Shown here in pieces: positions 1 to 64,000 of a DNA stretch of 64,000 nucleotides. The first letter of the stretch is position 1; every line of letters starts with the position of its first letter. Location: contig JAJVIO010000008.1 in the NCBI GenBank assembly GCA_022071975.1, positions 62,001 to 126,000 on the forward strand. Reading direction: 5' to 3'. The translations under genes and the position numbers were made by a program. This stretch comes from Planctomycetota bacterium. Its GTDB lineage: Bacteria > Planctomycetota > UBA8742 > UBA2392. The notes under the pieces were generated by a model. That model was not told the origin of the DNA. It was given only the letters and a program-made list of their open reading frames with translations, and did no database searches.

Positions 1-190
1 GCGGGTTTGTTTCCCGCCCCACGAACTTCATGGCATGCTTGATCACGAACTCGGCCGCGAAGCCTGCGTCGGCGCTTTTCCCCGCGCCGTCCGCCACGGC
101 CACTACGATGCGATTTCCCCGCCGCAACCATGCCGCCCGGTCAAGGCACTTGGAGTCGGAGCCGCGAATGTGGCCGTTCAACTCGAACAT
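1..190 (-). CDS. PP2C-family protein phosphatase, N-terminal part
   Basis: Reading leftward from an ATG at 190 gives 63 residues and then the window edge. The stretch VVAVADGAGKSADAGFAAE resembles the first metal-binding motif of PPM/PP2C serine/threonine phosphatases (usually hydrophobic-DGxGG, then an Ala-rich helix). The RGSDSK segment before it would be the usual strand leading into that motif. The start lies 6 bp past the stop of the dioxygenase-like gene, so the two are probably co-transcribed. Only the N-terminus is visible, so activity and the other metal ligands cannot be judged. Confidence 0.55.
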   Translation of the reverse strand, partial: MFELNGHIRGSDSKCLDRAAWLRRGNRIVVAVADGAGKSADAGFAAEFVIKHAMKFVGRETNP

Positions 191-196
191 GGAAGC

Positions 197-916
197 CTAT
201 TGATAAGCCCCGCCTCCCTGTGGACGGTACTTGGCATTATAGCTGTTGGTGGTGCGGTTGATTACCGCCCAAAGGTCCGGGAAGGCGGGCTCGTTGGTGG
301 TCTTGGCCAGCACGGCCGCGGGCACGCCCTTGAGGCTCAGCACGCCGTCGCCGATCACGCGCTTCACCAGCTGGAAGTGGCGGTACTTCCAGTGCATCAG
401 CTCCTGGTCAAAGCGCAGCATGGCGGTGGTCAGCGCGAACAGCTGTTTCAGGCCGTGGGGGTCCTGGTGGATTTCGTCCACGGTCTTGCCGTGGCGGGAA
501 AGTACGGCCTCATAGGCTTTCAGCACGTCCGGCACCACGGCGTGTAACTGCTGGTAAGTGGGGCTCTGCTGGCCGCTGCCCTTGCCGAGCCCCATGCGGA
601 TCTTGTGGTAGTCCCAGGGCGCGATGCTTTCGGGGAACTTCAGCCCCTCGGCCAACCACTTCAGGATTTCCGCGCTGCGGTTCAGGTAGCGCGAGGCCTC
701 GTCCAGCTCGTCACCGGCCATCCAGCTGCAGACCTGGTCCATGTGCTGGATCACCACCTTCAGCCAGATCTCCATGGCCTGGTGGACGCTCTGGAACAGC
801 AGCTCTTCCTCGTTGGCCCACTGGTCGGGCGTTTTCTGGAGCTTGTAGATCTCCTGGGTGTGGATGTACTTCTCATAGTCCGTGCTGCCGTCGCCGAAAC
901 TGTTCAGTTCTGCCAT
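197..916 (-). CDS. kynA: Tryptophan 2,3-dioxygenase family protein
   Basis: The product has 239 residues. The family is haem-dependent and opens tryptophan to N-formylkynurenine. Family signatures are YEKYIHTQEIYKLQ near the N-terminus, EEELLFQSVHQAMEIWLK (the His matches the distal haem-pocket His) and MHWKYRHFQLVKRVIG near the C-terminus (its RHxxxVxRxIG matches the proximal His region). The start at 916 is chosen over an ATG at 961 because AGGAG sits 9 bp before it. The protein is shorter than the roughly 280-residue bacterial enzymes. The GTGGSSG loop expected after the proximal His is replaced by unrelated residues, so the substrate may differ. A downstream aryl-CoA cluster at 53-63 kb would fit tryptophan catabolism. 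Confidence 0.75.
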   Translation of the reverse strand: MAELNSFGDGSTDYEKYIHTQEIYKLQKTPDQWANEEELLFQSVHQAMEIWLKVVIQHMDQVCSWMAGDELDEASRYLNRSAEILKWLAEGLKFPESIAPWDYHKIRMGLGKGSGQQSPTYQQLHAVVPDVLKAYEAVLSRHGKTVDEIHQDPHGLKQLFALTTAMLRFDQELMHWKYRHFQLVKRVIGDGVLSLKGVPAAVLAKTTNEPAFPDLWAVINRTTNSYNAKYRPQGGGAYQ

Positions 917-1049
917 GGCCCCGTTCTCCTGTACCGCGATGCGCGCCCTTTCGACGCGCATCTAAGCACCTTGGCAGCCTGTCGCCAACGGCTTCCCTTT
1001 CCCTGAATCATGGGGCATGATCGACCTCGTTATTGATAGCGGAGATCGC

Positions 1050-1526
1050 ATGCGCGTCGGCATCGGATATGACATCCATCAACTGGTAGAAGGCCGCGAC
1101 CTGATCCTCGGCGGCCTGGAAATCCCCTACGACAAGGGGCTCGCCGGCCACTCCGACGCGGACGCGCTGCTGCACGCCATCACCGACGCGCTGCTGGGTG
1201 CCGCGGGCCTGGGCGACATCGGCGAGTACTTCCCCGACACCGACCCGAAATGGAAGGGCGCCGACAGCGGCATGATGCTCAAGGAAGCCTTCAAGAACGT
1301 GCGGCGTCGCGGCTGGGAGGTCGAAAACATTGACTGCAACATCATCGCCCAGGCGCCGAAGCTGAAGCCCTACAAGAGCCAGATGGAGGCCCGCATCGCC
1401 TCACTGCTGGAGATCGAGACGCGCCGCGTGAACGTGAAGGCCCGCACCAATGAGGGGCTCGACGCCGTGGGGCGCGGCGAAGCAATCATCACCCAGGCCG
1501 TGGTGCTGCTGAAGCCGGCGCCGTAA
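1050..1526 (+). CDS. ispF: 2-C-methyl-D-erythritol 2,4-cyclodiphosphate synthase
   Basis: This enzyme closes the cyclodiphosphate ring in the non-mevalonate isoprenoid pathway. The product has 158 residues, the usual family length. It begins [10 protein letters not shown], supplying the Asp-x-His zinc ligands. It continues with [20 protein letters not shown] (third zinc ligand region) and ends with the [18 protein letters not shown] segment that matches the CDP-binding loop. The start at 1050 follows GGAG by 6 bp; an earlier in-frame start at 1017 adds a non-family extension. The gene ends just before cysS, 13 bp apart, so the two are likely co-transcribed. Confidence 0.95.
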
Positions 1527-1539
1527 CCAGAAGCGATCC

Positions 1540-3363
1540 ATGTCCGTCTTGAAGCTTAAAAATACCTACACCAAGGCGCTGGAAGTCTTCCAGCCGCTCG
1601 ATTCGCAGGGCAGGCGCGTCACCATGTACTCGTGCGGCCCCACGGTCTACAGCTACGCCCACATCGGCAACTTCCGCAGCTTCCTGATGGCCGACATCCT
1701 GCGCCGCGTGCTTGAGCGCAACGGCTACGAGGTGAAGCACGTCATGAACATCACCGACGTCGGCCACCTGACGGAAGACGACGTCGCCGACGCCACGGGA
1801 GAAGACAAGCTTCAGAAGGCCGCGCGGGAGATGGGCTGGGACCCGTACAAGCTGGCGCGCCATTACGAAAGCGCCTTCGTCGAGGACGCCCGCAGGCTGC
1901 GCATGAAGAACTACAGCGGCGGCGAGGCAAGCGCACCCGAGCTGCACCCGCGCGCCGCCAGCCACGTGCCGGAGATGCTGGCGGCGATCCAGAAGCTGCT
2001 CGAGAACGAGTTCGCTTACGTCGATGAGCAGGGCCAGGTGTACTACGATATCCAGAAGTTCCCCGAGTACGGGCGGCTCAGCGGTAAGGTGATCGACGAG
2101 CTCGAGGCCGGGGCACGCGTGGCCGTGGGGGAAAACAAGCGCGACCCGCGCGACTTTTACCTGTGGAAGGTGGACCCCAAGCACCTGATGCAGTGGGACC
2201 CCCACAGCGAAAAGGGCTGGGACCCCGCTGACTATGAGCGCTACCGGCAACTGCTGCCCAAGGGCGTGGATACGCGCATCAAGCCGGGCTTTCCCGGCTG
2301 GCACATCGAGTGCTCGGCCATGTCGCGGGCGCACCTGGGCAACCTGATCGACATCCACACCGGCGGTGAGGACAACATCTTCCCGCACCACGAGTGCGAG
2401 ATCGCCCAGAGCTACGGCGCCTTCCATACCCACGTGCCCGGCCCCCACGGTGCTCCTGACGAAGGCTCGCCGCGCAAGGCTTTCGCGCGCTACTGGGTTC
2501 ACGCGCGATTCCTGCTGGTGAACAGCAAGAAGATGAGCAAGCGCGACGGCACGTTCTACACGGTGCGCGACCTGCTTGATCCGCGCGCTGCCGAGCGTGA
2601 GGAGCTTGCGAATCAGCTGGAGCAGGCGGGTTTCAAGGGCGGTCGTGTGCCGGCCAACGTGATCCGTTTCGCGCTGATCAGCAACCAGTACACGCAGCCG
2701 ATGAACTTCAGCATCGAAGCGCTGAAGGCAGCCGGCAACGCGCTGGAACGCATGCAGACCCGCTACGACAAGCTGCGCGAGGCGGTCAGCAACGGCACCG
2801 ACCCGCACCTGGCCGGGGTGGCCTCAGACAAGGTGATGGAGCTGGTCAGCAAGTCTGAAGAGGCCTTCGACGACGCGCTGAACGACAACCTGAACGTTCC
2901 GAACGCGCTGGCAGTGGTGTTCAGTGCCATCAACGAACTCAACACCATGGAGCTTGGCCCGGCCGAGGCCGGTGAAGCCCTGCGCCTGATGGAAAGCTTT
3001 GACGAAGTGCTGGACGTGCTGGACCGCAGCGCGCGTAGCGGCCTGATCACGCGCGAGCAAGCGGCAAGCTGGCTCGACAGCGAGACGCTTGCAGCCAAGG
3101 CCGCGCACCTGAAACACTGGGCCGAGACTCCCGACCGCGAGCAGTTGTGGGAGATGATCGAAGCTGGCCAGTTGCCGATGTATGAGGACCTCGCCCCGAT
3201 CGAGCAGATGGACGCCGAAACCATCGAGCTGTACGTGGCGATCCGCCAGAACGCCCGCAAGGCCAAGGACTTCACAACGGCCGACGCCATCCGCGACGAG
3301 CTAAAGCAGCGCGGCGTGCAGATAGAAGACACACCCCAAGGCTTCCGTTGGGTGCTGGGGTAG
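1540..3363 (+). CDS. cysS: Cysteinyl-tRNA synthetase
   Basis: Charges tRNA-Cys with cysteine. The class I signatures are clear: CGPTVY with the zinc-binding Cys, HIGNFRS (HIGH motif), the GWHIECSAM and HHECEIAQ zinc and active-site segments, and KKMSKRDG (KMSKS motif). The C-terminal helical DALR region ends [18 protein letters not shown] as in other CysS proteins. At 607 residues it is well above the usual 460 or so. The excess is spread through an acidic insertion before residue 230 and in the C-terminal anticodon-binding half. It follows ispF by 13 bp. Confidence 0.96.
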
Positions 3364-3381
3364 GTGATCGAATTCGTTGTA

Positions 3382-3403
3382 GGGACACGCGGCAGCGTGT
3401 CCC
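3382..3403. repeat. REP-like palindrome, copy 1 (GGGACACGC)
   Basis: A perfect stem GGGACACGC / GCGTGTCCC encloses the tetraloop GGCA just after the cysS stop. The same palindrome occurs twice more, in the opposite orientation (loop TGCC), at 33313-33334 and 33360-33380. It lies about 180 bp before a REP-type transposase gene. Confidence 0.75.
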
Positions 3404-3484
3404 TGCTCGGTGGCGGGGTGATCGCGGTTCTCCAGGAGTTTTTCCGCCCGCTGACGTTCAAGACGAGTTCCGAACTTCAGCAGA

Positions 3485-3573
3485 CGCCACGGAGTGGCGC
3501 CAGGATTCTGGCCCACGGCGCAGCCGTGGGATAATCTGGCAATTCACATCACTGGTGCGCCCCGTAGGGGCGC
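3485..3573. repeat. Hairpin set upstream of the RAYT transposase
   Basis: Three stem-loops precede the transposase: CGCCAC/GTGGCG at 3485-3499, CCCACGGC/GCCGTGGG at 3512-3530 and GCGCCCC/GGGGCGC at 3557-3573. The second is followed by ATAATCTGGC. The second and third have near-identical partners after the gene in mirrored order, so the gene and hairpins form one unit. Confidence 0.8.
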
Positions 3574-3586
3574 AGGGAAGGCGTGC

Positions 3587-4039
3587 ATGGCTCACACGTA
3601 CACAAAGCTGCTCTCGCACGTCATCTTCAGCACAAAGAACCGCGATAAGCTGATTCCCCCGTACCTCCTGCCTGACCTTCACGCCTACATCGGGGGAGTC
3701 GTCAAGAGTGTCGGAGGCACAGCGCTGATCGTGGGTGGTGTTGAAGACCACGTCCACATGCTCGTTTTGCTTCCTCCGCGTATCGCTTTGTCTGACGCCA
3801 TGCGCGAGGTCAAGGCAGGATCATCCCGCTGGATGAAAGAGAAGCTGAAGACGGGTGGATCGTTTGCCTGGCAAACGGGGTTCACGGCATTCAGTGTCAG
3901 TCAGTCGCGTGCTGCCGAAACAATCCAGTACGTCGCCACTCAGGCCGAACATCATCGCAAGAAGACGTTCAAGGATGAGTTGCTGGAGTTTCTTGAAGGG
4001 TACGGTGTTGAATACGACGAGAAGTATCTCTGGGATTGA
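3587..4039 (+). CDS. REP-associated tyrosine transposase (Y1, IS200-like)
   Basis: The product has 150 residues and belongs to the Y1 HUH single-strand transposase family. It starts MAHTYTKLLSHVIFSTKNR, as RAYT/IS200-like proteins do. The HUH metal motif is HVHMLV at about residue 51, and the catalytic Tyr candidate is in QYVATQAEHHRKKTF about 20 residues after SVSQSRAAE. The C-terminal GVEYDEKYLWD tail is typical of RAYTs. Flanking mirrored palindromes and dispersed single palindromes elsewhere in the window support a RAYT/REP relationship rather than a transposing IS200. The start at 3587 matches the family N-terminus; a longer reading adds palindrome-encoded residues. The gene appears intact. 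Confidence 0.88.
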   Translation: MAHTYTKLLSHVIFSTKNRDKLIPPYLLPDLHAYIGGVVKSVGGTALIVGGVEDHVHMLVLLPPRIALSDAMREVKAGSSRWMKEKLKTGGSFAWQTGFTAFSVSQSRAAETIQYVATQAEHHRKKTFKDELLEFLEGYGVEYDEKYLWD

Positions 4040-4048
4040 ACGCTTCCT

Positions 4049-4139
4049 GCGCCCCTAGGGGGCGCTGATGATGTTCTGGACGATCCGGGTCCCACGGCTT
4101 CGCCGTGGGCCAGATTACTTGGACCACTACGTGGTCCAA
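4049..4139. repeat. Hairpin set downstream of the RAYT transposase
   Basis: Three stem-loops follow the gene: GCGCCCC/GGGGCGC at 4049-4065, CCCACGGC/GCCGTGGG at 4091-4109 and TTGGACCAC/GTGGTCCAA at 4119-4139. The first two are near copies of the hairpins upstream of the gene, in reverse order. GCCAGATTAC at 4109-4118 is the inverted counterpart of ATAATCTGGC at 3531-3540. Confidence 0.8.
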
Positions 4140-4180
4140 ACCGCACGGTGAGCGAGTATCCCGGACGGTCGCCCCGGCTG

Positions 4181-5203
4181 CTATGGCTCCGGATTCAGGC
4201 CCAGGTCGCGCACCAGCTCCAGGTCGTCTTCCTTGGTACGGCCGGCGGTGGTCAGGTAGTCGCCCACCATCATGCCGTTGGCGCCGGCCATGAAGATGAA
4301 CGGCTGCAACTGGCGCAGGTGCTGGATGCGGCCGCCGGCGATGAACAGGTCGGATTTCGGGTTGGTAAGGCGGAACACGGCGATCGCCTTCAGGCAGTCC
4401 ATGGGGCGCAGGGGCTCAACGTGCTCGAGCGGCGTGCCCTTCACCGGCACCAGGAAGTTGAGCGGGATGTGCTCGGGCTGCAGGCTCGCCACCTGCTGCA
4501 TCAGCTCGACGCGCTGCTCGATGCTTTCGCCCATGCCCAGGATGCCGCCGCAGCAGGTTTCCAGGCCGACCTCGCGGGCGCGCTGCACGGTCTCGAAGTT
4601 CTCGCTCCAGTCGCGGGTGGTGCAGATGTTCGGGTAGTAGCTGCGCGCGCTTTCCAGATTGTGGTGGTAAACCTGCAGGCCGGCATCCTTCAACTTCTCC
4701 AGCACGCGCTTGCTGACCACGCCGAGACTGGCGTCCGGCGCGATGCGGCCGGCTTCGCGGATCTTGCGCACGGCCGTGCAGATGGCGTCCAGCATGGGGC
4801 CTTCCTGCACGCCCTTGATTGCGGTGACGATGCCGAAGTTGGTGCTGCCGAAGCCGGTGGCCTGGTCGGCGGCGCGCAGGATGGCGTCGGCGTTCATGAC
4901 CGGGTAGGTCTCGACGCCGGTGGCGTGCTGGTAGCTGGCGCTCTGGCCGCAGAACTTGCAGTCTTCGCCGCAGGCACCGCTCTTGGCGTTCACGATACTG
5001 CAGCGGTGCAGCTTGTCGCCCTGGAAGCGGCGCTTGACCAGGTAGGCGGCGTACATCAGGTCATAGACGCGCTCGTCAGGCAGCATCAGCAGGCGCAAGG
5101 CGGTGGCGTCGTCGAGCACGCCGCCCTCGATGATGAAGTCGGCGATGTTGATCAGCGGCCCGTCGCCGATGTCCAGTGTGTTCGATGTTGCCGTGCCTGC
5201 CAT
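4181..5203 (-). CDS. bioB: Biotin synthase
   Basis: A radical SAM enzyme that inserts sulfur into dethiobiotin. The product has 340 residues. The SAM-cluster motif is CGEDCKFCGQSA, followed by the family segments GVETYPVMNADAIL, NLESARSYYPNICTTRDW and GGILGMGES. The C-terminal half has GGRIQHLRQLQPFIFMAGANGMMVGDYLTT, which holds the Arg ligand region of the second FeS cluster. The start at 5203 is favoured by AGGTG 5 bp upstream; a start at 5224 would place the leader inside a hairpin element. It is separated from purD by that hairpin. No other biotin genes are seen in the window. Confidence 0.95.
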   Translation of the reverse strand: MAGTATSNTLDIGDGPLINIADFIIEGGVLDDATALRLLMLPDERVYDLMYAAYLVKRRFQGDKLHRCSIVNAKSGACGEDCKFCGQSASYQHATGVETYPVMNADAILRAADQATGFGSTNFGIVTAIKGVQEGPMLDAICTAVRKIREAGRIAPDASLGVVSKRVLEKLKDAGLQVYHHNLESARSYYPNICTTRDWSENFETVQRAREVGLETCCGGILGMGESIEQRVELMQQVASLQPEHIPLNFLVPVKGTPLEHVEPLRPMDCLKAIAVFRLTNPKSDLFIAGGRIQHLRQLQPFIFMAGANGMMVGDYLTTAGRTKEDDLELVRDLGLNPEP

Positions 5204-5223
5204 ATTCACCTCTCGCAACTGCA

Positions 5224-5364
5224 TGACGCGAAGAACGCGAAGGTCACGAAGAACTACAGGTCAGCCACAAAGCTAAGGAAGTCACGCTGTTTTTATCTGG
5301 TGTCTTTGTGTCTTCGTGGCTCAGGTCATTGCCCTTCTTTGCGGCCTTCGCGCTCTTCGCGTCA
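5224..5364. repeat. 141-bp imperfect inverted repeat between purD and bioB
   Basis: The outer arms are TGACGCGAAGAaCGCGAAGG at 5224-5243 and its complement ending at 5364, with one mismatch over about 20 bp. Nested inside are a second pair of arms based on GCCACAAAG / CTTTGTGTCTTCGTGGC. The right arm begins at the purD stop codon. The arms consist of short CACGAAGA-type units, a miniature hairpin element that may also act as a terminator for purD. Confidence 0.65.
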
Positions 5365-6630
5365 GCCCTTCAGCCCGCGGAAGCCGATGTCCTTGCGATA
5401 GATCATCTTGTCGAAGTGGATTTTGTCCACTGCCGCGTAGGCCTTAGCCCGCGCGTCTTTCAGGTCGCTGCCCAGGGCGCAGACGCTCAGCACGCGGCCG
5501 CCGTTGGTGTACCAGTCGCCGTCCACTTTCTTGGTGCCGGCGTGGAAGACCTGCACGTCGGGACCGAAACCAGAATCCAGGCCCTTGATCTTGTAGCCCT
5601 TCTCGTAGTCGCGCGGGTAGCCGCCGCTGGCCAGCACCACGGTCACCACGCTGCGCGGGTCCCAGTCTACCTCAACGGTATCCAGCTTGCCGTCGATGGT
5701 GGCGTTCAGCACTTCGAACAGGTCGCCCTTCATGCGCATCATGATGCTCTGCGTTTCCGGGTCGCCGAAGCGCACGTTGTACTCGAGTACCTTGGGACCC
5801 TGCTTGGTCATCATGCAGCCCACGAACAGGGTGCCCTTGTAGGGCTCGCCTTCGCGGTTCATGGCGTGGATGGTCTGCACCACCACGTCGCGCTCCAGCA
5901 CGGAATTCTGCGCGTCAGTGATCTGCGGCAGCGGGCTGTAGGTGCCCATGCCGCCGGTGTTCTCGCCGGTGTCGCCGTCGCCCACAGGCTTGTGGTCCTG
6001 GGCGAGGCACAGGGGCAGGATGTTGTGCCCGTCGCTGATGGCGTGCACGCTGACTTCTTCACCCTGCAGGAAGTCCTCGATCAGCACCTTGCGCCCGGCA
6101 TCGCCGAAGCGCTTCTCCACCATGGCCTCGGCGACGGCGGCCTCGGCTTCTTCCTGGGTGCGGCAGATGAAGACGCCCTTGCCCGCGGCCAGACCGTCGG
6201 CCTTGATCACCACCGGGTAGTCGCAGTTGGCCAGGTACTCAAGTGCCGGCGCGGCCTTGTCGTACACCTTGTGGCCGCCGGTCTGGATGCCGTGGCGCGA
6301 CATCACGTCCTTGGCGAACGCTTTGCTGCCCTCAAGGCGCGCGGCCTTGGCGGTGGGGCCGTAGATGCGCAGGTGCTTGCGCTGGAACAGGTCCACGATG
6401 CCGGCCACCAGCGGGTCCTCGGGCCCGACCACGGTCAGGTCGATCTTGTTTTCCCGGGCGAAAGCCACAAGTTCGTTGTGGGCATCAACTTTGATGTTCA
6501 CCGGCTCGGCAATACCCGCCATACCCTGGCTGCCGGGCGCGGCGTAGATTTTTGTGACGTGGGGAGACTGGCTGAGCTTCCAGGCCAGTGCGTGCTCGCG
6601 CGCGCCGCTGCCGATGACGAGAACCTTCAT
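5362..6630 (-). CDS. purD: Phosphoribosylamine-glycine ligase (GAR synthetase)
   Basis: An ATP-grasp enzyme that joins phosphoribosylamine and glycine in purine synthesis. The product has 422 residues, the usual length. It begins MKVLVIGSGAREHALAWKL with the family glycine-rich loop, then VVGPEDPLVAGIVD, KADGLAAGKGVFIC (ATP-grasp), GEEVSVHAISDG, and EYNVRFGDPETQSIM (metal-binding Glu and Asn). It is the last gene of the minus-strand operon and overlaps the histidine kinase stop by ATGA at 6627-6630, so translation is likely coupled. Confidence 0.96.
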   Translation of the reverse strand: MKVLVIGSGAREHALAWKLSQSPHVTKIYAAPGSQGMAGIAEPVNIKVDAHNELVAFARENKIDLTVVGPEDPLVAGIVDLFQRKHLRIYGPTAKAARLEGSKAFAKDVMSRHGIQTGGHKVYDKAAPALEYLANCDYPVVIKADGLAAGKGVFICRTQEEAEAAVAEAMVEKRFGDAGRKVLIEDFLQGEEVSVHAISDGHNILPLCLAQDHKPVGDGDTGENTGGMGTYSPLPQITDAQNSVLERDVVVQTIHAMNREGEPYKGTLFVGCMMTKQGPKVLEYNVRFGDPETQSIMMRMKGDLFEVLNATIDGKLDTVEVDWDPRSVVTVVLASGGYPRDYEKGYKIKGLDSGFGPDVQVFHAGTKKVDGDWYTNGGRVLSVCALGSDLKDARAKAYAAVDKIHFDKMIYRKDIGFRGLKG

Positions 6631-7373
6631 GGCTGCTCACTCCCGGTGGGTACCATCGACTTCAGGCTGCCGGTCTTGGACGGGTCCACCGGCAACAGGA
6701 TCAGGAAGCGCGTGCCCTTGCCTTCTTCCGACTCGAACGTGATCTGCCCGCCGTGCTCCTCGACGATCCGGCGCACCATCGGCAGGCCCATCCCGGTGCC
6801 CTTCTTCTTCGTCGTGAAGTAGGGGCGAAACATACGATCATAGTTGGAGGGCGCAATGCCGCAGCCCGTGTCGATCACTTCAATACCCAGCAGGTCGCCC
6901 TTGATGCGTGCGCGAACAATCACTTCGCCGCCATCCTTGCCGTCCAGTGCGTCAAAAGCATTGCGCAGCAGGTTCATGATAGCCTGGCGCAGCAGCGTGG
7001 CGTCGAGCAGCAGGTTGTCGAGCTTGCCCTCGTAGTCAAAGTGCAGCCTGATCTTGCGGGCCTGGGCGTCGTCAGCCAGGAACTCGAACAGTTCCACGAT
7101 CATCTCGCGCAGGTTGGTGCGCGTGAGCTTGAGGTCGTGGCCGCGAGCGAAGGTCAGGAATTCCTGCACGATGTCGTCCAGGTGCTGCACCTCGCGCAGC
7201 AGTACCTCGATCTTGCGCTTGGCGCGCGTGGCGGTGGGGGAGTCGTCTTTCTGGAAGTCTTCCTCAAGCAGTTGCAGAGTCAGCTTGATGGTGCTGAGCG
7301 GGTTCTTGATTTCGTGGGCCAAGCCGCCCGCGAGCTGGCCCAGGAACTCGAGCCGGGAGCTGGTGACGCTCAT
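6627..7373 (-). CDS. Soluble sensor histidine kinase, NtrB-like core only
   Basis: The product has 248 residues and consists of only the transmitter module. The phospho-acceptor motif is GLAHEIKNPLS with His20. Then come the N box NLLRNAFDAL, the G1 box DTGCGIAP, the F box FRPYFTTKKKG and the G2 box GTGMGLPMVRRIVEEHGG. No transmembrane segment or sensor domain precedes the H box, so the input must come from a partner protein or the few N-terminal residues. It sits between hemA and purD with ATGA overlaps at both ends. No response regulator gene is in the window. Confidence 0.9.
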   Translation of the reverse strand: MSVTSSRLEFLGQLAGGLAHEIKNPLSTIKLTLQLLEEDFQKDDSPTATRAKRKIEVLLREVQHLDDIVQEFLTFARGHDLKLTRTNLREMIVELFEFLADDAQARKIRLHFDYEGKLDNLLLDATLLRQAIMNLLRNAFDALDGKDGGEVIVRARIKGDLLGIEVIDTGCGIAPSNYDRMFRPYFTTKKKGTGMGLPMVRRIVEEHGGQITFESEEGKGTRFLILLPVDPSKTGSLKSMVPTGSEQP

Positions 7374-8725
7374 GGCTGTTCCTTTGCGGGCTCGGCGGCG
7401 ACGTTGTTTGAATCCTGTGCGGCGGCCGACGCATCCGGGCCGCGCTGCTGTTTCTGCTCCGGGGCGGCGTCCACGCCTAGCGCTTCGGCGATCAGCCGCA
7501 GCGAGTCGCTGTTGCCCTGGGCGGCGTGCTGTTTGATGCCCTGGATCTGCGGGTGCAGCAGCTTGTTCAGCAAGCGGGTCGAGAAACCCTTGATCTCCTC
7601 CTGCGCTTCCGGCGGCAGGTCGCGCAACTTCGCCATCAGGCGCTCGACTTCGGCCTGGCGCACCTGCTCGGCCTTGTCGCGCAACTCCGTGATCAGGGGC
7701 CCGGCGGCGTAGGTCTGGAAGCCCTTGAGGAAGTGGTCGGTTTCGTCGGCGACAATTTCGCGGCAGTGCTCGAGCTCGCGACTGCGCTCCATGGCGTGCT
7801 CTGCTACTACCTGCTCGAGGTCGTCCACGTTGTAAAGGAACACGCCTTCCAGTTCACTGACATCCTCGGCGATGTCGCGCGGCACCGCCAGGTCCAGCAC
7901 GAACACGGAGCTGTAGCCGCGCTTCTTCTGTGAGTCTTTAAAGTGCTTGCGCTCCAGGATGCGGCCTTCCGCCGCGGTCTGCGAAATCACCACGTGCGCG
8001 GCCGGCAGGTAGTCCTGCAGCAGGTCGAAGGGCACGGCATCACCCTGGAAGCGCGCGGCGGCTTCCTTGGCGCGCTCCAGGTTGCGCGACACCACGATCA
8101 CGCGCCCGATGCCGGCCTCGCGCAGGTAGGTCAAGGTCAGCTCACCGACTTCGCCCACGCCGATCAGCAGGGCGGTCTTGTCGCCCAGGTCTTCGAACAC
8201 GCGCTTTACGAAGCGCACGGCCGTGGCTGAGACGGAGAGCTGCCCTTCTCCGATGCCCGTTTCGGTGTGCAGGCGCTTGGCGGCCTGGAAGGCGCGGTGG
8301 AAAAGGCCGTTGAGGGCCTTTCCGGTTGCGTTTTCGGACTGCGCCAGCAGGTAGGCTTTCTTGACCTGGCTCAGGATCTGGGTTTCGCCCAGCACCAGGC
8401 TGTCGAGGCCGCCGGCCACACGGATCAGGTGCTCTACGGCGTCGCGCCCGCGGTGGAAGTAGCAGTATTGCTCGAGAAACTCGGGCTTCATGCTGTGATC
8501 GGCCGCCAGGCCGCGCAGCAGGCGCTCACGGGCGTCTTCACCTTCGGTGAAGGCGTACACCTCGACGCGGTTGCAGGTGGAGATCAGCACGGCCTCTTCG
8601 CAGTCGGCGCGCTCACGGATGGTCTTGAGCGCCGCGGGGATGCGACGGTCCGGGTACGCCAGGCGCTCGCGCACTTCAAGCGGCGCAAACTTGTGGTTGA
8701 TGCCGAGCACTACAAACCGCTGCAT
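7370..8725 (-). CDS. hemA: Glutamyl-tRNA reductase
   Basis: Reduces Glu-tRNA to glutamate-1-semialdehyde, the first step of C5 tetrapyrrole synthesis. The product has 451 residues. The start at 8725 gives the family N-terminus MQRFVVLGINHKFAPLEVRERLAY. The catalytic Cys is in STCNRVEVYAF, and GGLDSLVLGETQILSQVK is the classic signature. The NADPH domain (LLIGVGEVGELTLTYL) and the helical dimerisation domain follow. The C-terminal tail is rich in Gln and Ala and appears lineage-specific. It overlaps the upstream CcsA/HemX-like gene by 16 bp and the kinase by 4 bp. Confidence 0.95.
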   Translation of the reverse strand: MQRFVVLGINHKFAPLEVRERLAYPDRRIPAALKTIRERADCEEAVLISTCNRVEVYAFTEGEDARERLLRGLAADHSMKPEFLEQYCYFHRGRDAVEHLIRVAGGLDSLVLGETQILSQVKKAYLLAQSENATGKALNGLFHRAFQAAKRLHTETGIGEGQLSVSATAVRFVKRVFEDLGDKTALLIGVGEVGELTLTYLREAGIGRVIVVSRNLERAKEAAARFQGDAVPFDLLQDYLPAAHVVISQTAAEGRILERKHFKDSQKKRGYSSVFVLDLAVPRDIAEDVSELEGVFLYNVDDLEQVVAEHAMERSRELEHCREIVADETDHFLKGFQTYAAGPLITELRDKAEQVRQAEVERLMAKLRDLPPEAQEEIKGFSTRLLNKLLHPQIQGIKQHAAQGNSDSLRLIAEALGVDAAPEQKQQRGPDASAAAQDSNNVAAEPAKEQP

Positions 8726-9621
8726 GGCTCGTCCCGTTCCAACTGGCTGCTGTCCGCCGTCTGCTGCCTGTTGCGCGATTCCACGACGCCCAGCCCGATA
8801 TACGTGGTCAGCACCAGTGCGAAGCCGACCAGCACCATGTAGTAGTGGCGACGGCCGTGCAGCAGGCCCACGCGGCGCCCAACGAATGCGGACAAAAGCA
8901 CCAGCCAAAGCACCAGGCTGGTGATCACCTTGGGGTTGTGCAGGATGTTGTCCCAGTCCGAGGGACTGAAGGCCAGGAAGCCAAGCGCGAATCCCACCGT
9001 TAGCAGCGGCAGCCCGATCACGATGCACGTGTTTACCAGCCGACGCAGCGATTCCAGGGGCGGAAGGCTGCGCATGACGGCGGGGTCCCTGCGCTTCTTC
9101 AGCATGCGCTCCTGCAGCAGGAACATCACGGCCGCCACGGTGGCCATGAAGAACACCCCGTAGGCCAGGATGGTCAACACGATGTGCAGCACCAAAAGCG
9201 GGCTGCCGAGGGGCTCGCTGCCGCCTGACGTGGCGGTACTCGCGAGCATCAGGTTGACCAGGAAGATGATGGCGATGGCCGGGTAGGCAAACGCGCCGAT
9301 TGAGGGCAGCTTCCGGACGCGCGTGGCCACGAAGTAGATCAGCGCCAGGAACAGCGCGCTGAGGGTCACCACGTCGAACATGTTCTGAAGCGGCTCGGTG
9401 CCCGCGGTGATGAAGCGCGCCACGAAGTACGCCAGCAGCGAGCCGGTACCCAGCGCGCCGGCCCAATCGGCCCAGCGCATGTGTACCTTTGAGGGCTGCA
9501 GCAATGCGGCCAATGCCGTCACCGCCGCGACAACGAACGCAGCAATGGAAGCGTGCAGAGCAATGGCCGCGGTGGGCGACATCGCCTGCCTGCTGAAATC
9601 ATGAAAGGTCTGCAGCAGCAT
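8710..9621 (-). CDS. CcsA/HemX-type cytochrome c assembly membrane protein
   Basis: The product has about 303 residues with some eight predicted membrane spans, for example AAFVVAAVTALAALL, LIYFVATRVRK region, AIAIIFLVNLMLAS and VLVGFALVLTTYIGLGV. The architecture and the LHIVLTILAYGVFFMATVAAVMFLLQER segment match the CcsA/CcmC/HemX superfamily. The tryptophan-rich WGWD haem-handling motif of true CcsA is not evident. Position directly before hemA matches HemX, which lowers HemA levels in Bacillus; that role here is inference. Start is uncertain: ATG 9621 is the first ATG, ATG 9582 is possible. Confidence 0.75.
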   Translation of the reverse strand: MLLQTFHDFSRQAMSPTAAIALHASIAAFVVAAVTALAALLQPSKVHMRWADWAGALGTGSLLAYFVARFITAGTEPLQNMFDVVTLSALFLALIYFVATRVRKLPSIGAFAYPAIAIIFLVNLMLASTATSGGSEPLGSPLLVLHIVLTILAYGVFFMATVAAVMFLLQERMLKKRRDPAVMRSLPPLESLRRLVNTCIVIGLPLLTVGFALGFLAFSPSDWDNILHNPKVITSLVLWLVLLSAFVGRRVGLLHGRRHYYMVLVGFALVLTTYIGLGVVESRNRQQTADSSQLERDEPCSGL

Positions 9622-9675
9622 GGTCACATTGGAGAGCGGTCGCGCCGGTCGCGCAAGCAACCGGCAGCGCCGGGG

Positions 9676-10767
9676 TTACTGGAAAACCTGGAACAGCAGG
9701 CTGGCAAAAGTGGTGATCGGCGCCTGTTCGCGGATGTCCTCAAAACCGCTGCGCAGCGTATTGATGGCGTTCAGCGTGTCGTTGAACAGGGTGTCGTCGT
9801 TGAACAGCTTGCCCACGGTGCCTTCGCCGGCGTTCACGCGCTCGACGGTGATGCCGATCTCGTCGGTCGCTTTCTTCACGCTGTCCAGCAGCGCGGGGGT
9901 TTTGCCCACCGCCGACTTGATGTTTTCTCCAGTCTCCTCGTCATTCAGCAGCACGCCGAAGAAACCCTTGCCGCTGTCCACTTTGTCCACGATCGACTTG
10001 ATGCTGCGGGTGGCCCCCACGGTGTTGTCGGTGGCGTCCTCCACGTTGCGCACGATGTTCTTGATGCGCATGGCCGTGTCCGCATCCTCCAGCAGCAACG
10101 AGGCGGCACCTTCGCCCGCGTTGATCTTCTCGGTGATGTCGCGCACGTTGGTCGTGATGCCCTTCGCGTCCTCACTCATCATGCGCACGTTTTCGACTGT
10201 GGCCGCCACGTCGCCCGCAACCTTTTCGTCATAGAGGATGGTGCCCACGGCGCCGCGACCGGCGCGCACGTCCTTCACAACGGCGTTGACGTCCTTGATG
10301 GTGTCCACGGCTACATCGATGCCTTCATTGATGCGGCTGATACCGCGGCTGGCGGCCGTGAACAGGTCTTCAACCAGCTCTCCGCGGATTTTTTCCCCTT
10401 CGGGCCATGGCTCAGGCGACTGGCCGATGTCGAGCGCAATGGCCTTTCCGCCGAAGGCGCTGCTGGGGATGATTTCGGCGTGGCAGTCACGGTTCAGAGT
10501 GATGTCGTCGTCAAGCAGGATGGCGACGTCGACGTTGCCGGTCTTGGCATCAATGTACATGTCCTGCACTTTTCCCTTGGGCACGCCGCTGATCCAGACC
10601 GGCGCGTTCTGCTGCAGGCCCGCGACGTTGGGGAACACGATCACGTACTTCACCTGCGCCACGCCGATCTTGATGCCGCCGGTTCCGCCGACATAAACGG
10701 CGAAATACAGCGCCACGGCGAACGACGCGAAAATCAGCAGGCCGACGATCAGGTCACGAATCTTCAT
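9676..10767 (-). CDS. mlaD: MlaD-type MCE-domain lipid transport protein
   Basis: The product has 363 residues. It is the periplasmic substrate-binding part of an MCE lipid transporter. One N-terminal membrane anchor (residues about 7-25, IVGLLIFASFAVALYFAVY) is followed by a single MCE domain at about 38-120 (VIVFPNVAGLQQNAPVWISGVPKGKVQDM, then IPSSAFGGKAIALDIG). The remainder is a long alpha-helical region with repeated DIxxxINxGEGT-like turns, suited to forming a hexameric needle. It overlaps mlaF by ATGA. Confidence 0.92.
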   Translation of the reverse strand: MKIRDLIVGLLIFASFAVALYFAVYVGGTGGIKIGVAQVKYVIVFPNVAGLQQNAPVWISGVPKGKVQDMYIDAKTGNVDVAILLDDDITLNRDCHAEIIPSSAFGGKAIALDIGQSPEPWPEGEKIRGELVEDLFTAASRGISRINEGIDVAVDTIKDVNAVVKDVRAGRGAVGTILYDEKVAGDVAATVENVRMMSEDAKGITTNVRDITEKINAGEGAASLLLEDADTAMRIKNIVRNVEDATDNTVGATRSIKSIVDKVDSGKGFFGVLLNDEETGENIKSAVGKTPALLDSVKKATDEIGITVERVNAGEGTVGKLFNDDTLFNDTLNAINTLRSGFEDIREQAPITTFASLLFQVFQ

Positions 10768-11762
10768 GCGTCTGTCTCCTCGGGCTCAAGGCTTGGTGTA
10801 GCATTCCGCGGCCCGGCTGTGTCCACCGGTCCCTCGGTTTCTTCCTGCGGTTGCAAAGCGGCCGCGGCGGCTTCTTCTTCACTGAGCAGCACGTAGCCCT
10901 GTTCGGCGGTGGCGACCGGGGCTTCTGATTCAATGGCTTCGAGACTGCGCTGGCTGAGCATGCCCGGCGCGACGCCGCGTATCACGGCTGTATTGGCGCG
11001 GCGGCTGATCGCGCCTTCGCGCCCGCCTGTGATGAAGTGCTGGACTTCCGGGATGGTGCTGGACTGGATTTCTTCGGGCGTTCCGATCTGGATCATGCTG
11101 CCCTTGTAGAACATGCCGATGCGGTCGCCGATCTCGAAAGCGCTGTCCATGTCGTGGGTCACCACGATCTGCGTCATGTGGTGCTCGCGCTTCAGGCGGT
11201 TGATCAGCTTGTCGATCTCGTTGGCGATCACCGGGTCGAGGCCCGACGTCGGCTCGTCGTACAGTACTATGCCGGGGTCAAGCGCCAGCGCGCGGGCCAG
11301 GCCGGCGCGCTTCTTCATGCCGCCCGAGATCTCGGCCGGGTACTTCTCGCGGTCCTGCCAGAGGTTCACGATCTCGAGCTTCTCCTGCACGATCTCGGCG
11401 CGCTTTTTGCGGCTCATTTTGGTGTGCTCGAGGAGCGGCAGCTCGACGTTCTCGAACAGCGTCAGCCAGGCGATCAGCGCTCCGGACTGGAACAGCACCC
11501 CGAACTTGCGCCGCATGATCTCGAGCTCGCGGCGCGACATGGTGGTGATTTCTTCGTTTTCGACGCGGATCGAGCCCTCGTCGGGGGCCATCAGGCCCAC
11601 CATGTGGCGCAGGGTGACGGACTTGCCGGTGCCGGAGTAACCGATGATCACGAAGGTCTCGCCTTCGCGCACGTCGAAACTGAGCTTGTCCAGAATCTGC
11701 CGCCCGGCCAGCACTTTGCTGACGCCCTCGAACTGTACGGCGAGTTTTGGCGAACCGCTCAT
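10764..11762 (-). CDS. mlaF: MlaF-type ABC transporter ATPase
   Basis: The product has 332 residues. It drives lipid movement together with MlaE. Walker A is GYSGTGKS, the Q loop is FQSGAL, the signature is ISGGMKKRAGLARAL (ISGGM as in MlaF), and Walker B is GIVLYDEPTSGLDP, followed by the H-loop VVTHDM. A C-terminal extension of about 80 residues, rich in Ala, Glu and Pro, goes beyond the normal MlaF end and has no visible motif. Overlaps mlaE by ATGA at 11759-11762. Confidence 0.95.
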   Translation of the reverse strand: MSGSPKLAVQFEGVSKVLAGRQILDKLSFDVREGETFVIIGYSGTGKSVTLRHMVGLMAPDEGSIRVENEEITTMSRRELEIMRRKFGVLFQSGALIAWLTLFENVELPLLEHTKMSRKKRAEIVQEKLEIVNLWQDREKYPAEISGGMKKRAGLARALALDPGIVLYDEPTSGLDPVIANEIDKLINRLKREHHMTQIVVTHDMDSAFEIGDRIGMFYKGSMIQIGTPEEIQSSTIPEVQHFITGGREGAISRRANTAVIRGVAPGMLSQRSLEAIESEAPVATAEQGYVLLSEEEAAAAALQPQEETEGPVDTAGPRNATPSLEPEETDA

Positions 11763-12547
11763 AGCACACCGGAAACGAACATCTTCACTATTCTATAGAA
11801 GCTGGTGAGCAGGTAGTTGAAAAACACCACCAGCGTCAGCGACAGAACCACGGTGTTGCGGCTTGCGCGGCCTACTCCCACTGCGCCGCCACTGGTCTTC
11901 ATGCCGATCGCGCATGCCACCGAGCCCGACACGATGCTGAACACGAATGACTTCAGCAGCCCCCAGTAGATGTCCAGGGCCTCAGCGCCATCTTCGGCGA
12001 ACCGAAGATAGTCGGACCACGTCACGCCGAGCTGCAGGTTCGAGACGATTCCGCCGCCGACGATACCGACCAGTGTGCCGATCACCGTCAGCACCGGGCC
12101 CATGATCGACAGGGCCACGATGCGCGGCATCACCACGAAACTGGCCGGGTTGATGCTCATTACCTCGAGCGCGTCGATTTCTTCGGCCACCTGCATGGTG
12201 CCGATCTCGGCCGCCATGCTGGAGCCCACCCGCGCGATGAGCACAAAACCCACCATCCACGGCCCCAGTTCACGAACCATCGCCGCCACCAGCACCAGAC
12301 CCACCAGGTTGGTCTGTCCGAAACGGGCGAACTCAATGCCTACCTGCAGGGCGAACACCATGCCGATCAGCAACATGAAGAAGCTGGCGATCGGGATGGA
12401 CTGGGTGCCGATCACGTGCATCTGTGTGAAGATCGCGCGGCGCCTGCGCCAGATCTGCGTGCTGTGGCCGATGGCCTCAAGCAGCAGCACAAGCGTGAAG
12501 CCCGCGCCTTTCAATGCCCGCGTGATGACGTTGTCCGTCCAGCTCAT
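11759..12547 (-). CDS. mlaE: MlaE-type ABC transporter permease
   Basis: The product has 262 residues. The inner-membrane permease of the MCE system has about five or six spans. Family segments include FFMLLIGMVFALQVGIEFARFG, GPWMVGFVLIARVGSSMAAEIGTMQVAEEIDALEVM (the conserved EIGTMxVxEEIDAL motif of MlaE) and VVLSLTLVVFFNYLLTSF near the C-terminus. It overlaps the upstream lipoprotein gene by ATGA, so the two are translationally coupled. Confidence 0.95.
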   Translation of the reverse strand: MSWTDNVITRALKGAGFTLVLLLEAIGHSTQIWRRRRAIFTQMHVIGTQSIPIASFFMLLIGMVFALQVGIEFARFGQTNLVGLVLVAAMVRELGPWMVGFVLIARVGSSMAAEIGTMQVAEEIDALEVMSINPASFVVMPRIVALSIMGPVLTVIGTLVGIVGGGIVSNLQLGVTWSDYLRFAEDGAEALDIYWGLLKSFVFSIVSGSVACAIGMKTSGGAVGVGRASRNTVVLSLTLVVFFNYLLTSFYRIVKMFVSGVL

Positions 12548-14103
12548 TTGCGGATCTTCAAGCCCCAGAACAGCCTGGTGTAACGGTCTTCGGGGCCGTG
12601 ATGATAGCCGAGCAGCCCGTACAGGATGTTGAAGTCTTCGATGTCACCCGGTTGCGGGCCATAGGCGTTCGGCAGGCGGTCGCGCGCCTGCTTGACCACG
12701 TGCCAATCGAACAGCGGCGCCAGGCTGAGGTCAACGTGGTAGGGGTCTTCCTCATAGCTGAACATGCGGAACAGGGCCTGCACCTTGGTCTCGTCAGGCC
12801 CCGCCTTGACGCTGAAGAACTTGAAGAACGGTCCGTAGGCGTTATCGAACTTCTCGTCGTTGAACGGAAAGATCGACAGCATGTCGAAGCTGACCGTGCC
12901 GTCGGTGTCCTTGGCGTACTTCATCAACGGCCAGACCCGCACCAGGTGCTTGGTGCGGATGGTGCCGTCCGGTTCAGGCAGGTAGCGCTTGAAATTCGCG
13001 AAAAACAGCGGGAACACCTGGTAGCGCGTTTCCGTGTACTCCGGCAACTGGTCTTCGTAGTACCAGAACAGCGGCCACAAGACGTTGATCGCTGTGCTGG
13101 TGCCGGCCGGCGTCTTGCGTTCGGAGTAATCCCACAGCGGCCATACGCGGTACTGCTTGAAGTTGTCGCCCTTGGCATAGCGGAAGATCGGCCAGAACGC
13201 GTCGATGATGGTGGTGTCGCTGAGTTCCGCGCGGGTGTAACTGAACATCGGGTAGTTCAGCACGAACAGCATGCTGAAGTTGGTGGTCACCGCGCTGGTC
13301 TTGAGCCCGAAGAGCGGATACACCATCAGCGCTTCCCGCGGGTACTTTTTATCCATGGCCTCGCGGTCGTAGCGGAACAGCGGCCACAGCACGGTCCAGC
13401 GGTCGGCCACGGGGAGCTTCTTGGTGCCGCCGGTGATTTCGTCCGGCACCTCCTTCCAGACCTCGGTGCGGCTGAACAACGGCATCACGCCGTAGGTGCG
13501 GTAGCCGGGACCGTAGCCCCACTTCACGATTGGGAACGGCAGGTAATAGGTGACGCGCCCCTGGCGGCGCAGCTCGACGTACAGCGGGAACATCACGAAG
13601 CGGACTTCGTCGTTGCCGAACACGCCCTTCAGGTTGCCGCCAAAGGGTGCCACGGCGAAGTGCGAGCCTTCGATTGTGCTTTCGCCGCCAAACACCAGCG
13701 GGAAGAAGAAGTAATCGAGCTCGCGGTGGCCGGGCGCGAAACTTACGTCGTTCCACCACACGAAGGGCAGCGCATGGAAGCGTGTCTCGCGGCGGCCTTC
13801 CCAACCCGGCCGTTCGCGTTCGCGGTAGCGGCTGAGGGGGTAGAAGAACAGGTGGTCTTCTTCATAGGCCGAAGGATCGCGGATGTAGCGGTAGAAGGGG
13901 CGCACGGTGGCGCTGAAGTAGCCGTCGCGACGCTCTTCCTGCTCTACGAAAGGCCCAAGCGCGCGGGAGGTGGCGTTGCCCTGCGCATCGATGCTCTCGT
14001 TGAAGAACGGCCAGGCATACGTGCGTACAGGCGGCTTGTCGCCTCCGACGACGCAGCCGCACAGACCGACTGCAAGCACAAACATGGCCAGACAAACGCG
14101 CAT
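12544..14103 (-). CDS. Lipoprotein with about 20 WPLF-type repeats (unknown function)
   Basis: The product has 519 residues and I do not recognise its family. A short signal peptide ends in the lipobox LCGC at residue 17, so it is probably a lipoprotein. The mature protein carries a recurring aromatic-aromatic-Pro-Leu-Phe-x-Tyr motif at about residues 30, 87, 133, 171, 207, 239, 261, 284, 303, 320, 342, 363, 390, 411, 444 and 462, roughly every 20 residues. Examples are LWPLFRY, FWPIFRY, VWPLWDY and LWPLFWY. The spacing suggests a repeated beta-strand unit, as in a barrel or solenoid. It is the first gene of the mlaEFD operon and is coupled to mlaE by ATGA, so a role as an outer-envelope partner in lipid transport is a reasonable inference. 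Confidence 0.85.
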   Translation of the reverse strand: MRVCLAMFVLAVGLCGCVVGGDKPPVRTYAWPFFNESIDAQGNATSRALGPFVEQEERRDGYFSATVRPFYRYIRDPSAYEEDHLFFYPLSRYRERERPGWEGRRETRFHALPFVWWNDVSFAPGHRELDYFFFPLVFGGESTIEGSHFAVAPFGGNLKGVFGNDEVRFVMFPLYVELRRQGRVTYYLPFPIVKWGYGPGYRTYGVMPLFSRTEVWKEVPDEITGGTKKLPVADRWTVLWPLFRYDREAMDKKYPREALMVYPLFGLKTSAVTTNFSMLFVLNYPMFSYTRAELSDTTIIDAFWPIFRYAKGDNFKQYRVWPLWDYSERKTPAGTSTAINVLWPLFWYYEDQLPEYTETRYQVFPLFFANFKRYLPEPDGTIRTKHLVRVWPLMKYAKDTDGTVSFDMLSIFPFNDEKFDNAYGPFFKFFSVKAGPDETKVQALFRMFSYEEDPYHVDLSLAPLFDWHVVKQARDRLPNAYGPQPGDIEDFNILYGLLGYHHGPEDRYTRLFWGLKIRK

Positions 14104-14143
14104 TGAGCCTTTGTAAGCGCAGGTAGGGGAAAAGCAAAGGGGT

Positions 14144-15169
14144 TCAGACCGCCACGGCCGGGCGGCGGCCGATCAGTTCATCTTCCGGCACGCCGACGAC
14201 GCTTTCGTAGTGGCGCGTGATCTCGTCGAGGATCTCGTGGAACTCCTCTCGGGTCTCCACCCGCGTGATCTGCGCGCGGTACTGGGCGCTGCCGGGGATG
14301 TCGCGCACGTACCAGGTCGCGTAGCGGCGCACCACCTGGCAGGCATGGCGCGCGTCAAACCCCTCCAGCAGCAGCTCAAAGTGCTCGCGCAGCACCGCCA
14401 GGCGCTCGATCGGGTCCGGCGTCGGCGTCACCACACGGCCGTGAAGCTGCATCTCGTCAATCTCGCGGAAAAGCCAGGGGCGGCCCCACACGCCGCGGCC
14501 GAGCATCACGCCGTCGCAGCCGGTCTCGCGCAGGATACGGATCGCGTCCTCGGGCTCCTTGATGTCGCCGCTGGCGATCACGGGGATGCTGAGCGCGGCC
14601 TTGAGTTCGCCGGTTCGAGTGTGATCGGCGAAGCCCTTGAAACTCTGGGCGCGGGTGCGCGGGTGGATGGTGATCGCCACCATGCCCGCCTCCTGGGCCA
14701 TCTTTCCGATCTGCACGAAGTTCAGGCAGTTCTCGTTCACGCCGGCGCGGATCTTGACCGTGACCGGGATCTTCACGGCGTTCACCATGGCCTCGAAGCA
14801 TTTGGCCGCGCGCTCGGGGTAGGCCATCAGGGCCGAGCCCGCGCCGCATTTGCCGATCTTGGGCACCGGGCAGCCCATGTTCAGGTCCACGGTGTCGTAG
14901 CCCTCGGCTTCGGCCATCTTGCAAGCCTCGGCCAGCCATTGCGGGTTGTTGCCTGCGAACTGGATGCCGACGGGACGCTCGTCCTCGCGGTAGTACTTGA
15001 GCGTCATCATCTTGCGGTTGTGGTGCAGGAAGCTCTCGACCTTCAGCATCTCCACGTAGGTCAGGCCGGCACCGTAGCGCTTGCACAGCACGCGGTAGGC
15101 ACGGTTGCTGATGCCGGCCAAGGGGGCCGCCACCAGGTTGTTCTTCAGTTGGAGATCGCCGTATCGCAC
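14144..15169 (-). CDS. dusB: tRNA-dihydrouridine synthase
   Basis: An FMN enzyme that reduces uridine to dihydrouridine in tRNA. The product has 341 residues. Family marks are NNLVAAPLAGISNRAYR, the catalytic Cys in DLNMGCPVPKIGKCGAGSALM, VTVKIRAGVNE, the IHPRTRAQSFKG segment and GCDGVMLGRGVWGRPWLF. A GTG at 15169 gives the family-length N-terminus VRYGDLQLKNN; a GTG at 15187 would add six residues, and neither has a clear ribosome binding site. It could join the same transcript as the following lipoprotein-mla operon, 40 bp downstream. Confidence 0.92.
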   Translation of the reverse strand: MRYGDLQLKNNLVAAPLAGISNRAYRVLCKRYGAGLTYVEMLKVESFLHHNRKMMTLKYYREDERPVGIQFAGNNPQWLAEACKMAEAEGYDTVDLNMGCPVPKIGKCGAGSALMAYPERAAKCFEAMVNAVKIPVTVKIRAGVNENCLNFVQIGKMAQEAGMVAITIHPRTRAQSFKGFADHTRTGELKAALSIPVIASGDIKEPEDAIRILRETGCDGVMLGRGVWGRPWLFREIDEMQLHGRVVTPTPDPIERLAVLREHFELLLEGFDARHACQVVRRYATWYVRDIPGSAQYRAQITRVETREEFHEILDEITRHYESVVGVPEDELIGRRPAVAV

Positions 15170-15331
15170 GCCTAACCACCGCCACACGCAAGGTTTAGCC
15201 GGTCAGTATGAAACAGGTGGGGGAGCGGTCAATCGGGCGTGCCTTACATTCTGTAGAATTTCGGAGCTGATTGCTTTTCCATGGCGTAGAATATGGAGTC
15301 GCTTGGACGGAAACGGTTACTGGAGACGGAT

Positions 15332-16897
15332 ATGGGACGCATCGGGCTGGTGATTGCAGGGACGCTGGGGCTGGCGCTGCCGCTGGGCGCGCAGGGCATC
15401 ACGGTAAAGAGCAGGGACGGCCACGTAGAAGTGCATGGCGAAGCCGAGAAGGCCGCGCCGGGCGACGCCATCGGCCCGGGCATGGTGAAGGGCGATCCCG
15501 AAGCCATGAGCGGCTTCGTGCGCGACGTGCAGAAGCTGCAGCACGGCCTGCTGGCGGATGGCGACCTCACCCAGGAAGAAATCAACACACTGGAAGAAAA
15601 GGCCCGCAAGAAGCTCGAGAAAGACATGGCCAAGCTCGGCGAGCGAGAGCGCGAAGCCGCCGCCGAGAGCGACCCGGAAGAAAAGGCCGAGCAGACGCTG
15701 GACGTCCGCAAAGACCGCTACCGCGCCAGCCTGCGCGCCCTTGAACGCGACCTGCTGTTCAGCGTGGAAAGCATTCGCGACGCCGGCCGCGGCAAGCTGG
15801 AGAGCGAGTTGGACGACCTGTCAGACAAGATCAAGGACACCTTCGCCGACCTGCACGACAAGATCGACGACGGCATGCCGGACAGCTGGCCGGGCACCTT
15901 GAACGATGCCCGCAAGTTCCACACCGAGTACAGCACGCAGATCGACAAGTGGGCCGGCAAGATCGGCGTGAACGCCGAAGTGCCCGACGCCCGCGAGCGC
16001 GTGGTGGAAATGAAGAAGTCACTGATCGCCCGCGTGAAGCGCCTGCGCAAGATCGGCAGTGACAAGTACCAGGACCAGCTGGATGACGTGGAGGAACGCA
16101 TCTACGCCAGCTTCGAAGGCCTTGAAGACAAGCTGGAAGACGCCGAACCCGCCGCATGGACCGGTATTCTGAAAGACGCCGACAAGTTCATGCTGAACTA
16201 CACGGCCGAGCTGGACGGGTGGGCCAAGAAAATCGGCGCCGACGAAGCGCTTCCCAGTCCGCTGGAGCGCCTGGGCGAATTGAACCGCGACCTTGACCAG
16301 AAAATTGAAGACCTGCGCCGTATCGGCGGCGAGGAGTACGAAGACGCCATTGATGAAATCGCCGAGCGCGTGGATGAGGTGTTTGCCGAGCTGAAGGACA
16401 AGATTCTCGACGGGTCAAAAGAGACCTGGGCCGCCACGCTGGAAACCGCTGCCAAGTACCACAAGCAGTTCAGCGAAGCCATCGAGATGTGGGAACGCAA
16501 GATCGTCGGCGCAAACGGCAAGATCGACCGCAAGCTGCCCGAGACTCCGAATCCGGACGTCGGCCCCAGCCCGGAAACGCCCGAAAAGGACGTCGTGCTG
16601 GGCAAGGGCGAGCACATGGACATCATCGAGGGCGTGCGCGTTGCGCGCCTGATGCCGCTGCCGCGCAAGCAGCTGGGTCTGGATCACGGCCTGTCGGTCA
16701 ATGAGATCGTGGACGCAGACAAGGCGCTGGCCCGCGCCAGGCTGGAGGTCTACGACATCATCCTCGAGGTGAATGGCGCGAAGATGGACAGCCGCACGGA
16801 ACTGCGCGACGCGCTGGCCGGTATCGAGAAGGGCAAGGAATATGAAGTCGTGATCCTGCGCAACGGCGAGAAGAAGACGCTGAAGGCGACCCGTTAG
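15332..16897 (+). CDS. Exported protein with three 90-residue repeats and a PDZ domain
   Basis: The product has 521 residues; I do not recognise the family of its central part. An N-terminal signal (VIAGTLGLALPLGA) is followed by an acidic helical region. Three repeats start near residues 132, 222 and 312 at an exact period of 90. Equivalent points are W186, W276, W366 and W207, W297, W387, with ends KWAGKIG, GWAKKIG and MWERKIV. Each repeat is predicted helical and highly charged. A Pro-rich linker leads to a PDZ-like domain at about 425-521 (VNEIVDADKALARARLEVYDIILEVNGAKMDSRTELRDAL). The start at 15332 has GGAG 7 bp upstream. It precedes a DegP-like protease, so an envelope quality-control or scaffolding role is possible. 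Confidence 0.85.
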   Translation: MGRIGLVIAGTLGLALPLGAQGITVKSRDGHVEVHGEAEKAAPGDAIGPGMVKGDPEAMSGFVRDVQKLQHGLLADGDLTQEEINTLEEKARKKLEKDMAKLGEREREAAAESDPEEKAEQTLDVRKDRYRASLRALERDLLFSVESIRDAGRGKLESELDDLSDKIKDTFADLHDKIDDGMPDSWPGTLNDARKFHTEYSTQIDKWAGKIGVNAEVPDARERVVEMKKSLIARVKRLRKIGSDKYQDQLDDVEERIYASFEGLEDKLEDAEPAAWTGILKDADKFMLNYTAELDGWAKKIGADEALPSPLERLGELNRDLDQKIEDLRRIGGEEYEDAIDEIAERVDEVFAELKDKILDGSKETWAATLETAAKYHKQFSEAIEMWERKIVGANGKIDRKLPETPNPDVGPSPETPEKDVVLGKGEHMDIIEGVRVARLMPLPRKQLGLDHGLSVNEIVDADKALARARLEVYDIILEVNGAKMDSRTELRDALAGIEKGKEYEVVILRNGEKKTLKATR

Positions 16898-16932
16898 CCC
16901 GGCATGGAATAGGCCGAACGCCTGTGTTGTTC

Positions 16933-16961
16933 AGCCCGCGGCTCACGCCGCGGGCTTTTTT
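16933..16961 (+). terminator. Rho-independent terminator
   Basis: A perfect 10-bp stem AGCCCGCGGC / GCCGCGGGCT with loop TCAC is followed by six T residues. It ends transcription of the repeat-PDZ gene before the DegP-like gene. Confidence 0.9.
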
Positions 16962-17018
16962 CTGGTATCACAAAGCCCGCAGGGCCCGTAACAAGGGTAG
17001 TTGCAGGAGGTTCGCACC

Positions 17019-18206
17019 ATGTCCACGATCCGCAAACTCGAAACGCAGGAGCCCGCGGAGGCCGCCTACTACGAAGGCTACAGCCGCGGCCATCTGGATA
17101 CCGCAAAGATGCTGGGGCGACGCTCCCTGATGTATCTGGCGATCGGCGCGTTCTTCGGCGGCGTCCTGATGCTGCTGGTGTTCAGCAGCGGCGCGCTCGA
17201 TCGCCTGGCCGCCGAGCAGGTGGTCGAAGACCCGGCGCTTTCCCAGGAGAAACCCAAGCACTACGTCAACGCTATCAACTGGGCCAAACGCTTCACCGTA
17301 GGCATCGTAGCCGAAACGCCGGACCGCATGGTCGCCACCCGCGCGGGCTACGGCCGCATCCCGGGACAGAGCCACGTGGGCAGCGGTATCGTGCTTAACG
17401 ACCAGGGCTACATCCTGACCAATGCGCACGTGATCCCGACGGACGCCAAGAAGCTGAACGTGGTGCTGGGCGACAACATGTTTGAAGCGCGTTTCATTGG
17501 AAAGCGCGACGAATACGACCTGGCGGTGATCAAGATTGTCGCCGAAGAGCTGGTGCCCGCCAGCCTGGGCGACAGTGACAAGGTCGAGCAGGGGGATGTG
17601 GTCGTCGCGATCGGCAGTCCATTCGGCCTGTTCCACACCGCCACCGAGGGCATCATCAGCTACGTGGGCCGTCGCAATGACGCTGCCAGTACGCTGGTGC
17701 GCAACTACCTGCAGACCTCGGCGGCGATCAACCCGGGAAATTCGGGCGGGCCGCTGATCGACCTGACCGGTCGCGTGATCGGCATCAACACCTGGAAGCT
17801 GGCCGAGCAGGGGGAGGGGACGGACAGCATCGGCTTTGCGATCCCCATCAACGTGGCGCGCCGCGTGTTCGACGCGATCATCGCCAGCGACGATCCTGCC
17901 CGCGACAGCACTATCAGTTCCGTGCCGCGGTCAATCTCTACCGCTTTCCTGGGGGTGGTGATCGACCCGGGTTTCCGGCCGGAAGCCGAGCAGGGGGCGC
18001 TTGTGCGCGAAGTGGTTTACGGCACGGCGGCGGATGAAGCGGGTATCAAGGCGGGCGACCTGATCACGCGGATTGAAGGGACCAACATCGACGGCTTGGA
18101 CGACCTGCGCAAGGCGCTGATGCAGTTTCAGCCCGGGCAGCGCATCAAGCTGACCTACACGCGCAACAGCGTGGCGCACACGATAGAAGTGACGCTTCGG
18201 GACTGA
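17019..18206 (+). CDS. DegP/HtrA-type serine protease with PDZ domain
   Basis: The product has 395 residues. A membrane anchor at about 37-58 (SLMYLAIGAFFGGVLMLLVF) holds a trypsin-like domain in the periplasm. The triad is His in YILTNAHVI, Asp in DEYDLAVIKI and Ser in NPGNSGGPL. One PDZ domain follows at about 305-395 (ADEAGIKAGDLITRIEGTNIDGLDDL). One PDZ plus an anchor resembles DegS rather than two-PDZ DegP. The start at 17019 has AGGAGG 8 bp upstream. The neighbouring 15.3-kb gene also ends in PDZ. Confidence 0.92.
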   Translation: MSTIRKLETQEPAEAAYYEGYSRGHLDTAKMLGRRSLMYLAIGAFFGGVLMLLVFSSGALDRLAAEQVVEDPALSQEKPKHYVNAINWAKRFTVGIVAETPDRMVATRAGYGRIPGQSHVGSGIVLNDQGYILTNAHVIPTDAKKLNVVLGDNMFEARFIGKRDEYDLAVIKIVAEELVPASLGDSDKVEQGDVVVAIGSPFGLFHTATEGIISYVGRRNDAASTLVRNYLQTSAAINPGNSGGPLIDLTGRVIGINTWKLAEQGEGTDSIGFAIPINVARRVFDAIIASDDPARDSTISSVPRSISTAFLGVVIDPGFRPEAEQGALVREVVYGTAADEAGIKAGDLITRIEGTNIDGLDDLRKALMQFQPGQRIKLTYTRNSVAHTIEVTLRD

Positions 18207-18427
18207 TAAGGCGCTGCACTAACCTGTTCATTGGTGAAAAAACTTAGTCAGCTAACTAAGAGTAATCGTCAGCGCGCCCGGTAAGCGGGGCGCGGACGCA
18301 ACCTCCGCACATTCCTGCAGCGAACCAACTGAAGCCGGAGAGTGCCCATTCTCTTGGTGTCCAATGCCATGCGCGATAAGAGCCGGAGCAGCCGATGTGG
18401 GAAGCATGGAACATGGTAGGTGTTGAT
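18207..18427. other. Intergenic region, no gene seen
   Basis: 220 bp between the convergent protease and MBL genes. A weak stem CTTAGT / ACTAAG at about 18243-18260 is the only structure noticed. No coding frame, tRNA or clear terminator was found. Confidence 0.5.
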
Positions 18428-19297
18428 TCACGACCGCAGGGGCTCAGCGCGGTATTTACTGCGGTCCTTTAGCATTCTTCCAACCGGCCACTCGGGCTCG
18501 TGGTAGAAGAAACAGGTCGTGTTGCGCTCTACCACTTTGGGGTACAGCTTCTCGCGCGCGTGATAGCTGCCGCCTGCGTTGATGTCGTATGCGCTGATCC
18601 AGGCCGTGGGAACGTGGCTGATGGTCGGTACCAGGTCGCCGAAGAACACGCCGTATTCTCCGTTGCTCTCAAACCAGATTACCGCGTGGTTCTCCGTGTG
18701 GCCGTTGGTGAACTCGAAGTACACGCCGGGCACGATTTCGCCGTCGCCTTGAACGGTGCGCAACTTCGACTGCAGGGGCTTCAGTGTCTCGGGCGCGTAG
18801 CTGGCCTTGTGCAGGTTCGAAGGATTGATCGCGATTTCCCACTCACCCTTCTGCGCCACGTACACGGCGTTGGGGAAGCTGGGCACGTACTTTCCCTCCA
18901 CCAGCTTGCACAGGCCGCCGGAGTGGTCCCAATGCAGGTGGGTGCAGGCCACGGTATCCACAGTTGACGGGTCAACACCCTGGGCGGCGACCAGTTGGTC
19001 CAGCGTGGGGCCGAGCCGTTCAATACCGTAACGCTCGTGCAGGTCAGGCGGAATTGCCTGCCCGATGCCGCTCTCGACCACCACGGTGTGGGTGGGCGTC
19101 TGCACCAGCAGCGGGCGCATGGCCATTTTCACGCGGTTGTTCCCGTCGGCCGGCAGCTGCTTTTCCCACATCACCTTTGGCACGATGCCGTACATTGCGC
19201 CGCCATCGAGGCTCAGCCAGCCATCCAGCAGGCTGGTGACGCGGATGTCGCCGATCCGCGTGGTGGGGGTCCCGGTGAAGTAGTCCACGACTCTCAT
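18428..19297 (-). CDS. Metallo-beta-lactamase fold hydrolase
   Basis: The product has 289 residues. The zinc motif is THLHWDHSGG (HxHxDH), followed by a His in FTNGHTENHAVI and an Asp in GVFFGDLVPT, giving the usual dinuclear site. The architecture and length match the AHL-lactonase-like and MBL-fold lactonase subfamily. No signal peptide is visible. The substrate cannot be read from the sequence. It starts with ATGA overlap on the ClC gene, so it is the second gene of a two-gene operon. Confidence 0.88.
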   Translation of the reverse strand: MRVVDYFTGTPTTRIGDIRVTSLLDGWLSLDGGAMYGIVPKVMWEKQLPADGNNRVKMAMRPLLVQTPTHTVVVESGIGQAIPPDLHERYGIERLGPTLDQLVAAQGVDPSTVDTVACTHLHWDHSGGLCKLVEGKYVPSFPNAVYVAQKGEWEIAINPSNLHKASYAPETLKPLQSKLRTVQGDGEIVPGVYFEFTNGHTENHAVIWFESNGEYGVFFGDLVPTISHVPTAWISAYDINAGGSYHAREKLYPKVVERNTTCFFYHEPEWPVGRMLKDRSKYRAEPLRS

Positions 19298-21309
19298 TGG
19301 CTGATCCCCTGGAATCGCCCGGACAGGTCGGCCGGCGCGTTCTCCGCCTTGGCGGCCTGGTCGTAGTGCATCGTGCGCTTGATATACGCGTTGTTCAGCT
19401 GGCGCCGGCTGATGATGCCAAGAAGCTCCTTTTCGTCGTCATCGCTGACCACCGGGAACTCGTCCAGGTCCGTGTCGGCAAACTTGTTTGCCACCTCAGC
19501 CAGGGTTTCTCGCGGGTGCACGGTCACCACGTTGTGGTGGGCGACGTCAGCCGCGACCAGCAGCTGCCACAGCTCGGTTTCGTCCAGCACCGCTCGCAGG
19601 TCGTTCAGGCTGAAGATGCCTGCGAAACGCCCGTTGCGGTCCACCACCGGGTAGTAGTGCTGGCGCGTGCTCTTCATGGACAAAATCTGCTGCAGGGATG
19701 TGCCTTCTTCGATCGTTTCGTAGTTCGCTAGTTCCGGCAGTACGTCTGCCACGCGGATTTCCTTCAACACGTTGACCGCGAAATCACCAAGGTGGGCGGG
19801 ACTCTCCTTGCGGTTCGCCACCTGGGTCAGGAACAGCTTGTAGCGCCGTGCCAGGATGAACGTGATTGCGCACGTCCACATGGCCGGCAGCAGCAGGTGG
19901 TAACTTCCCGTCAGCTCGCTCACGATGATCACGCTGCTGACCGGCACCTTCGCGACGCCTGTCCAGAAGCCCGCCATGCCGACCAGGGCGAACACGGCCG
20001 TGACCGCTACCAGTTCCTGGGGTCCCTGCGGCACGACGCCAGCGGGAAGGATGTCCACGGGAAGCACTTGATAAAAGAGGATGCCGACGCCGGCCCCGAC
20101 GCAGCCGCCGATCACCATGGAAGGCGCGAAGTAGCCGCCTGCCCCGCCGCTGCCGATCGTCAGGGCCGATGCGATGATCTTGCCGAAGGCGATCAGGAAA
20201 AATACCCACCAGACGCCGCCGCCACCCAGCGCGATGTTCAGCGCGGAGTAGCCGTCACCCATCACCGCGAACAAGGCCCGCTGCGGCGTACCGTCGCTCG
20301 ACCACATGGAGGAGAGGTAATAGAGGCTGATCGCGACCAGGCCTGCCGTCCCAGCACCCAGCATAGGCCGGATGATGCGCGGAATCTTGACCAGCCGCCG
20401 CTCAAGCAGGTGCTGGCTCTTTACAAAGATGTAGCCGGAAAGCGCGAGCGCGAATGCCAGCGCCGTCAGCGGCACCAGCTCAAGCGGATTGGTGAACTGG
20501 TAGTTGGCGGCCACCTTGCCGAACAACGAACCCCACCCGAAGTTCAGGCAGAAGACGCAATAGCTGATGATGCTCGCAATGGTCGCCGGGATCAGCACAT
20601 CCGGCTCAAACTCCGCGTCGCTGTACAGCACTTCCGCAGCCATCAGGCCGCCTGCCAGCGGTGCGCGGAACATGCCGCCGATGCCGGCGGCCAGCCCCGC
20701 CACCAGCAGGATGCGCCGCTGCCGTTGCGTCAGCTTGAACTTGTCGCCCAGCCAGCTGCCAAGGCTGGAGCCCATCAGGGCGATGGGGCCTTCGCGCCCC
20801 GCCGCCCCGCCGCTGCCCAGGGTAATCGTGCTGGCGACAAATTTCTTCCAGACGTTGCCCTTCTGGAAACGGCCGCGTTCATGGTGGAACGAACGAATGG
20901 CGACTTCGGTACCGGCCTGGGTCTTGTCCTTCGTGCGCCAGTACCACAGACCCAGCAGCAGGCCGCCCAGCGCGGGCACGACGGCCAGCATCCAGACCTG
21001 CGGATTGGAAACGTCCGGCGAAGGCAGCAGGCTGTTTACGCGCTCGTACCAATTGTTGACCTCGAGGGTCTCTTCCGTTTCCTCGGATAGGCCGCCAAGG
21101 CTGCCGAACAACAGGTTGCGGACCAGTTCAGAGATGGAAAAGAAGGCAACGCCGACCACGCCCACCAGCGCGCCAAGCAGCGCCGAAAGCAACGGCAGGC
21201 GTCCAAGAGACTGGATCCCGTGCGCCGAAACCCAGTCGCCGGCATCAAACTTCCCCTCGCGGCTGCTGCCAGCTTTCGGGGTTGAGGCAGTTGTGCGTCC
21301 TTCAGTCAT
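19294..21309 (-). CDS. ClC-family chloride channel or antiporter with CBS domains
   Basis: The product has 671 residues. About ten or more membrane spans fill residues 40-480. The motif GSGGAAGREGPIALMGSS contains the GREGP signature with the gating glutamate. GSGGAGGYFAPSMVIGG matches the third conserved filter region. The first filter motif (GSGIP in E. coli) is replaced by AGTEVA, which may alter ion selectivity. Two CBS domains lie at about 530-640 (RQHYYPVVDRNGRFAGIFSLNDLR and DLDEFPVVSDDDEKELLGIISRR) and would give nucleotide-type regulation. Confidence 0.93.
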   Translation of the reverse strand: MTEGRTTASTPKAGSSREGKFDAGDWVSAHGIQSLGRLPLLSALLGALVGVVGVAFFSISELVRNLLFGSLGGLSEETEETLEVNNWYERVNSLLPSPDVSNPQVWMLAVVPALGGLLLGLWYWRTKDKTQAGTEVAIRSFHHERGRFQKGNVWKKFVASTITLGSGGAAGREGPIALMGSSLGSWLGDKFKLTQRQRRILLVAGLAAGIGGMFRAPLAGGLMAAEVLYSDAEFEPDVLIPATIASIISYCVFCLNFGWGSLFGKVAANYQFTNPLELVPLTALAFALALSGYIFVKSQHLLERRLVKIPRIIRPMLGAGTAGLVAISLYYLSSMWSSDGTPQRALFAVMGDGYSALNIALGGGGVWWVFFLIAFGKIIASALTIGSGGAGGYFAPSMVIGGCVGAGVGILFYQVLPVDILPAGVVPQGPQELVAVTAVFALVGMAGFWTGVAKVPVSSVIIVSELTGSYHLLLPAMWTCAITFILARRYKLFLTQVANRKESPAHLGDFAVNVLKEIRVADVLPELANYETIEEGTSLQQILSMKSTRQHYYPVVDRNGRFAGIFSLNDLRAVLDETELWQLLVAADVAHHNVVTVHPRETLAEVANKFADTDLDEFPVVSDDDEKELLGIISRRQLNNAYIKRTMHYDQAAKAENAPADLSGRFQGISQ

Positions 21310-21390
21310 CGGTTGCGCGGTTCCGGCTGTTCAGCCCTTGTATAGCTGTCAGTCGTGTAAACATGAACCCCGTGGAACGACGCAATGAAA

Positions 21391-21418
21391 CAGGGCCCTT
21401 TCGTCAGAAAGGGCCCTG
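21391..21418. terminator. Strong 12-bp hairpin after the lipoprotein gene
   Basis: A perfect 12-bp stem CAGGGCCCTTTC / GAAAGGGCCCTG with loop GTCA lies 20 bp past the stop of the minus-strand lipoprotein gene and is followed there by TTTC. It can act for both converging sides. Confidence 0.7.
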
Positions 21419-21437
21419 CAGTCAGTGGACGTTGCGA

Positions 21438-22310
21438 CTAGCGCTCGTGGTAGACGAACCAGTCCTGCAGCAGGCCGTTCTCGAAGATGAACTCGGCCGT
21501 GACGATGGTTTCCTGGCCGTTGAGGTCGCTGAAGGTCATGTAGTACTGGTGGGTTTCAAAGGGGCGGTGGATGATGATGTGATCCGGCTCGCGCCCCTGG
21601 AACCAGCTGAACAGCTCGTTGCGGCTGCGCGCATACAGCAGGTTCTCAGCGACCAGATAGTCGCCCGAGCTGACGCGACGCACGCCCTGGTACTCGGAGT
21701 CGCCCAGCTTCTCGCGGTGGGCGAGCTCGACGCGGTTCAGGTCGTCGCGGGCGGCATTGGCCTGGCGCTTGATCTCGTTGATACCCATGCCGCGTTCGAG
21801 CACGGTGTCGAACTTGTCCATCAGGCGCGATTCGAACTCAAGCAGGTGGCGTTCGCGATCCTGTTGCGCCACGGTGTGGGCGTTCCAGCTGACAAGCTGG
21901 TCGGCCCGGAACAGCAGCCAGAAGTTGGTACGACTCTCGGTATTGTAGCGGCTGTAGAACAGCATGGTGCTGTCGCCGCGCTTGGTGACCTCGTCCGGCG
22001 CCTCGATGATGCGCCGCTTGGCAGCGTCCACGCTGATGCCGCGTGACAGCTTGCGATGCAGGTCGGCGCGCACGTCGACGCCGTTGCGTCGCAGCCACTG
22101 TTCGCGCTCAAAGGAGTCCTCGATGTCCAGGAACTCCGTACGCTCCTTGTCGGTCATCACCTGCAGGTACGGGCTCCAGCGGCTCTTGGTCGGCGTGGAC
22201 AGGCCGCCTACGGCCTCAGGCCCGCTGCCGCGGACTTCCGGGCCGCTCGAGCAGCCGGCGCCAAGCAGCAGTGCGAAGGCGACAAGGGCTGACAATACGA
22301 GGTATCGCAT
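21438..22310 (-). CDS. Predicted lipoprotein, unknown function
   Basis: The product has 290 residues. A signal peptide with lipobox LGAGCSS at about residue 20 marks it as a lipoprotein. The mature part is soluble and charged, with RERHLLEFESRLMDKFDTVLERGMGINEIKRQ as a likely helix or coiled coil and a beta-rich C-terminus (FETHQYYMTFSDLNGQETIVTAEFIFENGLLQDWFVY). I do not recognise a known domain, though the end recalls small outer-membrane assembly-like folds. It stands alone and ends in a strong terminator. Confidence 0.8.
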   Translation of the reverse strand: MRYLVLSALVAFALLLGAGCSSGPEVRGSGPEAVGGLSTPTKSRWSPYLQVMTDKERTEFLDIEDSFEREQWLRRNGVDVRADLHRKLSRGISVDAAKRRIIEAPDEVTKRGDSTMLFYSRYNTESRTNFWLLFRADQLVSWNAHTVAQQDRERHLLEFESRLMDKFDTVLERGMGINEIKRQANAARDDLNRVELAHREKLGDSEYQGVRRVSSGDYLVAENLLYARSRNELFSWFQGREPDHIIIHRPFETHQYYMTFSDLNGQETIVTAEFIFENGLLQDWFVYHER

Positions 22311-22460
22311 GCGGGTACGTCAGATACGGGTCCGGGGGGTGCTTTGACTATAGCCGGGGGGTGTGTCCGCGCAAGCCTTTCCACGCCACGGCTTTGTCAC
22401 GGGAGCTGGTTGCGCATGCAGTTCATGGTAGGCTTGGGCTGCCATTGCCGGAGCCAGGCC

Positions 22461-22958
22461 ATGTCTGAAACTCCCCCATATCAGAACGTCGGCAGTCCGT
22501 TGATCGAGCAGGATGCCGAGTACCTGGTCGCGCTGCTGAACCGTGAAAAGATTCCGCATCTTCTGGTGCAGGATTTTGACCAGCCGCTCGCCGCAGTGGG
22601 GCGCACCTGGTTCGTGCAGGTGCAGGCGAAACACCATTCTTGGGCGGCGCAAATCCGGGCCGACGAGTTTCCGGAACCAGCCGGTGACGTTGAGGCAGCG
22701 CCTGACCAGCCCGAGCTGACATCGCGGAAGCGCCCCATTCTGCGTTCGCTGTTTTTTGGTTTCGCCGGCGCGATGGTGGGTTTGCGCGTCGGCGTGAAAC
22801 TGCGCGGTGGGGGAGTTGGCGCGTTGCTTCTGGGGGGTGTGATGGGCGTGGTCGCGATGCTGGCCAGCTTCCTGTTCGGAGCGCATCAGAAGCCGGTCAG
22901 CGAAGACAGCAAAGTCGCCGAAACAGACGCCGAAGAGCCGGAGAAGCGCGGCGAGTAG
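22461..22958 (+). CDS. Membrane protein with DUF2007-like N-terminus
   Basis: The product has 165 residues. The N-terminal half (LIEQDAEYLVALLNREKIPHLLV through VQVQAKHHSWAAQI) resembles the small DUF2007 putative signal-transducing domain, which has a similar helix and beta order. One glycine-rich membrane region follows (FFGFAGAMVGLRVGV and LLLGGVMGVVAMLASFLFGA, about two spans), then a short charged tail. The start at 22461 has GGAG 7 bp upstream; the longer reading from 22344 has no such signal. Function unknown. Confidence 0.65.
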   Translation: MSETPPYQNVGSPLIEQDAEYLVALLNREKIPHLLVQDFDQPLAAVGRTWFVQVQAKHHSWAAQIRADEFPEPAGDVEAAPDQPELTSRKRPILRSLFFGFAGAMVGLRVGVKLRGGGVGALLLGGVMGVVAMLASFLFGAHQKPVSEDSKVAETDAEEPEKRGE

Positions 22959-22968
22959 CCGGTCACGC

Positions 22969-24453
22969 TCAGGCTTCTTCCCGGGTGTATTCCTTGCCGT
23001 CGTAACCCAGCAGAAGTTCTTTACCCTCTTCCAGGGTCGTCAGCCACACCGGGCGGCTCCAGATCTGGTGCACGTTCTTCAGGGTCTCGCGGGCGTAGTT
23101 GTCGTCCAGGTCAAAACCGTCATGGCGGTGTACCATCAGCAGCTCGCCGCGGTTGCTGTAGTTTCCGTCCTCAATGTAGATGTAGGGTTCGCCCATGTTG
23201 GTCAGGGCGGTCTTCAGCTTGTTCTTGATCTGTTTGAAGCTGCGGCTGCTGATCTCGTACTCCCCGCTGGCCGGGTTGTAGTCGTAGGTGAACAGCTTGG
23301 CGCGCTGGCAGAAGTCGGGTGTCAGGAACTCGTCGATGAACGTCAGGTCGTTGTAGATGCGGCGCACCTGGAAGATCTTCTCACGTCCCTTGCCGCGTTC
23401 GTTGGTGTCCCAGTTCGCCTTGGCCGCCAGGTCGTCGCAGCGCTCCCACTCCAGGCCGTGCATGCCGTGGTCCCAGCGGTACTCGATGTCGCGGAACAGC
23501 TCAAGCCCCAGCTTGTACGGGTTGATCACCCCGGGCTGCATGCCCATGGTCATGCTGTGGTGGTCGGCGAAGTCCACGATCTCGGCCGCGGTGGCGGCTT
23601 TCTGGGTCATGATGGTGCTGTGCCAGTAGCTGGCCCAACCCTCGTTCATGATCTTGGTCTGGCGCTGGGGCGCGAAGTAGTAGGCTTCTTCGCGGATGAT
23701 GCCGATTACGTCGCGCTGCCAGTTGCGCAGGGGCGCGTAGTTCATCAGGAACCACAGCACGTCCTTGACCGGCTCAAGCGGGAACTTGGGCGGCTCCTGC
23801 GCCTTTCGCTCCAGCTCGGCGCGCTTCTGGGCCATGATCTCGGGCGGATTGATGTAGCGGTCCATGTAATCCTTGGACTGCAGCTTGGTAACTTCGATCC
23901 GCACGGTTTCGTCGTCCAGCGCCACCGACTCCTGACGTGCCAGCGGCTTGGTGAACGGCAGCATCGGGTCGATCAGGTTTTCCAGGCTCAAGCAGGCGTC
24001 GATGAAACGCTCCACCCTGTCACGGCCGTAATGATCCATGTAGCGGCGCACGCGGGCGGCGTGGTTGGCCATCTGGTCAACCATCTTGCGGTTGGTCTTG
24101 CTGAAGAAGGCGTTGTTCTTGAAGAAGTCGGCATGGCCGTAGACGTGGGCCATTACCAGCTTCTGCGAGACGAAGTCATTGCTGTCCATCAGGTAGGCAA
24201 TGACGGGGTCGTTGTTGATCACCAGCTCGTAGATCTTGCTGATGCCGTAGGTGTAGCTCTTGATCAGCTCTTCGTAGGACATCCCGAAGCGCCAGTGGGG
24301 GTAGCGGGTAGGGAAGCCCCCGTAGGCGGCCACTTCGTTGAGTGCCTCATAGTCCAGCATTTCGAAGTGGACGTCGAAGAAATCGAGACCGAAGTCCTTG
24401 GCGTGCTTCAGGATCTCCTGCTGGGTGCTTGCCAGTTCGTTGTTCAGGATCAC
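22969..24453 (-). CDS. SpoVR-family protein
   Basis: The product has 494 residues. It is a cytosolic member of the SpoVR/YcgB family, which often works with PrkA kinase and a YeaH-type VWA protein. Diagnostic stretches are [72 protein letters not shown] and [14 protein letters not shown] at 24453 is the best start, with GGAGG 6 bp before it. PrkA and YeaH homologues lie in this window at 41.8 and 46.5 kb, so the module is split over about 23 kb. Confidence 0.93.
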
Positions 24454-24698
24454 GCGCAACCTCCAGCCCCGTAACTAAAGTACCGCCAAGGAGTAACTCC
24501 GTACAGGTGTTGAAACAAAGGGCGACGGCGGGACAGTCCCAGCCGAACTGTGTCCCCTGTCGCAACAGTCCGGTGTGCGGAAAGTAAGAAAGTAAAATGA
24601 ACCGGTAAAATGGTCAGTCGTTGGTGTAATCAAGGCGAGATCTGGGCGACTCACCTCTGTTGTTCTTTGACACTTCGGACGATTGAAGGGAGGCACCA
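24454..24698. other. Intergenic region with one GGGACAGTCCC palindrome
   Basis: 245 bp between SpoVR and the first subtilase. The palindrome GGGACAGTCCC sits at 24530-24540 and pairs loosely with a downstream ACTGTGTCCCCTGTCGC stretch. It belongs to the same motif family as the cluster at 52.0 kb. A GGGAGG site lies just before the subtilase ATG at 24699. No gene is seen. Confidence 0.5.
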
Positions 24699-27600
24699 AT
24701 GCGGCCCAAACCCGCATTGGCGTTCCTGGCGCTTTCGATTGCGGCCGTGGGGGCATGGATTTCCCTGCCGGTTGCAGTTCACAGCCAGAACGCCACAGGG
24801 GCAGACGCTCGTGGGGACGATGCAGGTCTGACCTCAAGCCTTGAACTGGGAGTCCCGTTTGACAACAACGCCCAGCAGCTATTCGAGAATCAGCTTACCT
24901 TCGACGAGCGGGCCAGACTCATCAAACTGAAGCCCAGATTCGCGATCGCAGAACCCGATTGCCCGCTGCCGACGTCCGAGCCAGTACAACCATTCTACGT
25001 GAGGTTCCATGAACCTCTCGGGCGCGCGTTCGCAATCCGCCTGTCGGCGGCCGGCGCTTCGTTCGTCGGCTACGCCTACCCTAACACCCACTTCATCCGC
25101 GCGAACAGCGCGGAGTCGCTGCTTGCCATCGGCGACCTGCTGCGCGCCGAACCCAACGTGGCCGGCACTCTGCTGCGCCAGCAGATGGACGCCTGCAGCC
25201 GCCACACATGGGAACTGATTCACGACGACTCCTGGACCGAAGCCGAGTTTCAACTGATGTTCTGGCGCGACACCGACGGCCGACACCAGGAAGAGGTGCT
25301 GCGTGCCGCGGGCGCTGAGATCATCGACGCCGCGCGCGACGAGAACGGTGTAATCGACCCGCGCGTGCCGTTCATCGGCGTGCGGCTTGAACGCAACGCG
25401 CTGATGCATCTGGTTTCTCACCCGGACATCGACTGGATTCAGCCCCGCTATGCAAAGGTCATTCACAACACCGCCAGCGCCGCCCTGGTGAACGCCGCGG
25501 CCAGCGATGTCGGGCCGGGCACCAGCTACAACCTGGATGGTGGGGGACTGGTGGCTGTGGTATTCGATGGCGGCACGGCGCGCGACACACACGCCGACCT
25601 GCAGAGTGCCGCGGCGCCCAACCCCTTCACGCAGTACTTCACCGGCATGGGCAACAAGCGCGTGCTGATTGCGCCGACCATCAGCAGCCAGCAGCCGGGC
25701 TGGGGCATCACCGACACATCCAGCGTTCACTATCATGCGCAGCACGTAACCGGCACGGTCTGCGGCGACGGGGCCTCACTTGCATCCGCGCGCGGCTTCG
25801 CGCCAGAGGCATACGTGGTCAGCATGGGTTGGGGCAGCATGAATACCGAGCGCCAGATCCTGCGCCACTACTTCCGCCACGTGGCCGACAATCACAGTTA
25901 CGGCAACAGCGGCGGCGGCACCGGCGGCTACGACAGCTCGGCCCAGGCAAGCGACATCGACATCCGCGACATCCTGCTGAACATGAGCAAATCCGCCGGC
26001 AACGACGGATCGGGCAGCAGCACCTGCGGCGACGACACCTGCATGAAGAACGCGCTGGTGATTGCCGCCACCGAAGACAACGGCGCTATCGCCAGCTTCA
26101 GCTCGCGCGGGCCTACCGACGACGGTCGCCTGATCCCGCACTTTGCCTGGAACGGCGTGAACCTCACCAGCACCTGGGATAGCAGCGACACGGCCCACAG
26201 CGCGATTTCTGGTACCAGCATGAGCGCGCCCAGTGCCACGGGTTCAATCGTACTGCTGTCCGAGTTATGGCAGCGCGAGATGAACAACCGGGAACTGGCC
26301 CCTGATGCGCTGCGCGGCCTGCTCGCCGCCACGGCCAGCGACCAGTACAACCAGGGTCCGGATTATCGCTTCGGTTTTGGCATACCCGACATCAAGCGCG
26401 CCTGTGACCTGATACTTGCCAACAAGGCCAGCGGCGGCGACCACATCATCCGCGGCAGCATCCGCCAAGGAGATGTGATCGAGTACGACCTGAGCGTCAC
26501 AAGTTCAGCCACGCCGTTGAAGGTGGTTTGTTCCTGGCTGGATATCTACGCCTCGACAGGCGCCAGCGTCACGCTGGTGAACAACATCGACCTCGAACTG
26601 GTGGCGCCTAACGGCACCACCATCCATTACCCCTGGCGCGGCCTGACAGCCACCGGCGTGCAGACCCACCAGTGGACGCGGACCTCGGCCAACAACCGCG
26701 ACAACATTGAACTCGCGGAAGTGGATGCGCCCACCGTCGGCACCTGGAAGGTGCGCGTCAAGGGCACCTCGATTCCGGCCAATCCACAGAGCGGCGTGCC
26801 TAATGACGCCACAGGCTTCGTGCTCGTCAGCGAAAATGCCATGAGCACCGCCCAGCAGGTGTTTGAGGACAGTCTCAACACCGGCAGCCCTGTTGCCATC
26901 CCAGACAACAACACCACTGGCATTACCCGCAACTTCAGCGTCACCAACAACAACGCGCTGAAAGGTTTGCGTGTGTACGTGGATGTGCGGCACCCGCGCC
27001 GCGGGAACATCCAGATTCTACTGCGTCACCCGGACGGAACCACGGTGACCCTGGAGGGCAACGACACCAGCACACGGCCGGACATCATTGGGGTGTTCCC
27101 GGACACGCGGCAGTACGACGACGACGTGGAATCCCTGTTCGCGAAGCCTGCCAACGGGACCTGGAGTGTGATCGTCAAGGACCTGACCGCCAGCAATACA
27201 GGCACGCTTGAGTACCTGGCGCTTGAGCTGGATTACGACACGGTCAACCCGCCGCCCAACCAGCCGCCCAACGCCAACGCGGGCACAGACCAGAACGTGA
27301 ACGAGGGCGTAACTGTCAACCTGAACGGCAGCGGCAGCACAGACCCGGATAGCGATCCGCTGACGTACCAGTGGGTGCGCATCAGTGGGCCGACCATCAC
27401 AATTGCGAACGCCAATACCGCGACGCCCAGCTTTGTGGCGCCCCAGGTCTCCAGCACGCAGGTGGTGGTGGTGCGCCTCACGGTGGATGACGGAAACGGG
27501 CACCAGGACACGGACGACGTCAGCATTACGATCAACGACGTGCCCGCCCCGAACAACCCGCCAAACGCCAACGCGGGCGTGGACTTCTCGGTAACCGAAG

Positions 27601-28277
27601 GAAACCAGGGAACGCTGAACGGCAGCGGCAGCAGCGACCCGGATGGTGACACACTCAGCTACGCCTGGACCGAGCTCGGCAGCAGCTGGGTGACCATCCA
27701 GAACGCCAGCTCCGCGCAGGCGACGTTCACCGCGCCGATGGTGACCACGCCGCTGAACATCACCTTCCAGCTCACTGTCAACGACGGCCGAGGAGGCTCC
27801 GATACAGACACCGTGGTAGTGACGGTGCTGGACAGCGCGGTGAACAACCCGCCGACTGCCGACGCGGGTGCGGACGCATACACGGCCTACGCGGCTTCGA
27901 CGCAGCTCAACGGGAGCGGCAGCAGCGATCCCGAGAACGACACGCTCAGCTTCAGCTGGACGCAGATCGGGGGCGCGAGCACCGTCTCGCTCAACGGCGC
28001 AGCCACGGCAACGCCCTCATTCACCGCCCCCGGCGTTGACGACGTGTTGGTGTTCCAGCTCACGGTCAACGACGGCAACGGCAACAGCGACACCGACACC
28101 GTCACAATCGTTGTCAATGCAACGGGCACCGCTCCAACCGGCGGCGGCACGGGCTCGGGCGGCGGTGGGGGCGGCGGAGACGGCGGCTGCAGCACTAACC
28201 CGGAATCAACATGGTGGCTGGCACTGCTGTTGGTTGCGCTGGGGACGACCGCCGCGGCGCGCCGCAGACGAGCTTGA
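24699..28277 (+). CDS. Secreted subtilisin-like protease with P domain, PKD-like repeats and sorting tail
   Basis: The product has 1192 residues. A signal peptide is followed by an N-terminal pro-region, then an S8 protease domain with D290 in VFDGG, H346 in HAQHVTG, the oxyanion N435 in SAGND and S507 in SGTSMSAP. A proprotein-convertase P-type domain lies at about 720-847 (ITRNFSV...RHPRRGNIQILLRHPDGT...NTGTLEYLALEL). Three PKD-like repeats (each beginning PPNANAG or PPTADAG) run to about 1140. A Gly-rich linker then leads to GGCS, a membrane span and RRRR. This tail resembles MYXO-CTERM sorting signals processed by a CPBP-family intramembrane protease, which is known for myxobacteria but inferred here. 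Start: GGGAGG before ATG. Confidence 0.9.
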   Translation: MRPKPALAFLALSIAAVGAWISLPVAVHSQNATGADARGDDAGLTSSLELGVPFDNNAQQLFENQLTFDERARLIKLKPRFAIAEPDCPLPTSEPVQPFYVRFHEPLGRAFAIRLSAAGASFVGYAYPNTHFIRANSAESLLAIGDLLRAEPNVAGTLLRQQMDACSRHTWELIHDDSWTEAEFQLMFWRDTDGRHQEEVLRAAGAEIIDAARDENGVIDPRVPFIGVRLERNALMHLVSHPDIDWIQPRYAKVIHNTASAALVNAAASDVGPGTSYNLDGGGLVAVVFDGGTARDTHADLQSAAAPNPFTQYFTGMGNKRVLIAPTISSQQPGWGITDTSSVHYHAQHVTGTVCGDGASLASARGFAPEAYVVSMGWGSMNTERQILRHYFRHVADNHSYGNSGGGTGGYDSSAQASDIDIRDILLNMSKSAGNDGSGSSTCGDDTCMKNALVIAATEDNGAIASFSSRGPTDDGRLIPHFAWNGVNLTSTWDSSDTAHSAISGTSMSAPSATGSIVLLSELWQREMNNRELAPDALRGLLAATASDQYNQGPDYRFGFGIPDIKRACDLILANKASGGDHIIRGSIRQGDVIEYDLSVTSSATPLKVVCSWLDIYASTGASVTLVNNIDLELVAPNGTTIHYPWRGLTATGVQTHQWTRTSANNRDNIELAEVDAPTVGTWKVRVKGTSIPANPQSGVPNDATGFVLVSENAMSTAQQVFEDSLNTGSPVAIPDNNTTGITRNFSVTNNNALKGLRVYVDVRHPRRGNIQILLRHPDGTTVTLEGNDTSTRPDIIGVFPDTRQYDDDVESLFAKPANGTWSVIVKDLTASNTGTLEYLALELDYDTVNPPPNQPPNANAGTDQNVNEGVTVNLNGSGSTDPDSDPLTYQWVRISGPTITIANANTATPSFVAPQVSSTQVVVVRLTVDDGNGHQDTDDVSITINDVPAPNNPPNANAGVDFSVTEGNQGTLNGSGSSDPDGDTLSYAWTELGSSWVTIQNASSAQATFTAPMVTTPLNITFQLTVNDGRGGSDTDTVVVTVLDSAVNNPPTADAGADAYTAYAASTQLNGSGSSDPENDTLSFSWTQIGGASTVSLNGAATATPSFTAPGVDDVLVFQLTVNDGNGNSDTDTVTIVVNATGTAPTGGGTGSGGGGGGGDGGCSTNPESTWWLALLLVALGTTAAARRRRA

Positions 28278-28299
28278 ACAAGCCCTGTCAAGCAGAACC

Positions 28300-28325
28300 A
28301 CCGGGGGCGCTTCTGCGCCTCCGGT
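28300..28325 (+). terminator. Weak hairpin between the two subtilase genes
   Basis: Stem ACCGGGGGCGC / GCGCCTCCGGT (one G-T pair) with loop TTCT follows the first subtilase. There is no clear U-tract, so it may be a weak or Rho-type terminator. Confidence 0.4.
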
Positions 28326-28507
28326 GTTCGTTTCGGGCAAATTGACCGGTGTTTGTGGTAATCGGTGTAAAATTCGTGACGATATAGGCTTAGGCTTCTG
28401 GGAAAGTCGTAGTTAGAATTTCTTCACACCATAATTCTACATGCTCCCTCTGGGCTCCATATCTGTGCAATGAGCGGCCTGTGATCGGCCGCAAACAGGA
28501 GAATCGC

Positions 28508-31500
28508 ATGCCGCGCAAGTTCGCGCTGCTATGCTGGGCGCTGCTCGTGGGGATCGGCGCCCTTGCAACTTCCAGTCAGCCGCAGCTGCAGAGCCAGGAC
28601 ACCAAATCGTCCGACGGCGCATCGGCCGGGCTGACCAGCAGTCTCGACCTGGGTCAGCCCTTCGACTTCGCCGCCCAGCAGCAGTTCGAACAACAGTTGA
28701 GTGATGCTGACCGCGAACGCCTGATTTACCTGCGTTCGCGCTACGCGCTTGCGGATGCCGCCTGCCCGCTGCCGGTCGCCGAGCCTGCTATGCCATTCTA
28801 TGTACGCATGCGTGCGGACCTGACACGTGCACTGGCCGATCGGCTCTCCGGTGCCGGAGCGACGTTCATAGGCTACGCCAACCCGCACACCCATATGCTG
28901 CGCGCGCGCGACGCGGGATCGCTGGCCGCCATCGGCGACATTCTGCGCTCCGAGCCCACGGTGGCCGGAACGCTGCTGCAGCGCCCGGAAGACAAGCTTT
29001 CGCCGGCGCTGGTTGGACGCGCACGGCCGGGCAACCTGGCCGGTGAGTCTCGCGTGCTGTTCTGGCGTGACGTGCCGACGGAAACCGCGGTAACGCTGCT
29101 GACCGCGTCTGAGGCAATTGTCTTCGAAGGCGGCGTGAATGGTGCATCTCCGCTGTTGACGGTATTCGTGCCGCATGAGGGCGCGCTGAAGCTGATGGAC
29201 AGTGCGTGGGTCGAAAACATCAGCCCCAACGGGTTCAAAGTCAGCACCAACCAGACCAGCGCCGCAATGTCCAACGCGACGCAGGCGATCATCGGTGTGA
29301 ACCCTTACAACCTCGACGGCAACGGCCAGATAGCAGGCGTGTGGGACAATGGCTCCGCCCGTTCTACTCACGAACAATATGGCGGCCTGGCAGGCGTCAG
29401 CACGCCCGCGGGTTGGCCGGGCAGCAGCCGCGTGCACAACGTCAACTCGGCAGGGATGGCCGATCACGTCAGCCATGTGACCGGCACAATCGTGGCGGAC
29501 GGCACGGGCAACGCCGGAGCTCAAGGCTACGCGCCCCGGGCGTTGGCCCTGGTGCATGACTGGAACAACATTGAGTCAGAGCGTCGTCAGGCCGTGCACT
29601 CCTGGCACCACGTAGCTGACAACCACAGCTACGCCGACTTCAATGGCGCTGCTGATGACTGGGCCCAATACAACAGCGGCACGCAACTGGTCGATATCAC
29701 CAACCGCGACCTGTTGATCTGCCAAGTCCAGTCGGCCGGCAACTACGCCACCTACAATCCCGGCGGCACGTACAACAAGCCCTTCGGGAACAGCAACCCG
29801 ACAGCCTCGGTTCCGACCTACAACGCGCACCGCAACGGCCTGATCATTGCGGCGGCCGAAGACAATGAGGACATCGCCGGCTTCTCAAGCCGCGGGCCGG
29901 CTTTGGACGGTCGTCTTGTGCCGCAGTTCACCGCCAACGGAGTGACGCTGTTGAGTACCGGCCGGGCTGCGGACAATGCCTACCTGGGGCCCGCCAGCTG
30001 GTCGGGCACCAGCATGTCGGGGCCGAGTGTGTGCGGTTCCGTCGTGTTGCTCAGCCAGCTCTGGCGGCGCGAACACAACGACCAGATGTTCACGCCCGAC
30101 GTTGCTCGCGCCGTGTTGGCCCAGACCTGCCGCGACAAGTACAACACCGGTCCCGATTACCATTTCGGATTCGGCATCGTTGACTGCAAGGCGGCTGCCG
30201 ACCTGGTCCTGGCCGACAAGGCGGGCGGCGGGGACCGCATCTTCCGCGGCACCATCCGCAGCGGCGAAGTGAAAGAATACTCGTTCAGTGTCTCGACGTC
30301 CGACCCGCTGCACATCGTGCTGTCGTGGCTCGACATCTGGGCCAGCAGCGGCGCGGCGATTACCCTTGTCAACGACCTCGACATCGAACTCCAGGACCCG
30401 AGCGGCACTGTCTACTACCCGTACTCGGGCGTCACGGCCGCGGCCTCTGCCTCGCACACCCACACGTTCACCACCGCCGGCCCCAACCGCCGCGACAACA
30501 TCGAGCTGGTGCACGTGGACAGCCCGGCGGCCGGAACCTGGACTTTACGCGTCAAGGGGAACAGCATTCCGGCAAACCCGCAGACCGGCGTTCCAAACGA
30601 CGCCACCGGCTTCGTGGTGGCGAGCAGCCACAGCATCAGCCTGCAGAAGCTGCTGGTGCAGGACCCGGTCAACGGCGGCACGCCCGTCAGCATCCCCGAC
30701 AACAGCGCTTCCGGCATCACCCGCACGCTGGTGGTGAACGATGCCCGCATCGCGCTGGGTGTTCGGCTGCACGCGCGCATCTACCACGAACGCCGTGGCG
30801 ACCTGGCGGTCACGCTGACCAGCCCCTCCGGAACGGTGATCAACCTGAAGACCACCAACAACGGCATGCTCGACGATCAGGCCGACCTGATCGCCGTTTT
30901 CCCTGACACCAAGCAGGATGACGACGACGTCGCGGCCGCTTTGTACGAGTACGTGCAGGGCACCTGGACCGTCAAGATCAGCGACACAGTAGGCAGCAAC
31001 ACCGGCGAGTTGACCTGGCTGGCGCTTGAGTTCGACCTGCGCAGCAACGCCGCGCCCGTGGCCGACGCCGGCAGCAGCTTCGACGTGCGCGAAAACGCCA
31101 ACGGCCAGCTGGATGCGACCGGCAGCAGCGACAGCGACGGCGACGCGCTAAGCTACGCATGGACGCAGACCGGCGGCGCAATCGCGCTGACGCTATCAAG
31201 CACGAGTGTCGCCCAGCCGACGTTCACGGCTCCTTCCGTCAGCCAGGACCAGATCGTGACGTTCCAGGTGACGGTGACGGACCTTTCGGGCTTGAGCTCG
31301 AACGACACGGTGCAGGTCACCGTAAAGAACAACCTGCCGCCGACTGCCGATGCAGGCAGCGACTTCGACGTGCGTGAAAACAACAACGGACAGCTCGATG
31401 GCAGCGGAACCAGCGACCCCGAGGGCGACCCGATCACCTACGCATGGAGCCAGCTCAGCGGCGCGATCACGCTGAACCTCAGCAACCCGGCCGTCGCGCA

Positions 31501-32326
31501 GCCCACGTTCACAGCACCCAGCATAACGCAGGATGAAGTGGTGGTGTTCGAAGTGACAGCCACGGACAACCGCGGCGACTTCACGACCGACACGGTGCAG
31601 GTCACGGTGCGCAACAATCTCGCGCCGGTAGCCAGCGCCGGCGTCGACTTCGGTATCCTGGGCGGCGTTGCAGGCCAGCTTGATGGTGCGGGATCAACGG
31701 ACCCGGAATCCGACCCGTTGACCTACGCCTGGGTGCAGCTCAGCGGCGCGATCAGCCTGACATTGAGCAGCGCCGGCGCGGCGCAACCCACTTTCACGAC
31801 GCCGGTGGTCACGCAGGATGAAGTGCTCACCTTCGAGCTGACGGTCACCGATGACCGCGGCGACTTCAGCGTCGACACCGTTCAGGTGACCATTGAGGTG
31901 AACGTCGCGCCGGTTGCCGATGCCGGCGCTAACTTCGCGCTGGTGTGGGGCGCGGCGGGCCAGCTCGACGGCAGCGCCAGCTACGACCCCAACGGGGGCG
32001 ACACGTTCAGCTTCCAGTGGGTGCAGATTGCCGGCACAAACACGGTGACGCTTTCCAGCAACACCGACCCGCAACCCACATTTACAGCGCCCGGCGTTGA
32101 CGACGTCCTGCAGTTCGAGCTGACCGTGACCGACGCCAACGGCCTGAGCAGCAGCGACATCGTGATCGTGTGGGTCAACGAAACCGGCGCCGTTCCCATT
32201 GTCAGCGGTGGGGGAGGCAAAGATGATGGAGGCGGCTGCAGCACCCAGGACGGCGCAAGCTGGCTGTATGCGTTGGCACTGGCGCTGATGGCGGCCGCAT
32301 TGGCCCGAAGACGCCGCACGGAATAA
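28508..32326 (+). CDS. Second secreted subtilisin-like protease (paralogue of the upstream one)
   Basis: The product has 1272 residues and the same plan as the upstream gene: signal peptide, pro-region, S8 domain (D280 in VWDNG, H320 in DHVSHVTG, S502 in SGTSMSGP), P-type domain and four PKD-like repeats starting APVADAG, PPTADAG, APVASAG and APVADAG. It ends in GGCS, a membrane span (LYALALALMAAALA) and RRRR. The GTG at 28481 is rejected as start because AGGAG lies 7 bp before the ATG at 28508. The two genes are tandem and 230 bp apart, a likely old duplication with expanded repeats. Confidence 0.9.
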   Translation: MPRKFALLCWALLVGIGALATSSQPQLQSQDTKSSDGASAGLTSSLDLGQPFDFAAQQQFEQQLSDADRERLIYLRSRYALADAACPLPVAEPAMPFYVRMRADLTRALADRLSGAGATFIGYANPHTHMLRARDAGSLAAIGDILRSEPTVAGTLLQRPEDKLSPALVGRARPGNLAGESRVLFWRDVPTETAVTLLTASEAIVFEGGVNGASPLLTVFVPHEGALKLMDSAWVENISPNGFKVSTNQTSAAMSNATQAIIGVNPYNLDGNGQIAGVWDNGSARSTHEQYGGLAGVSTPAGWPGSSRVHNVNSAGMADHVSHVTGTIVADGTGNAGAQGYAPRALALVHDWNNIESERRQAVHSWHHVADNHSYADFNGAADDWAQYNSGTQLVDITNRDLLICQVQSAGNYATYNPGGTYNKPFGNSNPTASVPTYNAHRNGLIIAAAEDNEDIAGFSSRGPALDGRLVPQFTANGVTLLSTGRAADNAYLGPASWSGTSMSGPSVCGSVVLLSQLWRREHNDQMFTPDVARAVLAQTCRDKYNTGPDYHFGFGIVDCKAAADLVLADKAGGGDRIFRGTIRSGEVKEYSFSVSTSDPLHIVLSWLDIWASSGAAITLVNDLDIELQDPSGTVYYPYSGVTAAASASHTHTFTTAGPNRRDNIELVHVDSPAAGTWTLRVKGNSIPANPQTGVPNDATGFVVASSHSISLQKLLVQDPVNGGTPVSIPDNSASGITRTLVVNDARIALGVRLHARIYHERRGDLAVTLTSPSGTVINLKTTNNGMLDDQADLIAVFPDTKQDDDDVAAALYEYVQGTWTVKISDTVGSNTGELTWLALEFDLRSNAAPVADAGSSFDVRENANGQLDATGSSDSDGDALSYAWTQTGGAIALTLSSTSVAQPTFTAPSVSQDQIVTFQVTVTDLSGLSSNDTVQVTVKNNLPPTADAGSDFDVRENNNGQLDGSGTSDPEGDPITYAWSQLSGAITLNLSNPAVAQPTFTAPSITQDEVVVFEVTATDNRGDFTTDTVQVTVRNNLAPVASAGVDFGILGGVAGQLDGAGSTDPESDPLTYAWVQLSGAISLTLSSAGAAQPTFTTPVVTQDEVLTFELTVTDDRGDFSVDTVQVTIEVNVAPVADAGANFALVWGAAGQLDGSASYDPNGGDTFSFQWVQIAGTNTVTLSSNTDPQPTFTAPGVDDVLQFELTVTDANGLSSSDIVIVWVNETGAVPIVSGGGGKDDGGGCSTQDGASWLYALALALMAAALARRRRTE

Positions 32327-32328
32327 AC

Positions 32329-32359
32329 AAGCCCCGGCCGGTTTTGGCCGGGGCTTTTT
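32329..32359 (+). terminator. Rho-independent terminator after the second subtilase
   Basis: Stem AAGCCCCGGCC / GGCCGGGGCTT with loop GGTTTT is followed by a T tract (TTTTTC). It also sits at the 3' end of the minus-strand dapA and could serve both. Confidence 0.88.
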
Positions 32360-32369
32360 CTTTCGCTGT

Positions 32370-33248
32370 CTACAGCACGCCGATGTCGGCCAGCGCCTTG
32401 CGCACTACTTCGCGGTTTTTTTCGGCCAACGGAGCCAGCGGCAGCCTGGCGTGCGGTTTGCACAGGCCCAGCAGGTGCGCGCCCCACTTGGCCGGCACCG
32501 GGTTGCTTTCGACGAAACAGGCGTCCACCACCGGCGTGTTCCTGTGGTTCTGCGCCGCGGCCTCGGCCATGCGGCTCGCGCGGGCGTGGTCGCTCAGCTC
32601 GCGCACCTGCTTCGGGATCACGTTGCCGGCTACGCTCACGATGCCCTTGGCACCGAGGCTGATCATCGGCAGCGTCAGGCCGTCGTCGCCGGACAGGATG
32701 GTCATGCTGGTCTTGCGGATCAGCTCCTCGGTCTGCTTCAGGTTGGCCGTGGCGTCCTTGTAGGCCACGAACACCTTGGGGAACTCGCTGCACAGGCGCT
32801 CGATGGTCGGCGTCTCCATCAGCACGGCCGTGCGGCCCGGAATGTTGTACAGCATCACCGGCAGCTCGGGCACCGCCTTGGCAACCGCCGCGTAGTGCAG
32901 GTACAGGCCCTGCTGCTGTGGTTTGTTGTAGGCGGGGGTGTTGATCAGCGCGCCGTCAGCACCCAGCTTCAGGGCGCGTTTGGTGGCCTCAACCACTTCG
33001 GCCGTGGCGCTGCCGCCGGTACCGGCGATCACGGGGATGCGCTTGTTGACGGTCTTGACCGTGCGCTCGATGACCGCGCAGCGCTCGTCGAGCGTCATGG
33101 TGATGGCTTCGCCGGTGCTTCCGCAGGGCACGATGCCCTCGATGCCCTGCTGGATCTGCCGCTCGATCAGGCGGTCGAGCGCCTCGAAGTCGATGCTCAG
33201 GTCGTCCCTGAACGGCGTAATCAGCGCGGTAATGGCGCCTTCGAACAT
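32370..33248 (-). CDS. dapA: 4-Hydroxy-tetrahydrodipicolinate synthase
   Basis: Condenses pyruvate with aspartate semialdehyde in lysine and diaminopimelate synthesis. The product has 292 residues. The phosphate-like binding loop is GSTGEAITM. The active-site Tyr is in VMLYNIPGRT and the Schiff-base Lys in VFVAYKDATANLKQ, both in the right order. The ATG at 33248 is used; a TTG six bases earlier is possible. No other dap gene lies beside it. Confidence 0.94.
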   Translation of the reverse strand: MFEGAITALITPFRDDLSIDFEALDRLIERQIQQGIEGIVPCGSTGEAITMTLDERCAVIERTVKTVNKRIPVIAGTGGSATAEVVEATKRALKLGADGALINTPAYNKPQQQGLYLHYAAVAKAVPELPVMLYNIPGRTAVLMETPTIERLCSEFPKVFVAYKDATANLKQTEELIRKTSMTILSGDDGLTLPMISLGAKGIVSVAGNVIPKQVRELSDHARASRMAEAAAQNHRNTPVVDACFVESNPVPAKWGAHLLGLCKPHARLPLAPLAEKNREVVRKALADIGVL

Positions 33249-33438
33249 GGTCAATCCCCTGTGTCCCCAACCGCTCTGACCGTAGCCACCGGCGGGGGTG
33301 AAGTCAAACGTAGGGACACGCTGCCGCGTGTCCTCACGCTATTGCCCTCTGGATTGTAAGGACACGCTGCCGCGTGTCCCTACTGTGTCGCGCCGGCGTG
33401 TAAACTGGAGTGGGGGAGTTGCATCCAGTGGGGGAGCC
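33249..33438. repeat. Intergenic block with two copies of the GGACACGC palindrome
   Basis: GGACACGC-TGCC-GCGTGTCC occurs at 33314-33333 and again at 33360-33379, in direct orientation 46 bp apart. Both are inverted relative to the copy at 3382-3403. The intervening and flanking sequence holds no gene. Confidence 0.75.
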
Positions 33439-33902
33439 GTGAAAGACCCGGTCGAACGCCGCCGCAAAGCGCAGAAAAAGAAGTACCCGAAAAACTGGGC
33501 GCGCATCAGCCGCCGCATCCGCTTTGAGCGAGCAAACGGCCGTTGCGAGTGGTGCGCCAAGCCCCATGGCGAATGCGTGCTGGTGGGGCCAACAACTGCT
33601 GGGCGGGCCCCGATGGCCAATGGTTCAACCGCCATGGCAAGAAAATCCCGGGGCCGGAGCCCTGGCCGAAAGATGTGTGGTGGAAGCACGTGATCCGAAG
33701 CGGCGGCCGACCGCCGGAGATCCGCGAAAGCGTGGTGGTGCTGCAGACCGCGCACCTCGACCACGATCCCACCAACTGCGCCGATGACAACCTCGCCGCC
33801 CTGTGCCAGTTCTGCCACGCCGAGTACGATGCGGCCCACCGCATGGAATCCGCGGGCATCTCGTTCGACCTGCGCCGCGGCCAGAAGGTGTTGTGGAAGT
33901 AA
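33439..33902 (+). pseudogene. Frameshifted HNH endonuclease-like gene
   Basis: From the GTG at 33439 the first frame reads KNWARISRRIRFERANGRCEWCAKPHGECV, the start of a zinc-binding HNH protein. A -1 shift at about 33575-33605 is needed to join it to AHLDHDPTNCADDNLAALCQFCHAEYD, the HNH and second CxxC half, which ends at 33902. Both halves match one family. A sequencing error, a recent frameshift or programmed frameshifting could each explain it. Confidence 0.7.
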
Positions 33903-33908
33903 CGGAGC

Positions 33909-33925
33909 GCGGGCGTCCCGCCCGC
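33909..33925. repeat. GCGGGCGTCCCGCCCGC palindrome
   Basis: Stem GCGGGCG / CGCCCGC with loop TCC follows the HNH gene. The extended sequence, with GGAGC before it, recurs inverted at 60244-60260 near vapB. Confidence 0.65.
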
Positions 33926-33939
33926 ACGAGACATCAAGA

Positions 33940-34362
33940 ATGCGCCTGCAACTGGGAACGCTTGCCCGCCTGTACACGCACATTGACCCGGACCCCGAGG
34001 TCGTAGGCGGCGCCGTGTCCGGCTGGCGGCACTGGATTAACAAAGAGCTCCCCCACGCCCTCGACTGGAACGAGTCCCCCACGGCGCCCTTCGAAAGTGC
34101 GGAAGTGGGGGAGGCGGACTGGGCAGCCCTGTGCGACGGCGCCGGGGACCAACTTACACGGCCGGAGCTCTGGCTGCCCGGAGACCACGACTTCCTGTTC
34201 CGCGTGAGCGACCTCGCCGAGCGCGAGATCTGGGTCGGCAGCAGCGCTGAGCTGCAGCGCGAGCTGGAAGCGCGGCCGAGTGGCACACCGGGACGGCAAA
34301 TCCTGCTAAGGCTGGCCCGCCGCAGCCTCGAGTTCAGCCTGCCGCTGGCCCGGCTGCCCTGA
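33940..34362 (+). CDS. Hypothetical protein, 140 residues
   Basis: The reading from the ATG at 33940 starts MRLQLGTLARLYTHIDPDPEVVGG. It contains WRHWINKELPHALDW and FLFRVSDLAEREIWVGSSAELQRELEARP and is acidic, soluble and without a signal peptide. I recognise no domain. It starts 38 bp after the HNH gene, across the palindrome. Coding strength (codon use like the neighbours and a sustained frame) makes it likely real, but a clear ribosome site is lacking. Confidence 0.55.
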   Translation: MRLQLGTLARLYTHIDPDPEVVGGAVSGWRHWINKELPHALDWNESPTAPFESAEVGEADWAALCDGAGDQLTRPELWLPGDHDFLFRVSDLAEREIWVGSSAELQRELEARPSGTPGRQILLRLARRSLEFSLPLARLP

Positions 34363-35005
34363 AACCCGCATATTAAGCGGGTCTCAGGCCAAAACGCGCG
34401 AGAATGCCCCAGAATCGTTCGGAAGGGCCAGGGTGGACCCAAGGCAGGGTCCGGCATAGAAATGGAGCATCTCCACAGCTGGTCCGCCGGACAGGGGCCC
34501 CGCAAGGGGCCCGCTAAGATAGCCGGGCGCGTAAGCTCCCGGATTCGGCCAGCAGCGTTCTTGGGCGCCCGAAGGGCCGCCTTACATGGTCCTTGCACGC
34601 TCTAGGCGGCCCTCACGGGCGCGCGGGCATTCGCTTCTAGCTCTCCGGGGGCTCACGCCCCCGGTTACCCTGGCTAGGCCCTTCGGGCCAGTCGACTGCC
34701 AATGAACCGTGACAACGCGCCAGCCCAATTCCACGCGGCGAGCCAATGGAACGACCCGGGATCGAGTTCGCATGTCCTGCCGCCTGACAGCTGCCGCCTG
34801 CCACCTGGATATCCTACGTCCGATAATCGATGTTATGTCCGGTTGAGCCCGGGGGAGGCCGATTGGCCATAAGCCTCTACAACAAGCCACTTGCGGCCGA
34901 TTCGCAGGTTGGTCGCCCCAACTTTATCTCTGCGCCACCTGTTACGCCGCCAACTTGTGCCGCTATGATGAGTTCCACCCTGATCGACCCCTGCGAGGAT
35001 TCCAC
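34363..35005. other. 640-bp gene-free region dense in GC-rich stem-loops
   Basis: At least five strong hairpins occur: GGGCCCC/GGGGCCC at 34495-34512, a long one with arms 34565-34581 and 34605-34622 (GGCGGCCCT...GGGCGC), CCGGGGGC/GCCCCCGG at 34645-34664 and GGCCC/GGGCC at 34677-34689, plus a GGAG/CTCC stem near 34465. No tRNA, tmRNA, RNase P or SRP signature was found on either strand. No plausible gene is present; the last part is the leader of the next gene. Confidence 0.7.
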
Positions 35006-36241
35006 ATGCGGGCAGTCTTTGCCGCGTTTCTTGCGATGCTGGCTCTGCCACTCTCGGCCGCCACTTTGGCCGTGAACCTCTCCGGCACCACCGGCCCCGA
35101 CTTCGGCAACCAGCTCAATGACACCGACGTTGAGGTCGCCCGCTATGTGCTGCAGCCGACCGGCGGCAACGTTTCGATCGATTCGATCACCATCCACATC
35201 AGCAACTTCGCCCTGGCCGACAACGCCTTCTCGCGCCTGCGCCTGTTCTTTGACGCCGATGGCAACGGGACCTTCGACCCGACAGAAGAGCTGGACGAAG
35301 CCAGTACCATCGTTCCCAGCGGCGCCACTGACGACGTCACCTTCAACGAGACCTTCGTGGCGCCCAGCGGGCTGATCCGCACATTGCAACTGCGCGTGAA
35401 CATCGGCGTGGATACGTCCGTGTACGGTGAGGCCTTCAACTTCAGCATCGACCCGCAGGCCGACATCGTGCTGACCAGCGGCGGCGACTCAGTCAGCAGC
35501 ACCACAGTGGCGACCTCCAACGACATCACCATCCGCCACAGCGAGAATCAGCTTGTGGCCGGCACTGGAAACCCGACCGCGCCGCGCTCGGCAGCCTTGA
35601 ACACCGGCAACTTCCCGGCCTTGCACTTCATCGTCGCCAGCCTGACGCCAACCGGCCCGGGCCAGTTGCAGGGCATCGACCTGAACTCGATCACCATCTC
35701 GGTCACCTGTGCCAACGCCGCGCAGACAGCCACGGTCACGCGCCTGGCCCTGTGGCAGGATGACGGCGACGCGGTGTTTGAGCCCGGCGCCGGCGAGGTG
35801 CTGATCCTGCAGCGCGCGCCCGCGGATGCCGGCAAATGGGTGATTGCGGGCAGCGTCATCAGCGTGACTTTCGACGGCACGCCGGTGCAGAACCTGTCTG
35901 ACATTGCCAGCGGCGGAGCCCGCACCTTCTGGGTCGGTATCGACTTCGGCAGCGGTCCGGACGCCACCTGCGAGGTTTCCGTGACGCGCACCCAGGTGCT
36001 GGGTGCCCTGGGCGCTGCGGCGGATTTCTTCGTGACCACGCCCAATTTCATCAGCGGCGACATCATCAACGTAAGCACGCCGCCCGAGCCGCCCAAGCCG
36101 GCCGAGCCGGAAGGCGAAGGCGGCTGCAGCAGCAATGGGCGGCCCGGCGGCTTGCTGCTTGTGATTGCACTGGCGCTGGTTGCACTGGCGGCGCGCAATT
36201 TGCCGCGTAAGCGCAGCAGCCCGGGAAACACAGAAAAGTAA
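35006..36241 (+). CDS. Exported protein with GGCS-type sorting tail
   Basis: The product has 411 residues. A signal peptide (AVFAAFLAMLALPLSAATLA) is followed by a beta-rich extracellular part. DADGNGTFDPTEEL at about 83-96 resembles a calcium loop and DDGDAVFEPGAGEVL about 160 residues later is similar. A Pro-Glu linker leads to GGCSS, one membrane span (LLLVIALALVALAAR) and a basic RKR tail. The tail matches those of the two subtilases, so all three likely pass through the same export and anchoring route. The start at 35006 has GAGG 8 bp upstream. Confidence 0.82.
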   Translation: MRAVFAAFLAMLALPLSAATLAVNLSGTTGPDFGNQLNDTDVEVARYVLQPTGGNVSIDSITIHISNFALADNAFSRLRLFFDADGNGTFDPTEELDEASTIVPSGATDDVTFNETFVAPSGLIRTLQLRVNIGVDTSVYGEAFNFSIDPQADIVLTSGGDSVSSTTVATSNDITIRHSENQLVAGTGNPTAPRSAALNTGNFPALHFIVASLTPTGPGQLQGIDLNSITISVTCANAAQTATVTRLALWQDDGDAVFEPGAGEVLILQRAPADAGKWVIAGSVISVTFDGTPVQNLSDIASGGARTFWVGIDFGSGPDATCEVSVTRTQVLGALGAAADFFVTTPNFISGDIINVSTPPEPPKPAEPEGEGGCSSNGRPGGLLLVIALALVALAARNLPRKRSSPGNTEK

Positions 36242-36310
36242 GGACTCTGGGCGGTCTGGGCCGTATCAGGGTCAGTAACTTGGACAAATGGTTCCCTGCG
36301 GGAGAGATCC

Positions 36311-37291
36311 ATGAATCGTGTTGCGTTGTTCGCGCTCACGGCTGTGACGGCGGCAGTGTTAGCCGGCAGCTTGAGCGCCGCCGTGGAGGTCGGCGACGCC
36401 GGCCCCAACTTCAAATTCGACAAGAGCTGGAACCTTGAGGCCGGTGTCACTGAGCTCGATCAGCTGCGTGGCAAAGTGGTGATGATTGAGGCCTGGGCAA
36501 CATGGTGAGGGCCCTGCATGAAGGGGGTTCCCCATCTACAGGAGTTGAACGACAAGTTCCGTGAACGCGGCTTCGAGATCGTGGCCGTCAGCAAGGAAGA
36601 CGCGAACTTGATCCAGACCAAGCTGATCGACGCCAAGAAGGTCACCTACGGCGTTGTGAAGGCTGACATTGGCAGCATCTACGAAACCCGTGGCATCCCC
36701 CACTGCTGGGTGCTCGATGCCGAGGGCAAATGCATTTTCAAGGGTCACCCGAGCAGCGTGACTGCTGAAAGCGTCGAAGAGTGGATCAAGAATCTGGCCC
36801 CCACCAAGGTTGACCGCGAAGTTGCCAAGGAAGTGAAGGGCGCGGCTGAGTCCTTCAACAAGGGCGAGTACGGCAAGGCCCAGGTCGAGGCGGCAAAGGT
36901 CGGCGCGGAAGCCACCGACGAACTGGTCAAAGCTGACGCCAAGTACGTTGAAGAGCTCGTGCAGAAGCACGTCGACATCTACACCAAGAAGATGGAAGCC
37001 GCCCGCACGGCCGGCGACCTGGTGAAGCTCGGCAAGGTAATGGAGGAGGCCGCCGCCAAGTTCAAAGGCAGCGAGCAGGGCGACAAGTGGGCCACCGAGG
37101 CCAAGGAACTCACCAAGAGCAAGGAGTACAAGGACACGCTCAAGGCCCAGGAGGACCTCGATGAACTCAAGCCCAAGCTTGAAGACATGAAGGGCTCCAG
37201 CGCCAAGAAGGCACTCGAGAAGATCGCCAAGAAGTACCCGGACACCCCGGCCGGCAAAGAAGCGGCCGAGCTGGCCAAGCGCTACGAGTAA
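36311..37291 (+). CDS. Thioredoxin-like selenoprotein candidate with in-frame UGA
   Basis: Reading through TGA at 36506-36508 joins two in-frame parts into 326 residues. The protein has a signal peptide (ALFALTAVTAAVLAGSLSA) and then a thioredoxin fold: VVMIEAWATW-U66-GPCMKGVPHLQELNDKF, later RGIPHCWVLDAEGKCIF with the cis-Pro. The UGA sits exactly at the first Cys of WCGPC, so Sec66-Gly-Pro-Cys69 is expected. About 160 residues of charged helix follow. UGA is a stop elsewhere in this window. A ribosome site GGGAGAG precedes the ATG. It likely acts as an exported thiol or selenol oxidoreductase. Alternatives are a nonsense mutation or sequencing error. The sel genes must lie elsewhere. Confidence 0.8.
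36509..36542 (+). promoter_or_regulatory. Candidate bacterial SECIS stem-loop
   Basis: Directly after the UGA, CCUG (36513-36516) can pair with CAGG (36539-36542) and GGGG (36523-36526) with CCCC (36530-36533), leaving a GUU apical loop. The loop G is 19 nt from the UGA, in the range for bacterial SECIS elements read by SelB. The internal loop is asymmetric and the pairing is modest. Read by eye only. Confidence 0.55.
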
Positions 37292-37307
37292 CTTCGCCTT
37301 TCACGGA

Positions 37308-37340
37308 CAGGGACAGGCACCAAGGTGCCTGTCCCTGTTT
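37308..37340 (+). terminator. Perfect 14-bp hairpin with T-tail after the selenoprotein gene
   Basis: Stem CAGGGACAGGCACC / GGTGCCTGTCCCTG with loop AA is followed by TTT. It would terminate the selenoprotein transcript. Its GGGACAG core resembles the other intergenic palindromes of the window, so it may be a repeat element used as terminator. Confidence 0.75.
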
Positions 37341-37393
37341 CATTCGCCCTCGCCATTGTCGCGTCCCCCACTATCATGCGCGCGGAGGATGCC

Positions 37394-38035
37394 ATGCCGA
37401 CCCTGACCGCAATCGAACGCCGCGTGATCGGCACACTGATCGAGAAGTCGCTGACCACGCCGCAGAACTACCCGCTGAGCCTGAACGCGCTGACCAACGG
37501 CTGCAACCAGAAATCCGCGCGCGACCCGGAAACCAGCTACACCGAAAACGAAGTGCTGGAGACCCTGCAGAGCCTCAAGCGCCGCAGCTTCGCCACCGAG
37601 TTCTTCGGCGCCGGCAGCCGCGTCAGCAAGTGGGAGGAAGCCTTTGTCGCCAACACCGGCCTCAGCAACGAGCAGGCGGCCGTGATCGCCGAGCTGCTGC
37701 TGCGCGGCCCCCAGACCGAGGGCGAGCTGCGCCAGCGCGCGAGCCGTATGGCGCCGATCGCGGACCTGCCGGCGCTGCACAAGGTGCTGGAGGAGCTGGC
37801 CGGCCGCGAGGAGCCGTTTGCGAAGCGGATCAGCGACCCCAACCGTGCCCGCGGCGTGATCTGGGCCCACTGCCTGTACCCCGAGGACGAGGCCCCGAGC
37901 GCGGAGGAGCCAAGCGCCTCGGCCCGGGTTACGGTGCGCACCGCCAGCCCGGCGCTCGAAGAGCGCATTGCGGCGCTGGAGGCCCGAGTGGCGGCGCTGG
38001 AACAGCAGTTGGGCGTCTCCCCCACCGGCGGCTGA
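37394..38035 (+). CDS. YceH-family (DUF480) protein
   Basis: The product has 213 residues and belongs to the YceH/DUF480 family, a winged-helix protein of unknown function. It opens MPTLTAIERRVIGTLIEKSLTTPQNYPLSLNALTNGCNQKSARDP, which is diagnostic. Later VIAELLLRGPQTEGELRQRASRM is a second winged-helix unit. The C-terminus is a short coiled coil (ALEERIAALEARVAALEQQL). The start at 37394 is fixed by GGAGG 5 bp upstream. Confidence 0.92.
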   Translation: MPTLTAIERRVIGTLIEKSLTTPQNYPLSLNALTNGCNQKSARDPETSYTENEVLETLQSLKRRSFATEFFGAGSRVSKWEEAFVANTGLSNEQAAVIAELLLRGPQTEGELRQRASRMAPIADLPALHKVLEELAGREEPFAKRISDPNRARGVIWAHCLYPEDEAPSAEEPSASARVTVRTASPALEERIAALEARVAALEQQLGVSPTGG

Positions 38036-38136
38036 TTGGGCGCGAATCCGCTTGCGTGGCGCGGGTTGCGGGGTAACTTCGCACTCCCCGACCGTTATTC
38101 GTACCAGTACGCGTCCCCAAGGCGCGAGAGGTTAAC

Positions 38137-39813
38137 ATGAAGCCACTGGCAAGCCTGGCCCTGTTCGGCGCAGTCGCGCTGAGCGCAATCCTCAACACCG
38201 CCTGCAGCGGCGGCAAGGAAATCGAAAAGGTCAGCGAAGAGCAGGTGCTCAAGATCCTGCGCTCCGACAAGTTCGAGGTGCTGGACCCTCAAGCCACAAG
38301 CAGCGGCGGCGACATCGCCGTGCTGGCCCAGATGTACGAGGGCCTGGTGCGCGCGCCTGCCACCGACGGCACGCCGGTCAGCGCCCCCAAGTGGGAGCCG
38401 AGCCTGGCCACCGAATGGACCGTCGCCGAGAACGCAACGGTCTACACCTTCAAGCTGCGCGAGAACGTGAAGTTCCACGACGGCGCAGAGCTGGACGCTG
38501 CCGCCGTCAAGCAGAGCTTCGAGCGCCTGCTGCAGAAAGACCACCCGGCCCAGCCCGTCAAGCGTCCTTATGCTACCGACCTGGCCGACATCGAAAGCAT
38601 GGAAGTGGTGGATGCCCGCACCATCCGCTTCAAGCTGCGCGACTCCAACCCGCGCTTCCTGGCCAACGTCAGCCTCCACGCCGCCTTTGTGATCAGCCCC
38701 AAGGCGATCGCGGAGATGTCCAAGCTCAACGACCCCGCCAAGCGCCAGACCTGGCTGATCGAGAACACCTCGGGCACCGGCCCCTATCGCATCGCCAAGG
38801 CCGAGGACTACCGCGGCTCCGAAAGCGTGACCCTGACGGCCTTTGACGGCTACTGGGGCGGCAAGCCGAAGATCCCGCTGCTCAGCTTCACCAGCATGAC
38901 AGATCACAAGTCGCGCCGCGAGCAGATCATGTCCGGCGCCGCCCAGTTCACCGACACGCTGCTGCCCAGCGACTGGAAAGAGCTTGAGGAAAACAAGGAC
39001 ATCACGCTCTTCACATGGGAAGCGATCAACATCATGTACCTGGCCATGAACTGCGACCCGGCAAGCGACTACCCCACCAAGGACAAGCGCGTGCGGGAAG
39101 CGATCGCCATGGCCATCGACCGCGCGCCATTCGTCGAACGCTACTACGGCGCCGCCAAGCCCGCCCACGTTCTGATCCCCTACACCATGCCCTTCGGCCA
39201 CCCCGCCGGCTACAAGCCCAAGACGGACGCGATACCCCGCGACGAGGCGCTCAAGCAGGCCGCCAAGCTGGTGGAAGAAGCCGGCTACAAGGGCGCGAAG
39301 CTGAAGCTGATACTGCCCGACGTGCCGCGCCCCTACCTGCTGTATCCGCGCGAACTTGCAGACCTGGTGCGCCAGCAGCTCGAGCCCATCGGCCTGATCG
39401 TCGAGCTGGAGCCTCGCCCCATGAAGGAGATCGGCGACCTGATCCCCAAAGGCGAATACCCGCTGATGCTGCTGGGCTGGATGGGCGACAACGGCGAGCC
39501 GGACAATTTCTGGCGTCCGCTGCTCGACGGAGAAAAGGACGAAACCGGTGCCTGGAAACCCAGCGACAACAACCTCGCCCGCTTTTTCAGCATGGACGTA
39601 CATGAAAAAGTGTACGCCGCCGGACGCGAGCCGGACACCGCCAAGCGCGACACGCTGTACAAGGACCTCGAGAAGTGGGTTCACGACCAGTACCGCCCGA
39701 TCGTGCCGTTGCTGACGGCTAAAAAGAGCTATGCCTGGACCAGCAAGCTGAAGGGCGTGCGGGTGGATACCGGTGACCAGTTCTACCTCGACAAGGCGTA
39801 CTACGCAGAGTAG
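38137..39813 (+). CDS. Peptide/nickel-type ABC transporter substrate-binding lipoprotein
   Basis: The product has 558 residues, an SBP_bac_5 (DppA/OppA) family solute-binding protein. The signal ends in a lipobox (ILNTACSGG). Family segments include AEGLVR-type MYEGLVRAPATDG, TYTFKLRENVKFHDGAELDAAAVKQSFERL and VREAIAMAIDRAPFVERYYG, with PYTMPFGHPAGYKP. It begins an operon with two permeases. No ATPase genes follow, so the ATPases must be elsewhere or shared. Confidence 0.94.
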   Translation: MKPLASLALFGAVALSAILNTACSGGKEIEKVSEEQVLKILRSDKFEVLDPQATSSGGDIAVLAQMYEGLVRAPATDGTPVSAPKWEPSLATEWTVAENATVYTFKLRENVKFHDGAELDAAAVKQSFERLLQKDHPAQPVKRPYATDLADIESMEVVDARTIRFKLRDSNPRFLANVSLHAAFVISPKAIAEMSKLNDPAKRQTWLIENTSGTGPYRIAKAEDYRGSESVTLTAFDGYWGGKPKIPLLSFTSMTDHKSRREQIMSGAAQFTDTLLPSDWKELEENKDITLFTWEAINIMYLAMNCDPASDYPTKDKRVREAIAMAIDRAPFVERYYGAAKPAHVLIPYTMPFGHPAGYKPKTDAIPRDEALKQAAKLVEEAGYKGAKLKLILPDVPRPYLLYPRELADLVRQQLEPIGLIVELEPRPMKEIGDLIPKGEYPLMLLGWMGDNGEPDNFWRPLLDGEKDETGAWKPSDNNLARFFSMDVHEKVYAAGREPDTAKRDTLYKDLEKWVHDQYRPIVPLLTAKKSYAWTSKLKGVRVDTGDQFYLDKAYYAE

Positions 39814-39864
39814 CCGCTGACCGCACGAGCGCTGCAGCGCCCGTGCCATTGGGGTAACCGGCGC

Positions 39865-40884
39865 ATGCTGAGCCACATCCTTCGACGCCTGCTGGCCACA
39901 GCCCCGATGCTGATCGGCGTCAGCATTGTCAGCTTCCTGCTGCTGCACGCCCTGCCGGGCGACCCGGCGGCGGTGCTGCTGGGCCAGCGCGCGACCGAAG
40001 AGAACAAGCGCGAGTTGCGCGAACGCATGGGCCTCGACCAGCCCCTGCACGTGCAGTACTTCGACTACATCGGCGACATCTCACGAGGCGACTTCGGCGA
40101 AAGCCACCGCACCAATCAGCCCGTCGCCACCGAGCTCAAGCAGCGCGTGCCAGCCACCATCGAGCTGGCCGTGGCGGCCATGCTGATTGCCAGCATCGTC
40201 GGTGTCTCACTGGGAGTCCTGGCGGCGGTACGTCCGCGTTCGGTTTGGGACTTCGTCTGTCTGTTCACCGCGCTGGTGGGCGTATCGATGCCGGTTTTCT
40301 GGCTGGGATTCCTGGCGCAGAAGCTGTTCGCCGGTGAATTGGAGGTGCTGCCGTTCTCCGGCCGGCTGGATTTCGGGTCCTGGCCGACGTTTGTCTCTGA
40401 CACGGGCTTCTACACACTGGACGCGGCGTTCGTGTACCAGAACCCGGAACTGTTGCTCGACGTGCTGACCCACCTGACGCTGCCTGCGTTTGTGCTGGCG
40501 ACGGTGCCAGTGGCGCTGATCGCGCGCATCACCCGCGCCACCATGCTCGAAACCCTGAAGCAGGACTTCATTCGCACGGCCAAGGCCAAGGGCGCCAGCC
40601 CCAGCGCAGTAGTGATTCGCCACGGGTTGCGAAACGCACTGATCCCGATTCTTACCGCGATCGCCACCCAGTTCGGCTACCTGCTGGGCGGCGCCGTGCT
40701 GACCGAGACCATCTTCGCCTGGCAGGGCCTGGGCCGCTACGTGATTGAGGCCATTGACGTGCTGGATGCTCGCCCCCTGCAGGCCAGCGTGCTCATCATC
40801 GCCGTCACCTTCATCCTGGTGAACCTGCTGACCGACCTTAGCTACACCCTCATCGACCCGCGGCTGCGGAAGAAGGGGGCGTGA
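39865..40884 (+). CDS. DppB/OppB-type ABC transporter permease
   Basis: The product has 339 residues and about six spans. It starts MLSHILRRLLATAPMLIGVSIVSFLLLHALPGDPA, typical of DppB. The EAA-type motif is RTAKAKGASPSAVVIRHGLRNALIPI. QEDFIRTAKAKG and LIDPRLRKK near the end match the family. It lies 51 bp after the binding protein and overlaps the next permease by TGATG. Confidence 0.95.
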   Translation: MLSHILRRLLATAPMLIGVSIVSFLLLHALPGDPAAVLLGQRATEENKRELRERMGLDQPLHVQYFDYIGDISRGDFGESHRTNQPVATELKQRVPATIELAVAAMLIASIVGVSLGVLAAVRPRSVWDFVCLFTALVGVSMPVFWLGFLAQKLFAGELEVLPFSGRLDFGSWPTFVSDTGFYTLDAAFVYQNPELLLDVLTHLTLPAFVLATVPVALIARITRATMLETLKQDFIRTAKAKGASPSAVVIRHGLRNALIPILTAIATQFGYLLGGAVLTETIFAWQGLGRYVIEAIDVLDARPLQASVLIIAVTFILVNLLTDLSYTLIDPRLRKKGA

Positions 40885-41717
40885 TGAAAGATTTCCTGCG
40901 CTTCCTGAAGACGCACCGGCCGGCGCAGGGCGGCTTGCTGCTGATTGTGCTGGTGGTGTTCGCGGCCGTGTTCGCCAACCTGCTGGCGCCATTCGGCGCC
41001 ATGGAGGCCGTGCCCAACCGCTTCTTCGCGCCCCCCGGTGGCGAGCACCTGCTTGGCACTGACAGCCAGGGGCGCGACCTGTTTTCGCGCCTGTTGTTCG
41101 GCGCGCGTTACACACTGCTGGTGGCGCTGGCCGCCACCCTGCTGTCACTGGTGGCCGGCAGCATGGTCGGCGCCTTGGCGGGCTACTTCGGTGCGCGCGT
41201 GGACATGCTGCTGATGCGCGGCGTGGACTTCATGATGAGCTTTCCCAGCTTCCTGCTGGCCGTGGTGGCGGTGGCGATCCTGGGCAAGTCGCTGGAAAAC
41301 CTGATCTGGGCCGTGGGCATCGCCGGCGCACCCAGCTTCGCGCGCCAGGTTCGCGCCGAGGTGCTGCGCATCAAGGCGCTGGAGTTCGTCGAGGCCGCCA
41401 ACGCGCTGGGCTATTCACACCTGCGCGTACTGTGGCGGCACGTGCTGCCGAACTGCCTGACGCCCATCATCGTGCTGGGCACCTTGGGCATGGGCGGCTC
41501 GATTCTCAGCGTCGCGGGGCTGGCGTTCCTGGGCCTGGGCGGCGATCCGTTTGTGCCTGAGTGGGGACTGATGCTCAAGCTGGGCTGGGACCAGAGCGCC
41601 CAGGGTGCCTCCCAAGTGGGACTCAGCGGCGCCTGCATCCTGGTGACGGTGCTGGGCTTCAACCTGCTGGGCGACGGGCTGCGGGACTGGCTTGACCCGC
41701 GCACGCGCATGCGCTAA
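40884..41717 (+). CDS. DppC/OppC-type ABC transporter permease
   Basis: The product has 277 residues and about six spans. Family marks are the N-terminal [61 protein letters not shown] (EAA motif) and [15 protein letters not shown]. The ATG at 40884 overlaps the dppB stop, preceded by AAGGGGG. It completes the membrane part of the importer; no DppD/F ATPase lies downstream. Confidence 0.95.
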
Positions 41718-41811
41718 GCGGCCGGGGGTTCTCCCCGGGGTTTCCACTTGTAGTACGTTTGTCATTTACTGGTACACTTCCTGTAGATACGGGGCATGGA
41801 GATACCTAGGC

Positions 41812-43872
<2,061 letters not shown>

Positions 43873-43880
43873 GCCTGAAA

Positions 43881-43960
43881 ACAATGACCAATGTCCAATC
43901 ACCAATGGTCTGTCGTAGGCCCTTCCATTGGTCGTTGGTCATTGGTAATTGGAAATTGTA
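43881..43960. repeat. Imperfect hairpin of ACCAATG-type units, copy A
   Basis: A left arm of about 28 bp (ATGACCAATGTCCAATC... to CACCAATGG) and a right arm (CCATTGGTCGTTGGTCATTGG...) form a stem with about five mismatches and a 16-nt loop between prkA and the TPR gene. A relative is at 54549-54633. Confidence 0.65.
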
Positions 43961-43976
43961 ATTCTGGACCGACGAC

Positions 43977-44642
43977 ATGTTTGAAGCAGCCGAGGCCTTT
44001 GACGTCCGCTACCTTGAGTACTTCGCCCGCCTGGGGCGTCGCTACGTCATGAGCCTCAAGGACAGCAACCAGAAGCCGGACCCCGAGAAAGTCGAACTCG
44101 CCAAGATCAAGGTCGAACAGGCCATGCGCGAGATCGTGGACGGCCAGACCGAGTTCGCGGAAACCTTCATCAACGCGGCCTACAGCGACGAGCCCGGCAC
44201 CGTGGTCTGGGGCCTGGCCATGACCGTGTGGTCCAGCGCCGGGCCGATGATGGAAGACGAGTTGCGCAAGCGCGGCAAGTCGATCCTCGACGCCGCCGCG
44301 AAGAAACGCCCCGCCCACCGGCTGCTGGTCAAGGCACACGCCATCATGTCGAAGGCCGAGCGCAACTACGCCAAGGCCCACCGTTTCTACGATATGATGC
44401 TGCGCCTGGACCCGGGCGACGTGGAGGCCGTGGCGGACAAGATCGACCTGTTCATGACGCAGGAAGAGTTCCAGAAAGCGGCGGGCATGCTTGCCAAGGC
44501 GATGCAGAAGTGGCCGGGCAATGAGTTGCTGCAGCAGGTGCAGAACACCTTCAAGCGCGACAGCAAGCAGTGCCCGCGCTGTGGTACCTACATGCGTTTT
44601 GCCGCGCCGTTCTGTCCGAAGTGCAAACACAGCTTCATGTGA
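43977..44642 (+). CDS. TPR-like protein with C-terminal zinc ribbon
   Basis: The product has 221 residues. Helical repeats (AEFAETFINAAYSDEPGT..., LVKAHAIMSKAERNYAKAHRFYDMMLRLDPGDVEAVADK) look like degenerate TPR units. The C-terminus has CPRCGTYMRFAAPFCPKCKHSFM, a clear four-Cys zinc ribbon. It starts 105 bp after prkA. Role unknown; position suggests a helper of the PrkA locus. Confidence 0.8.
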   Translation: MFEAAEAFDVRYLEYFARLGRRYVMSLKDSNQKPDPEKVELAKIKVEQAMREIVDGQTEFAETFINAAYSDEPGTVVWGLAMTVWSSAGPMMEDELRKRGKSILDAAAKKRPAHRLLVKAHAIMSKAERNYAKAHRFYDMMLRLDPGDVEAVADKIDLFMTQEEFQKAAGMLAKAMQKWPGNELLQQVQNTFKRDSKQCPRCGTYMRFAAPFCPKCKHSFM

Positions 44643-44645
44643 CGA

Positions 44646-45767
44646 ATGCCTAAGGTTCCAAGGTTGTCGACGAGGATCGCGCTGGGCTGGGCCCGCCGCC
44701 AGGCCCGTCGATTCCCGCCCCAGCCGCTGGAGCCGCTGCCTGCCGACACCACCGCGCGCATCCTGGTGGTCAACACCACCGGCATCGGCGACACCATCTT
44801 CTGTACGGCGCCGATTGCCGACCTGCGTGAGAGTTTCCCGAAGGCGCGCATCGACCTGTTTGTGGACCGCCGTCGCGTCGAGCTGGTTGAGAACAACCCC
44901 CACCTCAGCGACATCGTGGTCTACCCAGGCAAGTTCAAACGCGTGCGCGCCACCATCCGCGAGCTGCGCGAGAAGAAGTACGACGTCGCGATCATCCAGC
45001 ACGCCAACGACCCCGACGTGGTGCCCATGATAGGCGTAGCGCGCCCGAAGTTCATGGTCGGCTACGAGAGCCACACCTTCAGCGAGCTCTACTCCGTCAA
45101 GCTGCCGCCCGCGGACCGCGCCGGCGGCGCCCACACCATCGACGCGCGCCTGGCCCTCTGCCGCGCGGTCGGCGCCGCGGGCACCCACTGGCACACCCAG
45201 CTGTTTCCTGACGACGGCGACCGCGCCCAGGCCGCTGAGCTGCTGCATTCCATGAACCTCAAGGCCGGGCAGGCAATCGCCATGAACCTGGGTGGATCGC
45301 TGCCAAGTAAACGCTGGCCAATTACCCACTGGGTCGCGCTGGCGCGCGTCCTGTGCGACAGGGGCCACGCCTGTCTGTTCGTCGGCGGCCCCGACGACAC
45401 GCTGCTGGCCGAGATGGTGCGCGAACACTGCGACCATGAATCTCCCGTGCACTTCGCTGTCGGAAAGCTGCCGTTCATGGGCAGCGCTGCCTTGTTGCAG
45501 CTGTGCGCCGCGCACATCACCGGCGATACGGGCCTGATGCAGGCCGGCTTTGCGCTGGATGTGCCGACCGTTGCCCTGTTCGGCCCGGACGACCCAACCT
45601 GGACCGGCCCTCACCCGAAGCAACAGAACGCCGTTGTGCTGCAGGGCGACTCCTCCAGGCGCCCGGCCGACTACGACCGCCGCGAAGACAACGAGGGCCT
45701 GCTGATGAAGCTGATCAGCGTCGAAGAAGTTGTAACGGCGCTCGACGGCTTGCTGACCGGCAAGTGA
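44646..45767 (+). CDS. GT9-family (ADP-heptose:LPS heptosyltransferase-like) glycosyltransferase
   Basis: The product has 373 residues. It matches GT9 heptosyltransferases: RILVVNTTGIGDTIFCTAPIADLRESFP, NLGGSLPSKRWPITHWVALARVL and the ITGDTGLMQAGFALDVPTVALFGPDDPTWTGPHP nucleotide-binding region. It would transfer a heptose or similar sugar to lipopolysaccharide core at the inner membrane. It sits directly before a second glycosyltransferase and overlaps it by TGATG. Confidence 0.92.
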   Translation: MPKVPRLSTRIALGWARRQARRFPPQPLEPLPADTTARILVVNTTGIGDTIFCTAPIADLRESFPKARIDLFVDRRRVELVENNPHLSDIVVYPGKFKRVRATIRELREKKYDVAIIQHANDPDVVPMIGVARPKFMVGYESHTFSELYSVKLPPADRAGGAHTIDARLALCRAVGAAGTHWHTQLFPDDGDRAQAAELLHSMNLKAGQAIAMNLGGSLPSKRWPITHWVALARVLCDRGHACLFVGGPDDTLLAEMVREHCDHESPVHFAVGKLPFMGSAALLQLCAAHITGDTGLMQAGFALDVPTVALFGPDDPTWTGPHPKQQNAVVLQGDSSRRPADYDRREDNEGLLMKLISVEEVVTALDGLLTGK

Positions 45768-46474
45768 TGAGCGAGCTGAAGCCTCGAGTCGTGATTGTCG
45801 GGAATGCCGAAGTCCGCATTGACCACGGCAGTTTCGTGGACGCCAGTCGCCACGTGATGCGCTTCAACCTGTGCACCAACTACGGCCGTAACACCGGTAC
45901 CCGCACCACGATCCTCACCTGCATCAATGTCGGCGCCACGGGCCGGGATGCTTACCGCAAGCGCCGGTGGCGCGGATGGCCGCCGGCCGAGCAGGCTGAA
46001 GAGATCTGGTTTCGCAGCCCGTGCCAGGGCCTGCTCGAACGGGCGTGGTTGGCGCTGCGCCACCTGCGCAGCCGCAAGCAATACTTCGACTACGGTGGCA
46101 AGATCCTGCGCGCGAACGGAATGAGCGACAAGCACACGCGCTACACCACGCGTGCCGAATACGCCGCCCTTGAGCGCAAACTGGCAGCGCTTAAGGATTT
46201 CGGAAAGCGCATCATCCTCCCATCAACGGGCATGATCGGCATTGAGCGCGCGCTGGCCGACCCGCGCTTTAAGGGGCTGGAGGTATACCTGCTCGGATTC
46301 AACTGGTTCGCGGGCAACGCGCTGCGGCGCTCCCATGACGGCCACCCCTTCGACGAAGAAGAAGTCATCATGCGTGGCTACGCAGAAGCGGGCCGGTTGA
46401 CCATTCTGCCAGGTTCCGAACCGGCCGGAGAAGTGCGCCCGCAGCATGCAACTGCTACACTGGAGGCGCCATGA
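45767..46474 (+). CDS. GT29-like glycosyltransferase family protein
   Basis: The product has 235 residues. The pattern [43 protein letters not shown] and later [11 protein letters not shown] and LLGFNWF fit the sialyltransferase-like GT29/GT42 fold used by some envelope polysaccharide enzymes. The donor cannot be told. It follows the GT9 gene with a TGATG overlap, and ends in an ATGA overlap with the YeaH gene. Confidence 0.6.
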
Positions 46475-47580
46475 AGATGCACAAGATTGAGGGCGATCAC
46501 GGCCGCTTCCGCGAGATAGTCCGCGGCCGCATCCGCAAAGAACTGCGCCGCTTTCTCTCCAACGGGGAGCTGGTGGGGCGCAAGGGCAAGGATGCCGTGA
46601 GCATCCCGCTGCCGCAGATCGACATTCCCCGCTTCAAGTTCGGGCAGAAGCAGACCGGAGGCGTTGGTCAGGGCGACGGCGACGTGGGCGACGCGCTGGG
46701 CCAGGACGGCGAGCCGGGCACAGGTGCCGAGGCCGGCGACAAACCCGGCGAACACGTGCTGGAGGTGGACGTAACGCTCCAGGAGCTGGCGGAAATCCTG
46801 GGCGAAGAGCTTGAACTGCCGCGCATCGAGCCCAAGGGCAAGCACGTGGTGCAGACCGAGAAGTCGCGCTACGTGGGCATCCGGCGCATCGGTCCGGAAT
46901 CGCTGCGGCACTTCAAGCGTACCTTCAAGGCCGCGCTGCTGCGCCAGGTAGCCAGCGGCGAATACGATCCCATGAACCCGGTGATCATCCCCGAGCGCGA
47001 CGACCGACGCTACCGCAGCTGGGAAGTGCGCCCGATACCGGAAAACAGCGCCGTGCTGATCTACATGATGGACGTCAGCGGCAGCATGGGCGAGGAGCAG
47101 AAAGAGATCGTGCGCATCGAGACCTTCTGGCTCGATACCTGGCTGCGCAGCCAGTACAAGAACATCCAGAGCGTCTACATCGTGCACGACGCGGAAGCCA
47201 AAGAGGTGGACGAGCACACCTTCTTCCACCTGCGTGAGTCGGGCGGCACCAAGATCAGCAGCGCCTACCAGCTTTGCGCCAAGATCATCCGTGAACGCTT
47301 CAACCCGCTGGAATGGAACATCTACCCGTTCCATTTCTCGGACGGCGATAACTGGGGCGCCGACGATACCAGCCACTGCTTCAAGCTGCTGGACAGCGAA
47401 ATCCTGCCCGCCAGCAACGTGTTCTGTTACGGCCAAGTACGCAGCGCATACGGCAGCGGCAAGTTCAAGGAAGACCTGGACCACCGTTACGGCAACAATG
47501 AAAAGGTGATCACCAGCGACATCGCCAACGTCGAGGGGATCATGAACTCGATTCGCGAGTTCCTGGGCAAGGGCAAGTAG
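46471..47580 (+). CDS. YeaH/YhbH (DUF444) family protein
   Basis: The product has 369 residues. YeaH/YhbH proteins are the VWA-domain partner of PrkA and SpoVR. It has [54 protein letters not shown] at the N-terminus, then [19 protein letters not shown], where DVSGSM is the MIDAS motif, and later [29 protein letters not shown] Gly/Asp-rich linker lies at about 60-95. It overlaps the upstream glycosyltransferase by ATGA. With prkA at 41.8 kb and SpoVR at 23 kb, the full triad is present. Confidence 0.93.
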
Positions 47581-47604
47581 CAGCAAATCGCACCGGAAAA
47601 AACA

Positions 47605-47633
47605 AACCCGCGGGCCGAAGCCCGCGGGTTTTT
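47605..47633. terminator. Rho-independent terminator between yeaH and the minus-strand gene
   Basis: Stem AACCCGCGGGC / GCCCGCGGGTT with loop CGAA is followed by a T run on the plus strand. The complement also provides A-rich flanks, so it can serve both converging genes. Confidence 0.9.
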
Positions 47634-47642
47634 CATTCCAGC

Positions 47643-49130
47643 TTACTCTTCGCCATCACCGCCGGTCAGCACCGGGATCGGACGGTCAACGCCGCTGGTC
47701 GCGCGCTTCAGGAACAGCAGCGCGTAGCAGGTGTTGTATATGTCGGACGGGTCAATCTCGTTCTGGATGTCCCACATGCCGTCCATATCGCCGCCCTTGG
47801 TCTGCTGCTCCAGCAGCTGCTCGGCGCCCTCGTAGTACCAGTCGTGGCCGCCGATCTCATCGATGCCGCCCAGCATGCCGAGGCGCTCGATGGTGTAGAG
47901 GTAGTAGTAGTAGCGGTACATGCCGGCGCGCGGGTTTTCCTTCATGCTCCAGTTCTGGATCATCCAGGCCAGGCCGTCGCCGATCATCTGGTTGCAGTCC
48001 TTGTCCAGCTTCTCCCAGGTCTTCTTTTGGGCCGGGTCTTCCACCAGCTCGTCGCGGATCAGGATCAGCGCGTTGACCGCGGCGGCCGTCATGCTGCCGT
48101 AGGTGGTCTTGTCCAGGGGCTGGTGGTTGCTTTCACGGCAGTAGCCCCAGCCGCGGGCCTTGAGTTCGGGGGGCGTGCCTTCAGATGACGTGCCGCGACC
48201 CTTCTTCTTGTCGTCTTCATCGTCGCCCGCGCTCTTCTTCCACTTGGCCTTCACCACCGGGCCGTCCTTGTCCTGCTGGCCGCGATAGAAGCGGAACACA
48301 TCAAACAGCAGCTTCTTGTCGTACTTGATGCCCAGGCGGGTAGCAGCCTTCAGGCCCAGGATGGCGTACTGCGTGGCGGACACGTCCACGTTGGGGTCGT
48401 TTTCGCCCATGCCGTCCTTGGCGTAGCGCCAGCCGCCGCCGCCGTAGGCCTTGCGGAAGCGGGCTTCCAGCGCCTTCACCGCGATCTCACAGATCTTCTG
48501 GTCCTTCTTGTCCAGCTTGAAGTTGCGGTCTTTCTTCTTCTTCTTGGCGCCCTTGTCTTCGGTGCCCCAGCGCTTGATCGGCTTCTTGTTGCCGTCGGCG
48601 TCCTTTTCGACGCGGCTCTTGGGGTTCTCCAGCTTGCGGTCTTTGGCTTCCCAGGCGCTGATGTAGTACGCCTCGACGGCGTTGAGCACCGTGGCGTCTT
48701 CATAGGTCGAGCTGCCCACAAAACCCTGCATCGACTGGATGGCGCCCTGCTCGGTGTAGTTCTCGCGCAGCCACTTCATGGCCGTGTCGATTTCCTTCTC
48801 ATCGACGAAGCAGCCGGACTTGCACAGCGCCTGAATCGGGAATGCCGTGCGCGCGATCAGGTAGCGGTGAGGTGTGCCCGCGCCGTAAGTCGGCGGATTC
48901 TCGGGGAACTTGCCGAACACCGGCTTGGGGTCGACCGGGTCGATCCCCTGCTGCTTCTTCAGCCAGTCGCAACCCTTGTCCACGGCGTCTTCCACCTTGT
49001 CGGCGAACGACTTGCCGAAGATGTCCTCGCGCTTCTTCTCGGCATCGCCGGCGTCTTGCGCGACCGTCGGCCGCGTGAGGCCAAATACGATCAAGGCCGC
49101 CACGGCGGTGTAAATCAGCGTTTTCCGCAT
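47643..49130 (-). CDS. Exported prenyltransferase/squalene-oxidase-repeat protein
   Basis: The product has 495 residues. A signal peptide (LIYTAVAALIVFGLTRPTVAQ) leads to an alpha/alpha-barrel-like region. Repeated helices with QW-type features such as WLKKQQGI, TAMKWLRENYTEQGAIQSMQGF, YGGGGWRYAKDG, RGWGYCRESNHQPLD and SMTAAAVNALILIRDEL match the squalene cyclase and prenyltransferase repeat superfamily. Two Lys/Asp-rich inserts (KKKKKD near residue 205 and a GDDEDDKKK stretch near 330) interrupt it. No DCTAE catalytic motif is visible, so it is not a classic squalene cyclase. Planctomycetes carry many such secreted paralogues. The start at 49130 has GGGAG upstream. Confidence 0.82.
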   Translation of the reverse strand: MRKTLIYTAVAALIVFGLTRPTVAQDAGDAEKKREDIFGKSFADKVEDAVDKGCDWLKKQQGIDPVDPKPVFGKFPENPPTYGAGTPHRYLIARTAFPIQALCKSGCFVDEKEIDTAMKWLRENYTEQGAIQSMQGFVGSSTYEDATVLNAVEAYYISAWEAKDRKLENPKSRVEKDADGNKKPIKRWGTEDKGAKKKKKDRNFKLDKKDQKICEIAVKALEARFRKAYGGGGWRYAKDGMGENDPNVDVSATQYAILGLKAATRLGIKYDKKLLFDVFRFYRGQQDKDGPVVKAKWKKSAGDDEDDKKKGRGTSSEGTPPELKARGWGYCRESNHQPLDKTTYGSMTAAAVNALILIRDELVEDPAQKKTWEKLDKDCNQMIGDGLAWMIQNWSMKENPRAGMYRYYYYLYTIERLGMLGGIDEIGGHDWYYEGAEQLLEQQTKGGDMDGMWDIQNEIDPSDIYNTCYALLFLKRATSGVDRPIPVLTGGDGEE

Positions 49131-49298
49131 TACAGCTCCCGGAATTAAGACCTGGCCCAGCACCGCGAACTACTTTACGCCAGTTCCTGAAAGATTTCTT
49201 CAAAAAAGGCGTCAGAAGTTAGGTGGACGGGAGACGTAAACCCTTACGCGAAAAGCCCCTTTGTTCGCGCGCACAGAATGACCAATCCATGAAGCAGT

Positions 49299-50054
49299 CT
49301 ACCTCAGGCTGGTCATGTGGCGGCCGCCATCCACCTTCATGCACTCGCCGGTGATCCAGCCGGCCTCGTCGCTGGCCAGAAACGCAATCGCCGCTGCCAC
49401 GTCTTCGGGCACGCCGTGGCGGCCGATCGGGTGCGTCTCTTGGGCGCGCTTCAGGAAGGCGTCGTAGTCGGGCACAGCGTTCGTGACCCGGTGCAACTCA
49501 CTGCGCACCACCCCCGGCTCAACCGCGTTCACCCGCACGCCCTTGGGCGCCAGTTCAAGGGCCATGGTCTGCGTCATCATGCTGACCGCAGCCTTGGAGG
49601 CGCAGTAGGCCAGCAGGTTGCCGTACGGCCGCGTGCCGGTCACGCTGCTGAGGTTCACGATGGCGCCCTTGCGCTTGATCAGCTCCCCCACCGCGGCGTG
49701 GGTCAGGTGGTACACGCCGTACACGTTGGGGCCCATCACGCGCTGGAATTCCTCGGGCGTGGTGTCCTGCACGCCGCCGTTGCCTATCACGCCCGCGTTG
49801 TTCACCAGCACGTCGATACGGCCGTGACGCGCCAGGGTCTCGGCCACCATGCGGGCGCAGTCTTCAGCGCTGGTCACGTCCCCCACCACGTAGCTGCAGG
49901 CGGGTCCGACTTCGGCGCAGGCGGCCTTGAGCTTGTCCTCGCGACGGCCGGTGATGACGACTTTAGCGCCCTCGGAAGCAAAGCGCTTGGCTGCGCCAAG
50001 GCCGATGCCGGTGCCGCCGCCGCTGATCAGAACGACCTTGTCAGTGAAGCGCAT
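49299..50054 (-). CDS. Short-chain dehydrogenase/reductase (classical SDR)
   Basis: The product has 251 residues. The cofactor motif GGGTGIGLGAAKRFA, the NNAGVIGNGG segment and the YxxxK-type active site YCASKAAVSMM with the Ser in LSSVTGTR fit classical SDR enzymes such as FabG. It is the last gene of a minus-strand set with a parvulin and a monooxygenase-like gene. Substrate unknown. Confidence 0.92.
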   Translation of the reverse strand: MRFTDKVVLISGGGTGIGLGAAKRFASEGAKVVITGRREDKLKAACAEVGPACSYVVGDVTSAEDCARMVAETLARHGRIDVLVNNAGVIGNGGVQDTTPEEFQRVMGPNVYGVYHLTHAAVGELIKRKGAIVNLSSVTGTRPYGNLLAYCASKAAVSMMTQTMALELAPKGVRVNAVEPGVVRSELHRVTNAVPDYDAFLKRAQETHPIGRHGVPEDVAAAIAFLASDEAGWITGECMKVDGGRHMTSLR

Positions 50055-50056
50055 GA

Positions 50057-50593
50057 TTACCCCTTCGATGGCGTGCGGCGGATCAGGTGATAGCCGAACT
50101 CGGACTCAACGATGCGCGCGAAGCCTTCCTTGGTGGATTTCGCGCAGTCGGCAAATGGCTTCACCATGCCGCCGTTGGGGTCGCGCGGGTTCTGCGGGTT
50201 GGGGATCGAGTAGGAGTTGTGCGGCTGGCTGTCCTCGTTGTACTTGGCCTGCAGGGCGGTCCAGTTCTCCTTGGTGGGGTCGGTCTTGTAGCGGTTCCAC
50301 AGCTGCTCAACCAGCTCCCAGGCCTGTTCCTTGGTGCGTTCCGGGTCTTTGGGCGTGACGCGCGGGCTGGCACCCTTCCAGCTGACCAGGATGTGTGTGA
50401 CCGTCACGTGCGAGACTGGCGCGGCCAGCTTGCCCCACTCGTCGTCGTACTTGTCGGTGAACTTCACGCTGTCAGGCCCGGGCAAAGGCTCGCCGGGATC
50501 GTGGAAAATGATCGCGCCGATCACGGATCCCAGGATCGCCGCAAAGATGATCGTGCCAATCAATGTACCGCGTGTGTTGCGCTTCTTTGCCAA
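50057..50593 (-). CDS. Membrane-anchored parvulin-type peptidyl-prolyl isomerase
   Basis: The product has 178 residues. A TTG start at 50593 is preceded by GGAGG and 6 bp, giving MAKKRNTRGTLIGTIIFAAILGSVIGAIIF, a short cytoplasmic head and one anchor. The periplasmic part has VTHILVSWKG, an inserted stretch and FADCAKSTKEGFARIVESEFGYHLIRR, the end of a PPIC/parvulin domain. A long Gln/Asn-rich insertion lies between. Ends 2 bp before the SDR start. Confidence 0.85.
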   Translation of the reverse strand: MAKKRNTRGTLIGTIIFAAILGSVIGAIIFHDPGEPLPGPDSVKFTDKYDDEWGKLAAPVSHVTVTHILVSWKGASPRVTPKDPERTKEQAWELVEQLWNRYKTDPTKENWTALQAKYNEDSQPHNSYSIPNPQNPRDPNGGMVKPFADCAKSTKEGFARIVESEFGYHLIRRTPSKG

Positions 50594-50594
50594 G

Positions 50595-50900
50595 TCAGGC
50601 CTCCGTGGTGCTGTCGAAAACCTCGTACATCTCGAGCTGCGGCGGGCCCTGGAACATGCCCGGGTGCCGCTTGCCGTGCCCCTGCCTGAACTGCTCCGAG
50701 CGCGTCCAGGCCTCAAAATCTTCCCGCGAGCGCCAGCGCGTCATGCTGATGAACACGCCTTCCTCGCCTGCCGGGCGCAGCATGTCCTGGGCCATGAAGC
50801 CGGGCATCTGGTCCACCAGCCGCGCGCGGCCTTTGAAGGCCTCCTCGAAGTCGGCTTCGCGGCCGGGAGTTACCCTGAAACGGTTCATCACCAGGAACAT
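50595..50900 (-). CDS. Antibiotic-biosynthesis-monooxygenase (HmoA/IsdG-like) protein
   Basis: The product has 101 residues, the size of an ABM dimeric alpha-beta barrel. It begins MFLVMNRFRVTPGREADFEEAF, with MNRF near the start, then VFISMTRWRSREDFEAWTRSEQFRQGHGK, which holds the Trp and His positions used by haem-degrading IsdG-type enzymes. Function is not certain. It is the first gene of a three-gene operon with the parvulin and SDR. Confidence 0.82.
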   Translation of the reverse strand: MFLVMNRFRVTPGREADFEEAFKGRARLVDQMPGFMAQDMLRPAGEEGVFISMTRWRSREDFEAWTRSEQFRQGHGKRHPGMFQGPPQLEMYEVFDSTTEA

Positions 50901-50960
50901 GGCTGCTCCAGTTCAGAAAATGGGCCGGGCGAATCGCAACGGCCGCGCTACATTAGAAGC

Positions 50961-51290
50961 ATGAGCGAGTCTATCCAGATACTGACCCACGAGCGCGAGT
51001 GGCGCGAGTTCCCGGACAACCCGGGCGTCAGCTACAAAACGCTGCGTAAGCATGAGCAGGGCGGCCTGACCATCCTGCTGAAGTTCGAGCCCGGTGCGCG
51101 CTACCACGGCCACCGGCACCCGGGCGGCGAGGAGTACTTCGTGCTCGAGGGCGAGCTGGACGACCTGGGCAAGGGCTGGCCGGCCGGCAGCTACATCTGG
51201 CACCCACCCGGCAGCGCGCACCGGCCCTCAAGCCGCAAGGGCTGCGTGGTGCTGGTGATGCTGCCTCAGGCCGTGGAGTTGCTCACGTGA
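50961..51290 (+). CDS. Cupin-domain protein (ChrR-like)
   Basis: The product has 109 residues. The metal motif GARYHGHRHPGGEEYFVLEGELDD and the second strand GWPAGSYIWHPPGSAHRPSS match a one-domain cupin of the ChrR type. The ATG at 50961 gives the usual N-terminus. Its last 87 coding bases (51184-51270) are repeated identically at 51899-51985, after the next gene. Confidence 0.9.
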   Translation: MSESIQILTHEREWREFPDNPGVSYKTLRKHEQGGLTILLKFEPGARYHGHRHPGGEEYFVLEGELDDLGKGWPAGSYIWHPPGSAHRPSSRKGCVVLVMLPQAVELLT

Positions 51291-51345
51291 ATGGAGCCAG
51301 AAGTGGCTCAGCATCACAGGCTGCTAAGTGCTAGGGGGCTGGTGA

Positions 51346-51810
51346 ATGAAAGAGCTGAAGAAGTCACGCAGGCGCCCCAAGCGAGGGGATACGTTTGTAT
51401 TCCAAATTGACGATGGCCGAGTCCTTTCAGGCCTGGTTGTTCGGGACGACGTCGAGTACCTGAATACCAGAGTTTTCATGGTCTACGTGTTCAGTGAGAT
51501 TCTTGAAAGCACAAGCGCATCGGCTGTACAGGTCAACGTCAATCACCTGCTCATGGCGCCCATGCTTGTCCCCATTCAACTTTGGACTCAGGGATTCTTC
51601 ATGAACGTAGGAAGCATAGAGTTAGGACCTGAGGACGAGATTGCGCAGCACTGTTTTGACAGGGAGGCGGGCAATGACCCGGGGCCTTATTGTGACGAGT
51701 ATGGTCAGCCCTTGGCGGTTCGCAGCGAACCATGCGGCCCCTATAACTTGGTCATGCCACGAGGTGTGGAGGCGCGAGTGGTAGGTGCTCTCCAGGCTGC
51801 CGCAAAATGA
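51346..51810 (+). CDS. Imm26-like immunity protein candidate
   Basis: The product has 154 residues. RPKRGDTFVFQIDDGRVLSGLVVRDDVEYLNTRVFMVYVF resembles the GDvFaiPLedGryayGrv-type opening of the Imm26 family of polymorphic-toxin immunity proteins. The codon use and GC (about 52%) differ from the neighbours, which suggests transfer. It lies between the intact cupin gene and a repeated 3' cupin fragment. No toxin gene is seen. Confidence is moderate since the match rests on short motifs. Confidence 0.45.
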   Translation: MKELKKSRRRPKRGDTFVFQIDDGRVLSGLVVRDDVEYLNTRVFMVYVFSEILESTSASAVQVNVNHLLMAPMLVPIQLWTQGFFMNVGSIELGPEDEIAQHCFDREAGNDPGPYCDEYGQPLAVRSEPCGPYNLVMPRGVEARVVGALQAAAK

Positions 51811-51898
51811 GTCGAGTCGTAACGCCGTCCGCGGCTCTGGGTACAAGCCAGCCGAGGTCAAGACGAAGTAGCCTGAGCCTTTGCTGGTTCCTGACCCA

Positions 51899-52005
51899 CC
51901 GGCAGCTACATCTGGCACCCACCCGGCAGCGCGCACCGGCCCTCAAGCCGCAAGGGCTGCGTGGTGCTGGTGATGCTGCCTCAGGGCGTGGAGCTTCTGG
52001 GATAG
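51899..52005 (+). pseudogene. 3' fragment of a second cupin gene
   Basis: The first 87 bp are identical to bases 51184-51270 of the intact cupin gene; the last 20 bp are similar and end VMLPQGVELLG-stop, in the same frame and with the same length as the intact gene's VMLPQAVELLT-stop. No 5' part exists. The two copies are exactly 715 bp apart, with the Imm26-like gene in between. Confidence 0.85.
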
Positions 52006-52106
52006 GGGACTGTCCCCCGCGCGTGCGCGGAGGGACTGTCCCCGTTGTCGCGGGCCTGTTTGGTTGCTGGAGACGGGGACAGTCCCCAACTGCGGGGACA
52101 GTCCCC
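52005..52106. repeat. Cluster of four GGGGACWGTCCCC palindromes
   Basis: GGGGACTGTCCCC at 52005-52017, GGGACTGTCCC at 52032-52042, and GGGGACAGTCCCC at 52075-52087 and 52094-52106. The first two are the reverse complement of the last two, so the whole block can fold as a large inverted repeat. It lies directly after the cupin fragment stop. A looser copy is at 24530-24540. Confidence 0.75.
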
Positions 52107-52342
52107 TACGGGCTGGGCGGCGGGGTTTGACGGCCCTCGTTGGGGCAAGCGCCGCGAATTTCGTCCCAGGTGGCGATGCGCAGCTCGCATTCATCCACGG
52201 TGACCACTTCGCTGCTGCCGGCCAGGCGGATGATGCAAGCGCCCTTGGGCTGGCTGACGCCCAGAAGCTGGCCGGCGCGCCCGATGCGCGAGCAATAAAC
52301 CTGCTGGCCAACCACCAGCCGCGTTTTGGATTTCTGATTCAA
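52106..52342 (-). CDS. Small hypothetical protein, beta-rich
   Basis: The product has 78 residues from a TTG at 52342 with GGAG 8 bp before it; an ATG at 52363 lacks a ribosome site. The sequence QKSKTRLVVGQQVYCSRIGRAGQLLGVSQPKGACIIRLAGSSEVVTVDECELRIATWDEI looks like an SH3-like beta-barrel fold. No family recognised. Small size and context leave some doubt. Confidence 0.45.
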   Translation of the reverse strand: MNQKSKTRLVVGQQVYCSRIGRAGQLLGVSQPKGACIIRLAGSSEVVTVDECELRIATWDEIRGACPNEGRQTPPPSP

Positions 52343-52773
52343 GGATAAGGCTCCGACATCCATGGCGGCCCGCCTTGGTGCATAGTCAGACCAACTTGAA
52401 CCAGAAACGAACCACACCCCCACCAAACTTCCTGTGGTGAAAAAAGTAACCCGAAAATTTTCAGGTGATCCCAGTCACCGCAATTGGGTGGCCACCCAAT
52501 GCGATCCGATTCAGGAATGCGGCCAGAAGCGTGCAGACCCATCCGGCCTTTCGAGCCAACCGGCCGTAGCTCGACCACTGACGTGCCGCGAAACCCTCAG
52601 CTCGATGCACGAAAGGGCCCAATGAGAAGCCCCGCCTGTGGCGCTAGGACAGGAGCTAGGTCAGAAAAGCACCGCTCTTTACTCAACCGATTGCGCGGCA
52701 GAAACTGCCTAAGGAACACAGCAGCAGCATCCTATTGTTAACCACTTGGCGCCCAAGATGTATGGAGATCAGC
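52343..52773. other. Gene-free region with one perfect 18-bp palindrome
   Basis: 430 bp of lower-GC sequence. ATTGGGTGGCCACCCAAT at 52483-52500 is a perfect 18-bp palindrome. No convincing gene is present; the region precedes the Imm74-like gene. Confidence 0.45.
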
Positions 52774-53022
52774 ATGGTTGCCGGCGAGAAACGATACAAG
52801 GTAATCGCCATGGGACGTGCCGGAGTCACTTACTCCGAAGGCCACAAAAGCGTCTATATCGACGGTGAAATGCTTATGGGCGGGGAACATGACATCCTTT
52901 TGCGGTTGAGCGCCGTTAGTGCATGGGATCCCCCGAATGAGGCGGAGTTGATCACCGATGGCCACAAGAAGCTCATAATGGAACGCATTTCTAAACAGCT
53001 GGGGCGTATCAATTGGCAGTAG
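52774..53022 (+). CDS. Imm74-like immunity protein
   Basis: The product has 82 residues. AGVTYSEGHKSVYIDGEMLMGGEHDILLRLSAVSAWDPPNEAELITDGHKKLIMERISKQL follows the Imm74 pattern: strand, VDGEML, a hydrophobic strand, W-x-PP and an acidic helix. The start at 52774 has GGAG 6 bp upstream, so the ATG at 52762 is not used. GC is below that of the neighbours. It is a second candidate immunity gene in a short islet without a toxin gene. Confidence 0.7.
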   Translation: MVAGEKRYKVIAMGRAGVTYSEGHKSVYIDGEMLMGGEHDILLRLSAVSAWDPPNEAELITDGHKKLIMERISKQLGRINWQ

Positions 53023-53082
53023 AGGCTTTCGTCCTTCGCCGCAATGTTTGTCATCGGAAACAAAACGATTAATCGCTCGGCG

Positions 53083-54513
53083 TCAGGTTTGGTTGCTCAC
53101 TGCTGCCGTCACAACCTCTGACGCCGGTGTGCGGTTGCCGGCTTGGTCGTAGGCTTGCACGTAGTAGCGGTACTCTAGACCGGCTACGGCCGTGGTGTCG
53201 TGGTAGGCCGTCACCGGCGCGGGCACGGCGTCTATCCGTTCAAACTCGCCTTGCCCCAGTGCGCGCCAGATGTCGTAGCCGTACACGCCCTCGTTGTCCT
53301 CGGCCGCGTTCCAGCGCAGGTCGATGCGGCCTTTGCTGCCGTCGGCCGTGAGATTGGCCGTTTGTTCGGGCCACTGGGGCGCGACCTGGTCGTCACTCTC
53401 CGGCGCCTGGATGCTGCCCTTGGGCCACAGGAAGCAGCTCACGGTCTGGAAGCGCTCGTCCTTCGCCTTGCACACGTTGGCGTAACAGCAGCGGATCACC
53501 TTGTCGAAGCGCCCGGCGTGCACTTTGCGTGGCCAGTCGGGGTCGCACAAAATCGGGCGTGCCATGCCGATCAGGTCGGCGCTGCCCTCGGCCAGGATGC
53601 GCTCGGCCAGCTCCGGCGTGCTGATCTTGCCCGTGGCCACAACGGGAGTAATCACGCCCTGCCCGCGCAGGAAGGCCTTGATGCCGGCCGCGATGTACAG
53701 GTTGGCGGCGGGCGGGTAAGTCTTGCCGGGCATGCAGCGCTCGCCGCTGTAGCCGGTGTAGGGGTACAGGGGCTCACCCTCGCGGGGCTGGGCATCCTCG
53801 AACTTGCCGCCGGCGCTGACGCTGACGTAATCGACGCCGGCCTGCACCAGGCGCAGGGCGATCAGCCTTGACTCGTCAACGGTGTAGCCGCCCTTGATAC
53901 ATTCCTCGCCGTCGAAGCGCACGCCGACCGGGAACGACTCCCCCACCGCCCTGCGCACGGCCTGCGTCACTTCGACGGGCAGACGCAGGCGGCGGTCGAG
54001 GCTGCCGCCGTAGTCGTCGCGGCGCTTGTTCATGCGGCTGAGGAAGCTGCTGAGTGTGTAGGCGTGGGCCATGTGCAGCTCGACGCCGTCGTAGCCGGCA
54101 TCGGCGCGGCGGACGGCCGCGGCGGCGTAGTTTTCGACGATGGCGCGGATGTCGTCAATACTTAGGTCCTCAACCTTCTGCCGCCAGCCGCTGCGGGAGA
54201 TCTTGAGGAAGTGAATGATCTGGGGGGCGACGCAACCCGGCCCGGCGTCTTTCATTTTCTTGCGCAGCTCGCGCAAGGCGGGCACGAATTCGTCGTCGCA
54301 GATGCGCAGCAGGGGACCCGACTTGCTGCGGTGAACCGCCATGGCTTCAAGCACCACGAGCCCAGCGCCCCCTTTGGCGAAACGCACGTAGCGGTCCGTG
54401 ATGTCCCGGTTGACGAAGCCGTCCTCCCCAGACAAACGCGTGACCATGGCCGGCACAACGATGCGGTTGGGCAGGGTCATGGAGCGAATGGTTAGAGGAC
54501 TGAATAAGGTCAC
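53083..54513 (-). CDS. Old-yellow-enzyme-type flavin oxidoreductase with C-terminal FN3 domain
   Basis: The product has 476 residues and a GTG start at 54513. The first 370 residues form an OYE/2,4-dienoyl-CoA-reductase-like barrel: LFSPLTIRSMTLPNRIVVPAM, HMAHAYTLSSFLSRMNKRRDDYGGS, then VISTGKIS-type VVATGKISTPELAERILAEGSADLIGMARPILCDP. A Cys-rich segment RCCYANVCKAKDERFQTVSC may hold an FeS cluster. The last 90 residues (PQWPEQTANLTADGSKGRIDLRW ... EYRYYVQAYDQAGNRTPASEVVTAAV) are a fibronectin type III domain. That fusion is unusual for a cytosolic flavoenzyme. Confidence 0.85.
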   Translation of the reverse strand: MTLFSPLTIRSMTLPNRIVVPAMVTRLSGEDGFVNRDITDRYVRFAKGGAGLVVLEAMAVHRSKSGPLLRICDDEFVPALRELRKKMKDAGPGCVAPQIIHFLKISRSGWRQKVEDLSIDDIRAIVENYAAAAVRRADAGYDGVELHMAHAYTLSSFLSRMNKRRDDYGGSLDRRLRLPVEVTQAVRRAVGESFPVGVRFDGEECIKGGYTVDESRLIALRLVQAGVDYVSVSAGGKFEDAQPREGEPLYPYTGYSGERCMPGKTYPPAANLYIAAGIKAFLRGQGVITPVVATGKISTPELAERILAEGSADLIGMARPILCDPDWPRKVHAGRFDKVIRCCYANVCKAKDERFQTVSCFLWPKGSIQAPESDDQVAPQWPEQTANLTADGSKGRIDLRWNAAEDNEGVYGYDIWRALGQGEFERIDAVPAPVTAYHDTTAVAGLEYRYYVQAYDQAGNRTPASEVVTAAVSNQT

Positions 54514-54548
54514 GAGCGAAGCCCATGGTTAGGTAACTCAGTAGAACC

Positions 54549-54633
54549 GCAATGACCAATAACCAATGACCAATGACCAGTTCGAATGCGCGGCCGTTCC
54601 ATTGGGAATTGGAAACTGGTCATTGGTAATTGC
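54549..54633. repeat. Imperfect hairpin of ACCAATG-type units, copy B
   Basis: Arms GCAATGACCAATAACCAATG... and ...CATTGGTAATTGC pair over about 34 bp with several mismatches around the centre near 54590. A relative is at 43881-43960. Confidence 0.6.
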
Positions 54634-54640
54634 CTTACGC

Positions 54641-55021
54641 CTACGCGTTCCCGATCGGCTTGAGCTTGCTGGAGTCGCCGGGTAGCTGGGGGTGCTGGCG
54701 CAGGCGCTCGACGGGTACGCCGTTCACCAGGTGGCTTTCGACGATCTCGTCCACGTCGGCTACCGTCACTTGCTTGTACCACACGGCCTCGGGGTACACG
54801 ACCACGCTGACGCCCAGCTCACAGGTGTCGAGGCAGCCGGCCTTCTGCGCCCGGATACGGGGCTTGAGGCCCTTCTGCTGCACCAGCTCCTTGAAGCGCT
54901 CCAGCACAGCGGGCGCGCCCTTGGAGGTGCAGTCGCCGCGCGGGTGGCCGGCTTCGCGCTGGTTCAGGCAGATGAACACGTGCCGCTCATAGGGCGGGTA
55001 TTTGCGTTGGGGTTCACTCAT
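54641..55021 (-). CDS. Thioredoxin-fold [2Fe-2S] ferredoxin
   Basis: The product has 126 residues. The cluster ligands follow the pattern HVFICLNQREAGHPRGDC ... AGCLDTCELG of thioredoxin-like 2Fe-2S proteins (Shethna type). It lacks a signal peptide. It overlaps the acyl-CoA dehydrogenase by ATGA, suggesting electron transfer to or from that enzyme. Confidence 0.9.
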   Translation of the reverse strand: MSEPQRKYPPYERHVFICLNQREAGHPRGDCTSKGAPAVLERFKELVQQKGLKPRIRAQKAGCLDTCELGVSVVVYPEAVWYKQVTVADVDEIVESHLVNGVPVERLRQHPQLPGDSSKLKPIGNA

Positions 55022-56142
55022 GGGGTCTCCTTCAACATTTCGCCCGCGATTACAAGCTGCTGCACTTCACTGGCGCCCTCGTAGATGCGCAGGGGGCGGA
55101 TCTCGCGATACAGGCGCTCGAAGATGCTGCCGTGCACAGCGCCCAGGCCGCCCGCGAGCTGCAGGGCCTTGTCGATGATCCACTGGGCGTTTTCCGTGGA
55201 CTGCCATTTGGCCACGCCCGCCTGCAGGGGAATCCTAGAAGCACCACTGTCATACTCCCAGGCCGCGCGGTAGGTCAGTAACCTTGACGCGTCAAGGCGT
55301 GCGCGCATCTCCGCAAGAATGCCTTGCGCCAGGGGCTGCTGCGCCAGGGTCGAGCCGAACATCGCGCGGCCTTTGGCGTGCGCCAGCGCCTCCTCCAGCG
55401 CGCGGCGCGCGAAGCCGTTGGCCGCCGCCGCCACCGTGGTGCGCATGCGCCCCAGAGTGCCGAGCGCGATGCCCATGCCGTCGCCCTCGGCGCCGATCAG
55501 GGCCGAGGCCGGCAGCTTGACGTTAGTGCACACAATGCGCCCCAACGGGTGGGGCGAGATCGGGCGCTGCTGCTCGAAGCTCAGGCCGGGCAGCGAGGTG
55601 TCCAGCAGGAAGGCCGACACGCCGCGCTTGTCATCAGAGGTGCGGGCGAACAGCACGAAGAAATGCGCCACGCCCACGTTGCTGACCAGGTGCTTTTCGC
55701 CGTTGAGGACGTATCCATCCCCCACCTTCCGCGCTCGCAGGCTCAGGCGCGAGAGGTCGGAGCCCGCATCGGGCTCCGTGATGGCGAAACCCAGGCAGGC
55801 CTCGCCGCTGATGCCCTTGGCCAGCAGTTGCTTCTGTTCAGCGTTGCCCGCGATCAGCAGCGGCACGCCGCCCAGGGCCTGCATGGCCCAGGCCAGGTCC
55901 GCGATGCCGGAGTGATAGGCCAGCACCTCCCGCGCCAGCACGTTGGCGCGCATCGACCACGGCTCGCTCAGGGCGTGTTTCAGCACACCCGCCTTGCCCA
56001 AGGTGGCCAGCGCGGATTTCAACGCGGCCGCGTCGTCCTGCTCGGGATCGGGCCAGGTGTGCTGGCGCGCGTTGACATCAAGTTCGCGCGCGAAGCTGCG
56101 CTGGTCGTCGGTGAAGAACGGGAGTTTGAGCAGGTCTTCCAT
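55018..56142 (-). CDS. Acyl-CoA dehydrogenase
   Basis: The product has 374 residues. Family marks are GISGEACLGFAITEPDAGSDLSRL (FAD binding), YVLNGEKHLVSNVGVAHFFVL and the C-terminal QLAGGLGAVHGSIFERLYREIRPLRIYEGASEVQQLVIAGE. The catalytic base region is RIYEGASE with Glu. The start at 56142 begins MEDLLKLPFFTDDQR; the ATG at 56157 lies inside a palindrome. It likely oxidises an acyl-CoA in the aryl-CoA pathway. Confidence 0.93.
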   Translation of the reverse strand: MEDLLKLPFFTDDQRSFARELDVNARQHTWPDPEQDDAAALKSALATLGKAGVLKHALSEPWSMRANVLAREVLAYHSGIADLAWAMQALGGVPLLIAGNAEQKQLLAKGISGEACLGFAITEPDAGSDLSRLSLRARKVGDGYVLNGEKHLVSNVGVAHFFVLFARTSDDKRGVSAFLLDTSLPGLSFEQQRPISPHPLGRIVCTNVKLPASALIGAEGDGMGIALGTLGRMRTTVAAAANGFARRALEEALAHAKGRAMFGSTLAQQPLAQGILAEMRARLDASRLLTYRAAWEYDSGASRIPLQAGVAKWQSTENAQWIIDKALQLAGGLGAVHGSIFERLYREIRPLRIYEGASEVQQLVIAGEMLKETP

Positions 56143-56151
56143 GGGCTTCCG

Positions 56152-56246
56152 TAGCATCGGCGCCTCGCCGATGTCGTGCTGATCGGCCTCCGGCCGATGA
56201 CGGGCCGGAGGCCCGCCGGTACTACATTGGCCAGAGGCCAATGCTA
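56152..56246. repeat. REP-like cluster of four hairpins
   Basis: CATCGGCG/CGCCGATG near 56155-56173, ATCGGCC/GGCCGAT near 56183-56200, GGGCC/GGCCC at 56204-56216 and ATTGGCC/GGCCAAT at 56225-56241. GTAGCAT at the left end pairs with ATGCTAC at the right end, so the block is one bounded unit between the dehydrogenase and the enoyl-CoA hydratase. Confidence 0.65.
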
Positions 56247-57032
56247 CTTGAACTTCGGCTCCCGTTTCTCCGTCCAGGCGTCGTAGCTTTCGCGGAAATC
56301 CGGGTGCTGCATGCAGATGGCCTGGGCCTGCGCCTCGGCCTCCAGGGCGGTTTCCAGGTCGAAGCTCAGGGCCTTGTTCAGCAACTCCTTGGTCATCATC
56401 AGGCCGAACTGCGGGCCCTTGCAAAGCTGCTGCGCCAGCGCGTTCACGCGCGGCATCAGCTGGTTGCTGTCCACCACTTCGTTGTAGAGGCCGATGCGCG
56501 CGCACTCATTGGCGTCGATGAAGTCGCCGAGCATTAACAACTCCGTCGCCTTGGTCAGGCCCACCACGCGCGGCAGCAGGTAGCAGGCGCCCATGTCCGC
56601 GCCGCTGAGGCCCACCTTGGTGAACAGGAAGGCGCACTTGGCGTACGGGCTGGCGATGCGGAAGTCGCAGGCTAGCGCGATGGCCGCGCCCGCGCCGCAG
56701 GTGGTGCCGTTCAGCGCGCCGATCACGGGCTTGCGGCAGGCGCGGATGGCGCGGATCAGGTCTACGGTCATGCGCGTGAAGTCGAGCAGGCCCTTCATGT
56801 CGCGGCTGAACAGCTCGCCGATGATGTCCTCGACGTCGCCGCCGCTGCAGAAGGCCTTGCCCGCGCCGGTGATCACCACCACGCGCACGCTTTCGCGCTC
56901 GCTCAAGTGCTTGAAGAACGCGCCCAGCTCGCGGTACACCTCGAACGTCAGGGCGTTGTAGCGCTCCGGCCGGTTCAGCGTGATGGTGCCGACGCCGTCC
57001 TGCTCAGCGTACAGGAACGATTTTGGCTGCAT
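56244..57032 (-). CDS. Enoyl-CoA hydratase/isomerase family protein
   Basis: The product has 262 residues. Crotonase signatures are TLNRPERYNALTFEVYRELG, ITGAGKAFCSGGDVEDI and CRKPVIGALNGTTCGAGAAIALACDFRIAS (oxyanion hole). The catalytic Glu region is ADMGACYLLPRVVG. It follows MarR by 12 bp, with GGAGG before the start. Together with the ligase, ACAD and thioesterase it fits an aryl-CoA route. Confidence 0.92.
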   Translation of the reverse strand: MQPKSFLYAEQDGVGTITLNRPERYNALTFEVYRELGAFFKHLSERESVRVVVITGAGKAFCSGGDVEDIIGELFSRDMKGLLDFTRMTVDLIRAIRACRKPVIGALNGTTCGAGAAIALACDFRIASPYAKCAFLFTKVGLSGADMGACYLLPRVVGLTKATELLMLGDFIDANECARIGLYNEVVDSNQLMPRVNALAQQLCKGPQFGLMMTKELLNKALSFDLETALEAEAQAQAICMQHPDFRESYDAWTEKREPKFK

Positions 57033-57044
57033 GGCCGCCTCCGC

Positions 57045-57515
57045 TCAGGTTTCCGCGTGCTCGACCTGCTTGCTGAGCATGGTCGAGAGCTGCTCCAGGT
57101 CCGCGCGCAGGTTCTGCACCGCGTTGTCGCTCAGGCCGCCGAACAGTTTCGCGATGTCGTGGGTGTGCTGCGGGATGATCTTGTCGCAGTACTCGCGCCC
57201 CTTGTCGGTCAGCTTGATAAAGGTCTGGCGCCGGTCGGCCGGGTTGGTTTCGCGGCGCGCCAGGCCCTGCTTCTCGAGGCGGTCCACGATGCCGGTCAGG
57301 TTGCCGGCCGTCACCAGCAGCTTTTCGCTGAGCGCGCTGAAGGTCAGGCCTTCGGGCGAACGCTCGAGCTGCGCCAGCACGTCGAACTGCGGCATGGTGC
57401 ACTCTTCGCGCAGGCCGGCGCGCAGGTCGCGCATCGCGAGGTTGTAGCAGCGGGCGAGGCGCAGCCACAGGCCGACGCGCGCGCGCTCCGATGGGGTCAA
57501 TGGGTTGTCTGCCAT
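57045..57515 (-). CDS. MarR-family transcriptional regulator
   Basis: The product has 156 residues. A winged helix-turn-helix is visible in LERSPEGLTFSALSEKLLVTAGNLTGIVDRLEKQGLARRETNPADRRQTFIKLTDKGREY. It probably binds an aryl-CoA or aromatic ligand and represses the surrounding operon. The palindrome ACGCAAC-N7-GTTGCGT before the first operon gene (58738-58758) is a good operator candidate. AGGAG lies 7 bp before the ATG. Confidence 0.9.
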   Translation of the reverse strand: MADNPLTPSERARVGLWLRLARCYNLAMRDLRAGLREECTMPQFDVLAQLERSPEGLTFSALSEKLLVTAGNLTGIVDRLEKQGLARRETNPADRRQTFIKLTDKGREYCDKIIPQHTHDIAKLFGGLSDNAVQNLRADLEQLSTMLSKQVEHAET

Positions 57516-57532
57516 GGTTTGCTCCTGGTTGC

Positions 57533-57940
57533 TCAGTCCGGCACCACGCCGGTAGCCTCGATTTCAACCTTGGCGCCTTCCTCAAGCAGCGCACTCACCT
57601 CGACCAGCGCCATGGCCGGGTAGTGCTCGCCCATCAACTCGCGGTAAAACTTGCCGAGCCGCGGCAGGCTTTCGACGTACTCCTGCTTGCTGGCCACGAA
57701 AATGGTCATGCGCCCGATGCAGTCCATGCGGCTGCCGGCCTGCTCGACGCAGCACTTGATGTTCAACAGCGCCTGGCGGAACTGGTCGGCGAAGTCGTCG
57801 CTCTGGAAGCGCTCGTTTTCGTCCCAGCCGACCATGCCGGCGATGAACAGCGGCCTGCCCTTAGGCAGCACCACGGCGTTGGAGTAGCCCTTGGGCCGCT
57901 TCCAGCCCGGCGGGTTGATGACTTGCGCGCGAGTGCCCAT
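57533..57940 (-). CDS. RidA-family (YjgF) protein
   Basis: The product has 135 residues. Sequence from PPGWKRPKGYSNAVVLP, LFIAGMVGWDENERFQSDDFADQFRQALLNIKCCVEQAGSRMDCIGRMTIFVAS to MALVEVSALLEEGAKVEIEATGVV matches Rid proteins, which hydrolyse reactive enamines. It overlaps the SDR stop by one base. In aminobenzoyl-CoA-type clusters a Rid member often accompanies the hydratase; that role is inferred. Confidence 0.92.
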   Translation of the reverse strand: MGTRAQVINPPGWKRPKGYSNAVVLPKGRPLFIAGMVGWDENERFQSDDFADQFRQALLNIKCCVEQAGSRMDCIGRMTIFVASKQEYVESLPRLGKFYRELMGEHYPAMALVEVSALLEEGAKVEIEATGVVPD

Positions 57941-58707
57941 CAGTGCTCGATCTCCCCCCCGTCGATGCTGAGCGCCTGGCCCGTGATGCCGTGCGATTCC
58001 TCGGCCAGCAGGAACGCCACCACGTGCGCGACCTCGGCCGGCTCAAACACGCGGTACTGGGGGCTCAGCTTCTTCAGCTTGTCCTCGGCCTGGACTTCAT
58101 CGAGGCCGGTCTTGTCCACGACGTTCTTGATGGTGGCGTCCCAGATTTCCGTGCGCACGTAGCCCGGGCACACGGCGTTGAACGTGACGCCCTTCTGCGC
58201 AAACTCGCGCGCCAGGCTGCGCGTGGCGCCCAGCAGCGCGTGCTTGCTGGCGGCATACGCGCTGACGTACGGGTAGCCGCACAACGCCGCGGTGCTGCAG
58301 ATGTTCACCACGCGGCCGCCCTTGTTTTCCACCATGCGTGGCAGCACGGCGCGGGTGAGGCGCATGGGGGCGTAGAAATTCAGCTCCATGTGGCGCTGCA
58401 GCAGGTCGTCGTCGGTCTTGGCCAGGGGCGCGCTTTCGGCCATGCCGGCGTTGTTGACCAGCCCCCAGGGCGGCCCGAAGGCGTCGAGGCTGGCGTCGCG
58501 CAGGGTGGGCGCCGCTTCAGGTTTGGTGACGTCGATGATGCAGGTTGCGGCCTTGGCGCCGATCTTTTCGCACTCCGCGCGCACGGCCATCAGGGGCGCT
58601 TCGGTGCGCGCAACCAGCATGAGGTTGAAGCCGCGATGGGCGAGATCCAAGGCGATGACTTTGCCGATTCCGCGCGAAGCGCCGGTGATGATTACCGTAG
58701 GTGCCAT
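57940..58707 (-). CDS. SDR-family dehydrogenase (3-hydroxyacyl type)
   Basis: The product has 255 residues. The cofactor loop is TGASRGIGKVIALDLA, followed by LVNNAGMAES and the active site YVSAYAASKHALLG with Ser in ICSTAALCG. The gene starts 31 bp after the palindrome at 58738-58758 and heads an operon with RidA, MarR and the hydratase. It likely oxidises a 3-hydroxyacyl-CoA or diol intermediate. Confidence 0.92.
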   Translation of the reverse strand: MAPTVIITGASRGIGKVIALDLAHRGFNLMLVARTEAPLMAVRAECEKIGAKAATCIIDVTKPEAAPTLRDASLDAFGPPWGLVNNAGMAESAPLAKTDDDLLQRHMELNFYAPMRLTRAVLPRMVENKGGRVVNICSTAALCGYPYVSAYAASKHALLGATRSLAREFAQKGVTFNAVCPGYVRTEIWDATIKNVVDKTGLDEVQAEDKLKKLSPQYRVFEPAEVAHVVAFLLAEESHGITGQALSIDGGEIEH

Positions 58708-58737
58708 GTGGATACTTTAGGTTTATATAGTCACTTT

Positions 58738-58758
58738 ACGCAACCTACATAGTTGCGT
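58738..58758. promoter_or_regulatory. Candidate MarR operator (inverted repeat)
   Basis: ACGCAAC-CTACATA-GTTGCGT: two perfect 7-bp half sites with a 7-bp spacer lie in an AT-rich intergenic stretch 31 bp before the SDR start. The operon downstream encodes a MarR regulator, so autoregulation is the simplest reading. The spacer holds a TATGTA on the minus strand that could be a -10 element. Confidence 0.6.
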
Positions 58759-58788
58759 TATTTATAAAAATTTCGATTGGATAGGGTC

Positions 58789-59541
58789 TTACAGTTTTAC
58801 GGCGATCGCTTCAACCAGTTGTGCCGCAAGGGTTTCGTAGGTCTGCACCCCTTCGGTGGCGCTGGCCTGTTGCGGGTAGCCGAAGTAGGCCTGAGGGCCG
58901 CCGGCTTCTGCGAAGGTTTTGGCGCCTTTGCTGAAGGCTTCGGTCAGGCTGGCCGGGTTGTCCGCACTGCGTTGTCTTTCGCCTTCGTCCACCAATTCCG
59001 GGCGCGAGGCCATGACCAGGCTGGTTTCGAACTGGCCGGCGTGACAGGCGCCGGACTGGAATTCTTCGGTGAGGCACTGGGCCAGTTTGCGGCGGGTGAA
59101 GTCGGGGAAGGCGACCGGCAGTTGCAGCTCGGCTTCGATGCGCGCCACCACCTCGCGCAGCATCTTCACGTTGGCCGGGTCGAAGTGGCTGTTGGCGATG
59201 GCCAGGCAGGCGAAGCCCTGGGCCTTCAGCGACTTGGCGATGTCGAAGATGACCGCCGCCGCGGCCTGCTCGCTGATGCTGATGGTGCCTGCAAAGGCGG
59301 CCGCGTACTCGGCCGGCGCGTAGGCCAGCGAAGGCAGAATGAGGGCGACGATGCCCTTTTCTTCAAGCGCGGGCAGGGCGTAGGCGGCCATGCCTTCGGA
59401 GATGATCACGTCGGTGTTGAGGGGCAGGTGCTTGCCATGGGCCTCGGTGGCGCCGCAGGGCAGGATGGCAACGCAACGCGCACCGCTTTTCAACGCGGCT
59501 TCAATCTGCGGCCAGGAGTTGTTGCTGAAGGCTGGGTCCAA
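58789..59541 (-). CDS. Creatininase-family amidohydrolase
   Basis: The product has 250 residues. The metal-binding pattern is GATEAHGKHLPLNTD, then NSHFDP (NGHGGN-like) and SGACHAGQFETSL, as in creatinine amidohydrolases and related enzymes. The start is a TTG at 59541 just 8 bp past the vapC stop; no in-frame ATG is near. Its substrate is unknown; family members open cyclic amides or lactams. It may share the vapBC transcript. Confidence 0.88.
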   Translation of the reverse strand: MDPAFSNNSWPQIEAALKSGARCVAILPCGATEAHGKHLPLNTDVIISEGMAAYALPALEEKGIVALILPSLAYAPAEYAAAFAGTISISEQAAAAVIFDIAKSLKAQGFACLAIANSHFDPANVKMLREVVARIEAELQLPVAFPDFTRRKLAQCLTEEFQSGACHAGQFETSLVMASRPELVDEGERQRSADNPASLTEAFSKGAKTFAEAGGPQAYFGYPQQASATEGVQTYETLAAQLVEAIAVKL

Positions 59542-59548
59542 TGCTCAC

Positions 59549-59968
59549 TCACTTCGCAACATGAAACGTGATTGGAACGACGGACTGAATCTTCTTGAAA
59601 CCCTCATCCAGCGTAAAGACCGACAACTGGTGCTTCACTGCTATCGCGCAGATCAGGATGTCGATCGCGCTGGTGACTATACCGGAACCAAGACACCGGT
59701 TCGCGTACTGCGCCGCAAGTTCATGAGTTTCGAAGTCCGCGGGTAGATCATCATAAAAACGCAACCAGGACCTTAACTCCTCGAACTCGACATCAGAGCG
59801 AATTCCGGTCAGCAGCTCTTGTCGAATCGCGCCCGTCAGTTGAGCCCGGTCCTCTCGGACGAGTTCCTTCAATTCCTGCACGGCGGCCGCTTGCCTGGTC
59901 GAAAGTCGAGCGGATTGCCTTCGACGAAAGAGCAGCGACCAGACCGAAGTATCCACCAGCACGTTCAC
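59549..59968 (-). CDS. vapC: PIN-domain toxin (VapC-like)
   Basis: The product has 139 residues. PIN acidic residues appear in MNVLVDTSVWS, in the LTGAIRQELLTG region (Glu) and in SAIDILICAIAVKH (Asp). It would be an RNase that cuts RNA and is neutralised by the upstream antitoxin. It overlaps vapB by ATGA at 59965-59968. Confidence 0.93.
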   Translation of the reverse strand: MNVLVDTSVWSLLFRRRQSARLSTRQAAAVQELKELVREDRAQLTGAIRQELLTGIRSDVEFEELRSWLRFYDDLPADFETHELAAQYANRCLGSGIVTSAIDILICAIAVKHQLSVFTLDEGFKKIQSVVPITFHVAK

Positions 59969-60171
59969 GCACGTTTCCTCTTGCGTGCCGCCTTGTAGTC
60001 GTAACGGGGGTCGTATTCGATCTTCCCCTCGAGCTGGAGAATCCCGAGGCGACCTCTGCGCTTGATGTACTCAAGCAATGCGGCCGTGACGGCCTCTTTC
60101 TTCGTTCTGTGTTTGCCGACCTTGACCGCTTCTTCGATCAGCGCGTCATCCAAGTCCAGGTTCGTAGCCAT
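59965..60171 (-). CDS. vapB: VapB-type antitoxin
   Basis: The product has 68 residues: MATNLDLDDALIEEAVKVGKHRTKKEAVTAALLEYIKRRGR, a short ribbon-helix-helix-type DNA-binding head of VapB, and a basic tail that would wrap the toxin. The ATG at 60171 has GGAGG 8 bp upstream; a GTG 15 bases earlier is not used. vapB precedes vapC as usual. Confidence 0.9.
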   Translation of the reverse strand: MATNLDLDDALIEEAVKVGKHRTKKEAVTAALLEYIKRRGRLGILQLEGKIEYDPRYDYKAARKRKRA

Positions 60172-60243
60172 TACACATACCTCCACACATCAGGCTACAC
60201 ATGTTCTGCGGAATGTCTATCCGTCGCTTGCGCTGAAGCTTCG

Positions 60244-60260
60244 GCGGGCGGGACGCCCGC
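60244..60260. repeat. GCGGGCG palindrome, second copy
   Basis: Stem GCGGGCG / CGCCCGC with loop GGA lies between vapB and the CoA ligase stop, inverted relative to the copy at 33909-33925. The flanks on the matching side (GGAaCGC against GGAGCGC) are also related. Confidence 0.6.
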
Positions 60261-60266
60261 GTTCCG

Positions 60267-61862
60267 TCAACTGCTGTACTCCTTGCGCAGGGCCTTGCGG
60301 TCGATCTTGTCGCGGTCGTTTCTGGGCAGGGGTTTGTCGCTGAAGGCTACTCCGTGCGGGGCCTTGTAGCGTACCAGCTTCTGTTTGCAGTGGTCGATCA
60401 GCGCTTTGGCGAGGGCTTCCCGGTCGCTGGCGCTCCCGGCTCCTGTTTCGTTTTGCGGAACCACTATGGCGAACGGTTTCTCTAGGCCGGCTTCGTCCTT
60501 CTTGCCTATCACGCAGCACTCTTTCACGGCCGAGTGCTGCATCAGGCAGTTTTCTACTTCCAGCGGGCTTACGTAGATGCCGCCGCTCTTGATCAGGTCG
60601 TCGCCGCGGCCTTCGTAATACCAGTAGCCGTCGTCATCCTGGCGGAACTTGTCGCCGCTTACGATCCAGCCGCCGCGCAGGTGCTCTTTCGATTTGGCGT
60701 AGGCGTTGTGGTAGTAGAGGGCCGCGCTGTCGCCGCCGATCCAGAGCGTGCCGACGTCGCCCTGGGCGACCGGCTTGCCTTCGTCGTCAGTCAGCCTGGC
60801 GGTGTAGCCCGGCACAAGCTTGCCGAGGCTGCCGGGGCGCACGTCGCCGGGCCGATTTGAAATGTATATGTGAAAGCTCTCGGCGCTGCCGATGCCGTCG
60901 ATGATCGGCACGCCGTGCATGGCCTCCCAGCGTTCGTGCAGGTCTTTCGGCAGGGCTTCGCCGGCGCTCCACATGAAGCGCAGTGTGCTGAGGTCAGGCC
61001 TGGCGCCTTCATGGGCGAGCATCTTGTTGATCAGCGTGGGCACGTTGGTCAGCACCGTGCACTTGTGCTTCTGCACCAGCTCAAAGAGCCGCTCCGGCGT
61101 CGGCCTGTCAGGAAACAACACCGTGCTCGCCCCGACAGCCCAAGGGAACATCAGGTTGGTGCCCGTGGCGTAGCCGAAAAACAGCCGCGGGCCGGAAACG
61201 GTGATGTCGCTCTCGCGCATGCCGATGAAGCGCTTGGCGTACACCTCGGTGTTGTACGGGAAGTGAAAGTGGAAATGCACCGCGCCCTTGCTGTGGCCCG
61301 TGGTGCCGCTGGTGAACAGCCACACACTGGGGTCATCTTTGCTGGTGTCGGCGGGCGTCAGCTTCTGGCTTTGCCCCGCCAGCCAGTCGTCCCAGGCGTG
61401 CATGGTGATGCCGCGCGGCAGCGGATGGGAGGCCGCGTCCCCCACCACGACCACGTGTTTCAGGTAGCGGGCCTCGTTCAGCGCGGGGATGAATTTCTCC
61501 AGCGCCTCGGCGTCCACGGCCGCGATGGGCGCCTTGGTGTAGTTCAGGTAGTAGGCGAAGTCTTCCGTGGGCAGCAGCGGGTTGATCTGGGTGGCGACGC
61601 CGCCGACCTTGATCGCGCCGAACCAGAAGTAGGCGAACTCGGGCCGATCGTGCAGGGCGGTCAGTACGCGCTGTTCCGGCTGCAGGCCCAGGGCAAGCAG
61701 TCCGTTGCCCGCGCGGTTCACGTTCTCGAAGGCCTGCTGGAAGGTAATCCGGCGGCCTTCGTAGTGGATCGCCACTTTACCACCGCGCCCGGCCTCAAGA
61801 TTCGAGTCCACAAAGTAGCTCGCCATGTTGAAGCGCTCAGGGAATTCCGGGATGTCTGCCAT
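60267..61862 (-). CDS. Benzoate/2-aminobenzoate-CoA ligase family protein
   Basis: The product has 531 residues. It is an ANL-superfamily adenylate-forming enzyme. Marks are WLFTSGTTGHSKGAVH (P-loop), FFGYATGTNLMFP, MWSAGEALPKDLHERWEAMHGVPIIDGIGSAESFHIYISNRPGDVRPGSLGKLVPGY (typical of benzoate-CoA ligases), SGDKFRQDDDGYWYYEGRGDDLIKSGG and the end KPLPRNDRDKIDRKALR with the catalytic Lys. The start at 61862 has GAGAG before it. It would activate an aromatic acid; anthranilate is one candidate, given the neighbours. Confidence 0.9.
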   Translation of the reverse strand: MADIPEFPERFNMASYFVDSNLEAGRGGKVAIHYEGRRITFQQAFENVNRAGNGLLALGLQPEQRVLTALHDRPEFAYFWFGAIKVGGVATQINPLLPTEDFAYYLNYTKAPIAAVDAEALEKFIPALNEARYLKHVVVVGDAASHPLPRGITMHAWDDWLAGQSQKLTPADTSKDDPSVWLFTSGTTGHSKGAVHFHFHFPYNTEVYAKRFIGMRESDITVSGPRLFFGYATGTNLMFPWAVGASTVLFPDRPTPERLFELVQKHKCTVLTNVPTLINKMLAHEGARPDLSTLRFMWSAGEALPKDLHERWEAMHGVPIIDGIGSAESFHIYISNRPGDVRPGSLGKLVPGYTARLTDDEGKPVAQGDVGTLWIGGDSAALYYHNAYAKSKEHLRGGWIVSGDKFRQDDDGYWYYEGRGDDLIKSGGIYVSPLEVENCLMQHSAVKECCVIGKKDEAGLEKPFAIVVPQNETGAGSASDREALAKALIDHCKQKLVRYKAPHGVAFSDKPLPRNDRDKIDRKALRKEYSS

Positions 61863-61876
61863 GGTTCTCTCGGGGT

Positions 61877-62626
61877 TCAGGGCAGGTCGATACACCACAC
61901 CTGGCTCTCTGGATCGATCGGTGACGCCTCGTAGCGAATCGGCAGCTTCTGCTCCTCCGAGAAACCGATGGTGTCACCGTCCGGCAAAGGTTCGCCGCGG
62001 CGGATCAGGAAGCTTAGCAGGTCGAGCATCATCTCGATTGCCGCGTTGCCCTGCTCGCGCGGGGTGGTCAACACCAGGTTGGGCAATCCCAGTTGTTCCA
62101 TGCCCAGGCTCAGCATGCTGAGCCGGCCTGGGCCACCGTCGGCGATGCTGATGCCGTTCCAGAGCATCACCGGCAGCAGGCCTTCGGCGTTCGCCACGTC
62201 CAGCACGAATTCCGCCTTGTGGGTCGCACCGGTTGCGCCCCAGTACACGCCAACGGCCGTCGAGCTCTCGACCACAGCGGCGACCACCTTGGTGAACAGC
62301 TCCAGTGCCTCGACGGTGATGATGTCGTCGGCGCCCATCAGCGTGACCATGGCGTGGGCCGGGTACTCGGGCAGTTGCCAGCCGCTGCCGAGCGCGGAGA
62401 TGCTGTAGGGCACGTATTGCTCGGCCTCGCCGTCCGGCACCGGCGCCGGCACAAACGCCACGAATGCCGTCTGGCCGTTCGCCAGCGCTACCGAGAAGAT
62501 GTCTTCGCCATCCTCGGCCGGCTCGGCTTCCAGCGCCTGGCCCAGCCGCGCGCCGAGCGCCGCCGCGAACGCTTCGGGCTTGGTCGGTTCTGTACGGCCC
62601 AGCAGCACGAATGCGAGTTGCGGCAT
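61877..62626 (-). CDS. DUF4261-domain protein
   Basis: The product has 249 residues. MPQLAFVLLGRTEPTKPEAFAAALGARLG and WGATGATHKAEFVLDVANAEGLLPVMLWNGISI resemble the DUF4261 family of uncertain function. There is no signal peptide. GGAG precedes the ATG at 62626. It sits between the CoA ligase and thioesterase, 8 and 14 bp from them; its role in the cluster is unknown. Confidence 0.7.
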   Translation of the reverse strand: MPQLAFVLLGRTEPTKPEAFAAALGARLGQALEAEPAEDGEDIFSVALANGQTAFVAFVPAPVPDGEAEQYVPYSISALGSGWQLPEYPAHAMVTLMGADDIITVEALELFTKVVAAVVESSTAVGVYWGATGATHKAEFVLDVANAEGLLPVMLWNGISIADGGPGRLSMLSLGMEQLGLPNLVLTTPREQGNAAIEMMLDLLSFLIRRGEPLPDGDTIGFSEEQKLPIRYEASPIDPESQVWCIDLP

Positions 62627-62634
62627 GGCGTCTC

Positions 62635-63102
62635 CTACTCCGGCTTCACGGCTTTGTAGAGGCCGGTGCGGTGGCTGTCGGGCACCAGCCACTTCTTGAA
62701 CAGGTCGTGGTACTTCTGGGGCAGCTCGATGCCCGTGAAGCTGTCCATGTCGAGGCAGACTGTCACCAGGCTGGCCTCCACGGCGCGGATCTTCTTGTTC
62801 TCGCGCGCGGTGTCGCCGGTGTAGGTCCAGGTGATGCTCTTGGTGCCGATCTTCTGGATGCCGAGGCTGATCTCGACCTGGTCGCCGAAGCGCAGGGGCT
62901 TCAGGTAATCCACTTCCATGTGCACGGTGGGAAAGCCGATGCGCTCCACATCGAGCAGGTGGTTGTAGCGGATGCCGATGCCGCGCTCGAAGAAGTCTTC
63001 AAAGCAGCAGTGGAAGTAATGCAGGAAGCGCGGGTAGTACAGGATGCCCGCGTGGTCCACGTCGCTGAAGCGGATCGGGTAGGTCGATGAAAACAGTGCC
63101 AT
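62635..63102 (-). CDS. YbgC/4HBT-type acyl-CoA thioesterase
   Basis: The product has 155 residues. It begins FSSTYPIRFSDVDHAGILYYPRFLHYFHCCFEDFF: the Asp in DVDHAGILYY is the catalytic Asp of YbgC-like hotdog thioesterases. The rest is a hotdog fold. It may release an aryl-CoA product or recycle CoA. Confidence 0.93.
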   Translation of the reverse strand: MALFSSTYPIRFSDVDHAGILYYPRFLHYFHCCFEDFFERGIGIRYNHLLDVERIGFPTVHMEVDYLKPLRFGDQVEISLGIQKIGTKSITWTYTGDTARENKKIRAVEASLVTVCLDMDSFTGIELPQKYHDLFKKWLVPDSHRTGLYKAVKPE

Positions 63103-63155
63103 GGCTGGTCCTTGTCCGTTGCGAGCGTGATCCTAACGCTTTACGCGACATTCCT

Positions 63156-63929
63156 CTACTTGCCGCCCACCTTTGCCACCCAGGCCGCCAGGTCGGCGCG
63201 CTGCTGCTCGCTCAAGCGCGCGGCAAAACTCGGCATCGCCGATCCCGGAACGCCGTTGCTGATCACCGTGTAGATGCTGTCGAGCGGCCTCTCCCCGGCG
63301 GGCAAGTAAATGAAGTCGCCTTTCGCCAGTGCCGGCGGTTTGCGCGGCGTGCTGATGAACTTCGCGGCCGGGCCGTCGCCCTTGGCATCGTGGCCGTGGC
63401 AACCGGCGCACTCGCGCTGGAACAGTACGCGGCCGCGCCCGGCGTCGCCTGCGGGCGCGACTGCGCGAACTGTGGGCCAGGGCTTGTTGATGTCCGAGCG
63501 CGACTTGAGGGTCAGCAGAAACTCAACGACTCTGCGGCCTTGCTCGTTGAGTTTTGTCTGCCCGGGCTCGAACAAGTGGCGCTGGGCGGGCATCTGTGAG
63601 CCGGCGTAGACGTCCTCGGGCTTCCAGAAGTGTGCGGTGTGCCAGTCGGCATTGAAGCGAGCACCCACACCCGCAAGGTCGGGCCCCATGGGGCGCACGC
63701 CGGCGGCCTGCGCACCGAAGGCTTCGGTCAGCTCGGCCTGTAGGGTGCTGACAGCATGGCACTGCCAGCAGCCGGCCTGTACATAAGCTGCGGCGAGTTC
63801 CTTGTCGAAGGCCTGGGGCGGCGCGGGATCGGCCACCGGCTCAGCGGGCGGATTGGCGACAAACCCGATCACCAGGAACAGCACAGCAAGCGCCGGCACA
63901 CCAATGATGGCAATTTTCTCGCCGTCCAT
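63156..63929 (-). CDS. Membrane-anchored dihaem cytochrome c
   Basis: The product has 257 residues. An N-terminal anchor (IAIIGVPALAVLFLVIGFVAN) precedes two CxxCH haem sites: GCWQCH and CAGCH. Between them, GPDLAGVGARFNADWHTAHFWKPEDVYAGSQMP resembles the FixO/CcoO-type region of cbb3 oxidases, with its Met axial ligand. The second half resembles a class I cytochrome c. It likely carries electrons to a terminal oxidase. A fragment of a further gene follows toward the window end. Confidence 0.9.
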   Translation of the reverse strand: MDGEKIAIIGVPALAVLFLVIGFVANPPAEPVADPAPPQAFDKELAAAYVQAGCWQCHAVSTLQAELTEAFGAQAAGVRPMGPDLAGVGARFNADWHTAHFWKPEDVYAGSQMPAQRHLFEPGQTKLNEQGRRVVEFLLTLKSRSDINKPWPTVRAVAPAGDAGRGRVLFQRECAGCHGHDAKGDGPAAKFISTPRKPPALAKGDFIYLPAGERPLDSIYTVISNGVPGSAMPSFAARLSEQQRADLAAWVAKVGGK

Positions 63930-63965
63930 GCCGCGGGTTTAGCGGCTTACGCGCGCAGCGGCAAG

Positions 63966-64000
63966 TCAACGCAGCTTGTCGTATTCGCGGGCCCGCTTGA
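63966..64000 (-). CDS. Last residues of an unidentified gene entering from the right
   Basis: Reading leftward from the window end gives KRAREYDKLR and a stop at 63966-63968. The fragment is too short to assign, and could be chance. Its place upstream of the dihaem cytochrome gene would fit another respiratory gene. Confidence 0.3.
   Translation of the reverse strand, partial: KRAREYDKLR

What the first reader, a model, noticed from the sequence alone, without database searches (positions are those of the whole stretch)
12544..14103. New repeat lipoprotein heads an Mla lipid-transport operon
A 519-residue lipoprotein with about twenty aromatic-Pro-Leu-Phe-x-Tyr repeats about 20 residues apart is translationally coupled to mlaE. 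No described Mla partner has this make-up (MlaA, MlaC and MlaD look different). The periodic strands could form a barrel or a lipid-binding solenoid in the envelope.
Basis: partly seen in the sequence, partly recalled or inferred. Interest (0 to 1): 0.75.

Follow-up and report, generated by a model that had tools for sequence, protein, structure and literature searches.

The report
New repeat lipoprotein of planctomycete Mla
A previously unnamed family of membrane-anchored, ribbon-shaped repeat proteins is encoded right next to the genes of a lipid-transport pump throughout much of the bacterial phylum Planctomycetota, and may be a missing part of how these bacteria move lipids between their two membranes.

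Summary
The gene is real. A 519-residue lipoprotein lies on the minus strand at 12544-14103 and heads a tightly coupled RPT-mlaE-mlaF-mlaD operon; each junction is a 4-base ATGA overlap. It matches no Pfam, NCBIfam or PDB sequence. The family ("RPT") is found in 164 of 392 sampled Planctomycetota genomes (145 strong hits). The mla link holds widely: mlaE is next downstream in 15 of 15 loci of the window's family and in 53 of 60 loci from 47 other families; 3 more lie elsewhere in an mla cluster and 4 are unlinked. On an MlaE tree the RPT-linked copies cluster (4 label changes against 35 shuffled), and a second, diverged RPT-MlaE module exists. A confident AlphaFold2 model is a meander of about 46 short strands; its core resembles free-standing single-layer sheets (CPAP/SAS-4, MORN, OspA) rather than a porin. 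I read it as a planctomycete envelope partner of one MlaEFD lipid transporter, probably outer-membrane anchored and reaching into the periplasm. The partnership is well supported by genomics; membrane, lipid binding and mechanism are inferred.

The parts
12544..14103 (-). RPT: 519-residue repeat lipoprotein, first gene of the mla operon
   Evidence: ORF and translation; family alignment; no known family
14053..14103 (-). Signal peptide and lipobox, residues 1-17, ending in Cys17
   Evidence: Sequence; Cys at this column in 43 of 47 relatives
12703..14016 (-). Repeat region, residues 30-467: beta-hairpin units with a conserved hydrophobic-aromatic-Pro turn
   Evidence: Conserved Pro columns and pile-up of 878 units; AlphaFold2 model
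12565..12624 (-). Conserved C-terminal stretch, residues 494-513 (LYGLLGY...RLFW)
   Evidence: Invariant or nearly invariant columns L494, G496, L497
11759..12547 (-). mlaE, permease; its ATG overlaps the RPT stop
   Evidence: PF02405 E 1.7e-65; junction
10764..11762 (-). mlaF, ABC ATPase; overlaps mlaE by 4 bases
   Evidence: PF00005 E 5.5e-31; junction
9676..10767 (-). mlaD, MCE-domain protein, 363 aa; overlaps mlaF by 4 bases
   Evidence: PF02470 E 8.3e-15; junction

Best explanation
RPT is a dedicated accessory lipoprotein of one orthologous MlaEFD lipid ABC transporter in Planctomycetota. Its N-terminal Cys is acylated and anchors it in a membrane, most likely the outer one. The rest folds into a long, mainly single-layer, antiparallel beta-meander of fixed repeat number that stands out into the periplasm, with an aromatic stripe along the Pro turns. 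The stripe either carries lipid acyl chains or docks on the MlaD hexamer, so that RPT links the MlaEFD pump to the outer membrane, a job done elsewhere by MlaA/MlaC or by the MlaD beta-barrel. Shown: family, operon, linkage, conserved repeat. Predicted: fold. Inferred: outer-membrane location, contact with MlaD, lipid path, direction.
For: Operon overlaps. MlaE next downstream in 15 of 15 loci of the window's family and 53 of 60 loci from 47 other families; 3 more inside an mla cluster. In 12 RPT genomes, of 30 MlaE loci returned (38 matches in all), exactly one per genome is RPT-linked. RPT label needs 4 changes on the MlaE tree against 35.4 shuffled. A second diverged RPT-MlaE pair changed together. 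Lipobox Cys in 43 of 47 and Asp at +2 in 0 of 43 (the E. coli sorting rule is recalled). All-beta model, pLDDT 89, pTM 0.75; core closest to single-layer sheets. Hydrophobic band around the Pro. MlaA in 3 of 55 and MlaC in 3 of 55 RPT genomes. The MlaD barrel is reported absent in PVC (PMC10665443, passages).
Against: Four of 60 loci are unlinked (L076, L077, L078, L089), three of them from the window's own class. More than half of sampled genomes have MlaE but no detected RPT, so the pump can work without it; six MlaE copies of the RPT-type clade lack it. MlaA is rare in RPT-less planctomycetes too (2 of 26), so its absence does not point to RPT as replacement. Four of 47 rows lack the Cys column (one is cut by a contig end). 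The two-faced strand test is modest (P 0.0125). No data on location, lipid or contact.
Confidence: 0.5

Rival explanations
1. RPT is a structural scaffold or spacer: a lipid-anchored rod that steadies the MlaD tube or sets the distance between membranes without carrying lipid. The aromatic stripe is only the packing of the sheet.
For: Fixed repeat number across families suggests a ruler; the nearest folds, CPAP/SAS-4, MORN and OspA, are single-layer sheets not listed as lipid carriers (function recalled). Duplicated MlaE carries its own RPT.
Against: The conserved aromatic stripe is stronger than a plain spacer needs (inference).
Confidence: 0.25
2. RPT acts at the inner membrane, as a periplasmic regulator or assembly factor of MlaE/MlaD.
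For: The gene is next to mlaE rather than mlaD in 53 of 60 loci. Anammox-like members have a signal peptide without the Cys, so outer-membrane anchoring is not universal.
Against: No Asp at +2 in 43 lipoproteins (E. coli rule recalled). Length of about 480 mature residues is large for an assembly factor (inference).
Confidence: 0.12
3. RPT is a transmembrane beta-barrel of the outer membrane, a pore partner for Mla.
For: VDAC, TOM40, porins and LptD are among the rows for the full-length model (VDAC Z 8.1).
Against: Strands mostly 5-9 residues with charged ends; for the core, barrels rank below single-layer sheets with rmsd about 15; a barrel with a lipid anchor at its N-terminus is unusual (recalled).
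Confidence: 0.08
4. The neighbourhood is an accident of operon structure and RPT has no role in lipid transport.
For: Four unlinked loci of 60; some genomes keep the RPT-type MlaE without RPT, with a nadD-like gene upstream.
Against: Linkage kept over at least 47 families at about 20-30% identity, and duplicated together with a second MlaE.
Confidence: 0.04

Closest known systems
Mla lipid-transport system (MlaEFD core; E. coli MlaABCDEF and Veillonella MlaEFD, PMC10665443)
   Same: mlaE, mlaF and mlaD in one operon, confirmed by Pfam
   Different: Headed by RPT, which has no counterpart in the systems described there; MlaA in 3 of 55 and MlaC in 3 of 55 RPT genomes; no MlaD barrel in PVC according to the paper
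MlaA and PqiC (lipoproteins of MCE systems; recalled)
   Same: Lipoprotein working with an MCE transporter (for RPT inferred from linkage)
   Different: RPT matches no Pfam family including MlaA PF04333; it is a long beta repeat rather than the folds of MlaA or PqiC (recalled)
Single-layer beta-sheet proteins: OspA, MORN-repeat proteins, CPAP/SAS-4 TCP10 domain
   Same: Core model residues 226-412 align at Z 12.0 (CPAP, 143 aligned, rmsd 8.8), 11.4 (MORN1, 161, 7.0) and 10.1 (OspA, 153, 9.4); OspA is also a lipoprotein (recalled)
   Different: No sequence similarity found; different motif around an invariant Pro; far more strands; linked to mla genes
Bridge-like lipid transfer proteins (LptA/C, AsmA/TamB; recalled)
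   Same: Long beta structure with a hydrophobic side, proposed here by analogy only
   Different: No sequence match; groove not measured

Membership tests
Mla/MCE transporter operon (the cluster) | MlaE permease, ABC ATPase and MCE-domain MlaD encoded together | tested here: met
   PF02405, PF00005 and PF02470 in three overlapping genes
MlaA (PF04333) | Sequence match of RPT to the MlaA family | tested here: not met
   No Pfam family at E<=1 for the window protein, none at E<=0.01 for 47 relatives
MlaC (PF05494) | Sequence match of RPT to the MlaC family | tested here: not met
   As above
Bacterial lipoprotein | N-terminal signal peptide with lipobox Cys | tested here: met
   LCGC at Cys17; Cys at this column in 43 of 47
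Bacterial lipoprotein | Acylation and outer-membrane location | not testable with these tools
   Needs labelling and fractionation
MORN repeat proteins | MORN sequence signature | tested here: not met
   No Pfam match in 47 members
Single-layer beta-sheet fold (OspA / MORN / CPAP-like) | Free-standing antiparallel beta meander | tested here: inconclusive
   VIA-align Z 10-12 for the core with rmsd 7-9; Foldseek nothing at E<=0.001
Outer-membrane beta-barrel | Closed barrel with membrane-spanning strands | tested here: inconclusive
   Short strands; barrels rank below sheets for the core, but VDAC leads for the whole model
Bridge-like lipid transfer protein (LptA, AsmA/TamB type) | Continuous hydrophobic groove along a beta ribbon | not testable with these tools
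   Aromatic stripe in sequence, but model coordinates could not be inspected; only LptD chains of this kind appeared among fold rows

The most novel reading that the evidence does not exclude
RPT is the missing outer-membrane end of the planctomycete Mla system: a lipid-anchored ribbon of about 46 strands (at most about 200 A if flat at 4.8 A per strand, my estimate), long enough to cross much of the periplasm. It lets lipids slide between the MlaD tube and the outer membrane along its aromatic stripe, and is a bridge unrelated to MlaA/MlaC, the MlaD barrel or AsmA/TamB.
Probability: 0.25. Interest if true: 0.85.

Novelty: new variant of a known kind. Interest (0 to 1): 0.67.

Why it matters
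How MlaEFD reaches the outer membrane in bacteria that lack MlaA, MlaC and a barrelled MlaD is open. PMC10665443 (passages seen) states that the MlaD barrel is completely absent in the PVC group, and asks whether missing envelope components are replaced by non-homologous proteins. RPT is a concrete candidate: present in at least 48 families of Planctomycetota (47 outside the window's own), coupled to one MlaE orthologue, in no family library searched, and open to test by deletion and pull-down. It also offers a long beta repeat with a fixed repeat number.

Tried and rejected
Known families: Pfam, NCBIfam and PDB by sequence gave nothing for the window protein. Among the 26 members of A1 the only Pfam hits were the EF-hand insert of one member and one weak DUF3932; the A1 profile against PDB gave two weak matches (best E 0.51); none of the 47 members of A5 matched Pfam or NCBIfam at E<=0.01. 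Plasmids: no match. Rfam: nothing in the window. Foldseek on the full model gave no usable match (TMq at most 0.16 in the rows shown; propeller and teneurin rows at rmsd over 20 A); rejected as noise. MlaA/MlaC absence as evidence for replacement: weakened by the MlaA control; MlaC was not tested in the RPT-less set. MlaD length in RPT and other clusters (medians 381.5 of 52 and 354 of 19, several of the 19 being fragments or other frames): nothing concluded. Presence outside Planctomycetota could not be tested: the one genome-contig scan found 15 loci, all titled Planctomycetota, but its patterns reach close relatives only. L078's MlaF-profile hit was not counted as mla because the ORFs around it read like an iron-type ABC system (my reading, no family search). 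The 19 weak hits (best E above 1e-45) were not followed up. Literature: searches listed no paper on this protein; PMC10665443 was seen only as found passages, the others only as listings with the starts of abstracts.

Full report
OBSERVATION. The reported gene is on the minus strand, 12544-14103, 519 aa. It begins with a signal peptide and the lipobox LCGC. The order in transcription is dus (14144-15187), a 40-base gap, RPT, mlaE (11759-12547), mlaF (10764-11762), mlaD (9676-10767); each of the junctions RPT/mlaE, mlaE/mlaF and mlaF/mlaD is an ATGA overlap. Pfam confirms Dus, MlaE, the ABC ATPase and MlaD. RPT itself has no Pfam or NCBIfam match at E<=1 and no PDB sequence match at E<=10. The motif is a degenerate hydrophobic-aromatic-Pro-Leu/Phe-aromatic-x-Tyr/Trp. 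The strict form in the finding occurs twice, looser forms 14-20 times. A four-position form occurs 15 times against a shuffled mean of 2.8 and maximum of 9 in 2000.

FAMILY. In 60 related genomes 35 matched the single protein. Titles of the 15 loci found in named genomes all say Planctomycetota. A 26-row profile matched 164 of 392 sampled Planctomycetota genomes, 75 of 217 at high completeness. By my count from that list 145 of the 164 have a best E below 1e-45; the other 19 are weak and were not examined. MlaE itself is nearly universal (383 of 392). In the 47-row alignment members of other families are mostly 19-36% identical to the window protein. The lipobox Cys column is filled in 43 of 47; of the other four, L078 begins at a contig end, L085 has another N-terminus, and L107 and L108 have hydrophobic N-termini without the Cys. 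Twenty Pro columns are conserved in at least 60% of rows, most of them in at least 94%, so the number of repeats is nearly fixed, unusual for a repeat protein (recalled).

LINKAGE. In the first 30 loci MlaE was found beside RPT in 26, including all 15 of the window's own family. I then fetched 60 loci outside that family, from 58 genomes in 47 families, chosen from the strong hits. MlaE is the next mla gene downstream on the same strand in 53 of 60, its first aligned base -6 to 321 bases from the RPT stop. In L114 and L128 RPT lies between MlaF and MlaD, and in L131 just after MlaF. L076, L077, L078 and L089 are not linked (L078's MlaF-profile hit reads as another ABC ATPase). Twelve RPT genomes searched for MlaE gave 38 matches; of the 30 returned as loci, exactly one per genome is RPT-linked. 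An MlaE tree of 105 rows (duplicates and rows under 180 aa dropped) needs 4 changes for the RPT label against 35.4 for shuffled labels, 0 of 500 as low. The main clade holds 49 RPT-linked rows, two of the MlaF-RPT-MlaD type and six without RPT; in several of those six the upstream ORF looks like nadD (my reading). A second, strongly diverged MlaE pair (L122, L127) also carries its own RPT. The two RPTs are 55% and the two MlaEs 48% identical, against 31-38% and 21-26% to the eight other copies compared. A duplicated module that diverged as a unit is good evidence of functional coupling.

OTHER MLA PARTS. MlaA (PF04333) occurs in 3 of 55 RPT genomes and MlaC (PF05494) in 3 of 55; G120 and G260 have both, at a different place from RPT. 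But MlaA is also rare in RPT-less planctomycetes (2 of 26), so absence is a feature of the phylum and not of RPT. A 47-row profile found no RPT in those 26 either.

STRUCTURE. AlphaFold2 on the 47-row alignment gives mean pLDDT 89 and pTM 0.75: the signal peptide, one short helix and about 46 strands, most of 5-9 residues. The isolated core (226-412) gives pLDDT 94 and pTM 0.80. Foldseek against PDB finds nothing at E<=0.001 for the core. VIA-align ranks free-standing single-layer beta sheets first: CPAP/SAS-4 Z 12.0 (143 aligned, rmsd 8.8), MORN1 Z 11.4 (161, 7.0), OspA Z 10.1 (153, 9.4); VDAC-type barrels follow at 7-8 with rmsd about 15. For the full-length model VDAC leads at Z 8.1, with OspA at 7.7 and ApoB at 7.2, so the full-length comparison is undecided. 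Pooled over 878 repeat units, hydrophobic residues peak at -4, -2, -1, +1, +2 and +4 around the Pro, and positions beyond about 5 are polar. A parity test for two-faced strands is modest (P 0.0125).

INTERPRETATION. The best reading is a planctomycete lipoprotein subunit of one MlaEFD system. None of 43 lipoproteins has Asp at +2, which by the E. coli rule (recalled) points to the outer membrane. PMC10665443 (passages found) says MlaABC are mostly proteobacterial, and that the MlaD beta-barrel, which lets Veillonella MlaD span the envelope, is completely absent in the PVC group. RPT is therefore a natural candidate for the outer-membrane side. A bridge or lipid slide is the boldest version and remains inference; a scaffold or spacer is the main rival. 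Seven library searches listed no paper on this protein.

Noticed in passing
L015 1042-2817 (genome G007): One RPT of the window's family carries an insert with EF-hand calcium-binding motifs between early repeats (Pfam EF-hand).
   Followed up: partly
L002 1414-3843 (genome G002): RPT and MlaE lie in one open frame because of one extra C near the RPT stop; a read error in the assembly or a true fusion, not decided.
   Followed up: partly
L179, L186, L187, L190, L199, L200: MlaE copies of the RPT-type clade without RPT; upstream ORFs in several read like nadD.
   Followed up: partly
L202 (genome G000, contig C57): A further mla cluster of the same genome: MlaE, MlaF and two MlaD-like genes, without RPT.
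   Followed up: no
L087 1261-7244: RPT followed by two MlaE, two MlaD and one MlaF in one cluster.
   Followed up: no
window 15293-16897 (+): Secreted-looking coiled-coil protein with internal repeats and a C-terminal PDZ domain, upstream of an HtrA-like protease gene.
   Followed up: no
window 18428-19297 (-): Metallo-beta-lactamase-fold protein similar to YtnP-type lactonases (E 3.8e-59, below the curated cut-off).
   Followed up: no

Follow-up and report, generated by a model that had tools for sequence, protein, structure and literature searches.

Selenocysteine (Sec, U) in exported thioredoxin-like proteins, which the initial annotation of the locus described here took to be known in bacteria, is indeed on record: UxxC selenoproteins of this fold, of the TlpA/Redoxin kind, have already been catalogued (PMC9312934, PMC13188914). 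The use of Sec by planctomycetes is likewise known (PMC4807772). The bacteria richest in selenoproteins are mostly anaerobic Thermodesulfobacteriota, Synergistota and Clostridia, together with one Methylomirabilota metagenome-assembled genome (MAG), and planctomycetes are absent from that list (PMC13188914).

The window, i.e., the whole 64,000-nucleotide stretch analysed, corresponds to positions 62001-126000 of contig C1 of a Planctomycetota MAG (4.24 Mb, 91 contigs, ca. 89% complete). An open reading frame on its plus strand (36311-37291) starts with ATG at 36311, downstream of a Shine-Dalgarno-like GGGAGAG stretch, and ends with TAA at 37289-37291. Its sole in-frame TGA (36506-36508, plus strand) is flanked by open frame on both sides and lies exactly where a WCGPC site of the ResA/TlpA type has its first Cys. 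With the TGA read as U (U66), the product is 326 amino acids long and contains EAWATW-U-GPCMKGVPHL and, in the cis-Pro region, RGIPHCWVLD. The reading frame, Pfam and structure matches, AlphaFold2 modelling and orthologues together outline a selenoprotein gene that codes for a signal peptide, a ResA/TlpA-like thioredoxin domain and an eight-helix C-terminal domain. The probable signal peptide (36311-36385, plus strand), as read from the sequence, has a hydrophobic stretch and an AxA-like end but no lipobox Cys; AlphaFold2 placed a helix at residues 4-17 of this region with low confidence.

The thioredoxin domain (36386-36800, plus strand), with the motif W-A-T-W-U-G-P-C and the cis-Pro region GIPH, was delimited by Pfam, solved structures and AlphaFold2. 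The Pfam families AhpC-TSA, Redoxin and Thioredoxin_8 all match the protein across the TGA, and so do its best solved relatives, the ResA/DsbE-type oxidoreductases; the part downstream of the TGA thus continues the same fold, as had been proposed. An AlphaFold2 model built on a 50-sequence alignment had a mean pLDDT of 92 and a ResA-like thioredoxin domain. The remainder, approximately residues 167-326 (36809-37288, plus strand), was modelled as an eight-helix domain with a pLDDT of 97. No Pfam match was found for this tail, and its identification with a known Pfam domain was rejected; no PDB entry matched it significantly, the best being the TPR proteins BamD and YbgF (E ≥ 0.1). The initial annotation had called the C-terminal extension helical and novel. 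It is helical, but it is not entirely new, since profile searches relate it to the C-terminal half of NF041382.

Upstream of the gene, the window contains a gene for a GEVED-like protein, and downstream of it genes for a DUF480 protein, an oligopeptide ABC transporter and PrkA; these neighbours offered no operon clue, and no sister thioredoxin was found beside the gene. The product of the gene directly upstream (34955-36241, plus strand) is a putative exported protein with a weak GEVED match, and its C-terminus, a Cys/Gly-rich stretch followed by a hydrophobic helix and basic residues, resembles a C-terminal sorting signal. Elsewhere in the window, two adjacent genes (24699-28277 and 28481-32326, plus strand) code for large subtilase proteins of similar architecture, with a P-domain and PKD/Ig-like repeats. 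A further TGA candidate at 57045 on the minus strand was judged by eye to be a gene boundary.

A profile search of the same genome returned 12 matches to the window protein; nine of them, the window gene included, carry exactly one TGA. In a separate scan of genome contigs Sec was written as Cys codons, and Cys homologues were therefore returned by design. Among related genomes, 69 of 99 had matches, and most same-family matches hold one TGA. A non-redundant set of 81 homologues with TGA and a set of 107 with Cys were extracted, and the alignment of homologues proposed in the initial annotation revealed either Cys or TGA at the site. In the 81 with TGA, this codon supplies the first residue of UxxC (the U..C pairs were picked by a script, and the full listing shows other internal TGAs only as terminators near the C-terminus). 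The motif is mostly UGPC; UAPC, UEPC, USPC, UPPC, UPTC, UGHC, UGIC, UGAC and UGYC also occur. In an orthologue set made up of the window gene and relatives 50-78% identical to it, the TGA was at the same alignment column in 13 of 13 sequences. Ratios of dN/dS among these orthologues were 0.04-0.22 for the thioredoxin part behind the TGA and 0.05-0.37 for the tail, and purifying selection acts on both sides of the TGA. Only three alignment columns are invariant, U66 and C69 among them. Seven Sec/Cys changes were needed on a tree of 123 rows, at least four of them on well-supported branches; one change separates the Cys copy of genome G005 from the Sec orthologue that it adjoins.

All components of the Sec machinery for which a search had been recommended are present in the genome: a tRNA-Sec with a UCA anticodon (73 bits), selA ca. 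0.8 kb upstream of it (483 bits), selB (334 bits) and selD (391 bits), the last carrying an in-frame TGA of its own. An apparent second tRNA-Sec gene was rejected, since it arises from a 127-nt overlap between two contig ends. Within the phylum, TGA forms were tabulated in 43 genomes with the machinery and in none without it, while genomes with Cys forms only numbered eight with and five without (Fisher p = 0.0003, in a hand-compiled table that sets the listed family matches of the relatives search against SelA and SelB, and with related genomes that are not independent). G098 and G040, which have TGA forms but lack a full SelA, were the sole two of 10 genomes tested with SelB above the cut-off; selA is therefore probably missing from them because the assemblies are incomplete.

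At least 16 Sec candidates, the nine thioredoxin-like genes included, were seen in the genome of the window; this is a lower bound, as the scan by coding potential covered ca. 0.8 Mb, part of the genome, and recovered real cases but missed known ones. One of them (L237; contig C45, match at 8157-8417, minus strand) is a SCO1/SenC protein (PF02630, 7e-19 with U read as Cys) with oxidase-like genes beside it, and its in-frame TGA occupies, in the CxxxC copper site (STCAFTUP), the position of the second Cys. Since SCO1/SenC is absent from the selenoprotein table of PMC13188914, this may be a new Sec family. A small exported heavy-metal-associated (HMA) protein, CopZ/MerP-like (L252:11052-11435, minus strand; contig C4, ca. 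91244), has the motif GMTUANC, with TGA at the first metal-binding Cys. A Sec glutathione peroxidase (NVASAUGLT; L245:3535-4041, plus strand) lies at ca. 147676 of contig C1, ca. 22 kb downstream of the window. Three further Sec proteins of the AhpC/TSA family (L263:13638-14129, minus strand; L280:10288-10965, minus strand; L226:1141-1956, plus strand) comprise a Bcp-like (NTSGUTK), an AhpC-like (FTFVUPT) and a UxxC form (WUPYC).

The TGA is followed by a bacterial SECIS-like hairpin (36509-36549, plus strand; folding energy -13.7 kcal/mol), with an upper stem GGGG/CCCC (36523-36526 paired with 36530-36533), a GUU loop at 36527-36529 and a lower stem CCUG/CAGG. The initial annotation had placed a GUU loop 19 nt away; the loop starts at nt +19 after the UGA, a spacing of 18 nt, so the proposal was right to within one base. 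Published rules for bacterial SECIS elements call for a loop of 3-9 nt, an upper stem of 4 bp or more, a G in the first two positions of the loop, a spacing of 16-37 nt and a minimum free energy of -7.5 kcal/mol or lower (PMC13188914), and the recommended folding of the window hairpin gave a structure that conforms to them in its loop, 4-bp stem, spacing and energy. The rules were obeyed by 66 of 81 Sec genes versus 21 of 107 Cys genes (8 of 24 near and 13 of 83 far Cys homologues), sets that are related by descent and separated by only four to seven independent changes. With a G[G/U] loop also demanded, the numbers were 62 of 81 versus 2 of 24 near and 3 of 83 far Cys homologues. About a fifth of Sec genes fail the rules; a good hairpin is lacking from two orthologues, L045 and L161. 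Comparison with synonymous recodings gave a mean z of -2.14 for Sec genes (53% at p ≤ 0.05) and of -0.24 for Cys genes (6% at p ≤ 0.05). We conclude that the Sec genes are more structured than their protein sequence and codon usage would account for, and the Cys genes hardly so. Phylogenetically independent pair tests of Sec against the hairpin had too few independent changes to be informative. The stems differ between subgroups of Sec genes, and the loop stays in roughly one position (for example, UGCGGC-AGUU-GCCGCA), and in one subgroup the stem-loop GAAGGC-GUU-GCCUUC is invariant in 16 of 16 genes. The SECIS element seems to leave a footprint in the protein sequence itself: position +7, counted from Sec, holds V or L in 70 of 81 Sec forms and M or I in 91 of 107 Cys forms, as if dictated by the loop, and GU is found at nt +17 to +21 in 68 of 81 Sec versus 10 of 107 Cys forms.

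A premature stop, caused by a sequencing or assembly error or by a nonsense mutation newly arisen in a normal Cys thioredoxin gene, might be suspected in a MAG fragmented into 91 contigs and in a family where Cys homologues are common. However, 13 orthologues, taken from separate assemblies, and 81 homologues have TGA at the same codon, the sequence behind it is under purifying selection, and a SECIS-like structure is present. Error or pseudogene was rejected on the first two of these grounds, and we regard a premature stop as extremely improbable. An in-frame UGA by itself cannot tell which residue is inserted, so readthrough or recoding as ordinary Cys or Trp, without selenium, has also to be weighed. 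Against it, the TGA forms are distributed across genomes in step with the Sec machinery and the hairpin has the position and loop of a SECIS element, while UGA serves as the stop codon of other genes, including some of the homologues that carry an internal TGA. The last observation led us to reject an altered genetic code, and it agrees with the initial annotation, in which the recoding was local; insertion of an ordinary amino acid is very unlikely. We conclude that 36311-37291 is almost certainly a selenoprotein gene with Sec as the first residue of the redox motif. We are highly confident that it codes for an exported ResA/TlpA-type oxidoreductase with Sec as the attacking residue, the incorporation of Sec, export, substrate and role of the tail being predictions.

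The most likely function predicted from the sequence is that of an exported Sec-dependent thiol-disulfide oxidoreductase. SelD would supply selenophosphate and SelA would make Sec-tRNA(UCA); the hairpin behind the UGA, with its GUU loop 18 nt downstream, would recruit SelB with Sec-tRNA(UCA), and translation would continue at 36506-36508 with Sec rather than terminate. The thioredoxin domain of the exported protein would then reduce or exchange substrate disulfides outside the cytoplasm, with the U66 selenolate attacking and C69 resolving; attack by the first residue and resolution by the second Cys is established thioredoxin chemistry. The eight-helix tail probably docks to partner or sister proteins. 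Five of the nine Sec copies in the genome (on contigs C1, C4, C14, C48 and C66) match almost the whole length of the tailed profile. On one strand of contig C4 (G000, L029), a tailed Sec copy (UGPC, 120174-121172) is followed by a Cys copy (CGPC, 121273-122268) and by a copy without active-site Cys (122401-123378), and the same Sec/Cys/active-site-less set is found on contig C50 of G006. These tandem sets suggest that the tails may let sister proteins work together. It is also conceivable that the Sec protein serves mainly as a subunit of a multi-thioredoxin assembly built by the tails, with different tasks for the Sec, Cys and active-site-less sisters. Such a role would suit the tandem tailed copies in both genomes, and a tail that is under selection and common to the VPGUxxT family; on the other hand, U66 and C69 are among the few invariant columns and the window gene has no sister beside it, and we consider it unlikely. 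For the oxidoreductase that we prefer, we propose only tentatively that the tail is the docking module of a Sec-dependent redox assembly outside the cytoplasm, in an expanded Planctomycetota family that includes the tandem sets and has the module in common with VPGUxxT proteins.

One planctomycete genome has multiplied a single kind of exported thioredoxin into at least nine Sec paralogues, each of which a standard gene caller would truncate at the UGA or begin at a later codon. In some genomes Sec and Cys copies adjoin, which would allow a direct test of the advantage that Sec gives one protein over Cys. No description of the tailed UxxC subfamily or of its expansion was found in the literature searched, which covered few subscription journals. 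The protein shares the fold, the W-CxxC arrangement and the cis-Pro region with the Cys forms of ResA/TlpA/DsbE (for example, PDB 4nmu, 1st9 and 3gl3) and has WUxxC in place of WCxxC, as expected of the ResA/TlpA type; unlike them, it carries an additional helical domain and has Sec where they have their first Cys, and it scored 93 bits against NCBIfam ResA (NF002854), below the cut-off of 170. With NF041054 (ResA-like WAxxUGC motif-containing protein) it has the ResA-like domain in common, in a partial match over residues 45-202, but at 46.5 bits against a cut-off of 300 and with the motif UGPC rather than UGC it lies outside that family. Its residues 153-323 match positions 174-348 of NF041382 (VPGUxxT thioredoxin-like selenoprotein type 1) with E = 4e-17, and paralogue L004 matches the same C-terminal half at 9e-24. 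The N-terminal half has no match, the motif is UGPC rather than VPGUxxT, and the score, from the C-terminal half only, is 62.5 bits against a cut-off of 350; since the active-site half differs, the window gene does not belong to that family. The UxxC selenoproteins of PMC13188914 (Table 1) that are TlpA-like (cd02966, "thiol-disulfide isomerase-like") or of the Redoxin family (PF08534), compared here by description, share with it the thioredoxin fold, the Redoxin/AhpC-TSA match and Sec as the first residue of UxxC; that review mentions neither the tailed architecture nor the expansion to many copies in Planctomycetota. What the present locus and its relatives add to these systems is a Sec subfamily whose eight-helix tail has its other match in VPGUxxT selenoproteins, an apparent imprint of the SECIS element on the protein sequence, and the presence, in a single genome, of at least nine Sec paralogues together with tandem Sec, Cys and active-site-less copies.
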